Shown here one piece after another: positions 1 through 60,000 of a stretch of 60,000 bases of DNA. Position numbers and translations under genes: made by a program. How positions within the stretch are numbered: position 1 is the stretch's first letter; each line of letters starts with the position of its first letter. Source of the stretch: Bolinopsis microptera (Eukaryota; Ctenophora; Tentaculata; Lobata; Bolinopsidae); the NCBI RefSeq assembly GCF_026151205.1, contig NC_087077.1, positions 7,433,983 through 7,493,982 on the forward strand, in the 5' to 3' direction. The notes beneath the pieces are model-generated. The model saw nothing but the letters and a program-made list of their open reading frames with translations, did no database searches and was not told the DNA's origin.

Positions 1-2564
1 ATACGAACCAACAGTACATTTGGAAGTGAAGATCAGCTGTATGTGTCTGAAGGACAGTACAAGGGGGTAATGAACATTATTTTCTCAAATCCTCCCCAAT
101 ACCACCTTTGGTTCTGCACTCAATCCATCAGAGACTTCCAAAAACCCCTGTCTTCCACCATAGACAAGGTATGGAGGATCACCATAACCCGAAGTTCGGA
201 GACAAGGATTGTTTTGCACTGTAATGATGAGGAGGTTCTTGATATTGTGCTGTCTGACTTTAGATGTGAATACTCCCATTGGAGAAAGAGTTGGAACATT
301 GTAGTACCGGAGATATTCTTCCACTCCTTCGACACAGCCTCAGATTATTACAGACAGGGTAACAACCAAAATAAAATAATAGGAATATTATAATTAGTTT
401 ATGAAGAGGATTATAGACCATATATTTTAAACCGGTTCTAGTAAAATTAGTAGTAGCTGTTCCCATATGTCTAGACTATCGCAGGTACGATTATTTTCGC
501 TAAAAATAAAATAGAATTATTATCTTTTAGTTTTATCATTCCTGTTTTGTATTTGAAACCATGTCGATTTTCGTTACCCATTTGCCTAAACTGAGAATGA
601 TAAACAATCAAACATTTACCACTTTCTTCTTATAATTTTCAGCGGCAAATTCATTACAAGCAGTAGAGGGACATGATAGCGAAGTGTTGAGAGGTGAAGA
701 GGCAAAAATATCTTGTAAAGTTGCTGGTGATCGGACAATATGGTCAAAAAGGACGGGAATTTCGAAAAGGAGAACTCCGTAAGATACCAAATTTAAACTA
801 CATAAGATACAGACCCAGCCAAAAAAACATTTTACAAACACTGGTTTTTGTAATACAAGCTTGATAAATACGTATCTAAGTTTTACAGGGATTTTAGAAA
901 TGCTTATTGCTTACCTTACGTATTTCTCATCAGTGAACACAGAAAGAATGCATTGCATGTTACTTGGAAAAGGCCTATTTCGGGAAATGTGATAACTGCC
1001 GGTAAAGGTGAAAACAATTATAAGATAGTGGAAAGTGTTTACGAACACGATTCAAACAGTCGGACTACGGTTCTAACCATTCCTGCTAGTAAAAACACGG
1101 TTGATGCTTTCTATACTTGCATTGTGCTACTTAACCTAGAGCATGCGGACGGCAAACTCACACGGCAAGATACTGAAGTGAAATCAAACGTCTTTAGTGA
1201 GTATGCCAATAATTTCGAAAAAGCACGTTTAGATATCCCTGAGCTGCCATTGCGTAATCATTTTGGATAATAACTTATCGCCAAGAAAGGTAGACTTTAG
1301 ATATTTGTTTTAAGAGAAGTCATATAAACTTCTTTTATCTAAATTCGACCATTATAAAAATTCAGCTATCAGTCCAGTCAATATGAGAGCAACCAGAGAT
1401 TCAGCCCTGACGTTGACTTGCAATATCGGTGACGCAACACTCAATAAAGCTGTCCATGTATCATGGAAGGATGAGAATGATGCACCAATTGAAGACGGTG
1501 AAGATGGATACAATATCACGCAGGGGTCTGTTGGCGAAAACAAAGTTCAAGAATCAACTTTAAGTATCACAACTAAAGCGCTCAAAGATCTAAATACAGA
1601 ATTTCCCGTGACATGGAAGTGTGCAGCTCAGTCCACGGAATTCCCAAACTCAGAGCAGTCCCCCTTTCAAGATCTGGTCGTCACTTTCTATGATCTCGGT
1701 TAGTATCCCTCAAAATATTCCAAAAATAATGAAAATATTGTGTTTCTGACCCTCTCAAACGAATTAGACAATATGATTTAGCACCGATGTGCTCCTTTAG
1801 CGGTTTAATTGGAGCATTCTTGTATCACGCCGTGTTCCATCCTCATAAAATATTGCACTAGAGACAAGCTTGCAGTTGTAGTACCTAGCAAGTGCAAACA
1901 AATTATAACCTGTTTTGATCATGCCCTATTTCTTCTTAGTGGAATGCAATGGTTTTAAGGCCACGTGGACGAACATGATAGCAGACAAAGAGTTTCCTGT
2001 TGAAGCTGGAACTGTCCTGGTAGTGGGCTGCACGGAGGGATTTCAACACCATGGAGATCAGGAAGTGACGTGCAACAAATATAGGACATTTTTATATTTC
2101 ATAGAACCATTTTGTAGTAATGGTTAGTGAAACTTTCTAAAAGTAAACATGAAACAGTTGGCATAAATAATTATATGTTACTAATTGATTACAATATTGT
2201 ACGAGCATGTTAGCCTTTTTGACATTACATTAGTTAAATAAATCGTAAGATCGCTGTCTTAGAAAAAGTAAAAAGAGTCACCAAGCACCGCTGTTCAATT
2301 TCCAAATATTTAATATTACTTATAAAGATACCCTCAGATACTCCCGTAAAATTCGATGTGTCGGTTTCATGGATAGTATTAGTACCAGGGACATTTCTAC
2401 TCTTCGCCATACTTTTCATAATGTATGCCATATTGACCTGCTTACGAAATACGCGTGATGGAAATGGTACTGTGAACGTTGAAGCTGAGTTTGATACCGG
2501 GGAACGAATTTTAGATTTACTTGAACTCTCGGTTATGAATAATAATCAACAAATAACTGACTGA
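1..2564 (+). CDS. Ig/Sushi-domain single-pass membrane receptor, 3' part (5' end outside window)
   Basis: Six exons can be joined in frame: <1-358, 643-778, 934-1196, 1366-1698, 1940-2122 and 2338-2564 (TGA). Splice sites are good (for example CTCC|GTAAGA, TTTA|GTGAGT) and all phases match: 1, 2, 1, 1, 1. The first exon encodes an extracellular-looking module I do not recognise, ending in VPEIFFHSFDTASDYYRQ. Exons 2-3 together give one Ig fold (ISCKV, HVTWKRP, DAFYTCIV); exon 4 gives a second (LTLTCNI, VHVSWKD, VTWKCAA); exon 5 is Sushi/CCP-like (VECNGF, AGTVLVVGCTEGF, VTCNK, PFCSNG). Exon 6 has a transmembrane helix (WIVLVPGTFLLFAILFIMYA) and a cytoplasmic tail of about 45 residues without an obvious ITAM. 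Phase-1 exons are typical of shuffled extracellular domains. The role is probably adhesion or recognition at the cell surface, which is inferred from architecture. The signal peptide must lie upstream of the window. Confidence 0.8.
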
Positions 2565-2679
2565 GCAGTGAGCTGCTGATGTCGGATTTACATGAAACGT
2601 TTGTAATTTTTAAGTCACGTGAATGTGATCGTTACCGTTTAAGTTTGACTATCCTATAAAATCAGCCAAACATTGCTTT

Positions 2680-2685
2680 AATAAA
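2680..2685 (+). terminator. Poly(A) signal of the Ig/Sushi receptor gene
   Basis: A canonical AATAAA lies about 120 bases after the receptor stop codon and is followed by a GTTGGGTTTTT stretch, as expected of a cleavage and polyadenylation region. It is assigned by position and motif only. Confidence 0.5.
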
Positions 2686-2699
2686 TATTGTTGGGTTTT

Positions 2700-5600
2700 T
2701 CGAGTTTACTTTAAAGTTACAACTTTTATTTCTGTTTCTCTTTTTTATTCTTAATGAATATTAAGTTTTAACATTTAACAAGTTTATTTGGTTTCATTAT
2801 TGAAATCTTTTGAGTAGTTTGGAGTTTATTATTAACATGAAGACATAAAATGAACTTAAATGATTGTTTATTCCTTACGACACCAGAAATGAGATTAGTT
2901 ACTCGCTTTTTCCATTCACTCATGTCCCTCTGAATACAAGGAGCTGAGGTAAATCATATTAATTCTTTATATATTAGAATCGATGAAATACTAAATCTGA
3001 TAAATATAAAACAAAAAAAATACACTTTATCAAACTCAAGCACTACTACATTATTCATATTGAAACAACCGAGTAATCAAATATACATTAGTAACCACTC
3101 CGCCATGTAACTCCGCAGTTAGACGTCTGATAACATTTACATAATTGCAAGGTCCAAAATCCCTACACATCGTCCGTGAGGATTGGCAAGAGGCTTCCAC
3201 CTCTGTAACGACCTTCGGGTCTGATATCAGCCGAATGTCTGAGACATTTCTAGTGAAATATTTTGCTGCGATGATCTTAATTTTATGGTTGGTGTAAATC
3301 TGATTAACATCCTTTCTTTCACTAATTTAAGAACTTCCAATTATCGGAAATATTTATATTCAACCGAAACGAAAGACTGGTGGTTCGATTTCGGAAGAAA
3401 CCTACAATTTTAACATGATGATATTTTGCAAATGATCGATTTTTCATTGAATTAATAACAAATTTGAGAGTGTATTACTGTATTAGTTGTGAGTTGTTTG
3501 TAACTCTTATGGACTACACGCTTAGTAATCGACGGCTATTTTCAAAAACCTTTCAACTGGTTCAGAGACCTTAGTAATAATGCAAGTATGTTTGGACACG
3601 TGTCACGTGACGGCATTTAATACCAGTATTAAACCCCATATCACATAATATGTTAGTTATTCACATATCACATAATATGTTAGTTATTCACAAATATTTT
3701 TGGTCTTGGTCTCATAGCATATGAGATTTTTATCGGTTCCGGAGCCAATTCTAGTCCCTCCATGTCCAGCCTCTAAGAACACTATATTAATTACTAGTGT
3801 AACCCGGCCTTTGGCCGGGATTTCACTGCCGCAGTTAAAAAGGGGAAGGAGTAATTACCCGCTGAGTCAAAACCCGCATTAAGTGAGCAATTCCATTCGG
3901 AGTTCCCTCACGTATCCAATAGTATCTGTACCACGACTATTACACCTCATCACTCCCGTCTTAAACCGCTTTAAATCGTTTTAGAAATTAACCCTTATTA
4001 ACTCCGCACCACACCCGCCTTATATTTGAAAACATGTATTACATTGTCGTATGAAAGTAAACAAACTGACCGCAATATGTGCCTCCCCCCCCCCCCTGAT
4101 ATGCATAAACATTGTCGTATGAAAGTATGAACTCTCTCTACAGTTTAAACAGACCACAATCAGTGCCCAAGTACACTCCTAATATCACTTGAGGAGCTAA
4201 CCTAATTACCAACGCTACAAAGAGGCGAATAGGAAGAAAAAGTGAGCCATTTTAGTGGCTCACTCCATAATGTTGCATTAATAGTACAAAACTATCAATT
4301 AAGCCACTTACCACCGGCCGATTTTTATAAAATTTGCTTATTGGCTTCGTCAGAGTTTTGTCGGCACTATACCGAAAAAATCAGTCCCGTAACTCTTACC
4401 GTTTTTTTTGTATAACCGACCGGAAATTACACACGGACACACAGACGATCAGACAGACACACATTCTGGTGTTATTAAGGTGATACCACCCTATAATGTG
4501 TTTGACAGCAGCATGGCCGCCAGTGTTCTTCGGTGATATTAAAATACTCAAAAATTTTAGTTATATTGTCCGTGAGGATTGGCTAGAGGCTTCCACCTCT
4601 GTAACGACCCTCGGGTCTGATATCAGCCTAATGTCTGAGACATTTCAAGAGAAATATTTTGTTAAGAAGTTCTTTAGTTTTAGGCCCATATAAGTCAACC
4701 AAGATTTTGAATGCTATTTGAAAGAATTTCCGGTTTTCGGAATTATTCATAAATATCCGGAAGCGGAAGATTGGTGGTTCGATTTCCGGTTCAATCTAAA
4801 ATTTACAAATTTGCCATATTGGAATAATCACTTCGTCAACGAAACGAGTACAGCTCGATCAAGCGGACTTGGAAGTTACGAACCTTACAATCAATGGTAT
4901 TTCTATTCATTTTAATCCCGACGCTGGTATTAGCGCAATCTCGGCGAGAGACGAGAGTATGTTCTGACACGTGACAGCGGCTCAGAAATCACCCTTTAAT
5001 TAGACCGGGGGACCGGTTGGCCGCGCGGTCAAATTAATTGAAAAACTCGTGCGTGCGCGTCAGCCTAACCATAGATATTTTGCTCGCGCCTTCCACAAGG
5101 TAACTGGTACTTACGTAACAATTGCCAAATATAGATTTAACGTAGGCTACGTATGATTATCCAATATCCATGGATTTGAATTTTGTAACTTGTGAGTAAA
5201 ATGAAGACACAGCATTAGTTTGAAGTTCTGTCGAATAATATAATACAATTAAAATGGAAATCACTGAACAATTACACACACTGTAACTTCATTAAATTAT
5301 AATTAGTTTAATCGTAATTATCCATTATCTTAACAATATTGCTACATCAAATTAACCATTAATTTGGATTAAGTTAAGTTGGAAACACGAAGATTTAGAG
5401 GCAGAGTAATGAATAACTTAAAATCAATATTTAAAGACCCCTTAAAAACACAAACAGCAATCCTAACTATTTATCAATTGATAAATACCCTAACTAATTA
5501 TCAATTGATGGTGCGCGCATCTGCCGACTACGGACTGGCTACAGAAGAAACTAATCTGTTAATATAAACAACTAATTAAATAAATAAATCTAGCCACAAA

Positions 5601-5700
5601 CTAAGGTAACAAAAACACAAATCGGACCAGCCTTCACTATTAAAATTAAAACCTAACAAATAAAAACATATCTGAGTCTCACTAAAACTGAATATATTAG
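2700..5700. other. Gene-free repeat-rich stretch
   Basis: No convincing exon is seen. 3167-3265 and 4564-4662 are diverged direct copies of one sequence (both contain GTCCGTGAGGATTGG and CTCTGTAACGACC). The similarity continues loosely to about 3620 and 4990, where each copy has GACACGTG. A 29-bp unit containing ATCACATAATATGTTAG is repeated twice at about 3639-3690. A poly(C) run lies near 4084-4097, and CATTGTCGTATGAAAGTA occurs twice (about 4041 and 4107). About 4435-4462 has ACACAC/CAGACAGA-rich simple sequence. Short open frames here have no family features. Confidence 0.5.
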
Positions 5701-8700
5701 CTACTGCAGACTGATCTTCTTAACTCCAGAGTTAACCTCTAATGCAGCTACTTGAAGGGGCCAGGAGTGACTCTCAATTCCAGCCTGGAGCGCTACTCCT
5801 GTACATACAGCTAACTCTGGGTCTATCGAGGTGTTCAACTCCTGGGGGAAGTACGTTAGGAGATGCTGTTGTTAGTCCTCTAACATGAGATGCTGTTGTT
5901 AGTCCTCTAACATGAGATGCTGTTGTTAGTCCTCTAACATGAGATGCAGTGACGTGCAGCCACTCATGAGATCCATGCTTACAAGTTGTTAAAAATTCAC
6001 TCTTCTTTATGTTTACAGAATATAATATGAAAGAGGAATTAACGTAATATATCTACATATATATGAATAATGAAGATTCCAAGACACGTAGCAGCACTTC
6101 GCGATCAACTTTAAATCGAATCATTGAACAAGGAAAATAAATACCAGAATAAAATATTTGAAATACCTTTCCATCGAAATATTTAGTAATAAGTTCCCGG
6201 ATCCTAGGTATCCTAGTGCTTCCACCAACTAATACAATATCACTAATATCTGATGTGCGTAGTTCAGCGTACTCTAGCGTAGCTTTTATAGGTTCCAATA
6301 CCTGAAACACAGAAATGTTTGGGTTAGTTGTAAAACGTAAAGGAATTGGTATGTACAAGGCTGTTTTTTACATGATTTGACATCAACTGGTCATGTGATA
6401 GGATTAACATTAACTATCCCTCAGGGTTTTTTAAGATAACGATTCGTCTGACAACTTGTTTAAGCCGTACAAACTATTACAAAAATGTAACTGCAAACAG
6501 AATAAAATTAAGTTAATTTAAAACAAATCAGTTAAAGTAAGATAAGTAATTACCTTATCAAACAAGTGTTTGTTAATATCTTCAAACATCTGTCTTGTCA
6601 CGGTTATAACAATGTTTACAGGTCTTGTACCCTGCTGTAAAGTTATATCTACAATCATAACCTCATCTACACTTAGCTTTAACTTTATTTCTTCGCACGT
6701 TTCTCGTAGTATCTGGGAGGGAGGTTTAGTGAACAAGATATTATGACGTAATCATGGTAATTATATATAATGTCAACATTTTCAGCGTGTTTTCAACTCC
6801 AGTTGTCATTTTAAAATGACAATTTTGCACTGCGCCCGAGTGGACTGTTCTTACTGGTTCGCCTTGTATTATATCATATGCGTACTGCAACTGCATAGCT
6901 TACATTGATTGCTACCTATACATTTTGTATAAATTACTGAACATTTTATTTTTTACTTAAAATTAATACATTTTAACTTCATTAATTAACATGTTGTACA
7001 GCTTTAGATTTTAGAATGGAACCTGACAGTTTTGTTATCACTAAGACATGATAAAGGCTAGGGGTCTTGCTACCATATATAATAGAGGCTAAAAGTAAAG
7101 TGTAATACAGAAGTACAGGCTTATGTAGTTGAAGCACATACGAACCGTACTATAACATATAACAGTGTATAACATATAGTTATAGTACAATACAATATGT
7201 TATCTTTAACATCAGCTTTTTTAAACATTTTCTGAAAGCATCACATGCTTAAACTAAATGCCAAGCAGGCTTTATAATATATTTAGATTCGGGCATATAA
7301 CGTAACATAAACTGTGAATTCTTTTTTAAAAAGCAGAAGAAACTTTTGCTTTCTCCGACCGAGCGAACCCACAGTCAAATTAAACACAGACTGCATTTTT
7401 CAAATTCTTTCATTTTAAAATCATTCAGACACGTCCTCAGTCAGGTAAACGCTTGAAAATAACATTACAGAAAGTGCCTCATAACATTTTAATGTGCCTC
7501 AATACAGCATGTTGACTACTCATTTGTTAATTTGTACAATCCCTCATTCGCTGCTAATTATGTCTCTTCTGCTTTGTGTGATTGTTTGTCGTTTGCTTTC
7601 CTCGTTTTCTTGTACACACTGTGTACACACTGTACAGTATATGATCGTTGTGTATAGTTATTGCTACATAAGTACCACTTCTACACTGTAGAGTGAGTGT
7701 AGTGGTGGTTGTATAATATTCAACCCAGTGGATATCTTTTCTGTGCGGATAATTAAACAAGGAAGACGATGGGCTCGCTGCAGTAGACTAAGCTATCTAT
7801 ACAGTTTAATATTGTTGTTGTTGTGAAACCAGCTTTTTTTTGCCGGTACCCTTAAGGGATTTCAAGTCAACTTATAAAATCAAAAAATTCACACACCAAA
7901 CAATATCTCACTCCCATCGGGCAGAAATTAACCTTTAATAAATCATAGTAAGTAAATGTATAGTCTATAGAATATGCGTATGAAAACTTAGCCTAGTTAA
8001 ATAAAACCTACTGGTGAGACTTCCTTCACGATTGCTATTCAGCAATGTATGGTCCAAAAATCATCACGGGAAATTATATGAGTAACAATCCCGTTGGCCA
8101 TACTTCATCAGATCTCAAAAAGTCTGCACTTCGAGTTGCTATACCAAATTTGAAATTCAGCGAAATCACGCACTTTATTCTAAACTCTTAAACTCAGCCC
8201 AATTGCACACAAATCAACAAAGAAGATAACAGATTAATCTGAGTTAATTATCTCTTATATGCATTCACTACACTCAAAACTTTTCCGTCGTTAATATAGT
8301 GATACTTCGACGGTTCAGCAGATATTTTCTCCTTTAATTGAGCTACGAGTTTTTTATGTATTGCTTGTTCCTCTCGGTTTCTATCTGGAGCAACGAACCA
8401 GCTGTGGTAGGTTGTACAGAGGGACTTTTTCAAATGATTTGCTCTCGAGAGAGAGCCTCTTTCACTGATTCGTTACTATTCATAGTCACTTTGATTGGCC
8501 TCGGCCTACCATCCTCCCGTTTCTTCACACCGATACGATTAGCAGCTACAATATCAGAGTGGTTATTGTGTTGCAAAATCTTGTCCAGTACTTCATCTGC
8601 TAAATCAGCGGGGCACGTGGAGTAATCCTCCGGAACTCCGTGGACGATGAAGTTCCTGCTCCGAGCGTCGTCTTGAACAGCAGACTGTACTGCTTTCTTC

Positions 8701-11700
8701 ACTGTCTTCAAAGTTGGAGCTTTATTGTCGCAGTTTTTCCTGGCAATTTCGCTCCATGTCTTCATCTCCGTTTTAATCTCAGTTTGAACAGTCTCCTGCA
8801 CAGATTTTAGCTGCTCTCTCTGCACTTTTATCAGTTCTGACTTAACATAATCGATGGTACCGGCTGCAGATTTGCATAAAACAATGTTACTGATCAGTGA
8901 TTTGGTTAAGTTCTCAATGAGTTTTGCCATCGTGTCCTTGTTACATTTCATGAGTGCTGCATGATTCAGTTCCTCAAATTTTTCAATATTGACAGCGTTC
9001 TTCGCAGTATTTGCAGTATTGACAGCTTTTAAAACTTTTTCCACTGATGAATGCAAAGCTTCCTCTTGTGTGTGTAGATCTGCTACGTTGAATTCCATTG
9101 TCAATTGTACAACAAACGGGCTGTACAGCACGGTGCTGTGTTAAAATTGATAAAACATCTGATAAGAGACGATTTAAACCGTTGCATAAGCTAGATAAAA
9201 TGATTGCTACTGAGATAAAATGATTGCTACTGAGATAAAATGATTGCTACTGAGATAAAATGATTGCTACTGAGATAAAATGATTGCTACTGCAGATAAA
9301 ATGATTGCTACTGAGATAAAATGATTGCTACTGATAAAATGATTGCTACTGAGATAAAATGATTGCTAAATATTATTTTAATTCAGAAATAACTGAGCAG
9401 TTTAACAAACGTTTGAAAGTAGAGTTTAGATACTATACTGATTTATTACTCAGTTATGATTCAATTAATTAGAAAATTTAAAACTCCTCCATTTTTAGTC
9501 TGATGAAGAAGTCGGAGAGGACAGAATATCTCGTTTCTATCAGATCGAATCTTTGGAGCAAGTCTAACCAACAAGATCAGACATATTCTTGCAACTAAAC
9601 AAGATCTGTGGAGTAGGCCTAGCAAACTGAACAAGATTAGAAGTACCCACAATGGGAATATTAGACTTCATAGGATCAGCCTCACAAGTGGCACAATGTG
9701 TAGTGCAAGGCGCGCAACGTGCACAGGACACAGTTGGCGCAGTACAAAGGATTGGTATCCAAGCTCTAGATTTCCCCTCTTCAAAAAAGCTGAATGATAA
9801 AGAACTAGTACTTCTACTAGCACTAGCCGCTCTGGACAGTTACACCCTAGCTGGTGACTGTAAAGGGAAACTGAGAGTAACAGTCAAACAGTTCCAGAAC
9901 TTACAGGACACGAATATGCTGAACGATATACAGTATGGAGTGTATGAAGTGGTAGAGGGGAGACACAGTGGGAAGACAATATTGGCTTATCGTGGGACGG
10001 ATGTGAGCGATGAAGCAAGTGCGGTGACCACCCTACTTCAGGACGCTTCCCTGGGACTACCCAATGTCCCGTACTTAGGACTACCTATAAAACGCGCTAT
10101 CAGCACCGCTGTGTCCATCGCACAACAGCACAGACCAGATTTCATCTGTGGGCACAGCTTAGGAGGACTGTTAGCGGAGTGTGTATGTAGTGAGACGGGC
10201 CTGCCAGGAGCCTCTTTTAACGCACCCGGACCCTGGACTCAAACCCCCGAACATAACCTCCTGTCAGGAGACAAGTACAACGAGGTCCAGTTTGAAGTTC
10301 ATCTCACGAGGAATGATCCTGTGTCACTGTTTGGGAGTTATTTGGGACCGGAATGTTCTCATGTAGGCTCTCCAGTGTGGCATAAAGGAGTGGGAGTGGG
10401 TGATATTGTTGCTAATCATAGGATGGAGCTGCTACTTGAGGAGCTGGAGAGTGGGTAGTGAGAATAATAACTGTTTTTAGAAACTTTACAATCAATTGAG
10501 GGTTTTTGGGTCAATAGCATAAATTAGTTTCGTTTTTTGGGACTATACTATGCATTAGCTGACCAAAGCGGACACTAAAGGACAAGTAATCTAATATTAG
10601 CAAACATATTTCGGCCATTTTATAACGGTACTAGTACTTGATATCTGTAGTTAAATGATCTTAATAATATGTTCCATTACATTTTAAATATTGTGTTTCG
10701 AATGTGTATGTATTGCGTCTTGTCTCTTCAGTTCGGTTTATGTGTAACATGTTTCCTCGCTTGTAATGCCCATAGTAGCACTCATTACTGCTAATTTATT
10801 AGAAGTTGAATTTAAGCTGAACGATTTGCCGAATCAAATCTGTTTGGAGGCAGGAACCCTTGTTTATTGATAAATAATACCGGCTATCTGATATTAATTG
10901 TATCCAGTAAACGACCGGGACATGATTTCAGGCCTGACCAGTACCGGGAATCCCGGTCGTTTACTGATTTGTATCAAACCCAACCCACCTGATGGTCGAA
11001 ATCAGTGAGATGACCCTGGTCCACGTTGAAGTCTGTCTGTGCTCTGTCAAGCAGATAGTTGTACAGTACCTCATTGAAATCCTGTCCTCCTAGCCTGTTA
11101 TTTCCTGCAATAACACACTGTCAGTTTATTGTGCGTAATGTGTATGTGGGCTGCGTTATACGTGCTGTACTGATTTTACATGAACAAATTAATAGATTTG
11201 TTGATTTTTTTCTTGACATTTTATGAAGATTGCTAATTAATTCTAAAAATAATATGAAATTCACGATCAAACGAGGAAATACTCAGTATTCAATAAGTGT
11301 CACAACACTGAGTTGATCAGATGAATTGTGATTGAGAGCATGATGACATAGCTTTAATGTGGAGATATTAGAAACTATAATTTACCTGCTAGAGCCACAG
11401 TAGCGAACATAGGTCCGTTAGTAAAGAGAATAGATACATCTGATGTTCCACCACCAATGTCAACTACCATTATGTAGGATGCGTCTGAAGAAATGGAGTG
11501 GTTAGTGGTTACTAGGCCTAGGGGTAACTCGTATATGGATTATCATCCAGATTGGACAAAAAATGACTGAGTTATGAGCCAAAAACCATAAGCCCATATT
11601 TGAGCATACGCACCAAATTTGATAGATTTTGGCCCATAAATTGGTCCCTGTGCTCCAGCCTGCTCTGGGGTTGGGAGATGGGATGCTACTGGCAGCTTGA

Positions 11701-14700
11701 AATGGAGAGATTCTACGGTCTTTCAAGGGAATGTTTACAGGGAAATAACAATAACTGATTGTAATTTCGTAACTGCCCCTGCTCTTACAACTACTACTAG
11801 GCCAGAAGCAATGTCATATCATATACATTATAAAAGTTACTAGATATAATTATGATGTTAAATAGGACCCAGCCATTTAACCGGATTTACAGAGCAATAT
11901 GTGAATTAAATATAATGTACATGTACAGTTAACTCATATTAACAGCAATCTATCTGCACAATTGAATCTTCTTGGCCCAAGGACAAATAGGACAGGTTGG
12001 AGCTAGTTATATTATATACAATATACATGTTATATCTTTAAATACGCTAAGTTCTTTAAACCAGTCCAATGGGCTAATGTGTACACTATACAGATCACCT
12101 ATTGGACTGGAGTTTAAATACCATATAGCCCAAATGAAATGTACACATGTTCACTGTTCAGCTCTGCGCTCCAAATTTCACAAAAAGAACTTAAGAATTG
12201 ACACTATTACAGCTCAGTCACAGCCCGCTGTGGAATGTAATGGAACTCATCGCCTTTATAATATCAATGTTGAATATCAGACTGTCAATAATTCAATGTT
12301 ATATATAACATTGAATAAAAAGCCTATATATAGGCTTTAATAAAAAGCCTATATATATAGGCTTTTTATGTAAAATTGAGATGTGTTAAGGTACACTTGT
12401 ACTGTGTGCCTGTTTTGTCAGGGTAAAGGCTTGTCAAAGTAAGGTAAAGAATTTCACACTTAATTACAGTAACACAACCCGTATCTCATAACACAACAAG
12501 TCTTGATACTTTGTACTGATGTTTTAAAACTTGCAACAATTCAGACAATAATGTAAACTGTGAGAGCTTATTTTAGTGACTTTTAGTTAATTTTAGTGAC
12601 TTTAACAAAGCTTCCAATGTTTTTAGTCTTAACAAAATCTACCCAAATTAGACTTATTTAGAAGGATGATTACACAGACTTGATGTACATACTAAAATTA
12701 CATGTAGATATTAGGGATAAAAATAAAGCTCTGTACTTACCGTCCTTCTTGTGGAGCCCATAAGCCATGGCAGCAGCAGTAGGTTCACTAATAATCCTCT
12801 TAATCTTCAAGCCAGCTAACTGCCCCGCTTTAGCCGTGTAATTCCTCTGATCCTAGTAATGACGTCACAGTTAATTAGCTAATTGGATAATTAACTATAC
12901 AGTGTCAACTCAGTTAATCCCGCTCAAAACAACCCTTATTACAATCTCATATTACCAATTATACATTTCTTATCATCACTGCTTTATTAATTACACCGTA
13001 TCACCTCTCGAGTGTAACCCTACCAATTACACTGAGGACCACTTAATGAGTAGTTGTAGTACTTGACACTGCAATATAATAATTAATATGATCTAAATTT
13101 CAAGTGGCAAGAGATTATTTATAATCTCAGGGAATAGTGATCGTGAAGGCGGTGAAGCCAATAACCTCTCCTATTCCAATGACCATAGTGCGTGATGAAG
13201 AATCACATCCTTTTCGAGGTGCTACTATTAAGCATTGTAATCTGTCCTGGGTGACTCCAGTATAAACAGATGACGTGCAACAAAACACTATGGATCTAGA
13301 CAGGCAAAGGTCGATAAAAAACCGGGTGCGAGATGCTGGCAACTTCTCCTCTCTAAAAGTTTGCTACTGAAACATTACACACAAATCAAGGACGGTGTGC
13401 TTTTACCTCTGCGAGGTCGGGTGAGACCAGGATGACGGCAACTGGGCAAAGCCTCAGGGACCCCAGTGGCCTGATGAGAAGAGTGGTTGCTCGTCATAAC
13501 AACAGAGTAATTAGTCAACAGATCGCTATTCGCTCATGTTGACACTGATTTCAGCAAGTCCAATCCTATCAACTACAGCAAACACTCAATGTACTTTGGA
13601 ACCTGGAATGTTTTATCTTTAGTCAGCTCATCTTCACAGCTTTATCAACTCAGTCAGAACATTGATCACTACAGTCTTGATATTTTGGGTATTACTGAAA
13701 CTCATATGCCAGGATCTGGAAGTACACTTTTGGACAATGGTAGTCTACTTATTCATTCTGGTAGGGGAGATGGTATCAAAAGGCAAGGGGTTGGCCTATG
13801 TCTTTCCAAAAAGGTCAGGAACTCCCTGATCTCTTATGTACCTACATCAGAGCGGGTCTTAACAGCTAGGTTACACGGCAAACACCTCAACATATCTGTT
13901 GTTGTAGCCTACGCTCCGACTGACGGTGCTGATGACGGAGAGAAAGATCGTTTTTACAACGTTTTATCAGACACGTTTGGTGAACTGCCCCGACATGATC
14001 TGAAACTGCTACTGGGTGACTTCAATGGAAAAGTTACTTCAAACAGATATGGATTCGAGGGAGTTATTGGTGGAGAATCTCTCCATAGTTCATCAAGCGA
14101 CAATGGGACCAGGCTCATGGATTTCTGTGCAGCCAATCAACTTGTTATTGGTGGAACTCTGTTCCAGCATAGAGACATCCACAAGGGTACATGGCGGTCT
14201 CCCAACGGGTTAACTGTGAATCAAATAGATCATATTTGTATTAGTGGACGATTCCAACACTCGCTACTCGATGTTAAGGTATGTCGTGGGGCGGACATTG
14301 GTTCAGATCACTATCTTGTTCGTGGACGGCTGCAAATCAAACTGCAGTCGTTAGCTAAGATCACTGCTAAAAGGCACGATGTGCCTGCTATCGAACATTT
14401 GCGAAACTCGTCTAAGGTTCAAGAGTACAACGTGGCTCTTCAGAACCGTTTTGATTGTCTGGCTAATGAGGTCAACCTTGAGGACATGTGGGATAATTTC
14501 AAGCAGACAGTCACTGATGTCTCGATGGAAGTGCTTGGAAAGCGTCCCCGGAAGGTTAAAGAACAACACCTTTCGCAAACCTCTAAGAACTTGATAGAGC
14601 AACGGGGAATGTTCAAACGGAGGGATCCCACTTCAAACGTCAATAGATCAGCCTACTCTAAACTTAATAAATTAGTTAAGAAAAGCTGTAAAATTGACGA

Positions 14701-17700
14701 CAACAACTGGGCTACTAAAATAGCGACTGATCTAGAGGAGGCTTCTAAGAAAGGCCAGCAAAGAGAAGTTTGGGATAAGATAAAGAAGATTTCTGGGAAA
14801 AAGAAGAAGAAAGTGGGTATGTCAGTTAGGGATAAGGATGGTCATTTTATTACAGACCCGGACAGTCAGAAGGAAAGGTGGAAGGAGCACTTTACTGAGC
14901 TCTTAAATCCTCCACTATCGGATGCCAATCTTGATGACCTCGATGGTGTGCCCTCACAATCGTTTGTTGTTTAAAAAGGTCTCAAATGCCAGACTCGATA
15001 AGGGTTTACCGTTAAATGCAAATTTTAGTTCATGAAAAGTGCAGCTGAAGTCTGCTGTAAATTTTGCTCCAATTATTTACCTTTTTCTCAAGTCTTACTT
15101 CGACAAGTAGGAATAATACTATCGATTTAAATTTACCACAATTTGGTTTGTACTTTTAGTGTATAAGTATTAATCAAGTGATAAACTTGTGACAAGTATT
15201 ACTTCATAGAAAAAAATCTACCTTCAAAAGTATGTAATGTAAGTCACAATATTGCCACAAAAGTTTTTTTCCCGACAAATAATCGAATCTAGCCACAATC
15301 GAATTCTCAGACCTATCTCTACTACCTTCAAGGACGATAGATCAATTACTGCATGATTGCTAGTGGGTTAAATGTGCCTGTAATTAAGTGTATAAAGTAG
15401 TAGTGTAAGTCACAGTGTAATGTAAGTCACAATGTAATGTATGTCACACATACCAAAACGACACCTTAAAATCCCTGCTGAGCAACAATACAGTTCAGAC
15501 TTAATGTAGTTCGACTGTTCTGTTTCATACAAATTCACCTGTAAAAGAACGCGAACTAGGAAGTTGAAAAAACTTCCTATTTGTGAACTGTCTTTGCTGT
15601 GTTGTGTTGCTGTCTAAGATTGTCGATTAGGCTGTATCAAAAAACACAAACATGGTCCAATAATTGATGCACCTTCAAAAAAGTTGCATTAGGTCATTGT
15701 GAGTTTGGAAAAAAAATTTAGAGTTCAACTCCAACCTTATATCGTGGTATTTTTCGTTTCCATGGTAACCACTCTGTCGCGGTCGCGTTTACTGTTCAAT
15801 TAAATTCATATCTAGAGAACCATACCACTTAGAGAACTGTGTTATAGCTTAAAAGAACCGGAATAGCCAAGTTTATATTCAACTTATCAATCAACTATAT
15901 GCCTAGAACCTTTATTTTTTGAGTTAAAGGCAATAATGTATTTCGTCGATATTATTAAAATATGATTTCAAGTTATTGGGGATTATTACATTTATGTGTT
16001 ATGTTATTACCAAATGAGCATGTAGAATCAAAAAAATTTTGTATTCCAAGTTAATATCACACGAAAATGAATTTTTATCTTGGTTTCAGGAGATAAAGTA
16101 ATGTAAGTCACAAATGTCTGTAATGTAAGTCACAAATGTATGAGGGTGATGTACGTAATAAACGAATGAACGAATCTTAAACTTAGCATTTTTTAGCAGC
16201 TTAAGGCCTCAAATTTGCAGAAATTTTAGATGAAAGCCGCTATCTGACATATTCGAGATAGAATTGCAGTATGAATACACCTATGTCCGAAAATCAAAGT
16301 CTGATTGATTGATTGATTGAGGAGCACTACCCGAAGGCATTACTCGGCACTAACGCCTTAAAATCTTTAATTACAATCAAATATAAATATATGCACACAA
16401 TGTATAAAGTATTAATAATGTATAAAATATGATTATGCTATTAGCAAATTTAAATAGTACTATTAAGAATTTTAAATAACTCTTATCTCTTGACATAAAT
16501 TTAGAACAGCGACACAGGGTCTGAAGAATGCGCGGTGATATTTTTATCTTTTAAAAGTTGTAAATGACAGTGAAATTGCGCGGTGTCGATAGCATTGTAA
16601 AAAATACTCGAAGATAGTCATATTTTGTTATGAGGTTAAAGTTTTGTTGCTCGTTATTATGATCAACGTATGTTGTACCAAATTATTTAAATTTCTAAAA
16701 GTACGAAATTTGAGTTGTCCCAGTCCTTGTCATCCGGTTTATGTGCTTGTGCAGTAAGCACATGCTTGTTGACTGTAGACTTGAATGAATTTAGGAATTT
16801 GTCTTGTAGGCAAGTGGTGACATATTTTATGTCCTTGTTAATAATGTTGACTGTTTGGTTATATAACTTAGGCCCAATGTAAGAAATGCTCTTGTCTGAA
16901 TTACATAAACGGTTAAATGGTACTGCAAAGAACTCAGGTTCTCTTCTAGGTGCGTTTAAGTTTGAAACAGTGAACATTCTTATAATATTTGGTGGTGCAG
17001 TGTTAGAATAAACTTTGTGCATTAAGCATAATATACATTTAGCTATCACGTTCGGTAAAGCTAATACTTCTAGTTTATTGAAAATTTCCTTTGTGTGTGA
17101 AGGTGTGCTATTCAGATCTTTGTCATAAAAATAGCGGTGGTATTGGTTATCTGCAGCGCGAATGCCCTTTTTCTGGGCCGAGAAGACTCTTTTAACGGAG
17201 TTTAGCGATCTTGTTCCCCAAACTGTGCAGCAGTAGTACAAGTGAGACTGAACAAAGCTGTTGTATATCAACTTGAGTGCTTTGTTAGGTACTGAGCCTT
17301 TGAGTTTGTAGAGAATACCCGCATTTCTAGATACTTTAGTGGCTAAATGTCTAATATGGTGGGCCCAATTTAGCTTAGTATCAATGATCACGCCAAGAAA
17401 CTTTTCGTGATAACTTTGCTTTAGTCGCTCACCTCCCATGTAGATTTCTATATCCTTAGTTTTTTTATTTGTAAAGATCATATATTTAGTTTTGCTAGCA
17501 TTTAATTTAAGCCCGTTATTAGTAGCCCAATCAATTATCAAAGTCAGAATCTCATTCACCAATGCATTAAGTTGTTCAAATGTATTTGTACTTATTATTA
17601 GGTTTGCGTCGTCAGCGAAATAAATATGTTTAGCTAAATTACTAATCTGAGGAAGGTCGTTGATGTAGATTATGAACAGAATTGGTCCGAGAATGGAGCC

Positions 17701-20700
17701 CTGTGGTACTCCGTAGTTAAGTTTGAGGTGAGAGGACTTGCAGTTGTTGACGCTCACGTATTGCTCTCTATCGGTTAGATATGAGTGAAACCAAGATAAA
17801 GCCAACCCCCGAACTCCATAGTGCTCAAGTTTTCTCAGAAGAATACTGCTGTCAACCATGTCAAAGGCCTTGCTGTAGTCCAATAGAAGCAGTGCTGTGA
17901 CCTGCTTTTTTTCTAGTGCCCTGTGAATATGGTTTTGGGCTTCTAGTAAAGCATGTTCGCAGCTGTGCCCAGCCCGAAATCCGTATTGAGAGTCAAATAG
18001 GATTTTCTCTGTCTTTAAGTGATCTAATAGTCGCGCTTGCATAAATTTTTCAAAGATTTTTGAGAAACATGAGAGTAGTGAGATAGGTCGATAGTTTGAA
18101 ACTTCAGCACGTGACCCACCTTTGTGAAGTGGAACTACTTTCGCGATTTTCAATTTATGCGGAAACTTCCCCTGATGTAGAGACGCAGAGACTAGGCAGC
18201 TAAGCACTGGTGCAAGTATATTGCTCACTTTTTTCAGGGGAAGTATACTCATATCAGAAGTCGACTTAATCTTCAAACCCTTAACTATTTCAATTATTTC
18301 TGATGCGGACGAATCTTCTAGATTCATGCTCCGCTGGCATTTGCTATCTTGAGTTTCTGTTACGATAGTCCTGCCCTCAGAGCATACGAGACCATTTTCT
18401 CTCTTAAGAGTCTCAGCTATATTGCAGAAATAGTCATTGAAGCTATTCGCAATTTGCTGAGAATCTGTTATCTCGCTCCCATTATAGTTAATTTTGTTTA
18501 TCTTAATTTTGCCTTTTTTCTTTCTGTTTAACAAGTTATTAACCATTTGCCATTGTTTTCTGCTGTCGCTAGAATATTTTGTAAAGTACGCGTTGTAATA
18601 TTTGTTTTTGGCCTTATCCACGTGTTTATTCACAAATTTCTTCATTTTCTTGTACCTAATATCATTTTCAGTGGTCGGGTTTGTGACAAAATCTTCATAA
18701 AATTTATTTTTGCGATCACATGCGCACCGTAACCATTCTTGGATCCACGGCTTTGTGTTTTTACGGCGGCCTGGTTTACTCTTTTTTGCCTTAATTGGGA
18801 AATTTCGGTCGTATAGTTCACTATATTTTTTATCGAAAGCCTCAAATTTTTCATCTACAGAATCATAGTTATTAACCAAGTTCCAGTCTACCGCAGAAAT
18901 GTCGTTCTCGAACTTTTGGATACTGTCATCGTTTATTACTCGAGAAGACATCTCTGTTGTATCTTCTTGAAGTTTACAACTGAGCCTATTCTGATCAACC
19001 ATGATTGTGACAAAAGTTGCCAAGTGGTCAGAGATTGACTCAGAAATTACTCCCGATTTTGTAACAGCGTGGCAATTATTGACGAAAATATGGTCAATGA
19101 TTGTCGCACTGTGATCTGTGACTCTAGTTGGTCTAGATATCACAGGAGCGAACCCATGCTCTGCTAGAGTGTCCACATACTTAGTGACAGAGTCTATTCT
19201 CCCGTAATCTAGTAGGTCTATGTTAGTATCACCGGCCAGTATGATATTTTTGTTTCGATGTCTTGCTAAGTTACGGAGGAAAATTTTTAATTGTTCAAGG
19301 AAACCATTCAAATCCCCACTTGGAGAGCGATATATATTACAGATTAACGCGTTTTTGTGCCCTTTCAAGGTAAGTTCTGCAACCAAGAATTCTCCTATCT
19401 TAGGATTATCGTGGCAACATAGAGCGCTCTTAACGTTTATGTCAGATAATTCACATAGTTTTTTGTTAACATATATAACTAATCCTCCACCACGATTTGA
19501 CGCTCTGGCGGGAGTCTGAACATACGGTGGATAGAAACCGTCTAGTTCGAGCTCCTCTCCCTGAAAAGGCAAACATTCCGTGTTACAATTTGTTTCATTG
19601 AAGCAGAGAACGTCGTATTTTGTGTATTGATTTATATTCTCCCGAAATTCTTCAATGTTCCCATTAAGTGACCTAACGTTTAGCGAGAAAAGTTTTAATT
19701 CATACTCCTTCGTATTTTTTATTGCTTTCGCGGTATAGTATTTGCAGTTATTTAGAAGACTAGACGTTGTTTCCCATGGATTCAAATCAGCATCAGTATC
19801 ATCACGATCACCTATTTGATTTGATAGGTGTTCGCGATTAAAGGGGTTAAACCTAATAGTGTTACTGAGATTTATCATGTGAAGCTGTCTAATGGAGAAA
19901 TCATATGCTGGGAAAATTTTTCTCAAGCATTCTTTGCAGCCTGTTGAGCCAGCAGAACATCTTGTGTGGGATAGGTTGTCACAGTAGCAACATTTGGTCA
20001 TTTGTCTTACATTCCCAATTTTTGTGCAAGTGTGACATTTTTCTCGTTTATTGGAGACTGGGATTTGTATAGGCCGTGATGGTAATAGAGGCATGACGGC
20101 GCCCACTGGAAGAATTTCTGAAATGCAGCTGTAGCAAGACCATTCTCCAGTAAGTTCAGTTATGTCGCTAGGTGTTAGGTGAGCACATTTTGGGTGATAT
20201 GTCATATAACAGATACTACAAGTGATGCTTATCTTGTGTGAGACTAGGCGCTTTGTACAGGCCTTACAGCTATTTTTACTACTTCGGATAACTACCATTT
20301 TTTTGCTGTAAATGATACTCTTGTTTAAATGTAGATATAGGTTTGCTACTGTATATTAATATGTAATAAAGTACACGGAAAAACAGTTACTGAAAGTATC
20401 TACTCCAGATGAGTGAGCCAAGAAAATGGGGCCAGGGAAGAGTGAGAAAACGTGCGAGGTTTTGTGAACACTCTGTCCGGGTCCCTAACTTCAGCTCCTA
20501 ACTAGAGAAATCAATTCAGTTAAGTGTTATTCTGTGGGAATAAGTTTAAAAAGTTAATTGAAGTATGTGAAATGTGAATGTGACTTGTATTCTGTATTTG
20601 TAACTTGTAAGTGTATGTACTTAGTGGTCTGATTACGTGATTCAAATTAGTAAAGATAAGATTTCGATTTGCCGTAAGCTGGTGCAGATAAGACATGGTT

Positions 20701-23700
20701 CGTATACTGTACGATTCTTAGTAGATTAATAATTATGTCCAAATTTTCGATGTAGTATGTTTGTATATTGTATTGCTGTTCTAAGGTCTGCCCAATGAAG
20801 AAACATACTCCCGTCTTAGCGGCCAGTGTTTTCGAATTAAGTAGCTGCGCCCCATAAATTCTTTGACACAGGTAGCAAGAGAGCGAGCTATCTCTCTCTT
20901 GGACAGTACTGTTAGGTGGATTCCGTTTCCATCAGGATCTACAATGACCTCTCTTCTCTGGTATAAAACAGTACAAATATGGTGCGAGTCAAAGAACCAT
21001 AGCTTGGACACTCTATTGCTTAGTTCAAAAATAAAACTGTTAAAAAGCTTAACCTCCTCATTAAGCCACGAGAAACGTGTGAGAACTAAAGAATTAAATA
21101 TAAAAGTCGTGTTAGGATATTTCTCAATTAGATAAACAATATTTCTTTTAAAATCACATGAAAGGGAGTGGTGGTGGTGGTCATAGCGAGATAAATCGTT
21201 TATACCAGAAGAAATTATGACAATTTTAGAGCCAGAAATATACTGTTCGTGATCTAAAATTTTGGATAACTGGTACATTTCGCGTTTGATGCAGTGTACG
21301 TTAGGAAGGTCGAAAGGAACATCTCTGAGAAGCGAGTCCGTCAAGAATAATAGACGCTCCTTAGGTTGAGACTGCTCAGTAACTGTAGGCTTATGAATCG
21401 GTTCGTGGATCCTCGGGATTTTTTTGCGAGGGGGGGTATTCTGAGAGAGGCGTCTGAACGTAAGCGATATTCTGCAGTCCTGAGTTTCTGGTTGTGGCAA
21501 TATACCATGCTCCCAGAAATTCTGTGATTCACGTGTCATCACATACACACATCCATGATCAAGTTTGTGGATCTGTTGTTTGACCGGACCGACTTTGCTA
21601 CGAAATACCAGGTCTCTAGAAGCCCCAAGACTGAGTGTAATGATGTCACCAGTGACCTCATTTTCATCATCACTGTGGAAGGGTATATGGCACTTGCCGT
21701 TTTCATATTTGGTGATTAGACAAGTTACCTGCTCCTTATTAAACGTAGGGTCATCTAATGCATTCGAAATGTTTGTAAAAATGTGGTCAATAACGGAGTT
21801 CTGAGGATAGTTTCTGGCATGATGCACGGTTGACCCATAGCGGTAATCTGTTGCTCCGAAGTACTGTACGGATCGGGATGCGATTCTGCGGAAGTTCATG
21901 CCCTTGCAGATGTCCATCCAATTAATGTCATTAAAGTTCACACTTAGATTACATACCGGAGTAGGTAGAGCTGCGGAGGGTGAGCTGATCACTAACTGTG
22001 GTGGGGCTGGAGCAGAAGGGAGTGCGCTGTTTCCGACGCAGTCTGCGGTTGTTCTCCGAACTTCTGTCTTGTAGTCCTCTAGTGTTGTTTCTGCCTTCTC
22101 CAGCAAACCGGAAAAATGGTTCATTAACGAATCTATTTTAGCGACATCTACCGTAAACGAATTGATAAAGTTAGCATTTTTACAATCGTTCTCCAGTTTT
22201 TGTTTCAATAGAACTTTACGTTTTGAAGTCTTAGTGTTGGTTTTAATCCCTAAATCAATTCCCAATGAATTGTTGTACGAGATTTCGTGCGCCATGTGCT
22301 CGTCCTTAACGTGCTCGAACAGATCGAGACATAGTTTAGGTGACAGGGTAGGAAGCCACTGTCCAAAAGTTATGTCTGTTTGAGTACTAACGCACATACC
22401 GTGTGTGGTAGGGGTTGCCAGGCAGTGTTCTGTAGAGGTAGTGGTATGGGCACCACTACCTGGCAGCCCGGAGTCCGAAGAGATGATGTCCATATTAGGA
22501 GTTGGTTGGATGTACATTTGTTGTAAATTTGAGTGTAAGGCAGTCTTATCAGCACCAGCTTACAATCTATCGGCGGCTTATCAAACTATACTAGCGATTT
22601 AAAAGCATGCGTAATACATAAAACTATTTGTTGAGGAAAAACTATTTTGTCTATCCTGTAATGTAAGTCACACTTTTTTGGCAGGCGATTGTGTACAATT
22701 TCCTTAAGACACAGACTAAATTATACCTGCATTGTTCTGAAGAGGTTCCGGATACGGAAATAAATACCAAAATATCATCTCATCATGCATGGTTACCGAG
22801 TCATGACTCCTCAAAGGTAAAAATTTGCTATCTCGGTAATGTAAGTCACAAAAAAAATGCCCATCTACAAGGCTGCTGTTATTACTATTCTGTTATATGG
22901 AGCTGAAGTGTGGAACACAACAAAGAAGCAGATGAAACGGTTTGAGGTCTTCCATCTGACCTCCCTGAGAAGAATCTTGAAGATAAAGTGGTTCTTCCAT
23001 GTCTCCAATGAAGAAGTTCTCAGGCGTGCTGGAATTAAGTCTATCGAAACTTTCATCGGTGCGGCTAGACTAAGGTCGTACGGACATGTTGTCAGAATGC
23101 CAGAGACGCGGTTCCCCAATTTCTTACTGGATTGGAAACCAAACTATGGAAAGACACTGAGAGGACGACCCCGCAAAGGCTGGATGGCCTGTGTACTCGA
23201 GGATGCGGCTGAATTTACAGGTGTCGATAACATCAGCAGAGATGCAGTAAAACAGTTGGCTCTAAAGCGAGTGGAATGGAGGAACATGTTACGCCGTAGA
23301 AGAGATGTGTGTGATGCAGGCCACTCCAACGACTAGGAGGAGACCTCTTCATGTAGCATGTATGTATGTATGTAAATTTCAAGTAAGATTTAACTGTAGG
23401 TTAGTCTTGTAGCACTTGACACTGCAATATAATATGATCTAAATTTCAAGTAAGATTTAACTGTAGGTTAGTGATTAGTCTGTACGGAGCCTCCCAGCTG
23501 TTATTACCTGTTTAACTAGCTGTACAGTAGGGATATTATCTGGGTTTACAGGTTTACCAGGTTAGGCTTTTAACCAGCACTACAGCGCACAAATTGTATT
23601 TATAGTTTCAGATAACTTACCCAGTTAAAATCAGCAGGAACGCTCATAACTCCCATGTTAATACTTGTATCGACTCTGTCCTCGGCTGTTTTCTTCAGTT

Positions 23701-24750
23701 CCCTCAGTATTTCTATGGAACAGAAACTTTATCAATACACAATACTTAATCTCTAACTTTGAACGAATTGAGTTTTTAGATAGTTAACCTACATTATCCA
23801 GTTTCTTCTCGGGACGCCTTGAAACTTGGATGTTTAAAAAACACTCTGATAATCTTATATCTGTAATTATTATCTCTAATTAATAATAGTTTAAGTTAGT
23901 TTCATAATTGATTACCTGCTCCGATGTCCTCAGGTCGCAGATTCCTCTCCTCGCCGTTATCGAACTTTATGTAGAAATAAGGTTGGTTGTTCACACTAGT
24001 CAACTTAAAGCTGTATAGCTCTTGCAATTCGTCTAGTTGTTCCTGTAACCAAACTGTTATAGATTTCACTGAATTCACAGATACCAAGTAAGATATCAAC
24101 AATTATACCCCTATAAAATGTCCATCTGCACACATCATGGCAGCATGCCAACAGAACCATAACCATCTAAATGCAAACATACTCCCAAGATATATGAATA
24201 ATATGAACGTATATAATAATATGAACTCCTAACAAGTCTAAACCACAATCCTACTTCTCACCTGAGTAAAGTTCTTGCCAATAAAGCGTTTAGCATCGTA
24301 TATGGTTCTGTGAGGGTTTGTCTTGATTTGTCTCTCCGCTGTGTGTCCTGTATACACTGTGTGTTGGTTTGGGTACCCTACTATACTTGGTATTGTCTGC
24401 TTTCCTGCGTCATCACGCAGTATATGAACCTGTTTAGAGTATGAGGTAATACTAATTGATTAATTAATTCATATTTAATTAATTCATAACTCCTATTCGT
24501 CAAAAGAACGACCTCACTTCCATAACTATGAAAAATGATTATCATAGCACGGAAAACAGAAAAAAAACCAGAAAATTAGACAAGATAAGAAACACACCTC
24601 GCCAGACCCGGGCTGGAACACGCCCACACAACTGTATGTGGTCCCCAGGTCCACACCCACCATTACTGGTTTGGGAGGGGGGAGGAAGTGGTTTGATATC
24701 ATAGTGGCAAAGAACAGGATAGCTCCTGTGATACCTAGATACTCGTACAT
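5701..24750 (-). CDS. HSPA13: HSPA13/STCH-like Hsp70-family ATPase, ten exons, complete
   Basis: Exons on the minus strand, 5' to 3': 24750-24598, 24429-24262, 24042-23916, 23712-23621, 12852-12741, 11484-11386, 11104-10989, 6712-6554, 6301-6167, 5841-5701 (TAG). All have GT-AG borders and consistent phases, giving 433 aa. Exon 1 encodes a hydrophobic N-terminal anchor and then [13 protein letters not shown] (Hsp70 phosphate-1 motif). Exon 5 has [18 protein letters not shown], exon 6 [12 protein letters not shown] (phosphate-2), exon 7 [11 protein letters not shown], and exon 9 [14 protein letters not shown] (adenosine motif). The last exon ends [18 protein letters not shown]... and stops. 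The protein thus lacks the peptide-binding domain, as known for HSPA13, a microsomal/ER-associated Hsp70 relative. It is slightly shorter than human HSPA13 (471 aa). Intron 4 (10.8 kb) and intron 8 (4.3 kb) are swollen by nested mobile elements and a nested gene. Confidence 0.93.
5860..5947. repeat. 27-bp minisatellite, 3 copies, beside the HSPA13 exon 10 acceptor
   Basis: A 27-bp unit beginning GAGATGCTGTTGTTAG is repeated exactly three times (5860-5886, 5887-5913, 5914-5940) with a partial fourth copy. It ends 18 bases upstream of the last HSPA13 exon on the minus strand. On the gene strand each unit contains GACTAAC, a strong branch-point-like sequence. Confidence 0.9.
6713..8247. other. 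HSPA13 intron 8, distal part; no gene seen
   Basis: AT-rich intronic sequence. 7615-7640 carries a short TGTACACACTGTGTACACACTG repeat. No exon, RNA gene or terminal repeats were recognised. 7860-8240 may hold 3' remnants of the LINE fragment that begins at 8248, but no protein can be read through it. Confidence 0.4.
8248..9098 (-). pseudogene. LINE ORF1p-like coding fragment with a frameshift
   Basis: Reading on the minus strand from ATG at 9098 ([13 protein letters not shown]) gives a long helical, probably coiled-coil region. It is followed by [25 protein letters not shown] and RPRPIKVTM, which match the RNA-recognition and C-terminal segments of L1-type ORF1 nucleic-acid chaperones. Near 8432 the frame shifts: the first reading stops at ...LSREQII, while another frame continues as [26 protein letters not shown] and runs to a stop at 8248. 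No endonuclease or reverse transcriptase follows, so this is a dead, partial retroelement in HSPA13 intron 8. The clade cannot be fixed from ORF1 alone. Confidence 0.7.
9193..9369. repeat. 20-bp minisatellite, about 9 copies
   Basis: The unit GAGATAAAATGATTGCTACT is repeated head to tail without spacers. Two copies vary at the junction (TGCAGATAAA and CTGATAAA). It sits about 280 bases upstream of the lipase-like gene and within HSPA13 intron 8. Confidence 0.9.
9652..10458 (+). CDS. Class-3-lipase-like alpha/beta hydrolase, intronless, nested in HSPA13 intron 8
   Basis: A 268-aa single-exon frame starts at ATG 9652 ([15 protein letters not shown]). Residues 113-117 are YRGTD, the conserved oxyanion-side strand of lipase class 3. 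The nucleophile elbow is GHSLGG with Ser169. RNDPVSLFG carries a likely catalytic Asp222, and the His could be His237 ([10 protein letters not shown]) or His256 ([13 protein letters not shown]). No signal peptide is evident, so it is probably intracellular; the substrate is unknown. The gene lies on the strand opposite to HSPA13 inside its intron 8, and is GC-richer than the surrounding intron. The lack of introns could mean retrocopying, horizontal acquisition or an ancestral intronless gene; the sequence alone cannot decide. Confidence 0.8.
   Translation: MGILDFIGSASQVAQCVVQGAQRAQDTVGAVQRIGIQALDFPSSKKLNDKELVLLLALAALDSYTLAGDCKGKLRVTVKQFQNLQDTNMLNDIQYGVYEVVEGRHSGKTILAYRGTDVSDEASAVTTLLQDASLGLPNVPYLGLPIKRAISTAVSIAQQHRPDFICGHSLGGLLAECVCSETGLPGASFNAPGPWTQTPEHNLLSGDKYNEVQFEVHLTRNDPVSLFGSYLGPECSHVGSPVWHKGVGVGDIVANHRMELLLEELESG
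10459..10904. other. Lipase-like gene 3' flank, no further gene
   Basis: AT-rich sequence following the lipase-like stop. No canonical AATAAA is seen close by, and there is no other gene signal. Confidence 0.35.
10905..10966. mobile_element. 62-bp CCCGGTC-family micro-element with perfect 16-bp inverted ends
   Basis: The ends are CAGTAAACGACCGGGA (10905-10920) and its exact reverse complement (10951-10966). Flanks read AATTGTATC and ATTTGTATC, an approximate 8-9 bp target duplication consistent with hAT. Positions 10912-10938 match, as reverse complement and without mismatch, the right part of the CCCGGTC-rich element near 29975-29999. It lies in HSPA13 intron 7-8 sequence, immediately downstream of exon 7. 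Confidence 0.7.
11500..12740. other. HSPA13 intron 5; dispersed repeat and palindromes
   Basis: 11550-11650 is a copy of a dispersed repeat also present at about 57965-58075 (shared GCATACGCACC and CCATAAATTGGTC). 12050-12120 has an imperfect inverted repeat around CCAGTCCAAT. Two hairpins built on AAAGCCTATATATAGGCTTT lie side by side at about 12318-12367. No coding support was found; the 122-codon frame at 11972-12340 is an accident of these palindromes. Confidence 0.5.
13094..13104. repeat. Left target-site duplication of the RTE-like element
   Basis: TAAATTTCAAG here and at 23373-23383 flanks the retroelement exactly. Beyond the right copy the host sequence TAAGATTTAACTGTAGG resumes, and an intact second copy of the host repeat (23406-23474) shows the unbroken junction. 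Confidence 0.8.
13589..14974 (+). pseudogene. RTE-like LINE: APE endonuclease and start of RT region
   Basis: 461 codons from ATG 13589. The exonuclease-endonuclease-phosphatase fold is clear: [45 protein letters not shown] and IGSDHYLVR. Residues after about 260 form the linker that in such elements leads into the reverse transcriptase ([16 protein letters not shown]). The frame then ends abruptly after ...[10 protein letters not shown], where homology to the family is lost. This domain nicks the DNA target to prime reverse transcription. It resembles the LINE-derived frames often labelled craniofacial development protein 2-like in invertebrates. Confidence 0.85.
15235..16135 (+). repeat. 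Cluster of TAATGTAAGTCACA motifs (left group)
   Basis: Copies at 15235-15249, 15402-15414 (variant), 15418-15432, 15435-15448 (variant), 16099-16113 and 16121-16135. Two more lie beyond the LINE at 22659-22673 and 22837-22851. All are in the same orientation and lie outside the LINE, so about 14975-16300 and 22600-22856 were one continuous insert before the LINE entered. No protein is encoded and no terminal repeats were identified. Confidence 0.75.
16687..20298 (-). CDS. LINE ORF2: two PHD-like fingers, APE endonuclease, reverse transcriptase (1203 aa)
   Basis: The ATG is at 20298 ([14 protein letters not shown]) and TAA ends the frame at 16687. Residues about 11-58 form a C4HC3 PHD-like finger (CKAC, CSIC, HPKC, CYSC). 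Residues about 88-124 form a second Cys/His cluster (CHTC, CCYC, HTRC, CKEC). The endonuclease follows: [29 protein letters not shown] (GDTN instead of the usual GDFN), IIDHIFV and SISDHLATF. The reverse transcriptase shows [54 protein letters not shown] and the catalytic YFADDANLI. The C-terminal region after residue about 1000 is LINE-specific. PHD fingers are known from the ORF1 of some CR1-like elements; here they are fused to the start of ORF2. Confidence 0.93.
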   Translation of the reverse strand: MVVIRSSKNSCKACTKRLVSHKISITCSICYMTYHPKCAHLTPSDITELTGEWSCYSCISEILPVGAVMPLLPSRPIQIPVSNKREKCHTCTKIGNVRQMTKCCYCDNLSHTRCSAGSTGCKECLRKIFPAYDFSIRQLHMINLSNTIRFNPFNREHLSNQIGDRDDTDADLNPWETTSSLLNNCKYYTAKAIKNTKEYELKLFSLNVRSLNGNIEEFRENINQYTKYDVLCFNETNCNTECLPFQGEELELDGFYPPYVQTPARASNRGGGLVIYVNKKLCELSDINVKSALCCHDNPKIGEFLVAELTLKGHKNALICNIYRSPSGDLNGFLEQLKIFLRNLARHRNKNIILAGDTNIDLLDYGRIDSVTKYVDTLAEHGFAPVISRPTRVTDHSATIIDHIFVNNCHAVTKSGVISESISDHLATFVTIMVDQNRLSCKLQEDTTEMSSRVINDDSIQKFENDISAVDWNLVNNYDSVDEKFEAFDKKYSELYDRNFPIKAKKSKPGRRKNTKPWIQEWLRCACDRKNKFYEDFVTNPTTENDIRYKKMKKFVNKHVDKAKNKYYNAYFTKYSSDSRKQWQMVNNLLNRKKKGKIKINKINYNGSEITDSQQIANSFNDYFCNIAETLKRENGLVCSEGRTIVTETQDSKCQRSMNLEDSSASEIIEIVKGLKIKSTSDMSILPLKKVSNILAPVLSCLVSASLHQGKFPHKLKIAKVVPLHKGGSRAEVSNYRPISLLSCFSKIFEKFMQARLLDHLKTEKILFDSQYGFRAGHSCEHALLEAQNHIHRALEKKQVTALLLLDYSKAFDMVDSSILLRKLEHYGVRGLALSWFHSYLTDREQYVSVNNCKSSHLKLNYGVPQGSILGPILFIIYINDLPQISNLAKHIYFADDANLIISTNTFEQLNALVNEILTLIIDWATNNGLKLNASKTKYMIFTNKKTKDIEIYMGGERLKQSYHEKFLGVIIDTKLNWAHHIRHLATKVSRNAGILYKLKGSVPNKALKLIYNSFVQSHLYYCCTVWGTRSLNSVKRVFSAQKKGIRAADNQYHRYFYDKDLNSTPSHTKEIFNKLEVLALPNVIAKCILCLMHKVYSNTAPPNIIRMFTVSNLNAPRREPEFFAVPFNRLCNSDKSISYIGPKLYNQTVNIINKDIKYVTTCLQDKFLNSFKSTVNKHVLTAQAHKPDDKDWDNSNFVLLEI
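20781..22517 (-). CDS. LINE ORF1: AlkB-type 2OG-Fe(II) dioxygenase plus SGNH-hydrolase-like domain (578 aa)
   Basis: Residues 1-200 are low in recognisable motifs, with a possible helical segment at 100-155. Residues about 205-358 look like Alk[14 protein letters not shown], then HSDDE giving the HxD iron ligands His281 and Asp283, WEHG with the distal His337, and RISLTFR with the 2-oxoglutarate-binding Arg349 and partner Arg355. AlkB enzymes oxidatively remove methyl groups from nucleic acid bases. Residues about 388-555 resemble SGNH/GDSL esterases: [11 protein letters not shown] (Ser395), [10 protein letters not shown] (Asn440) and DGNGIHLT (His534). The residue expected as catalytic Asp three before the His is Asn531, with Asp529 nearby. 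Esterase domains are known in CR1 ORF1 proteins; an AlkB domain there is unusual. The frame is intact and co-oriented with ORF2. Confidence 0.85.
   Translation of the reverse strand: MYIQPTPNMDIISSDSGLPGSGAHTTTSTEHCLATPTTHGMCVSTQTDITFGQWLPTLSPKLCLDLFEHVKDEHMAHEISYNNSLGIDLGIKTNTKTSKRKVLLKQKLENDCKNANFINSFTVDVAKIDSLMNHFSGLLEKAETTLEDYKTEVRRTTADCVGNSALPSAPAPPQLVISSPSAALPTPVCNLSVNFNDINWMDICKGMNFRRIASRSVQYFGATDYRYGSTVHHARNYPQNSVIDHIFTNISNALDDPTFNKEQVTCLITKYENGKCHIPFHSDDENEVTGDIITLSLGASRDLVFRSKVGPVKQQIHKLDHGCVYVMTRESQNFWEHGILPQPETQDCRISLTFRRLSQNTPPRKKIPRIHEPIHKPTVTEQSQPKERLLFLTDSLLRDVPFDLPNVHCIKREMYQLSKILDHEQYISGSKIVIISSGINDLSRYDHHHHSLSCDFKRNIVYLIEKYPNTTFIFNSLVLTRFSWLNEEVKLFNSFIFELSNRVSKLWFFDSHHICTVLYQRREVIVDPDGNGIHLTVLSKREIARSLATCVKEFMGRSYLIRKHWPLRREYVSSLGRP
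22857..23336 (+). pseudogene. RTE-like LINE: C-terminal part of the RT protein
   Basis: About 160 codons with [60 protein letters not shown] and a basic end ([10 protein letters not shown]), then TAG. This is the usual C-terminal end of RTE/Jockey-like polyproteins and belongs with the endonuclease part at 13589-14974 in the same orientation. The start is set by the junction with foreign DNA just before 22857, not by a true start codon. Confidence 0.85.
23384..23474. repeat. Tandem host duplication at the RTE insertion site
   Basis: A unit of about 70 bp containing CACTTGACACTGCAATATAA and AAGATTTAACTGTAGGTTAG is present intact at 23406-23474. It is also present split by the retroelement: its left half at about 13055-13104, its right half at 23384-23405. 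The tandem duplication therefore predates the RTE insertion. Confidence 0.75.
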
Positions 24751-24925
24751 CCTACCTAGAAGTTATGTTACGAGAGTTATGTAATATATAAGATAATATT
24801 GTGATATACGTAGTGTTTTCTGGAAACCAACGCGAATGTAAACATATTTCTTGCTTATTTTAGTCTAGTTATGGCGCCGATTATGCAGGAAATATTATAT
24901 AGGTGCTCAATTTTCGATTAATTCT

Positions 24926-25043
24926 GGATACGCCCATACTCGGTTGAATACACCCCATCTCGTTCGATCTGGGAAGTGAAGCAACTGCAGGCCGGGTTAG
25001 TACTTGCATGAGTGACCGCCTGTGAATTCCCGATGCCGTATCC
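24926..25043 (+). rRNA. 5S ribosomal RNA gene
   Basis: This 118-nt segment matches the eukaryotic 5S layout. GGATACG at the start pairs with CGTATCC at the end (helix I). CATAC and GTTGAATACACC follow, then CCCA...TGGG closes helix III around ATCTCGTTCGATC. The internal promoter is readable: box A-like GAAGTGAAGCAAC and box C GGTTAGTACTTGCATGAGTG...CCGCC. TTTT at 25044-25047 serves as the Pol III terminator. A TATATA-like stretch lies about 30 bases upstream. A solitary gene between HSPA13 and MSRB1; a 5S-derived pseudogene or SINE head is possible, but the paired helices and terminator favour a functional gene. Confidence 0.85.
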
Positions 25044-25560
25044 TTTTGCGAATAATTTATGAAGGAATTATACATTATTTATAATCGTGATCAGCTGTGC
25101 ATGTCAAATGTCAATCCAGCCCAAGAATCAACATTTTTCGAATCAATCGTGAGTATTATCAAAAGCAGTCAAACAGCTTACTTTAATAATGCAAAGTATT
25201 TAAATCTTCATCTTCTAAATATTTACAGTACTGAGAACATCTATAAATTTCGTAAATTAAACACATCATAACTTATGAGATCTGAGGAGGCAGTTCACAT
25301 TTTTATTATTATTATCCCAGTGTCAAAACACGGTTTCCTGCCCCATTGCACTTTTACAAGAAAATCAATCTGAGGGTCACAACTCTCAATCTTTTTGTGT
25401 GCAATTAAGAAAAATAATATAGAAATCAAATAATCGTATAATTCTGCATAGTTAAGAAAATTGAAAAGATAAACTCTTGAGTATAAAATTTTTAAGTTCC
25501 ATAATTATCACACGATTCACTGCTTTTTATCAGAATAATTTATCATACAATTTTCAATCA
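25044..25560. other. Intergenic stretch between 5S rRNA and MSRB1
   Basis: AT-rich, with no exon or repeat recognised apart from an ATTATTATTATT run near 25302-25314. It includes the distal 3' UTR and downstream flank of MSRB1 on the minus strand. Confidence 0.35.
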
Positions 25561-25599
25561 CTTTCACAAATAATTGTTCCCTCTTTACTCCATGGGTAG

Positions 25600-25665
25600 C
25601 ACTTGTATCGGTTACCAAGGCCCATACAGGTTTCCCTTGACAACGTCATAGCAACAGTGACGTCA
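25600..25665 (-). promoter_or_regulatory. SECIS element in the MSRB1 3' UTR
   Basis: On the minus strand, about 60 bases after the stop codon, ATGAC (25649-25645) is followed by a 10-bp helix: GTTGTCAAGG (25644-25635) pairs in full, counting two wobble pairs, with CCTTGGTAAC (25620-25611). The loop starts GAAACC, giving the required apical A residues, and the 3' strand leaves the helix with CGAT, supplying the GA of the non-Watson-Crick quartet. A partial outer helix (CACT with AGTG) flanks it. This is the element that recodes UGA as selenocysteine in eukaryotes. Confidence 0.85.
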
Positions 25666-25707
25666 TCACAGACGTATGACGTCACAGCACCACTCGACCA
25701 GGAGGAA

Positions 25708-26633
25708 TTAGTTTCCATTCTCTGCAGGTTTTTCAACAAACTTCAGAGAATGGGAGAATATTCAGAACCTGGAGGACCCTTTGGTAGGGCCGTCACATAG
25801 AAACTGGTGGCCTAGACCTTGTCCACACTTGCCACACAATACCTGTTTAATATTGGGTTCAACAAACGGTTCAATTGTTTATTTCAGAGGTTTTAATATT
25901 TACACAGTACAATTCATGAAAACGAAACAAGGCCAAATTTGAATAGAATAGAACATTAGGACCCAATGAGTTTTTAAAAAGAACTAAAGTAACTTACCTT
26001 CAAAGCCATTTCAGTTTCATGGTACTTCTTGAGGCTTTGCTTAGTGATCGGCTCGGTGAATGCAGGCCAAGGAGTGCTGTGTTTGTATTTAGCAGCAGAC
26101 TTGAAGAGAGGGTTCTCACATTTACTGCAAACGTAGGTGCCTGATGTGTGGAGTCATAGTTACTGGAGTCGTAGTTACTGTAGTCATAGTAGCTGTAGTC
26201 ATGGTAACTGTAGTCATAGTAGCTGTAGTCATGGTAAGTGCAGTCATAGTAACTACAGATTAAGCACTTTGAAGTGGTACCTCGACATTCAATAATCTCA
26301 ACTTCGAATTATATCATAGTTACAGCAATACAGCATCCAATTACCCGCCGTAAAACAATATGTAAACTATATAGTATATACATAGAAAGCTACATTATAT
26401 AATGTATATAATGTATAATTACGAAAGTTATAGTATTAAATATACATTAAAGAAGTTGTCTAACCGTTATCGAAGTGATCTTTGTAGACCTCTCCTTTAT
26501 CCCAACCACAAAACGACATGATGTAGCGATGCTGGGGGAGTTGGAGTTGAGGAACACTTGGGAACCACCGGGGTGGTCTTGCTAGAGCAGCGAGGGATCG
26601 AACTAATGTACGTGAGGCAAGTCTTGTTAACAT
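25708..26633 (-). CDS. MSRB1: Methionine-R-sulfoxide reductase B1, selenoprotein (UGA = Sec)
   Basis: Exons on the minus strand: 26633-26465, 26140-25998 and 25842-25708 (TAA), phases 1 and 0; 148 aa with one in-frame TGA at 25764-25762. [16 protein letters not shown] starts the MsrB domain (Met39). Zinc ligands are CSKC (exon 2) and CGKC (exon 3). SPWPAF-type substrate residues appear as [17 protein letters not shown] is conserved, and the catalytic site reads [13 protein letters not shown], the position occupied by selenocysteine in MSRB1. A SECIS element follows in the 3' UTR. The enzyme reduces methionine-R-sulfoxide in proteins. The 38 residues before Met39 are Arg/Leu/Ala-rich without acidic residues, like a mitochondrial presequence. 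Initiation at both Met codons could give mitochondrial and cytosolic/nuclear forms (inferred). Automated callers will truncate this gene at the TGA. Confidence 0.93.
26152..26256. repeat. 15-bp minisatellite, 7 copies, beside the MSRB1 exon 2 acceptor
   Basis: Seven 15-bp units of the type AGTCATAGTAGCTGT run from 26152 to 26256, starting 11 bases upstream (gene sense) of exon 2. On the gene strand each unit reads like ACTATGACTACAGCT, with branch-point-like CTATGAC and several ACTACAG acceptor-like trinucleotides. Confidence 0.9.
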
Positions 26634-26639
26634 ACACTA

Positions 26640-27436
26640 TCTATACAACATCCTGAATATTTGTGAGTTTTTACTTGACATTAAAATAGATTATAACATG
26701 AAGATATATTGTAGTTAAATTAGATTATGAAATAATTTTAGTAGAACAATCGGAGAATATAATTAAAACTCTGGCCTGACAAAAAGTAGCAATATTAATA
26801 TAATATTAATCTCAAAATCATAACACAACATAGATACCTTTATCACATTACATTATTGACTAATGGTACAAGGAAGTATAATAAATATTTAACAAACAAA
26901 CAATGCAACTTAACTTAGTACTAATTTTACTGTATCAACATATCAAAAGCATAGTCACATTTTTAATCCCTTTATTTTAATCAATAGAAATCTTACACAT
27001 CATAATAACCTTTAGAAATAAATACTAAAATATACAACAGTTTTTCGGAGTTTCATAGCAAAACAGCAAAAGTTGCTTATCATGCAGCATGTGTAACCGG
27101 TTAATAGCAATACATACCTTGTTGTAAGGCTGAATACACTATCGTGGATTTAATAAGATCTTTGAGTTTGATTACAAACAAACTTTATAAATAGACCTGG
27201 CTTCTGATCGGACATAATTTATAAATTTAGTCATGTAATATTAATCAATCAGAGTGCTGCAGTAGCGACCAATCAAATTCGTGATTTGCTGTCAGGAATT
27301 AAATCAAATATATGTCGCTTCCCCACCAGCAGTCACGTCTACAGGATTTTAATAAAATATATCCACAATATGATGTTAGCACAAACAGCATATCAAACCA
27401 GCTCATAGGAAGTAAAATATCTAGTCAAACTACCTA
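26640..27436. other. Gene-free AT-rich stretch upstream of MSRB1
   Basis: This includes the MSRB1 promoter region on the minus strand. No repeats or exons were recognised. Confidence 0.35.
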
Positions 27437-27813
27437 CTAACTGGAATTGTTCTGAACCCCTAACACTGCCTCAATTCTGAATCTGATGTCATCATGGTCT
27501 GGGAAGAACAAACTATGTTCATTCTGCTGAAGATACTGAAGTAAGAGTCTCATAAAACTTGTTATGTTTAATGTAGGCATCCTGATGACTGGCACTAATC
27601 TTGGTCGCTCTCTGATCCTCTGCAACCGCATATTGCGTTCAACTGTTCTGTCTGAAATCTGGCGTGTTCTTCTTTGAGCGGGACGTAGGTTGGGACTTCG
27701 ATTTACAAGGGATATGGTAGGCACTGTTCGGTTTCTTTGAGTTAAAACGATGGCAGGACGAGTTCTGAGAGAATGGTATGATTTACTTGCTAAATTGTGG
27801 TTAAAATTGTTAA
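27437..27813 (-). CDS. Terminal exon of an unknown basic protein (partial gene model)
   Basis: A strong acceptor (TTTTTTCTTTACAG on the minus strand) precedes an open frame of 124 codons ending in TAG at 27437. It is Arg-rich (VLTQRNRTVPTISLVNR, RMRLQRI-type stretches such as NMRLQRIRERPRLVPV) and ends with a more hydrophobic helix-like part (SFMRLLLQYLQQNEH) and EAVLGVQNNSS. I do not recognise a family. A clear donor (CACGCAG|GTAAAT at about 28120) lies upstream on the same strand. The frame opened by its ATGs (about 28240-28120) ends in phase 2, whereas the terminal exon needs phase 1. Either that exon is untranslated or the model is wrong. Confidence 0.4.
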
Positions 27814-27814
27814 C

Positions 27815-28290
27815 TGTAAAGAAAAAATGATACAGTGTACAGTATTTTTATTACTTCTATCCATGTTCAGCTTAACTTGGATAAATAAAATGGATGGACC
27901 CCTAAATTTCAACTATAAACATCATTAATTACATACATTGAGAAAAAAAGCAAGGAAGATGATAGTTTAGCCTATACAACTAGTTTACATCTCCAGTCCA
28001 CAAAGTTTTGTGAACGTCTCAGAATCTCTTAACATTATTTACAAGGCAAGTTAAGAAAGACAAAACTTTCCTCATGATGACGTTATCAATAATAATAATT
28101 AATAATAATACTATTTACCTGCGTGGAGTTTGTCTTTTGATGTGAAGACTAATAATTCTTTTCTGTTGTTTCTTTATGTAAATTGAACAGTTTTTTGGCT
28201 TCATTCCATGATTCATACTAAAATTTTGAAATGTTTTCATAATCTTCAATAATTTTAGAAGAAAAGGGTAATTAATAGATAAATGAACAT
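27815..28290. other. Intron or upstream region of the unknown basic protein
   Basis: Contains the candidate donor at about 28120 on the minus strand and AT-rich sequence, with AATAATAATAATT runs near 28090. Near 28299-28324 is a run of G (up to 12) interrupted by T, likely to form G-quadruplexes and a possible assembly or length-variation hotspot. Confidence 0.4.
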
Positions 28291-28360
28291 TAAGGGGGTA
28301 TGGGGGGGGGGGGTGGGGGGGGGTATATTCATGGAAATTTTCTCAAAATCGACTTTTTAG

Positions 28361-28795
28361 TTGTTTCTGATAGAGTGGAGTGATATCTATCAGATGCTTT
28401 TAATCAGGAGGTGACCGGGATTCCCGGTTCCGGCAATTTTGAGCTATCCCGGTCCTGGTCCCGGTCATGTCACATTTTCATCCCGGTCCCGGTCAAATGC
28501 TGATTTAAGGATTTATGATCCCGGTCCCGGTTCCAGTTAATTCAGGATTCTTGGTCCCGGTCACGGTCCCTCCACTCTTGTTTCTGATAGAGTGGAGTGA
28601 TATCTATCAGATGCTTTTAATCAGGAGGTGACCGGGATTCCCGGTTCCGGCAATTTTGAGCTATCCCGGTCCTGGTTCCGGTCATGTCACATTTTTCATC
28701 CCGGTCCCGGTCCCGGTCAAATGCTGATTTAAGGATTTATGATCCCGGTCCCGGTCCCAGTTAATTCAGGATTCTTGGTCCCGGTCACGGTCCCG
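28361..28795. repeat. 217-bp tandem duplication at the left end of the CCCGGTC element
   Basis: The sequence from about 28361 (GTTTCTGATAGAGTGGAGTG..., then CTTTTAAT and CAGGAGGTGACCGGGA) is repeated from about 28580. It duplicates both the flank and the left terminus of the CCCGGTC-rich element. Confidence 0.8.
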
Positions 28796-28965
28796 GTCAC
28801 GGTCCCAGTCACGGTCCCGGTCACGGTCACGGTCACGGTCCCGGTCACGGTCCCAGTCCCGGTCACGGTCCCGGTCACGGTCCCGGTCACGGTCCCGGTC
28901 ACGGTCCCGGTCACAGTCCCGGTCACGGTCCCGGTAACGGTCCCGGTCACGGTCCCGGTCAATCA
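28760..28965. repeat. CCCGGTCACGGT satellite
   Basis: A 6- and 12-bp unit (CCCGGT, CCCGGTCACGGT) is tandemly repeated. All frames through it are open and give simple peptides such as TVTGTVTG or DRDRDR; these are not genes. Confidence 0.9.
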
Positions 28966-29338
28966 CTCAAATTTGCCGGGATTTTGACCGGGATCTTTTA
29001 CATAATTTCATTCACTGTGATTTTAAGTTTTTACTTTCATTCATTGTGAATTTCATCTTTAAACAACCTCTGAGCCAAATAAAACAATGTTTAAAATTGC
29101 TAAACAAGTTTGAGTAATAATATAAATTATGATCATGTTCACTGCACTGCCCTGCTGTGTAGTGTGTACACAGTGTAGATCAAAGCTATTTCTACTCGGT
29201 AACTAATATCGTTACATAACACATAAGTGCAAAGTAACATCAAGTTTTCAACTCAGGCTACGCCCAATTGTCAATTGGAATTGGAGATTGAAACTGTTGA
29301 ATAATTTGAGGGATCATTGATTGAGGAATGAGGAATGA

Positions 29339-30249
29339 GGGTGAACCAGTGGCTTAACGAAAGGCCCTGCTGACCCTGCTGTGCAGGGGGGCGCCGCGCC
29401 GTCTTAGGGGGGCGCCAAATCGTCGTTTGAATGTGGGACAATTTCGAAAACTTAACTAATGTACTAGCAAAACTGCGCGTTTTGCTCTAGATACACACTT
29501 TTTTAGAGATTTTACCGGCGTATTCTTTAAAATCACCTAATTTGTTCAATTTTAGGGAGGGGCACCAAAAGGGGAGGGGGCGCCAACAGGGGGGGCGCTT
29601 TTTTCGGCAGGGGGGCGCCAACAGGCAACGTTACGCCACTGGGGTGAACTTGAGTAATCAGTACATGAACATTATTGGTGTAGTACATTAGGCCCATGCC
29701 CCATATTGACGGGTTTTTTCTAGTTTTTTCTAATTTGATATTCTAGTTATTACTTATTCAAATTGTTCAATTATAATGTAAATGAAAGTTGCAGCTTTCA
29801 ATATGAAAATACCAGTTTTGGTCCCGGTCATCCCGGTCATCCCGGTCATCCCGGTCATCCCGGTCATCCCGGTAAAATTGGATTGTTGGTCCCGGTGCCG
29901 GTAAATTGATAATCTCCCCAATCTCAGCCCCGGTCCCGGTCCCGGTCAAGTCACATTTTGTATCCCGGTCCCGGTCAGGCCTGAAATCATGTCCCGGTCA
30001 CCTCCTGCTTTTAATCCGATAGAAAAATATTGTTCCTAGCCGAAATTATCGCCAGTAAAAGGTCAGCGCTTGTGTGTAATTGTATTGCGCGAGCGATTTT
30101 TGATCGCGTGCCCTGAAAATCGAGTCTAAAAATCTATCGTCTCTTACATTTTCATATCATAAAATATAATCAATAATACCGAACAATTGCACTGTAAAAC
30201 ATGCTCACGATACACTCAAAATTGCAAATATTCAACGGCTCGTATAATG
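29339..30249. repeat. Tandem duplication unit A, copy 1
   Basis: About 0.9 kb, nearly identical to 34077-35013. It starts at the target duplication of a hAT-like element and runs to CGGCTCGTATA. In the ancestral arrangement it was followed by unit B (see 33942-34076), but a 3.7-kb element now separates them. Confidence 0.8.
29347..29641. mobile_element. hAT-like MITE, copy 1 (295 bp)
   Basis: Ends CAGTGGCTTAACG and CGTTACGCCACTG are inverted copies with one mismatch. The 8-bp target duplication GGGTGAAC is intact at 29339-29346 and 29642-29649. The interior has GGGGGGCGCC runs. This is a classical hAT signature without coding capacity. Confidence 0.88.
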
Positions 30250-30639
30250 GGTGATTCTCATCAAAACCGACCCAAAATTACTCTACACACTCAACCTATT
30301 GTCATATAATCATTTTTTTAACGATTTGATTAATTTTTGTACAATCATGTAGAGAATTGGGCGTAGAATAACAGGTCATCAAAATATATAACTAAAATAT
30401 AACTTAAAAATATAAAATTAAGTTTATACTGCTAAAAAAGGCCAAAAACGGGAGGTGTCAGATAATGTTCCACCCGTAACACAGGCCTTTCAGACACTAT
30501 AACTCATCTTATGATCAATATTTTTTCACAAAACTTTCTGAAAGGCTTATTTATAGGACAGGTAGTACTTCTAACAAGTTTGGAATCTTTATCTTAGTAG
30601 ATAAGGAAAATTTAGGCTGATAAAGATCTGGGGCGTCAC

Positions 30640-30800
30640 GCCCGTAACAAACCCGTAACGAACCCGTAACACGTTACGGGTGTAACAAATTCTCAAATGT
30701 TACACCCGTAACACGTTACGGGCGTAACAATTTCTCAAATGTTACACCTGTAACACGTTGTTGGTGCAACGAATTTGTAATTAATGTAACACCCGTACAG
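30640..30800. repeat. GTTACGGGTGTAAC palindromic array, left
   Basis: Repeated CCCGTAACACGTTACGGG palindromes separated by AATTCTCAAATGTTACA. The same unit forms the larger right-hand array at 33525-33785. Confidence 0.85.
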
Positions 30801-30944
30801 TTGGTATCAAAATGGTACCAATACTAGTAGGTGTGTAATGTAAGTACGATGTACTGTAGTGTCTGGAAGAGTAAATATCTTTCTAGATAGGTATGTGGTT
30901 GAATTCTTCATGATTGAATTTGACACGAGGAAGCAATGTTATTC

Positions 30945-32935
30945 TAGTTCAGCTATTCTCCTCGGTCCTCCGCAGTCCTCCACCTCAGTCCTCCTCTTCA
31001 TCCTTCTCCTTAGTCCTCCTCCTCAGTCCTCTTCCTCCTCAGTCCTCCCCCAGTCCCCCTCCTCCTATTCAGTACTTCTCATTCTCCTCAGTCCTCCTCC
31101 TCCTCCTCATCCTTCTTCTTAGTCCTCCTCCTCCTCAGTCCTCCTCCTTCTCATCCTCCTCCTACTGAGTTCTCCTCCTCCTCCTCCTCCTCCTACCTCT
31201 CAGTCCTCCTCCTCAGTCCTCCTCTTTATCCTCCTCCTCTTCCTCCTCAGTCCTCCTCTTCCTCCTAAGTCCTCCCCTCCTCAGTCCTCCTCCTACTCCT
31301 ACTCCGCGCAGTTCTCCTCAGTCCTCCTCCTTCTCAGTCCTCCTCCTCCTCAGTCCTTCTCCTCCTCAGTCCTCCTCCTCTCTTCACCTCCTTTCTCCTC
31401 AGTCCTCCTTCTTCTCATCCTCCTCCTACTGAGTTCTCCTCCTCCTCCTCCTCCTCCTACCTCTCAGTCCTCCTCCTCAGTCCTCCTCTTTATCCTCCTC
31501 CTCTTCCTCCTCAGTCCTCCTCTTCCTCCTAAGTCCTCCCCTCCTCAGTCCTCCTCCTACTCCTACTCCGCGCAGTTCTCCTCAGTCCTCCTCCTTCTCA
31601 GTCCTCCTCCTCCCCCAGTCCCCCTCCTCCTATTCAGTACTTCTCCTCCTTCTCCTCAGTTCTGCTCAGTCCTCCTCCTCAGTCATCCTCCTCCTCAGTC
31701 CTCCTCCTCTTCCTCCTCCTCCTGGGTCCTCCTCCTGGGTCCTCCTGATCCTCATCAGTCCTCCTCCTCCTCCTCATCAGTCCTCTTCACTAGTCCTCCT
31801 CCTCAGTCCTCCTTCTCCTCATCCTCCTTCTCATTAGTCCTCCTCATCCTCCTCATACACCTCCTTCTCCTCATCAGTCCTCCTCCTCAGTCCTCAGTCC
31901 TCAGTCCTCCTCCTCAGTCCTCAGTCCTCCTTCTCCTCCTCCTTGTCCTCAGTCCTCCTCATCAGTTCTCATCAGTCCTCATCAGTTCTCCTCCTCCCCA
32001 GTCCTCCTCCTCCTCCTCATTGGGCATTTTCCTGGGTCCTCCTCCTGGGTCTTCCTCCTCCTCAGTCCTCCTCCTCATCCTTCTCCTTAGTCCTCCTCCT
32101 CCTCAGTCCTCCTCCTCCTCAGTCCTCCCCCAGTCCCCCTCCTCCTCCTCCTATTCAGTCCTCCTTCTTCTCAGTTCTCCTCAGTCCTCCTCCTCCTCCT
32201 CCTCCTGGGTCCTCCTCCTGGGTCCTTTTGGTCCTCCTCAGTCCTCTTTCTCCTCCTACTCCTCAATCCTCCTCCTCCTCAGTCCTCCTCTTCCTCCTAA
32301 GTCCTCCCCTCCTCAGTCCTCCTCCTACTCCTCCTCGTCCTCAGTCCTCCTCATCAGTCCTCCTCCTCCCCAGTCCTCCTCCTCGTCCTCAGTCCTCATC
32401 CTCCTTCTTCTCAGTTCTCGTCCTCCTGGGTCGTCCTCCTCCTCAGTCCTCCTGCTTCTCCTCCTCAGTCCTTCTCCTCTTCCTCCTCCTCAGTCCTCTC
32501 CCCTGTCACCCTCCTCCTCTTCCTCCTCCTCCTCCTTCTCCCTTTCTCCTCAGTCCTCCTCCTTCTCCTCAGTCCTCCTCCTTGTAAGTCCTTCTCCTCC
32601 TCCTCCTAATCCCCCTTCTCCTCAGTCCTCCTCCTTCTCCTCAGTCCTCCTCCTTCTCAGTCCTCCTCCTCCTCAGTCCTCTTCAGTCTTCCTCTTCTTT
32701 CTCCTCAGTTCTCTTCCTCCTCCTCAGTCCTCCCCCAGTCCTCCCCCAGTCCTCCTCCTCATCTGTCCTCCTTCTCCTCCTCAGTCCTCCTCCTCCTCTT
32801 GAGTCCTTCTTCTCCTCCTCCTCCTCCTATTCATTCCTCCTTCTCAGTTCTCCTCCTCAGTCTTACTCCTCCTCAGCCCCCCTCCTCTTCCTCCTCAGTC
32901 CCCTCCTCAGTCCCCCTCCTCCTCTTCCTCTCTTT
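30945..32935. repeat. Two-kilobase pyrimidine tract, (TCC)n with CAGTCCTCC
   Basis: The plus strand is almost pure C/T broken by CAG every 10-20 bases. It includes a large internal direct duplication: about 31160-31350 recurs at about 31420-31615 (both with ACTCCGCGCAGTTCTCC). Open frames of up to 260 codons (Ser/Pro/Leu only) are by-products of composition. Confidence 0.92.
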
Positions 32936-33524
32936 CATCTCTCAATAATTTGTTCAATTTATTATTATTGTTGGTGTTATTGTTTACATAATTTATTGTT
33001 ATATACTAAAATGTTTTTAAACGCATTTGAGTCTGACTCGAAATGTGCTCAAGAATTTTTGTGTTTAACAAAGTTTTACTCTCCAGTAATATGGAAAAGT
33101 TGTTACATGATATTTTTCATAAATGAATTGATTTTCATCCCTTTTTATGCTATTAAATAATGTGTAGACTATTCTTTGTGCCTAATAAAGGATTAAAAGT
33201 TTGAGAAAGGACCATGGTCATTAACCGGGCTACCCATTTCTGCAGATAGCCTGTTACAAATTGTGGAGAACATTTAAATCAAAAGTTACAATTTTAGTCC
33301 GTTTTTGTCCGTTCGGTACCCTATTTTCTGAAAACGGACAAAAATTAACGGATAAAAACGGACAAAAACGGACAAAAAATAACATGATCCCCCCTACACT
33401 TTCGTAAATTTACATTATGTAGCTTAAACTTTAATCGTTTTACTTTGTACAGGTGAAATTTATAAAAGATGATGAATGGGTGAATAATGTACATCAATAA
33501 AGTAATAAAGTATACAAACAATCC

Positions 33525-33785
33525 GTTTGTAACGTGTTACAGGTGTAACATTTGAGAATTTGTAATACCCGTAACATGTTACGGGTGTAACATTTGAGAA
33601 TTTGTAATACCCGTAACGTGTTACGGGTGTAACATTTGAGAATTTGTTATACCCGTAACGTGTTACGGGTGTAACATTTGAGCATTTGTTACACCCGTAA
33701 TGCGTTACGGGTGTAACATTTGAGAATTTGTTACACCCGTAATGCGTTACGGGTGTAACAGAAATCGTTACGGGTGTAACACACT
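33525..33785. repeat. 42-bp palindromic repeat array, right
   Basis: About six units of 42 bp, each with GTAACATTTGAGAATTTG and the palindrome CCCGTAAxxxGTTACGGG. This mirrors the array at 30640-30800 near the opposite end of the element. Confidence 0.88.
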
Positions 33786-33941
33786 TAATTGCCAATTACT
33801 CATTAATTGGTGGGGCAATATCTGACCCCTATACATATTTAAGTAGAGGAACTAACCCGATTTATCATAATGTAATTTTTTTCGTTCTATGACCAACTTT
33901 CAAATCCCGTGTTTTTTGGGTCGGTTTTGATGAGAATCACC

Positions 33942-34076
33942 TCGTATATGAAACTTAGCGACTTACACTCAGTGTACACCCAGTGTTAACCAGTATTACA
34001 CACTAGTAAATTCTACGTAACGCGCGAAAACAATAATTCTGTAGCGTTTTCATTGTCACATCTCACATCGACGGGA
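33942..34076. repeat. Tandem duplication unit B, copy 1
   Basis: 135 bp (CTCGTATATGAAACTTAGCG to CACATCGACGGGA) nearly identical to 35014-35148. With unit A it forms a tandem A-B-A-B arrangement. Confidence 0.85.
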
Positions 34077-35148
34077 GGGTGAACCAGTGGCTTAACGAAA
34101 GGCCCTGCTGACCCTGCTGTGCAGGGGGGCGCCGCGCCGTCTTAGGGGGGCGCCAAATCGTCGTTTGAATGTGGGACAATTTCGAAAACTTAACTAATGT
34201 ACTAGCAAAACTGCGCGTTTTGCTCTAGATACACACTTTTTTTTACCGGCGTATTCTTTAAAATCACCCAATTTGTTCAATTTTAGGGAGGGGCACCAAA
34301 AGGGGAGGGGGCGCCAACAGGGGGGCGCTTTTTTCGGCAGGGGGGCGCCAACAGGCAACGTTACGCCACTGGGGTGAACTTGAGTAATCAGTACATGAAC
34401 ATTATTGGTGTAGTACATTAGGCCCATGCCCCATATTGACGGTTTTTTCTAGTTTTTTCTAATTTGATATTCTAGTTATTACTTATTCAAATTGTTCAAT
34501 TATAATGTAAATGAAAGTTGCAGCTTTCAATATGAGAATACCAGTTTTGGTCCCGGTCATCCCGGTCATCCCGGTCATCCCGGTCATCCCGGTAAAATTG
34601 GATTGTTGGTCCCGGTCCCGGTAAGATAGAAATTATTGGTCCTGGTCCCGGTCCCGGTGCCGGTAAATTGATAATCTCCCCAATCTCAGTCCCGGTCCTG
34701 GTCCCGGTCAAGTCACATTTTGTATCCCGGTCCCGGTCCCGGTCCCGGTCAGGCCTGAAATCATGTCCCGGTCACCTCCTGCTTTTAATCCGATAGAAAA
34801 ATATTGTTCCAAGCCGAAATTATCGCCAGTAAAAGGTCAGCGCTTGTGTGTAATTGTATTGCGCGAGCGATTTTTGATCGCGTGCCCTGAAAATCGAGTC
34901 TAAAAATCTATCGTCCCTTACATTTTCATATCATAAAATATAATCAATAATACCGAACAATTGCACTGTAAAACATGCTCACGATACACTCAAAATTGGA
35001 AATATTCAACGGCTCGTATATGAAACTTAGCGACTTACACTCAGTGTACACCCAGTGTTAACCAGTATTACACACTAGTAAATTCTACGTAACGCGCGAA
35101 AACAATAATTCTGTAGCGTTTTCATTGTCACATCTCACGTCGACGGGA
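34077..35148. repeat. Tandem duplication units A and B, copy 2 (uninterrupted)
   Basis: 34077-35013 copies unit A and 35014-35148 copies unit B, joined without insertion. This is the empty-site allele for the 3.7-kb element. It contains the second hAT-like MITE and the right end of the CCCGGTC element (34760-34775, followed by CTTTTAAT). Confidence 0.85.
34085..34371. mobile_element. hAT-like MITE, copy 2 (287 bp)
   Basis: Same ends and same GGGTGAAC flanks (34077-34084, 34372-34379) as copy 1. It was therefore carried along by the segmental duplication, not inserted independently. Confidence 0.88.
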
Positions 35149-35149
35149 T

Positions 35150-36440
35150 TAAACGCGCGCGCGCGTAACAACTTATCTTACTGCTAACTCAGCGACTAAA
35201 CACACAACGACTTAGACAATTGACAGATGATTAAACAATTGTGAGTTATGACGGACTTATCTGTATGGGTCAACTACTGAAACTGTATTGTTTACTATCT
35301 TATTCATTATACTGGACATGAGATGACAAAGTATCTTAAGCAGCACTTTATACCCCCACTTAGAACTTGATTAGTCACGAACAATAGAATCATAAAAAAC
35401 CAATACAATAAAACATCTTAATCAATAAATGCCTAGCAGCACCAGACAGCAGCCGTGTACCTTTTTCGACTCCGTGGAGTCCCTGATGGACTTTTGTTTA
35501 CTTTTGTTAGTAATCGGACCAACCTTTCTTTCTCGAAACATGTATCCTATTGTATTATAGTATTAAGATGTGAAGATATACTAGATATTACAACGAAATA
35601 GAGGTATACCAAATTGTCCCTTGATATTAACCGTGTTGATGGTTTTAAATTTTGTATGTTGTAAGTATTTAAGTTTGTGAAGCGTTTACTCCTCCCCCTC
35701 GGCAAGACAGTAAGATTGTAGATTAATGATAATAATTGTCAAATGACGTTATATATTATATAACAGTTATAAATGTTCAATAGTTGTAGAGCAATTTCAA
35801 GAGTGGTGGTCCACAGGGGTCCGAAAAAGCCGTACAGGCACTTGGGTCCTTATCCTTGTCACTAATCTCAATTGGATTCGGTTTACACAAAACATGAACA
35901 TTTAGACATACACATTGACACGATATTTATTAGAAAGCAAAAAGTACAAAATAATACGTGCGTGCGCGGCTTGAGCCACGCCGCATAAGAACGGATGCGT
36001 GCAGGGGCTGGAGTACGCCGCGCTTGTATGTAGATTAATGAAATGTTGCATTGTAAATATTTAGAATTGACGATATATTATGATCTAATAGTAAATTTTA
36101 CAAAGCTGGCTTTAGATTTAGGTAAGATTATACATTATAATTTATTTTTTAAATACCACGGATAGTTTTAAATTTATTTCTATTTGTCGTATAATCATAA
36201 ACAATTTAATCCTGTTTTCAAGAATGCGCGGCTTTAGCGGCCGGTTATTGACTTATACATTAAATTGAATTTTAAATAGAAATGTGAATATATTAAAATT
36301 TAAAACTTTCAAAACGGAGGCTTATAAATATTATTACATTATGATTGTAAAATAAAGGATAAAATTTTAAATTTGTTTCACTAAAATTTGTTTCACTAAT
36401 ATTCTTGATTCTATTAGTAAGTTGGTTTTATTCTTTTCTT
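35150..36440. other. Gene-free AT-rich stretch with GC-rich patches
   Basis: 35155-35170 is a CG alternation (CGCGCGCGCGCG). 35810-35860 and 36360-36400 resemble 43430-43480 and 43620-43655 upstream of the first CRIB gene (shared CGAAAAAGCC, and AAATTTGTTTC-CTAAAATTTGTTTC). A GC-rich CGCGGCTT...CCGCG patch lies at about 35958-36025. No coding signal was found. Confidence 0.45.
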
Positions 36441-36445
36441 TTATG

Positions 36446-36566
36446 TTAGTAGCAGTTAGCAGCAGTTAGTAGCAGTTAGTAGCAGTTAACAACAGTTAGT
36501 AGCAGTTAGTAGCAGTTAGCAGCAGTTAGCAGCAGTTAGTAGCAGTTAGTAGCAGTTAGCAGCAGT
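36446..36566. repeat. 10-bp minisatellite AGCAGTTAGT
   Basis: About twelve tandem copies with TAGT/TAGC variation. Confidence 0.9.
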
Positions 36567-37021
36567 TTCTTTGCACTATGGCACCCCTGTGGAGTGGTAC
36601 TTTAGAAGCGGTATTTCTGGTACTAGAAAAGCTCTTACAGGCAACTGGTTCCTTTATTGCCAGCCGTTTTTAGTCAAAGTAATGTCCCATTTCTGGTCTC
36701 AGAACATGCGCAACTAAAATTTTCGTATGCCAACGAATTATTTGTATCACGTCGTGACCGTACCCCCTGTCATTGCACAGAGTGGTTTTGTGTCGAAAGT
36801 CAAGAATGACGAAAGGGCTACAACGGTTTACAACCTGAAACAAAGCATTATGGACTGTTGATTTATGAAATTTAAACATTTAGAATACAAGTCAGTAAAT
36901 GAAATATTTTAAAAATAACTTTTACTTCTGCTTTGGAATTTTTATTTTATTTTTGAATTCATTAGTTTTATTTATTTAGGCTCACCGCGCTATAGTCGGA
37001 TCCCAACCGTTCTAAAAGGCT

Positions 37022-38102
37022 ATCTCGTTAGCTTTTCGTGTTAAAAGCGATTTCTCAACGGTTATCACCTCTCTAGATGATTCTTAAAACATTTGGACAC
37101 TATTGCATTTTTGAAAAATATGCAATAGTGGTGTTTTCGGCCACACCCTTTTTCAGGGTTTCGCGGTCAGTAGAATTTTTGTATTTCAGCCCAGGAAGGT
37201 CTTAAAGACTATTCCGATACACCAAAATGTGCCTAATAGCCACATTTATATACAACTTATGAAGCAACATATACCTTAAAATGCTTCGTTTTGGAAATAT
37301 GGCCGAAAAACGGTTTTTGGCTAGACGCAGTTCATAATTTCCGTGATTTTTGGCATTTTCGCCTAGGAAGGTCGTACAGACTATTCTGATACACTAAAAT
37401 GTACATAATGGCCACATTAATATACAACTTATGAAGCAACATATACCCTAAAAGGCCTATTTTCGGAAATGTGGCTGAAAAACGGATTTTTGCCGAGCGA
37501 AAAATGACAATATTCACAAATGGGCTATTGGACTGTTAACTAGAACGGTCTTAAAGACTCATGAGCAACATAGCATTTGTAACAAGATGTAAGATGACTC
37601 ACTTTGTGTCCAGAAACACCTACAAAAATTGGAGAATGATCTACTTTATTGGGCATCTCTCTTAATGGGCCAGGCCAGCAGCATATTTGTGTCTTACGAA
37701 AGGGCAATTTTTCAAAATTAAGGTTTCTTAAGGTCAAAGGGCCGGCTGCTAACAGCAAATTGTTTGCAATTGCCGACCCATGCACATCATATAGTTATTT
37801 AGTTATACTGAAAAACGCTCACTTTAGGAGTCATCAGCAAATAAGTTTAACTAGTACTACAGCATGATTTGTGAAAACTCCAACAATTAATTTTCATTGG
37901 CACCAATTTAAATAGAATGTGTGCCAGACCAAAATTCAACTTCAAACTTTTTATTTATTCATGCCATAAAACCATGATATATGTACCAAGAATACCGGGC
38001 CTAAAATAAATCGGCACTGGATCCGGGCCAGACTGTTGCTTGACCGCTGACCAGTACCCCACGTTATAATTATGATTTATTTCGCTGCCTCGACCAATAT
38101 TG
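37022..38102. repeat. Giant inverted repeat, left arm
   Basis: The reverse complement of 40480-41450 (starts ATCTCGTTAGCTTTTCG, ends CCTCGACCAATATTG). It contains an internal direct duplication (about 37190-37315 and 37361-37485) of which the right arm keeps only one copy. An 81-codon frame (37785-37540, minus) is identical at the protein level to 40778-41023 (plus). Confidence 0.9.
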
Positions 38103-38353
38103 GTCTGTAATCCCTGGATTGAGATCTGTTGGCTGCAGTTTAATTTAGCTAATTTCCTATAATACCGCAGTGGTTTGGTTCCCACTTCAGAATGACCCCC
38201 ATATTCTTTTTAGTCGCATAGATTTTCCCATCGTATGACATTGCGTGTCATTCCCTCGTTTTAATCAAATGTTGACTGTTTAGTTCTTCTGTTATTACAG
38301 CTGTGAGCTGCCTCGAGATCTTTTCTGGGGCATGGGCTATATATATATTATAT

Positions 38354-39978
38354 ATATGGACACGTTCATAAAAAGGTGGCACTAGAGATTGATTTTTCAC
38401 TGCCAAAATTGTGTGAAGCATTTTAAAATACTTGTATCTCAAGGAGTATGCTATGAAAGTTAACCAAATTTTAATATGTGGTCCAAAAAGAGTCAAATGT
38501 CACATAATTAAGTCATTCATCTCTTTATATCTGTTGATTGTGCAGATATGAGCCAGAAATCACAAAATATTCATTTCTTGCACCTCTAATGATGAATTTA
38601 CATTCTGTGAGTGTGTCCTGCTTCTCAATGTGATTATTGAACCTTTTTGAGATAGTTGAGTGTTAAAAGTGCAAAGAGTCACCGGTTAAATGTGGAGTTA
38701 TGATGCAATTATCACACACAGGGTTAATTCTGACTAATTATTTTAGTATGGTGAATGTGATATGAATATCAACGGAATGATTGTAATAATGAACTCTATC
38801 GATCACAATTATAGCATGCTAACTAATATTTAGAGAATTTAGATGGTTAAAAGTGCCATAATGAGTCAAAAATCACATAAATGAGCATGTATTGAAATGA
38901 TGCTGTATCAGGGGAATGTATCACTTTTTGGCTCTATATCAGGTTGATATTCATAGTAAATCTGCAGTGATTTGTTGTGACACTTGTTTATGGTCATGGA
39001 GAAGTTCGTTATTAGAGTAATAGTGGAATCAATAATCACAAAACACTGATTTTAAACTGAGTAAACTAGGCAAGTACTTTTACTACTCAAGCCATGATAA
39101 TTTTGTCTCCATAATGTGACAAATGAATCAATCAGTATAAGTAACGTATAATACTTAATTGGATTTTTGAATTGTGATTATCGATTCATTACCTTTCCTT
39201 TCAAAATGTCATTACAACTTGAACATTACATATGATTCAATTGTCACACTTTAAAGAAAATGACATATTTGGTAGCTAAATTGTGTGATTTTTGAATCAT
39301 TTAAGCACCCAGATCAAAAATTATCGCTCAAAGACCTTCAATATGGTATACCTTACCTGGTAAGCTTAGACATGGATTCAAAAATCACATAATAAGATTC
39401 ATAGAATGAATATAAATTGTCATATCGTGCACTTAATTTAAGGCTTACTATAGTGTGACTTAATAGCGCACCTTTAACGAAAATGTGACTTTTGAATCAT
39501 ATTAACTGGTTTCAATACTATTTAATACTATTTTGTACCCTAAAAAATGATAAAAAGCCAATAAAAACGTTAGATGATTCAATAATCACTGCTCAAAATA
39601 GGCTCATTTCCAACGTTTAAGTTGTGATTTTTGACTCATTTTGGCACCAATAACAATTTTAGATAAGACATTCCATTCCTTACATGCATTATAGTCACCA
39701 TATCAATTTTGGCTTCTTTGTGAATATTACTTTTCAGATTATTTAGTGTTGATTCATCTTGCATTTCTAATTGTGTGACTTTTGACTCATTGGCACACCA
39801 ATAACGATAACTCCTGTAATATAAGCACTAGAGACTCCGTGATTTCAGGATCATGAAATTTAATCGAATTTCTAAAGGTATAGATAGATATATCAACCAA
39901 CAAAGAGCAATGACTATTTTTAAAACGCATTTAAAAAAATCAATCTCTAGTGCCACCTTTTTTTGAACGTGTCCATAT
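38354..39978. mobile_element. TIR element in the loop of the giant inverted repeat
   Basis: Ends of 44 bp (ATATGGACACGTTCA... at 38354-38397 and inverted at 39935-39978) are nearly perfect inverted copies. The interior has at least ten copies of a 17-bp motif close to TGTGATTTTTGACTCAT in both orientations. No transposase frame is present, so it is non-autonomous. The superfamily is undetermined because the flanks are AT repeats. Confidence 0.75.
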
Positions 39979-40479
39979 GATAGAAGGTCTCGAGATGCTG
40001 ATTAAGCTATTTAGGTTACACATGTGAAATTTTTCCAGCTTTGGGTAAAGTGGACTTTTATTTAGAGCGGGGAGGGGATCTTAATGACCAAAATCTGAAC
40101 GATCTCTTACTTACGGGAAACTACGGATCTCGGGCCTAATAGCTGACCCAGTTTTTAATGAGAGGCTGGAGTATGGACCTAGATGTCAACGTGAGGATAT
40201 CATGAGGATTCAGGATGCTCTGCCTGCCTTTCATGGGGTTTTGTAACCCCGAAAGCTGGTATATCTTATCTCAATTAACCTTGGTTACATCCCGTGCTGT
40301 TTCGAATATATAATTAGATTTATAGGTCCAACTCCAATATCAAGCAAAAAAGTCTGATCTCCGGTACTGCGATGTTACACTTACACGATTTCCGACGCGA
40401 GGATCTCCGAGGTCCGATCTTAAAGTTGGATTTCAGAGCCAAAAAGAAAAACCTAAGCCTTGGTGCTATCTTTGAGAGT

Positions 40480-41450
40480 CAATATTGGTCGAGGCAGCGA
40501 AATAAATCATAATTATAAAGTGGGGTATTGGTTAGTGGTCAAGCGACAGTCTGGCCCGGATCCAGTGCCAAATTATTTTAGGCCCGGTATTCTTAGAACA
40601 TATCATGGTTTCATGGAATTAGGAATAAATAAATCAAAAGTAGAACTTTTGTCATTACATTTTGGCTAAATTGGTGCCAATGAAAATTAATTGTTGGAGT
40701 TTTCATAAATCACGCAGTAGTTAAACTTATTTACTGATGACTCCTAAAGTGAGCGTTTTTCAGTATAACTATATGATGTGCATGGGTCGGCAATTGCAAA
40801 CAATTTGCTGTTAGCAGCCGGCCCTTTGACCTTAAGAAACCTTAATTTTGAAAAATTGCCCTTTCGTAAGACACAAATATGCTGCTGGCCTGGCCCATTA
40901 AGAGAGATGCCCAATAAAGTAGATCATTCTCCAATTTTTGTAGGTGTTTCTGGACACAAAGTGAGTCATCTTACATCTTGTTACAAATGCTATGTTGCTC
41001 ATGAGTCTTTAAGACCGTTCTAGTTAACAGTCCAATAGCCCATTTGTGAATATCGTCATTTTTCGCTCGGCAAAAATCCGTATCAGAATAGTCTGTACGA
41101 CCTTCCTAGGCGGAAATGCCAAAAATCACGGAAATTATGAACTGCGTCTAGCCAAAAACCGTTTTTCGGCCATATTTCCAAAACGAAGCATTTTAAGGTA
41201 TATGTTGCTTCATAAGTTGTAAATAAATGTGGCTATTAGGCACATTTTGGTGTATCGGAATAGTCTTTAAGACCTTTCTGAGCTGAAATACAAAAATTCT
41301 ACTGACCGCGAAACCCTGAAAAAGGGTGTGGCCGAAAACACCAGTATTGCATTTTTTTCAAAAATGCAATAGTGTCCAAATGTTTTAAGAATCATCTAGA
41401 GAGCTGATAACCGTTGAGAAATCGCTTTTAACACGAAAAGCTAACGAGAT
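40480..41450. repeat. Giant inverted repeat, right arm
   Basis: Inverted copy of 37022-38102, about 110 bp shorter because one internal repeat is missing. With the 2.4-kb loop it spans 4.4 kb and could form a long hairpin as RNA or DNA. Confidence 0.9.
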
Positions 41451-41599
41451 TCCGTTTCGTCTCTGACTACTAATAGAAATTTATAATTGAAATGAATTTT
41501 CGAGTAGTATATATGTATAGTAAAAAGCGTATTTTACATAGCATGTTTAATTTTAATGAGTTTATTGTCGGATGTTCAAGTTTAACTATATGTTTATTA

Positions 41600-41975
41600 T
41601 TGACATACGTTGCATGCCACTTTTCGCGCGCGAAGCGCGCGCCGCCGAAGGCGGAAAAATAATAATATCTCTGATATTTGGATACGAAACATGTATCAAG
41701 TTTATTATTATTCATTTAATTGTAGTATGGCAATATATATTATAAACTATTTGAAAATATGAATTTGCCAAAGTGAAAATGTATTTATTTATAATACTTT
41801 CCGGGAATTATATGCACTAAAATTCGTGGACACTGAGAGCTGATAATTTGCAGATATTTCCCGCAAGAGAAGCGACGGCCGACGGTATTATCTTGTCATA
41901 CGTTGTATGACACGCCGCGCACGAAGTGCGCGGCTCCCCCTGTATCGTCGAAGTGAAGCGACCGTGGGGGTCACC
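41600..41975. repeat. GC-rich hairpin modules
   Basis: Two related modules, at about 41600-41656 and 41892-41970. Each starts with a CATACGTTGxATG palindrome and continues with GC hairpins having GAA loops: CGCGCG-AA-GCGCGC and CCGCC-GAA-GGCGG in the first; GCCGCGCAC-GAA-GTGCGCGGC (41914-41934) and CCCCC...GGGGG (41936-41970) in the second. They stand out in AT-rich surroundings. Confidence 0.75.
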
Positions 41976-42116
41976 ACGTGATACAAATATTATCAGCACA
42001 CATTGCGAGTCACCTCATACTGGCTGGCGGCTAGTTTCAAAACAAATAACAGTTGAGCTTTATATATTACACACTTCATTGTATAATGCGCACGCGTATC
42101 ACATTACACATCTTTC

Positions 42117-42265
42117 AATCGGAACCGAAAAAATATTATTACAAATAATACCTTGGCTTCTTCGGGCCGCAAATTCCCTCCAGTAAGCTGACGGGAATTA
42201 TTACGAGCGGCCCGAAGAAGCCAAGGTATTGTTGTAATTGTATTATAATATTTTTTCCATTAATG
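42117..42265. repeat. Long imperfect hairpin with perfect 24-bp core arms
   Basis: 42147-42170 (AATACCTTGGCTTCTTCGGG...) is the exact reverse complement of 42207-42230. Weaker pairing extends outward through AAAAAATATTATTAC and its partner and inward through AATTCCC/GGGAATT. Confidence 0.85.
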
Positions 42266-42269
42266 ATGG

Positions 42270-43670
42270 ACTAAACCGGTGCACGCTACTTCGCAGCACT
42301 TTGCCTCGGGTACTTTGCGGCGCGCGCAACTTCGCATCGACGACATTTAGACCAATATTATGTTTCCGTTGACGGATGTTGCTCCGAAATATTGCAGTTG
42401 TGTTACGGACATTTATTATTTATTTATCTCAATTTATAGGATCGAAAATCTGGTGTACCGTGATTTATTACGCTTGAGAATTTGTTATTGCAATTAGTAC
42501 CACAACATGGTCCCAACGTGCAGACTTAGTAAACTATTTGAAAGACTGAACTTATAATGTTATTTTCGGTTCACGTAACAGTTGTTCCTCACTGTGTAAA
42601 TCTTGCACTGTTACTGACATTGGATGACATTTATATTAGATGGCCAATTGCTCTAGATCTACTTTTTAATGTCGTTACTTATATCTTGTGGTGTGCTTCA
42701 AACCATTGATACTTGTATTAATAAGTTCCTGTGATTTCTTTGTCTTGATATACATGTGATGAAAATGTCAAGTCTTTTGCAGCCTCCTTGATATGTTAAG
42801 TCTCCTCCCCTGGCCCTTAGTATTTTTATACAAATTAAAAGGGAACATAAATCAAGTTTTTATCTCATTAATTACATTGTACTGTACTGAATAAACTATT
42901 GTATCAGGAAATATTAAATTTTTGCACATTTTGTTGCCAAGTAGCTGACACAACTGATGTTCCTTAGTAAGCTGTAATCAGCTTACCAAGGGACATTAGG
43001 ATACATCCTAAAGTTTTCCAAAGGAACAGTATGTGGCTGGTTTAAACAACACTTGAGGTTTCTCAAAGGCACAAAATAAATCCTCTCTTATATCTGATTC
43101 TCTTTAACTAGCTTTTCTAGACAAAAATGTATATCATTTGGTAAGTTGAAGCTTTAAAGATTACTGGCACACAAAATTTTTGATTTTTGTCTCCATGTGC
43201 ATTGTGCATGATATGGGTATACCAGAGAGAAGTTTAGGCCATGAAATTCGTGATTTAAATGATTAAAAGGTTGAAGTTATTTAAAATCAGATATTGCATT
43301 TCATAGAATTCCTCGTTGAATAACATAATTTTTTTATTGTTTCTTGATTTTGATTCACAAACTTGTTATATCTATATTGAAATCATCAAGACATTATGTT
43401 TTATAAAATTTACCACCATTCTTCGGCGAAAATGGGTTCGAAAAAGCCACTATTGGCACTCGAGTCCTTGATCTTTCCGATGGTTCACTGGGGCTTTTGA
43501 GCTGCCGTCCTTCAGTTTCTGTAAACTGAAATTACTACCAATCCAAGTTTGAGGCAATCAGCCGACGCGCGGCTTTTATGGTTATATATGATATGTTTAA
43601 TCTGTAATAAAGATCAAAATTCAAATTTGTTTCTCTAAAATTTGTTTCTCTCTAATAGCCAAAATAGATC
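42270..43670. other. Upstream region of the first CRIB gene
   Basis: AT-rich and non-coding. 43430-43655 resembles 35810-36400. Two AAATTTGTTTCTCT repeats immediately upstream of an AG (CTCTCTAATAG, about 43655) suggest a 5' UTR intron acceptor before the start codon. Confidence 0.4.
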
Positions 43671-43675
43671 ACAAA

Positions 43676-44200
43676 ATGGAAGATGATAAGAAACTCAGTT
43701 TTGCTGACCGTGTCGTGCCAATGAGGAAGTCCAGAAGGCACTCCAAAAGAATCCCTGAAGTTGGCTCCCCTACTGATTTCAAACATCTCCTTCACATTGG
43801 CACAGATTCTCACCACGTTGACATCTCAAATGTACCACCACAGGTATGTGTATATTTAATTGCTATCTCAGAATCATATTTTAAATTGGTTCCATTTTTG
43901 TAAGTTAAGTTGAAATCAAGTTTGATTCTAACCTCAAATTAAAAAACTTTTGTACTCATCAATAAACTTTTGTAGTGGAAAGACATTTTGGAGATAGCAA
44001 AACACTGTCACGAGTTGGATATCTCAAGCAACAGCAGTGCTGAATCTGAAAACTGCAAAAAAGACAGTCCCCAGAAAGATCAGACGCAAGCCAGTCCTGC
44101 TCCCATCGAGGAGGAATTCGACTTCAAATCTGAGATTGATCTGTTTGCTGATCTTGAGCGTTCACTATCTGATGATTACAAAAAGTTCCTGTTCGGTTGA
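43676..44200 (+). CDS. Small CRIB-domain protein 1 (Cdc42/Rac effector-like), two exons
   Basis: Exons 43676-43843 (CAG|GTATGT) and 43976-44200 (TTTTGTAG|TGG; TGA) join in phase 0 for 130 aa. Residues 29-42 (VGSPTDFKHLLHIG) fit the Cdc42/Rac interactive binding motif I-S-x-P-x(2-4)-F-x-H-x-x-H-V-G, with V and G replacing I and S. A basic patch (RKSRRHSKR, 17-25) precedes it, as in many CRIB proteins, where it contacts acidic membranes or the GTPase. VPPQWKDILEIAKH follows, comparable to the short W-containing segment after the PAK CRIB. The C-terminal half is acidic and Ser-rich (EEEFDFKSEIDLFADLE). No kinase or other catalytic domain is present. Probably a GTP-dependent Cdc42/Rac binding adaptor of the actin cytoskeleton; no specific ortholog recognised. 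Confidence 0.8.
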
Positions 44201-47200
44201 AGAAAGAAACGCTGCCCAGTTGGGATTGTTTGAGTTCGCCATGTGGATGTTAGCCAAAATAGTCGTGCTGCTTGCTGTTCATAACCAATAGTAAATGATC
44301 AAACTTATCTTGTCGACTAATCTACAACGTCTATACCTGCTTGTGAACTTATGTATTTGCTATGTGACACACCCGTCACTTGAAACTGATAATCTGTAAA
44401 TACTGGAATTAGAATTTAAGACTACATTGTTCAGTTTGTTGACTCTCAGTGAAACCTCAGTTGACACCCATTATTTGTGAGAACATGTTTGCTGAAAGAC
44501 AGTGTTGCTCCACCGACCCGCTGGAGTTAGTGCAGTTTCCATGGCAAACATTATATTATAGCTGTGTTGATCACTGCTAGATAAAAACTACATTCTTTGT
44601 ATTCGCTATTCATGTTCTGTGGATGCTGTTTATTTACTTAGGTTAAACTTTACCTGTAGTATTATTGGTATTATTGTAATCCCTCAAAACTATTTTATAG
44701 CACACACTTTTGTAGAATCAATTAACAATGTTTGCCATTAATTTTACTACATCTTCTGATACTGGTTTATATGTAGTGTAGACGATAAAGATCTAGCTGA
44801 TAAACAATTTTTAAGAGGAGTTCTTATATCCAAATTTTTTGATCTTATAAAGATATTTTATTTTTAGCAAGTTGCGTTTATTTCAAAAACTTGCATACAA
44901 TCGCAGTAACTGAACTGCTTGTTTTTAATAGTTAGAAATTTATATATGTGAATGCATTTATATTAAAATTCGTGTGCAATTCAATGTTTTCGATAACTGT
45001 TGTCTATCATTTTTTCACTGATTGAATTATAATTTGCATAAGATACACAAAAATATGATCAAATTGATTAATTTTCAATTAAAAATGTGGATCACCATTA
45101 ATAAATCTAATTAATCAACCCTCAAATAGGCTGTTCCACCTTTCCTGATCATAAACTATAATCATGAAATTTATAATAGTTCGTTAAATCCATTTCAGTC
45201 AAAATAAACGTGTACTTGTAAAGTAACTCATCACATTATATATATCACAAGGCACATGGAAGAATGTGTTAATCCTCTATATTTCCATACTTATAATCAT
45301 GTCCTTGCTTAATAATTATTCGTTTTTAAGAAAAACTAACTCCACGGCTAACTAGTAGCTTCGTGTAAAATTCGAGTAATCGAAATCTTAACATGAGGAC
45401 TTATGGAGCTCTATATACTGTGTAATGTGACATATTATCATAAATAGCAAGGTACTCTTTTGTAAATCTTGGCTGCTGAAGAATTCCTAAATTTAACATC
45501 ATTACACTCGCTATGTTCCAAAGAATTAAGAACTTAAACGCAATTTCTTAAACTGTAATTCTAAATAAGTCACATCATTGGTCACCTCATCACGGCCGAT
45601 ATTAAAATGTTTTATTTGTGCTTGTTGCTTGGAGGCGAGCTTGTGATCACGCACGTTTAACACGACATTAATCAAAGTTTTAGTGACAGTTTCTAGTCTT
45701 AGTTACATAGTTGTGGTTTAAGTTTAAGTTTTAGGTTTAATAAAAGTTAGAGTGTTAGTTATAGTTTAGGTGACAGTTTCGTTATAGTTTTAGTCATAGT
45801 TTTACCTACAGTTTTCATTTCAGTCCCATTGTACAAGGTTTAGATTTGTCAGTTTTCTGCGTGTTAATTATATTTAGTGTGTCTTGGTGCAAGTGTTGAC
45901 AGGGTCCTATGAGATCATCGGATCGTTCGGAATTTAATACGCTCCTATAATGTGAACTGTAAGACAACTTTTAAAGTCGAACTGTGCTCTTTGAGCAGAT
46001 ATTTTCCGAAATTCTTGAAGTGCCGTATTTATGATATATACCGAGACATGAAGCTTGTGAACTGTGAAACCTTGGCATCATTAACATGCCGAGTAGCTTT
46101 CACAAAAACTCAAATTTTAACTCTACAGCCTTTCTTTAAATGAGATTGAAGACACTCTGTGATATCTTGTAATAACTTCTCAGATCCGAACCAAGGTCAG
46201 ATAAACCTTTGATCGTACACAATCGTATATAACGCCATTTTTGTCGTGATCGCAAACGAAACTGACGGTAAAGCCCAGCATAATCTAACATAGCCTTGCA
46301 TAATATGCCGGACACAGTGAGTTAACAGAAATCTTATAACGCTCACCGCAACCTGTGAGCTTTACAAACTTTAATAAACCTGCCCACATCTCCTCCTTCT
46401 TTATATTCGTTACAATAATCGCACACATTTATTATATTTGTCTATCCAGTCCGGCATTAGTTGTTGCCAAAAATTTTACCTGCCACCATAATTTAGCGCA
46501 CGTCATGCCAATTTAAATAACAGATCAGGACAGGGTAGCTGTTACAGTTAGTAGAAGCAGTAACAGTGCCGTTGTGAGGCTTTGGCCGGGAGATATGTAT
46601 CAGTATACTAGCACTAACACATCAGGGCACATCACGGCAGCCCTACGTGAGTGCTCCGCTTAGTGCCACGACTATTCCTACATTCTTCCAACATTCTTCC
46701 TACATTCCTGAAACTCTGGGTTGTCCGTTCGATCTGACTGCACTACTTTCAACACATTTTGTCCCGTGTTAAATGCTCCATGGAGGTAGCGTCGTCTCTT
46801 GTTGTCGCATACTGTTGTATGCTTGTCTCTCTTTTACTTCGCCCTGAAACATTGGCTTTTAGTGAGGTTTTCTTGCCGGATATCTGGTTTTTTTTTGTGT
46901 GTGAGAGGTTTTTGACGATGTTTTAAACGTTTCATGTGATGTTTTTGTGACGAATTTTTCGTCGTGGAGCGCATTCCGTTGTCATGCAACATATTTGGTG
47001 AGGTTTTTGTGGGGTTTTGGCGTCGTTATTTGTGATATATTGCGTGATAGTTTTCGTGCTGTATGTTTACTTTTTATACCGGCGGTTTTTGTTAAACCTA
47101 GTGTCAACTGTAAAAATGTTTAATACATTCCGTGATCCGTCATTCCGTGGTCGCTAACACCCTACTACCCACGAATACCCTCCAAATCTTATCACTATTT

Positions 47201-47470
47201 TCTAAGTGTGACATTCTTGCGATAAATGATAAATTTATAAATAACATAAAAGTTTAGCAAAGTTCCAAAAATATGTTTACAATAACACCTATGATCTGAG
47301 AAGCGTGGCAACTATCGCACCGATTAGAATTCAGATAATATATTTCAACAGCAAAATAAATTAAAAGTTCGAATAAAATGTAAAATAGTAAAAACTATAA
47401 CCGCCGAATAGATTCCAGAGCTTATCCTTAAATAAATTACAGGGCTTATATCCTTAATTTCAAAGTTTCT
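44201..47470. other. Intergenic AT-rich region between the two CRIB genes
   Basis: No exon is convincingly seen. 45690-45830 is degenerate TTAGT/TTATAGTTTTAG sequence. The frames present (for example 45952-46143) lack splice context or domain features. 5' untranslated exons of the second CRIB gene probably lie here. Confidence 0.4.
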
Positions 47471-47487
47471 CTCTCACAGATCATGAG

Positions 47488-47957
47488 ATGAATGTAGGAT
47501 GGCTCAAACCCGGCAAGAGGGTCAAACGACAACTCTCAATCTCCGGACCCCTCAACTTCCAGCATATCGAACACATCGGAGCTGACGGTGAGCAATTATT
47601 TTTGATTTAACACATTTTTCAGCGCTTTTTTGTACGATTTCTGAAAGAAATATTCGACCAAACCTTTCCTTAATACTCTCAGAACCTTACATCTAATATT
47701 AAATCCTCACATGTTGAACTATTAAGGTGTGACTTGTTGACGTATATTGAGGCAGCAGCCCACTGTAACACAGGGCTGACAGACCCACCATTTCAGATGT
47801 GTTGACGAACAACAAGAAACTCTCCAGTTCATTCCAGAATATAGCGGAGTTATGTCGCGCGCTCGCACGCCACAGCACCAGCGACCTCCCACCGCCCACC
47901 AGATGCAGTAGGACGAGCAGTGCTGCTTCTTCCCCCGGCGGGCTCAACTTAGGTTAG
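47488..47957 (+). CDS. Small CRIB-domain protein 2 (CDC42SE-like), two coding exons
   Basis: An acceptor at 47479 (TTTCTCTCTCACAG) precedes ATG 47488. Exon 47480-47587 (GACG|GTGAGC) joins 47797-47957 (CCATTTCAG|ATG; TAG) in phase 1, giving 86 aa. Residues 18-31 (ISGPLNFQHIEHIG) match the CRIB consensus at every fixed position but the last hydrophobic one (I for V). They follow a basic stretch, KPGKRVKR. FQNIAELCRALARH and a Ser/Pro-rich tail follow. The size equals that of CDC42 small effectors (79-84 aa), which tie Cdc42 to cortical actin, but the palmitoylated Cys pair is not seen at the N-terminus. An alternative donor (TTAG|GTTAGA, 47951) could splice in phase to an acceptor at 51322 and end as DGNW. 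Confidence 0.75.
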
Positions 47958-47959
47958 AT

Positions 47960-49310
47960 GGGTTCAGGGGTGGAAACTATTTGAACTATATATTTAGAAT
48001 TATTGCCTAATATAGATATATATTATGCTTATAATAATATACTGACGAAACTTGATGCCCTCATTTGTTCAAAGTTGAATGATTTGGCTGCTGTTTATTA
48101 GCCGCACGGAGTATGATGAACGTTTTTCATATCTTCTAGCAGTTCAACAATTAGACACGTGACATTATTCTATAACGTTCCATATTTTTCGTCCTCTTTC
48201 GTCCATTGCTTCGTTTAAAGAACAATTTATTAGTAGCTCAGTTCTAATACACTCGCGTACTCCTAATCGATCATCAATCATAAATCATTCATCATCATGG
48301 TATTGAGTTTATATCAAAATCAACTGACTGTCACTTTTTCCAAGTCCTCCATCCCCACAATCTAGTGTGTTGCTGCTTAGAGCTTACTGACGTTGAACCT
48401 TCACAAATCCGGACCCAACAACATAGCTGGAACCCATACAAATAACAAAATTTAAAGACATATCAGTTGTCGGACACAAATGAAAACATCGTACTTGGCG
48501 TTAGTGGAGATGACACATTATGGATGCTGACAGCGTTGAGAGCTCACTACATCAACAATACTTCCAGCAACCAGTAAACACGGCCAGATCCAGTAATATT
48601 TTAAATATTATCTCTCATAATGTATGCGTATAATTTAGGAATTAAGGGCCAAGCTGGGGCCGATACAATATGTTTACGCATCGATACAGCATCTGTAACC
48701 TGAACTATGAAGCTCTCTTAAGTGCAAAGTGGAATCTGGGATGAAGTTGTTTAACTCATGACAAACGTCTACACCAATACCTATAACACTCTCTGTTTAG
48801 CGTCAAATTATACGTAGTGTACGTAGTGTACGTCATTACAGGTTTGAAGCCCCATTAGCAAAGTAAGTCTACTTTAAATAGCTCCTAATTTTATGACTCA
48901 ATGAAAGGGCTGATTAGTGACCCTTAGTGATTATAAGAATTATCGTCGGCCTAAATCAGCTCATATCTACTGAGAATATTATTCAGATGCTTTTAATACC
49001 TCATAGCGAACGAAAACACAGTGCTATGCGTTATTAGTGTAGGTGCCAAATTATTCGGAGTTAGGAGTGTATACTCACTACAGGTGTGAAGCCCCTATTG
49101 GAAGCTAATTTGGGCCACCCAGGGCCGCATTGACCGCGGTCTGCGCTGATACAGGTATATGATACTGGGAATGTTGTATAAGGTGTTTAATATATGGGGG
49201 ACACACATGATGTCCCATATAGTTAGCTCTGTACTAGATTAATGAACACTGTTGTAATAAGACGAAGACCTAGACCTGTTCCATTGTCCATATAGCGTTA
49301 GCACACCAGT
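47960..49310. other. Gene-free stretch downstream of CRIB gene 2
   Basis: No exon found. A short dispersed motif (TTACAGGTTTGAAGCCCC near 48837; CTACAGGTGTGAAGCCCC near 49079) occurs twice. Confidence 0.35.
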
Positions 49311-49311
49311 A

Positions 49312-49495
49312 TAGGTCCACTTTTCTCTGGTTAGCTCTACTTTTCTCTGGTTTGTAACCCACCAGTAAAGGCCCACTTTTCTCTGGTTATCTCCAATTTC
49401 CTCTGGTTATTTCCACTTTTCTCTGGTTAGCTCCACTTTTCTCTGGTCTGTAAGTCACATACCCTCGCTTTCTCTGGTCTGTAAGTCTCTGGATT
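49312..49495. repeat. About 20-bp minisatellite, CCACTTTTCTCTGGTTAGCT
   Basis: Roughly eight degenerate copies with the constant core TTTCTCTGGT. Confidence 0.85.
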
Positions 49496-51906
49496 TGCAC
49501 ATTTTAAATATTAACCGTTTCAACTATGAGTCTAATGACCCTCCCCCCAGTTAGAAGCGTGTCTAGTTATTCACTACATATATGAGACACTTCCTCGCTC
49601 TTGTTGAACCGATCAAAGAATAGCTAAATTTAAATGCCATTACATAATGTCTCTGCTGGTTAAATAGCACCATCAACGAAACTGACATAATGGTTTGAAA
49701 TGGTATACTGTATCGCTTAACCTTTGCTGGCAGTTTTAATTTTGCTTGAGAGTTGAGTTTCTCCAAAGAAGGCATTCACTGTATCAGTGGAAATATGTTC
49801 GACTGCGCTCGTTTTACCAGCCATTGGTGCTGCAGTTATTGGTAGGTAATGCTAGTGAGGTATTTGCTCAACCATGTTCAGTCTATCTAACACTGATCTA
49901 GATGGAGCCCAACAAAATGTACATCCTAACAGAAACTAGTGGTGCTTCTTGCTACTCCAGCAGCCCCTGTTTAACTTGTTATTAAAAGCTGTATAACTTA
50001 CTGAGTTAAATAACATAAAGCCAACTGTTAGGTAACCGCACTATATTGCAACTGTTATATTATAATCTTTCTCCATAACTCGTTGCAGACAATCAGTTTA
50101 CCGCTCATGTTAAATAAGGTAAGCACACATGTGACATCTAGGTTAACGCTAAGCCCTAAGCTATGTTAAGTCGGTAGCCATGAGCAACAGACCTCCTATC
50201 CCTCGTCACTGACATCATCAGCATACTCAGTCTCTGACTCTCTGGTAACTCAGCAACCACAACAACAAAACTAGCAACTGTAGCTCTCTCCAGCACCATT
50301 TCTCATTGTTCTGATAAACCGAGCATATTGTGAACTTTCTTTCGCTTTCGCTTTCACTAGTGTTGTCGAGCAATGAGCCAGCTTACTTCTTTAAACAATC
50401 TCCTTCTCTTTGAGGTACTGGTCACGTCGTCACGCTTTTATACGCCGACTGTGCACTCAAAGATCTTCAGTTCATATGCAGATGCAGGTTTCAGTTACAC
50501 GTTACGTGTGCAGATCAGCTTTAGTTAAGCAAATTTTAATACTGTTCTCAGTTCATTTAAACGCTTTTATGTTCCGTTGATAGTTAGTAAATTGTACGGC
50601 TCTAAATACGATGTTTAAGAGTTCGCTTTATGGATCAGGTTTGTTTTTTCTTCTTAAGAATAACCCGGTAGCTGAGGCTCGCTGTGTGTGAGGTCGAGCA
50701 TTAGTAGGATACACAGTCAACGCTTTACAGTACACACTTTACTATTCTTGTTAGCTCTTAGTTTGACTTTGTAGTGTGTAGTGTATAATAATGTAGTGTA
50801 TAGTGCACTATAATATGCACTATATGCACTATATTATGCATTAGGCATATTCTCGTAGCAGCTATTGTATAGCCGTCTAGTTCACAGTAATTTTGTGTCC
50901 AATTAGCAAAATAGCTCCCCTGCGAATAGCTCCTAATTTTTGATAAGACAGCGGATCTCAAGACTCTCTGACGGCCTAACTCACAAAATAGAGCTCAATT
51001 TTTCTAAATTCTCTTTCTTCACATGCTTTGTTTAGATACCACACATTATAATACTGTTTGTACCTCATTGCAACTGCTTTATTTCTCGTAATTACCACCA
51101 CTCTATAATACCTGCACCGAGTCTGTGGATATTATTAACCCATTACATTATAACTTGCAAGTTTGCCACCTACAATTCCATACAAATAATTACATGTAGA
51201 TTGTGTATTAACACTTAATAGTTAATAGCCTCCCCACATACACGCACACCGCTCTCAATCCTCGTGTTTAGTAGTTAGTATCTGACGATTTGTATTTTGT
51301 GTTTTCTTTTTCTCTTTTACAGACGGTAACTGGTAGCCTTGGTGTTGTACAGCAGCGCTGTTGTTGTTGTTGTTCGAGGTGTGCTGCTGTTGTTGAGATT
51401 GTTTTGTGGTTTAGTTGCGATTTGTAGTTCTGTTCTGTCGACTGTGGAGTTGCTGGAAATCAAATGTTTTGAAATTGATATTAAAAACATTGATATTGAA
51501 TTTAGTTATTACGTTTTTATCTTATTTTATCTCATATAGCTGATTTAAAACTGTTTTTGAGCAATGAGCGTGCTCACTTCTTATTACATAATATATATAT
51601 TTGCGTCTTTCTGGTATTGGTTACAGTGTCGTGCTTTTGTTCTTTAATCGGTTTTATAACTTTTAAATCGTCAAATGCAAAATTTTCATGCAACTTGATA
51701 ATTTGACGCACCATATAAAACCAAACTATCAAATTCGGCTAATTTTAAATTCGCAGCATGCATCAGTATAAAATACTATATACGTCAAATTTACAGAAGT
51801 GAACATTATTTTGTCGGAAATAACATTATTTGAAATGTTGTTCTGCTCAGTCATTGTTAATCCTACAATATAAATAATGTTATTTAGTTGTCATCTCCGA
51901 GGTTTC
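49496..51906. other. Gene-free stretch; possible far 3' exon of CRIB gene 2
   Basis: Only one splice-like signal stands out: TTTTCTTTTTCTCTTTTACAG ending at 51322. In the right phase for CRIB gene 2 it encodes DGNW and a stop (51323-51336). 50770-50860 is a run of TAGTGTATAATA / CACTATATGCACTAT palindromic sequence. Confidence 0.3.
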
Positions 51907-51914
51907 ATTTCATT

Positions 51915-52521
51915 CTTAGTGGGTCAATACGTCAAAAAAGCTGACTTGGGTATGCGTACCACCACAATTTCAGTCGGTACGCGCAAATACGGCAAAATAC
52001 GCGCACCTGTACCCAGTGCAGATACGGGTACGCCAAAATTAAAAAGCAAACGAATTCACTTATCTCAGAGACAAAATAAAAGACAATAGTAAATATTAAA
52101 AATGGAATTCAACAATTACACATCCGCAAAGATAACACAGTTCATCAAACAGTGTCATCAAAAGTAATTATAAAATCTGTAACAAACCACAGGTCTTACA
52201 CCCGTTTGTTACAAACTTTATAATTACTTTTGATGAATAACAGCTTCTCTTGGGTCTCGAAAGCTAACCTATTGCGTTTTGGACCCATTAGGTAGTCGTA
52301 TGTTGAGAACAATTGCTCGACTGGACTTTGAGAAATGGGCTGTGAGTATATCTTGATTGCGAGGGCTTGCACGCGTTTCTAAATTTCAATTTAAATTTGA
52401 AAAATTCAAATTCACTTTTGAGTTTTCGGGTGCGGGTGCGGGTACGCACGTACCGCTATCGGGGCCAGAACTCGGTACGCGCGTACCCGTACCGGGTGCG
52501 AATACGTATTGACCAACTAAG
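51915..52521. mobile_element. hAT-like non-autonomous element (607 bp)
   Basis: Ends CTTAGTGGGTCAATACG (51915-51931) and its inverted copy (52505-52521) have one mismatch. Flanking ATTTCATT is duplicated exactly (51907-51914 and 52522-52529; 8 bp). The interior contains GGTACGCGCGTACC-like repeats and a hairpin with 33-bp arms (52155-52187 and 52204-52236, two mismatches). No transposase. Confidence 0.78.
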
Positions 52522-52529
52522 ATTTCATT

Positions 52530-54400
52530 CTGCTAGTGACTAGTTATTGTAGGTAGTGTAATGGCCCGTGTCTCAGAGGCTATATATAGACTGCTTACAG
52601 TTTGATGCGTTCCGACAGGTGAAAGTGAAAGTGAATTTAAGATAAAAAATAAAGTCATACATTACATAATATGCTGCATTCTCGGTTTGATTTTGTTTTT
52701 GAGAAAGATAAGGTTCCAGTTCCTCTGATTCTATAATATTTCCTATCCTCGTGTTCATGACAGCATCCACAAAACGTGTAGTCTTGTGAGGAGGGAATTG
52801 CATGCTAAAACACGAATAGTCTCACCACATGACCATAGTCTTACCAGTATCACATGACCATAGCACATACAGGAGTGTGAATACGTGACATATCCTTCAG
52901 TTCATGCTTCTCTGTCTAAAATTTGAGAGTTGCTCCATTAAACATTGAGAGAGAAGGGGTTGTGTGTATATAGCTAATTTGACCTGTAGTATTGTTGTAA
53001 TTGTGTGCGGGTTTTGTTGTAATAACGGGAATGTGGGGAATGTGTATGTGCCCCTCCTGTGTGGTTTTACACCGTGGTTTGTAGGCCCCTGTTGCATGAT
53101 TCGTAGGATATGTAGTCAGTAGTGGTTGATGTGACTTTATGCGGTTATTGTTGGGCTGAGTTTATTAGACAAACTCTGGAGAATTATTCTTTGACTCTTT
53201 GTTTACGTACGGATTATTAATTTGCCAATTTTTCTGAAATTTACCAGATTTGATTAAGCTTCGTATTCAGACGAGCCGGTCCTTGCACGCTAAATCACGT
53301 ACAGGCGTGTAGAACACGTGACATATCCACAGTTCATGCTGCTTGATTTGGATTAGTAATTGATTGAGGTTTTCTATTCCATGAACTTAATTATTATGCC
53401 GTATAAACATACTACTAATTTTTCCTGCCCTTTTTCACATTACATTGGATTGTGTATCATATTTGAATGTGTAAATTTATTGCTAATTTTTACACTTGGC
53501 TGAGTATAAAATCACTTTGTAGAATGCCCAACTCAAACTAGCGTATCATCAATAAGTGCGCCGTAAGTGGTCAGATTATCTGGGAAGACTATTGGATCAC
53601 TCCAAGTTCGTAAGTCAAAGTAAGTTACATTTCTTTAATACTTTAACCTAACAATGTAAATTTAATTTAAAGCATAAAACACGTCTTCGCCGTTTCTTGG
53701 AATGCCTTGCTATAATGATCTTTATAATTACCTCGTAATTAAGCTCTGTAATATCTCCTCTATATTTAAATCCCAAAACGTTTCCAACTCGTAGTGTTAA
53801 TGAGTTAAATATAGCTGTGAGAAAAAGAGATATCAGGAGATATTATCCTCCGCACTACCAGTCACACGCGCTACAACAGTACAACTAACCAGTCTGCCAT
53901 ATCTAGACTGCCCAAAAATTACTCCCTTTGATTGATTGGGGGACTGGTCCGTAGTACCAGCCAATGTTTACTCAAAAGTAATATATAATTGAAATAAGTT
54001 AAATATTCATCCCCGAGGGGCACGCAGATTATAATTGTGATGTTATCTATTAAAACTATTCAATTAAAATTTTATTGGTCGAGTCAACTGGCCCTGATCT
54101 GCAATTATATTTGATATTAGTAACTTTATGATGCTGTCTCACCGCAATTAGGTGTGTTATCAGTGTAGATATGCGCTATGTGGCAGTGAAATAAGGAATG
54201 TGCTGTTAGAATGGCAGGTGGTTTGAAATGTTGTCCTGATTCAGATTATTTAATTTGAGCTGTATGAGTTTGGTTTTGAGTGATTATTGACTATGTTCTT
54301 TGTGATTTACGTAATCCAGGTAGGTTGTGGAGTAAAAATGGTGGCCATTCGTCGTTGCAGCCAGCACTTTGCAAGTCTAGTAGTACTTTTTTTGACGAAT
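52530..54400. other. Gene-free stretch with a weak exon candidate
   Basis: A minus-strand frame at about 52803-52672 (MQFPPHKTTRFVDAV..., ending TENAAYY before GTAATG) has an AG just upstream, but the polypyrimidine tract is poor and no family is recognised. 52865-52910 and 53295-53340 are diverged direct copies of one sequence (both CACGTGACATATCC-like). Otherwise nothing is seen. Confidence 0.3.
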
Positions 54401-54402
54401 TC

Positions 54403-55772
54403 TTATATATAGTTGATAGAAAATATACTGGATGGGCATGTAATGCGAGTGTTATGCTCTGAAATAGCGAGCATTGGGCCTTTATAAAAGATGCTAGATC
54501 TCAGGTCAGTCTGTGAGTAAATTGATAACCAGTCTAAGTTTTGTTCGTGTGTCGTTCCTTGTTTGGGTGTGTTATGAGGGAAAAGTTCTGAAATCGATTT
54601 AGGTAACAAACTAGACATATTTCGAACTTTGTGCAGTAAAATAAGTGCGTTTTTAACGATAACCCCTTGAACGGTTAAGACCTCGTGTTCTTTAATTATG
54701 CTAGTTTTGTGTGCTCTGGCAGTTTTCCGTCCTTGTAGTAGTAGTTCACATTTCCGGCCATAACTGCCCTCATACCTTGTTTTTGTTTAGCAAAAAGAGA
54801 TTCTATAAGAGATTTTGAAGCAAATCCCCAGACAAGTGAGCAGAAGTTTAAATGGGACTGAACAAAACTTTGGAAAATCTGTAATCGGGCCTTCATTGGC
54901 AATTTATGTTTTATCCTGTACATCACCCCAATAAATCTTGACATCTTGCTCCTCAGTGCTTTTATGTGGCTACTCCAGTTAAGCTTTTCATCTACAATTA
55001 CACCAAGAAACCGGGCTTCAGTTTTACGTTCTAATACTATATTTTCTATTTGTACATTAATCAATGATGGTTCTATGCGCTTTTTCGAGAAAATCACATA
55101 ACACGTCTTTTTTAGATTTAGTGCTAATCCGTTGCTATTAACCCACCGTGATAATGTTTCCGTTAATTGGTTGACCCGTAGCATTAGTTTTTGGACATTG
55201 GAACCGTTAATAATGATATTTGCATCGTCTGCATAAAGTATGAATTTTACCATCATGTTAGAAATACCGGGAAGATCGTTGATGTATATGACGAAAAGTA
55301 AGGGACCTAGAATGCTCCCTTGTGGAACACCATGCACAATAGGCTTGTGGGACGAATGTGAATTGTTTAATATTGCTACATATTGGCTTCTATCACTTAG
55401 GTATGACTCAAACCATTTTAGAGCTATTCCCCGGATGCCGTAGTGCTGTAATTTATTTAGCAGTGTAGCATGATCCAGGACGTCAAAAGCTTTACTGTAA
55501 TCTAATAATAGCAGTAGTGAAATTTGGTTTTTGCTAAGAGAGTGTAAAATTGTACTTTGTGCATTAAGAAGAGCATGTTCACAGGACCTTCCTGGACGGA
55601 ACCCATACTGATTTTCGAATAAAGAACTATTTTTGTTGAGAAATTCTAAGACACGTCGGTGCATCAGTTTTTCGTAGATTTTTGAGAAAGAACCTAAGAG
55701 AGAGATGGGTCTATAATTTTCAACGTCAAGTTTAGAGCCTCCTTTATGGATGGGAGTTACTTTGAAAAATAC
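54403..55772 (-). pseudogene. Truncated CR1-like LINE reverse transcriptase
   Basis: The minus strand encodes [69 protein letters not shown] and ...LPEHTK. This is close to the reverse transcriptase of the intact LINE at 16687-20298 but clearly a different subfamily. At about 54698 a frameshift is needed: the next frame continues TSIIKEHEVLTVQGVIVKNA and SELFPHNTPKQGTTHEQN to the stop at 54403. The 5' side breaks off just before KVTPIHKGG at a CTCTCTCTCTCT microsatellite (about 55772-55790), so the endonuclease and ORF1 are missing. Confidence 0.88.
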
Positions 55773-55814
55773 CTCTCTCTCTCTCTCTCCTAAGTTTAGC
55801 ATCTCCCCACTCAT

Positions 55815-57455
55815 GCACTAGTTTGAAATAATCACATACACTGAGACTACTTGGGAGGTATCTCTCGGTATTTAGAGGTATTTAGGAGCACTTCCCTGTT
55901 TACTATCGAGCCCACTTCTCTCCCAGTCTCAGATGATGTAGTTCACGGTGTAATCCCCTAAAATACACTTAAACTGAGCTACAATCTGGTAACTTTGTAA
56001 CCAAGTCTCTGCAGGCGGGGCGTTGCTAGGGAGCCGGCGGGACGTTGCTAGGGCACACCGTCATCTCAAAATTAGGACTAATTTCAAAACTATGTTAATG
56101 AGAGCCGACGTAAAGTGAAGAATACCGTCTCTGGAATCTGGAGCGGGGTTTAAAATTCGAAAATAATTTTTTCCCTAATTTCTCTAATTTCGCCTCTGAA
56201 AAGAGCCGTAGTTCGTTGTAATAATACATCCGGTTTATAGGTTAAAGCCCTCATCATGGATAGATTACACTCATTCTCCAAAACTACGTCACCTATAAAT
56301 AACATCTCTTCCGCACAACCTTTGCTTTGCAGATTACTATCAATTTAAAATATTTACAGTAATAAATGTGAAAATACTCATTAACCCCACCGCAAATCAG
56401 ATTAAATGAATCGGGCGTCGAATGAACATTTCGGAACCTTTTACTGGTCAATATCATTACAACAAGGACTAATTCCTGCTATTTTTTCTGAAATTTGCCT
56501 TTGACCGGACATTACTCATTAGGCACTGGGGTCCTCGTACGACCTCACTTCCTGACGGAAATGACGGTAAAAACCTTTGCTTAAGTCACTCAGGGCGCAT
56601 TTTGTTTCATCTAATCGGGATGTGCTATTTATATCCGGGACAGGAGTCAACATTAGGGATCAGTGTAGAAATGACGTACAATCGGGTTTAGTTTCCTGAA
56701 ATTGATATCAAAAAATTATATGTTTTGTTTTGCAGCAGAATTATCAAATAAACGGAAAAAACTATGAATGAAGCTTGGCATTCGAATATTTCCATTCAAT
56801 GAATCGTTTTTATGAGTTAAAATTTGTCATTGCAAAGAAAAACTCAGACCTGATTTTATATGAGACAAGAGAAACGCCATCTTATAATATCACGTACCAT
56901 CATGATAAAATAGCTTGCCTTAAATTCGGGTCAAGATGTAAAATAACAATTACTTTTTAAGCTCTTAGAGTTCACGGATGAGACTAAAGAACATATTTTG
57001 TTGTAAACTATGTTTATATCGGTTAGTTATCCCAAAAGCTGGGTAAACTTTTAGAGCAGTTTCTTTTTCCTGCGACACCCATTTCCACATTTCAGTCAAA
57101 TAAATTATGTAAAGTATGCATATGAGTTGTTTTTATTACACATTTGCCCGGCAAGTGGCGACTAAAACAGCCGTCACAACCACCCCGCACAACCACCCCG
57201 CACTGGAGTGAACCGGATTTAAATTAACCGAGTATTGACCTAGTACGGTTACAAAATACAACCTGTATTTCAATTGGAATTTCCGGTGGTAGATTTGTAG
57301 GAGTGGTAGGTAACGTAGTTAGCTAGGTAATACGGTTACTATATCACATTATACAGGGTTAGAGAGGTGGTGGTTCCACTCTCAGCCAGTATTTACAGTC
57401 GACATTTAGAGATCTGTATTATCAGGACTGTGATTGTGGAAGTAGAGAATGAACA
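55815..57455. other. Gene-free stretch
   Basis: No exon or RNA gene recognised. 57180-57205 has a doubled CACAACCACCCCG motif. Confidence 0.35.
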
Positions 57456-59111
57456 TACGGGTATATGGCCCCCAGAATATAGGTGGCCCCCAAAATATAG
57501 GTCATGTTAGTGGATACAGTTCTAACCAAGATAAGCGATACTAATGGGATCTGTTACTGCTAGGTTGGAGTAAAACATGTAACTTATGTTTCTGGATAAA
57601 AATTTTGGACCTACATGAGGTATTTTGGTATATTTGGTCATGACAGCGAAAGATTTAAACGATGTTGTCATTTTCTAGAGGGGTAAATATGGCGAAAAAT
57701 TGTCATGACAAAAATCTGTCCAACACATGCCATTAAGACTACTGGTATGAGTATAAGTATTATTTTAAGCTATCTTTTCATCGAGACATCTGCAAACTGA
57801 CAATTTGGAAAAAAGTTATGGCCACCACAATTTTACGGGCCCCCAGAATATAGGTCTATACGACCCCCAGAATATAGGTTGGTCAAAAACCCTGAACATG
57901 CCCAAAACCATGCTTTGGGATGCTCTACTTGTAGCTACTAGTCTCCTGAACCCACATATCAAGTTTTATCAAAATTGGATAAAAATTGGCCGAGTTATGG
58001 GATAAAAACAAAAACCATATGCCCATATTTGGGCATACGCACCGAATTTGATCGATTTTGGTCCATAAATTGGTCAAATATCAATATTTTTGAATGAAAC
58101 CAACTTTATATGGAAGGTAAGCATATATTACACATTCTCTATGATTATCAGCTCAATATCTACCTAACTGTGGATTCTGTGTTCAAATAATCGCAAAAAA
58201 TGAACAAAATCGCCCATATCTCAAACTGACTTCGCTCAAAACAATAGAACTCAATAGGGTTTCAATATTTTCACATGAAATTTTCAGAATCAACGTAGAA
58301 TTGTCTCATGACCTTAAGTTTTGGGACAGAATTTTGAGTTAGGCCTTTAAAAAAATTTGGCGGCCAAAAATGTCTGATTTACAGTCATTGAGGTGCACAT
58401 TGTATTGATACAGATAAAAACAGCCCCCCTCAATCATATCTAGGGACACTCCTTCAATCTTATTTAAGTATTTAGTTAAGATCCCTACTAAATGAGTGCA
58501 TGAAAGCTTTTTAACAAGTAAAATTAAAGATTTTACTCATTACGGGTATATGGCCCCCAGAATATAGGTTTTAAAAAAAAAATAGCGACCAAGATTCTGC
58601 ATTTTCTCTGTCACCCTGAGCATTAAGGAATGTGGGGTAGTGATGAGAAACAGTTAAAGAACATATGCTGAAGAGATGGCATCATCAAAATGTATGAAGG
58701 TGGAGTATTTGAGGACGATTTTTGCATACCTATATTCTGGGGGCCGTAGTTTTTGATTTTTTGCTATTTAGTATACTCTAAACCATTTCAATTTAGTATC
58801 TGGAGCCATTGGCATCATCAATACAGTCTCAGCAACATATTCTGACTGCATATAACTGTCTGTGACAATTTTAGAACAACTTAGGAACAGATGTTTGGAC
58901 CTATATTCTGGGGGCCCTGTTAAAAAATGGTATTTTTACAGGTGAAAAAAAAGTACACTTAAAAACCTAATAATTATTTTCAACTACCCAAGAAACATTT
59001 AAATGGTTATCATGTACATATTTACAGCCCTAAACATGCTTAGAAGTAGTTTTAACACCTGTTTCTAAGTGCTCAAAAAACGACCTATATTCTGGGGGCC
59101 ATATACCCGTA
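57456..59111. mobile_element. TIR element with CCCCCAGAATATAGGT repeats (1.66 kb)
   Basis: A 29-bp end starting TACGGGTATATGGCCCCCAG (57456-57484) is perfectly inverted at 59083-59111. A third, perfect copy in direct orientation lies at 58541-58569. 58541-59111 is thus by itself a 571-bp inverted-repeat element. Further copies of CCCCCAGAATATAGGT are at 57840-57855 and 57864-57879 (direct) and at 58728-58743 and 58899-58914 (inverted). Both ends could be read as CGGG... flanked by TA, compatible with a TA target. There is no transposase. Confidence 0.8.
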
Positions 59112-60000
59112 GTGTACAATTTTGCTAGTAAAGCTACAGCCTACAATCAATACTATGTTTGTGCTCATAGAGACAGTGCATTTGTTCCTGTATGATTTAA
59201 TCGGAGAGGTCGGGTACTAGATACTTTAATTTTAGTAAATCCTAATTATTTGTTATAAGTCCCTCCTATCACCTTAAGGTCTCGACTATAATGATAGCAC
59301 ATCCCCGAAAAGCTGGCTCCCAAATTTCTAGCTTTTATTGGCCAGATTTTCACGGCCGTCCAAAATCCAAATATAGCAAACAATGCATAACTTTACCCAC
59401 TTTAGCGAAAATTACTCTCACCTGATCCTTGAACCTCCAACAAATTCATTCCACGATTGAAGAAATCACAACAATCACGTTTGTAATATAATACAGCCTC
59501 GAGTGCAGACTGCAGTAGTGATAAGTGATGTGTTACAGCGACTAAGCTGTGTTACACAGTGCACACCAGCAGCTACAGTGTTAGCGTTCCTCTAATTAGC
59601 AGGATCAAATTAACACTTTGTTATCTCCAGCTCGTATGGTACCTGATCTTATAACATGACTCTTATTGACTGGACTGAGTGGGGTTTTATTATGTGGTGT
59701 GATAACGATCCGACCATTATTATAACCAGCGTCTTATCTGGGGTTATTCTCAGCGATTTTAACGCATATTTACGCATATTATCGCGTTAAAAACCCCTAA
59801 ATACCTAGGTTGTGAGATTTAAACGGACAGTTAAGAAGTTAAAGTAAGATTTTAATGTAGTCACAAGACCTTGTCTCTACTTAAATACTGAATCTAATCT
59901 ACACTTGAAATACATCAAAAGGAAATTGTTTCTTAAATTTAATCAGGTCGAATTCTCGGTCTATTTTTGAACAAGTTCGTCTGATAGTGATGTCTATGCC
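59112..60000. other. Gene-free right edge
   Basis: AT-rich sequence without recognised exon, RNA gene or terminal repeats. TTTACGCATATTATCGCG near 59770 is a small palindrome-like cluster. Confidence 0.3.

Follow-up and report, generated by a model that had tools for sequence, protein, structure and literature searches.

An AlkB-type dioxygenase domain paired with an SGNH-hydrolase-like domain in LINE ORF1 proteins, and in a Helitron, of the ctenophore Bolinopsis microptera

We have found that a LINE in the genome of Bolinopsis microptera encodes an ORF1 protein that holds an AlkB-type dioxygenase domain and an SGNH-hydrolase-like domain in a single intact frame. This bears out a proposal made earlier from the DNA letters (the sequence-only reading), and is based on Pfam matches, invariant ligands and, for the SGNH-like domain, comparison through relatives. 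AlkB occurs together with SGNH in more than one architecture: the combination recurs in LINE families and in a Helitron of this genome. This suggests that transposons carrying AlkB may use it to rid their own RNA or DNA of chemical marks or damage.

The element and its ORF1 protein

The window, by which we mean the whole stretch of 60,000 nucleotides that was analysed, contains a LINE that is young and full-length and that encodes both an APE-type endonuclease and a reverse transcriptase (Table 1). The element has the characters of APE-type LINEs of the Jockey/CR1/L2 group, namely two ORFs, the endonuclease, the reverse transcriptase and, among the five matches at E up to 10, none to an RNase H family. 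In blastn comparisons of six family-A loci (the window's own family) with the window, similarity stops at 22625-22647 on the 5' side in five of the six, and at 16301-16302 on the 3' side in three, ending earlier in the other three. The 5' end near 22632 is thus an estimate, and the 3' end lies in a (CAAT)n tail, short tandem repeats with similar ends being present in L002, L004 and L005. The coordinates proposed earlier for ORF1 stand, with the frame on the minus strand; the plus strand there is stop-rich in the frame read.

Table 1. Coordinates, in the window, of the LINE copy and its features
Feature	Position	Strand	Basis or remark
Whole LINE copy	16302..22632	-	~6.3 kb; blastn comparison of the window with six family-A loci; junction listing
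3' (CAAT)n tail	16302..16319	-	Sequence listing
ORF2, 1203 aa	16687..20298	-	Intact frame, Pfam domains
ORF2 N-terminal PHD/C1-like zinc finger, residues 11-58	20125..20268	-	PF00628 E 9.3e-4, under its cut-off
ORF2 APE-type endonuclease, residues 205-425	19024..19686	-	PF03372 E 1.5e-14
ORF2 reverse transcriptase, residues 733-972	17383..18102	-	PF00078 E 9.3e-38
ORF1, 578 aa: N-terminal region, AlkB, SGNH-like domain, basic C-terminal tail	20781..22517	-	ORF listing, Pfam, alignment
ORF1 N-terminal region, residues 1-204	21906..22517	-	Weak heptad signal; constraint below that of AlkB
AlkB (2OG-FeII_Oxy_2) domain, residues 205-359	21441..21905	-	PF13532; limits from hmmsearch with AlkB profile
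AlkB HxD Fe(II) ligands H281 and D283	21669..21677	-	Invariant in 11/11 aligned ORF1s
AlkB distal Fe(II) ligand H337	21507..21509	-	Invariant in 11/11 ORF1s
AlkB RxxxxxR 2-oxoglutarate ligands R349 and R355	21453..21473	-	Invariant in 11/11 ORF1s
SGNH-hydrolase-like domain, residues 387-555	20853..21359	-	PF13472 alone weak; hhalign via relatives
SGNH block I serine S395 (TDSLL)	21333..21335	-	Invariant in 11/11 ORF1s
SGNH block III asparagine N440 (GINDL)	21198..21200	-	Invariant in 11/11 ORF1s
SGNH block V histidine H534 (GIHL)	20916..20918	-	No canonical Asp at -3; an invariant D527 at -7
ORF1 basic C-terminal tail with WPLRRE motif	20784..20852	-	pI 11.45

The AlkB domain is recognized by PF13532 over residues 222-355 (74.4 bits, E 1.8e-20, Pfam cut-off 31.2), and its wider limits in the table come from hmmsearch with a profile built from the AlkB sequences of this analysis. 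All the motifs on which the sequence-only reading relied were recovered in ORF1, those of AlkB being HSDDE (H281, D283, E285), WEHG (H337) and RISLTFR (R349, R355), and those of the SGNH domain TDSLL (S395), SGIND (N440) and GIHL (H534). The AlkB ligands H, D, H, R and R are also invariant in eight of eight ORF1s of other families, the RxxxxxR motif is present in all 22 AlkB rows outside L021-L023, and HxDxE, with its Glu two past the iron Asp, is present in 25 of 25 AlkB rows. With its Fe(II) and 2-oxoglutarate ligands intact, the window AlkB is catalytically plausible. The NxY motif, which usually stabilises 2-oxoglutarate, keeps its Tyr in families A-F, with Thr in place of Asn (TKY and similar), a change that counts against the function favoured below; the Asn is retained in X1, X2, PHD3, cc, Helitron and PHD1.

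Judged by sequence similarity, the window AlkB is nearest to the ALKBH2/3 type. ORF1 matches ALKBH2 among PDB sequences (phmmer, E 2.6e-9), and a profile of 11 ORF1s matches ALKBH3 (1.4e-23), ALKBH2 (2.9e-18) and ALKBH8 (5e-7), and weakly also entries that bear the name DNA N6-methyl adenine demethylase (E 0.006-0.024); neither ALKBH5 nor FTO is among all 24 matches with E of 10 or less. Similar results come from a profile built on eight ORF1s of other families, which matches ALKBH2 (1.6e-22), ALKBH3 (1.2e-20) and bacterial AlkB (5e-6), ALKBH5 and FTO being absent from the 60 of its 70 matches listed; in the same search it also matches the ZfL2-1 ORF1 esterase 4c1b (E 9e-7). The NCBIfam matches of the transposon proteins tried are all sub-threshold and to bacterial AlkB models.

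PF13472 falls under its Pfam cut-off on the window ORF1 alone (E 0.031), and it is through its relatives that the second domain is supported as a divergent relative of the SGNH hydrolases. A profile made from eight SGNH regions of families A-G aligns with a profile of 11 regions from other families (hhalign probability 96, E 2.9e-9), and this second profile has 2hsj as its first match (E 9e-13) and 4c1b as its second (E 6.3e-12). The A-G profile directly reaches only 3p94 (E 0.03), and homology to ZfL2-1 runs through intermediates only. The SGNH residues S, N, D and H are invariant in 8/8 and 11/11 sequences of other families, and DxxH is kept in all 11 sequences of the PHD, X, cc and Helitron types. 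Since families A-F have lost the block II Gly and the DxxH Asp, we file the window domain as SGNH-like and not as a proven esterase. Single-sequence AlphaFold2 models of the AlkB domain (mean pLDDT 29.4) and the SGNH region (43.7) are of too low confidence for a fold reading. Ahead of the enzyme domains the coiled-coil signal is weak (4/8 a/d heptad positions), and elsewhere the C-terminal tail motif appears as WPLR in families B, C and E and as PLRR in G, with neither form in D and F.

Recurrence, constraint and descent of the pairing

Copies of the window element are spread over many contigs. The sequence-only reading had staked itself on there being further copies that hold both domains next to an ORF2; such copies exist, both long frames being intact in 11 of the 20 related loci fetched. 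An ORF2 with endonuclease and reverse transcriptase domains is present in all seven families A-G (one examined per family). The ORF1 proteins of families A-F are 29-44% identical to one another (62% for D and F), and the invariance of the AlkB ligands and of the SGNH Ser, Asn and His in their 11 ORF1s excludes a chance fusion. Beyond these families the pairing recurs in LINEs of distant reverse transcriptase lineages of this genome, and the coding frame of a Helitron opens with the two domains in the reverse order relative to LINE ORF1.

Family G was considered as an AlkB-free sister and rejected, as its fetched locus carries both domains; the lack of an AlkB near an ORF2 among the matches listed therefore cannot show that a family is AlkB-free. 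The locus upstream of another ORF2 (L042) has no frame of at least 150 aa, which may mean that the copy is truncated or decayed. The genome also has two stand-alone frames (L021 and L022), ALKBH2- and ALKBH3-like, which count against the function favoured below. A third AlkB (L023) has an SGNH frame 0.7 kb downstream, which makes its identity as a host gene doubtful; it is perhaps a further, two-ORF form of the pairing.

The AlkB domain of the window's family is under purifying selection. The comparison across copies called for earlier gives a Ka/Ks of 0.12 for AlkB in family A, next to 0.11 for the endonuclease, 0.09 for the reverse transcriptase and 0.27 for the region before AlkB; families with sparse changes vary. 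For AlkB, Ka/Ks is 0.07-0.19 in the cc, Helitron, PHD1 and X1-X2 pairs (with Ks saturated in X1-X2) and 0.31 in families B and C, on 12 and 2 changes respectively; the regions after and before AlkB in family B give 0.09 and 2.26. In family F AlkB is the least constrained part of ORF1 (Ka/Ks 1.30, on 10 changes in one pair), which counts against the function favoured below. Selection for function is thus supported, and is purifying where changes are many. Taken alone, the window protein has just one strong domain of the two, which might have pointed to an artefactual fusion through a pseudogene, an assembly error or contamination. The copies on many contigs, the intact frames, the conserved ligands of the families and the Ka/Ks values in the window's family rule this out.

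The AlkBs of L021 and L022 fall outside the main transposon group (split support 99/97). The split of all transposon AlkBs, cc included, from L021-L023 has a support of only 83/73, so the tree cannot choose between one AlkB capture and two, and a clade of LINE AlkBs alone, with cc omitted and the Helitron outside it, is not rejected either (p-AU 0.088). Family G groups with A-F in the reverse transcriptase tree (92/97) and with X1-X3 in the AlkB tree (87/97). Swapping of ORF1 in this family is only suggested, because the alternative AlkB tree, in which G stays beside A-F, cannot be rejected (p-AU 0.155).

What the AlkB domain may do

We favour, at a probability of roughly 45%, a reading in which the ORF1 AlkB clears m1A and m3C from the element's RNA template, and perhaps from the nascent cDNA, and so aids reverse transcription. 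ORF1p would coat the element's RNA in cis, perhaps self-assembling via its N-terminal region, and the SGNH domain would perhaps meet membranes or lipids, as proposed for other SGNH ORF1 proteins. AlkB would then oxidatively strip N1-methyladenine and N3-methylcytosine off this RNA, and might also act on single-stranded cDNA as it emerges. Such adducts occupy the face of the base that pairs and bring reverse transcription to a halt, so each removal would be expected to raise the yield and fidelity of new insertions. Catalysis, the m1A/m3C substrate, action in cis on the element's own template and the role of the SGNH domain are all points that we infer.

The choice of substrate draws on overall similarity and on one Glu, and is correspondingly weak. 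In ALKBH2/3 the acidic residue two past the iron Asp contacts m1A/m3C, and ALKBH3 prefers single-stranded nucleic acid, an intermediate through which both LINEs and Helitrons pass. AlkB enzymes are promiscuous, which counts against assigning a substrate from similarity. To our knowledge, 5-methylcytosine is not a usual substrate of ALKBH2/3-type enzymes; in one report such enzymes are said to oxidise it in vitro. The likeness to ALKBH2/3, taken with the lack of ALKBH5 or FTO among the matches listed, favours m1A/m3C, whether in repair or in clearing of the reverse transcription template, over m6A erasure. The earlier suggestion that the element may carry its own nucleic-acid demethylase holds as far as an ALKBH2/3-like AlkB with its ligands, which would fit repair or template clearing, whilst unmarking of m6A is disfavoured.

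Erasure of m6A or another regulatory RNA methyl mark, hiding the element's RNA from host m6A readers, seems to us unlikely. An orchid Ty3/Gypsy AlkB, for which just this evasion of host m6A readers was proposed, demethylates m6A in vitro according to the available text of PMC9289625, and MT-A70 methyltransferase exons are found in this genome (7 matches). However, the orchid AlkB groups with ALKBH5 in that account, whereas the window AlkB matches ALKBH2/3, with ALKBH5 and FTO missing from the 24 matches and from the 60 of 70 listed; moreover human L1, in the part of PMC7873242 available, is helped by m6A and suppressed by ALKBH5. We also doubt that AlkB acts on DNA, repairing or unmarking LINE cDNA or insert and the displaced strand of the Helitron, with relief of methylated-base silencing included. 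Template clearing, the reading favoured above, cannot explain the Helitron AlkB, as Helitrons have no reverse transcriptase, and this counts against it; they are DNA transposons that move as single-stranded DNA, and the AlkB-bearing one also has Rep and PIF1 helicase domains. The nearest relatives, ALKBH2 and ALKBH3, repair DNA, and the weak matches to DNA N6-methyl adenine demethylase entries point the same way. A review (PMC4982230) states that young L1 DNA gains N6-methyladenine when mouse ALKBH1 is lost, and that genes nearby are silenced; according to PMC8535693, the mark inactivates L1. Against this, LINEs carry the AlkB in the RNA-binding partner ORF1 rather than in ORF2, and the sole strong C5-methyltransferase match is DNMT2-like, in an exon-wise search that may miss DNMT1 and DNMT3; the present data do not separate DNA from RNA.

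Less probable still is that AlkB and SGNH help to assemble the RNP as modules that bind RNA and lipid, with catalysis incidental. The loss of the DxxH Asp and block II Gly in families A-F would suit such a role, as would the lipid and membrane binding proposed for the ZfL2-1 esterase by Schneider et al. (PMC3905857, available text). The five AlkB ligands are nevertheless invariant across families that are ~30% identical, and so are the SGNH S, N, D and H in the other-family sets (8/8 and 11/11), which argues against a binding-only role since binding would not need these residues. The breadth of the pairing, over at least two distant LINE reverse transcriptase lineages and a Helitron with reversed order, also prompts a bolder idea to which we give little credence: the host might, as a defence not yet recognised, mark or damage the base-pairing face of transposon nucleic acid (m1A or m3C), and AlkB plus SGNH might be a portable counter-modification cassette, exchanged among unrelated transposon classes, that erases these marks, with SGNH acting alongside, for example by removing an acyl modification.

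Relation to known systems

A second, well-understood enzyme in the SGNH chain would give enzyme-bearing ORF1 proteins a concrete, testable role, the chemical maintenance of the template, and its presence in a Helitron as well would turn base demethylation from the quirk of one family into a wider transposon need. It would follow, too, that counts of AlkB genes in such genomes may consist largely of transposon genes, and a natural pair of reverse transcriptase and demethylase could be useful for sequencing modified RNA.

We know of no SGNH partner for the AlkB of flexiviruses. The closest solved relatives by sequence, ALKBH2 and ALKBH3, share the ligands and HxDxE with the window AlkB; they are stand-alone cellular repair enzymes, whereas the window AlkB is a transposon domain. 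Plant flexiviruses and their relatives, which are RNA viruses, are genetic parasites with an AlkB that is postulated to keep their RNA intact (PMC9289625, available text). The SGNH-esterase Type IV ORF1 proteins of CR1, L2 and RTEX LINEs, such as ZfL2-1, likewise have SGNH in their C-terminal part, as described in the portions available of PMC3905857 and PMC4120745, whose main texts do not mention AlkB; the window ORF1 differs in having AlkB ahead of SGNH and, with the rest of A-F, in lacking the block II Gly and DxxH Asp. Among the matches listed from the open-access literature, none placed AlkB in a LINE ORF1 or a Helitron. A retrotransposon AlkB is already known from the Phalaenopsis orchid Ty3/Gypsy element, and what appears new here is its occurrence in LINE ORF1 with SGNH and in a Helitron. 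Both the orchid element and the window LINE are retrotransposons that carry AlkB, the orchid activity having been shown in vitro. As far as the available text goes (PMC9289625), the orchid AlkB is an ALKBH5-type m6A eraser, acquired recently in orchids and encoded by a separate ORF of an LTR element, whereas the window AlkB lies in a LINE ORF1, in one chain with SGNH, is of ALKBH2/3 type by sequence, and belongs to a pairing found in many families of one genome.

The LINE of the window and its copies

The LINE of the window has two open frames separated by 482 bases (see the feature table). ORF2 contains an APE-type endonuclease (Pfam PF03372, E 1.5e-14) and a reverse transcriptase (RT; PF00078, E 9.3e-38), and its N-terminus gives a weak match to a PHD/C1-like finger (PF00628, E 9.3e-4) that falls under the Pfam cut-off. 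The 3' tail is (CAAT)n, and from its domain content we class the element among the APE-type LINEs of the Jockey/CR1/L2 group.

Features of the window and of locus L023, which carries an ALKBH3-like frame elsewhere in the genome
Feature	Sequence	Position	Strand	Basis or description
ORF1, 578 aa	window	20781-22517	-	open frame
ORF2, 1203 aa	window	16687-20298	-	open frame
Whole element	window	~16302-22632	-	comparison with six close copies
Basic C-terminal ORF1 motif	window	20784-20852		WPLR in families A, B, C and E; PLRR in G
RT frame of a different LINE	window	54699-55817	-	75% identity with family E RT
Frame	window	13511-14971	+	looks like endonuclease or RT pieces of other LINEs
Frame	window	22845-23333	+	likewise; directly past the 5' end of the LINE
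Marked strand asymmetry	window	~30001-34000		GC skew -0.497 and -0.434; low-complexity Ser/Leu/Pro frames
ALKBH3-like frame	L023	455-1342	+	E 1.6e-27
SGNH frame, 286 aa	L023	2054-2911	+	PF13472, E 4.4e-4; LSDS, AGTND and DGLH blocks

The sequence-only reading had joined an AlkB-type dioxygenase to an SGNH-hydrolase-like domain in this ORF1, a claim that would fall if no other genomic copy kept both domains beside an ORF2. Other copies do keep them. The genome (264.65 Mb) has at least 76 ORF1 matches, at 100% to 33% identity, with 75 of 785 candidates scored, and 11 of the 20 loci fetched (L002, L004, L005, L007, L008, L009, L011, L012, L013, L014 and L016) combine an open ORF1 of at least 590 aa with an open ORF2 of at least 1150 aa, counted stop to stop. 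The ORF1 of L005 is without its first 20 residues, and the remaining nine loci are broken, truncated or cut. The loci fall into the window's own family (A) and families B to F, which share 29-44% identity, save D and F at 62%; endonuclease and RT are present in all seven ORF2s scanned, one for each of families A-G. Neither WPLR nor PLRR occurs at the ORF1 C-terminus of families D and F.

AlkB and SGNH domains in other transposons

At least 151 PF13532 matches were found in the genome with 150 of 587 candidates scored, a lower bound because families B and G are absent among the matches listed. This amounts to a very large AlkB expansion. Of the 17 places fetched, 14 belong to transposons, one of them as a fragment, and counts of ALKBH genes in such genomes may therefore be inflated. 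Ten are LINE ORF1s, three belong to a Helitron and one (L025) is a fragment related to the LINE type PHD3. L021 (ALKBH2-like, E 3.9e-60) and L022 (ALKBH3-like, 2.5e-39) are presumably host genes. L023 may be another mobile form, with AlkB and SGNH in separate frames, because its SGNH frame sits 0.7 kb downstream of the ALKBH3-like frame on the same strand, or it may comprise host genes.

The ten LINE ORF1s have the order PHD-AlkB-SGNH (L024/L032, L033, L035), AlkB-SGNH (L028, L034, L036) or AlkB-coiled-coil-like-SGNH (type cc, L029-L031). In L033 none of the Pfam matches at E up to 1 is to an SGNH family, and the SGNH residues are evident in the alignment alone. No long ORF2 frame was seen in L031, which is thus taken as a LINE by its likeness to L029 and L030. 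The RT of the cc LINE (L029-L031, L038) is highly divergent, matching that of the window at 79 bits where the other full-length RT pieces score at least 198, and its AlkB groups with L021-L023 in a midpoint-rooted tree. In family G (L039) the RT groups with families A-F and the AlkB with LINE types X1-X3, hinting at exchange of ORF1 between LINEs, though the difference is non-significant.

The Helitron frames open with SGNH (L026, L027 and L037; PF13472, E 8.7e-7, 7.5e-6 and 5.2e-8, only the last exceeding the cut-off), followed by AlkB (E 4.2e-22, 4.2e-21 and 2.2e-22). In L026 and L027 one frame continues past AlkB into DUF6570 and Helitron_like_N, while that of L037 stops short of these; a piece adjoining L026 (L040) has Helitron_like_N and a PIF1 helicase (E 2.2e-21). 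Both domains, in reversed order, therefore occur in a DNA transposon. In the AlkB phylogeny, a check that the sequence-only reading had called for, the Helitron falls within the main transposon group (99/97), adjoining LINE type PHD1 (85/80), but a LINE-only AlkB clade without it is not rejected (p-AU 0.088). Among the matches listed from one open-access full-text library, we found AlkB neither in a LINE ORF1 nor in a Helitron; our claim of novelty is limited to this scope, which takes in neither Repbase nor most subscription papers.

Constraint and proposed activity of the AlkB domain

Pfam places 2OG-FeII_Oxy_2 on ORF1 residues 222-355 (E 1.8e-20), and H281, D283, H337, R349 and R355 are invariant in all 11 aligned ORF1s. 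In family A the AlkB Ka/Ks of 0.12 compares with 0.11 for the endonuclease and 0.09 for the RT of ORF2 (four copies; finger 0.76), and selection on this AlkB is thus about as stringent as on the core enzymes. Families D and E have zero AlkB amino-acid changes against 1 and 4 synonymous ones. The comparison across copies proposed from the sequence thus shows AlkB constraint in family A; the sparse families neither confirm nor refute it.

Ka/Ks (Nei-Gojobori) for AlkB and the parts before and after it
Comparison	AlkB	Before	After	Remark
Family A	0.12	0.27	0.23	15 pairs, non-independent
cc	0.07	0.21	0.22	
Helitron	0.18	0.38	0.60	one pair
PHD1	0.19	0.66	0.18	one pair
X1-X2	0.16	0.18	not computable	saturated
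D-F	0.11	0.28	0.11	Ks saturated
Family F	1.30	0.21	0.15	counter to constraint; 10 AlkB changes, one pair
Family B	0.31	2.26	0.09	counter to constraint; 12 AlkB changes
Family C	0.31	0.93	0.31	counter to constraint; 2 AlkB changes

The best PDB match of the window's ORF1 protein alone is ALKBH2 (E 2.6e-9), and a profile of 11 ORF1s matches ALKBH3 at E 1.4e-23 and ALKBH2 at E 2.9e-18. All 25 AlkB rows, L021-L023 among them, have Glu at +2 from the iron Asp; in ALKBH2/3 an acidic residue at this position contacts the exocyclic amine of m1A/m3C. Thr replaces Asn of the NxY motif in the window's family. Because m1A and m3C stop reverse transcription, we rank ALKBH2/3-type activity on these bases first as the proposed function; laboratories use AlkB so that RTs can read tRNA. 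An ORF1 protein attached in cis to its own RNA would be well positioned to clear the template, its AlkB removing m1A/m3C before reverse transcription. Such clearing leaves the Helitron AlkB unexplained, and a wider version, protection of single-stranded nucleic acid, would accommodate it.

That the domain instead erases m6A from element RNA appears unlikely: there is a precedent in orchid, but with an ALKBH5-like domain (PMC9289625), and m6A is described as aiding human L1 (PMC7873242). No entry named ALKBH5 or FTO is among the 24 matches of the 11-ORF1 profile (E up to 10). Action on DNA is a further, less likely reading, in favour of which loss of mouse ALKBH1 is reported to raise N6-methyladenine on young L1s together with other repressive marks (PMC4982230); entries named as DNA N6-methyl adenine demethylases match the same profile weakly (E 0.006-0.024).

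The SGNH domain and its zebrafish counterpart

The window's SGNH region alone matches PF13472 weakly (E 0.031), as do eight of the 11 aligned ORF1s at E up to 1 (best 0.001). A profile of eight A-G sequences has 3p94 (E 0.03) as its sole match to a PDB structure of the SGNH type. It aligns, by hhalign at probability 96 and E 2.9e-9, with a second profile, built on 11 SGNH sequences of the other transposon families, which itself matches 2hsj, a putative PAF hydrolase (9e-13), and 4c1b, the zebrafish ZfL2-1 ORF1 esterase (6.3e-12). S395, N440 and H534 are invariant in the aligned ORF1s, and the other transposon families keep the full S, N, D, H set (11/11 and 8/8 sequences). Families A-F depart from the canonical block II Gly and DxxH Asp, having instead an invariant Asp at -7 from the His, and SGNH catalysis in the window's family is in doubt. 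By analogy with ZfL2-1, for which a role with lipids and membranes is proposed (PMC3905857), the domain may act on lipids or membranes here. The residues used by the ZfL2-1 esterase are S143, G165, N195, D279 and H282 (PMC3905857).
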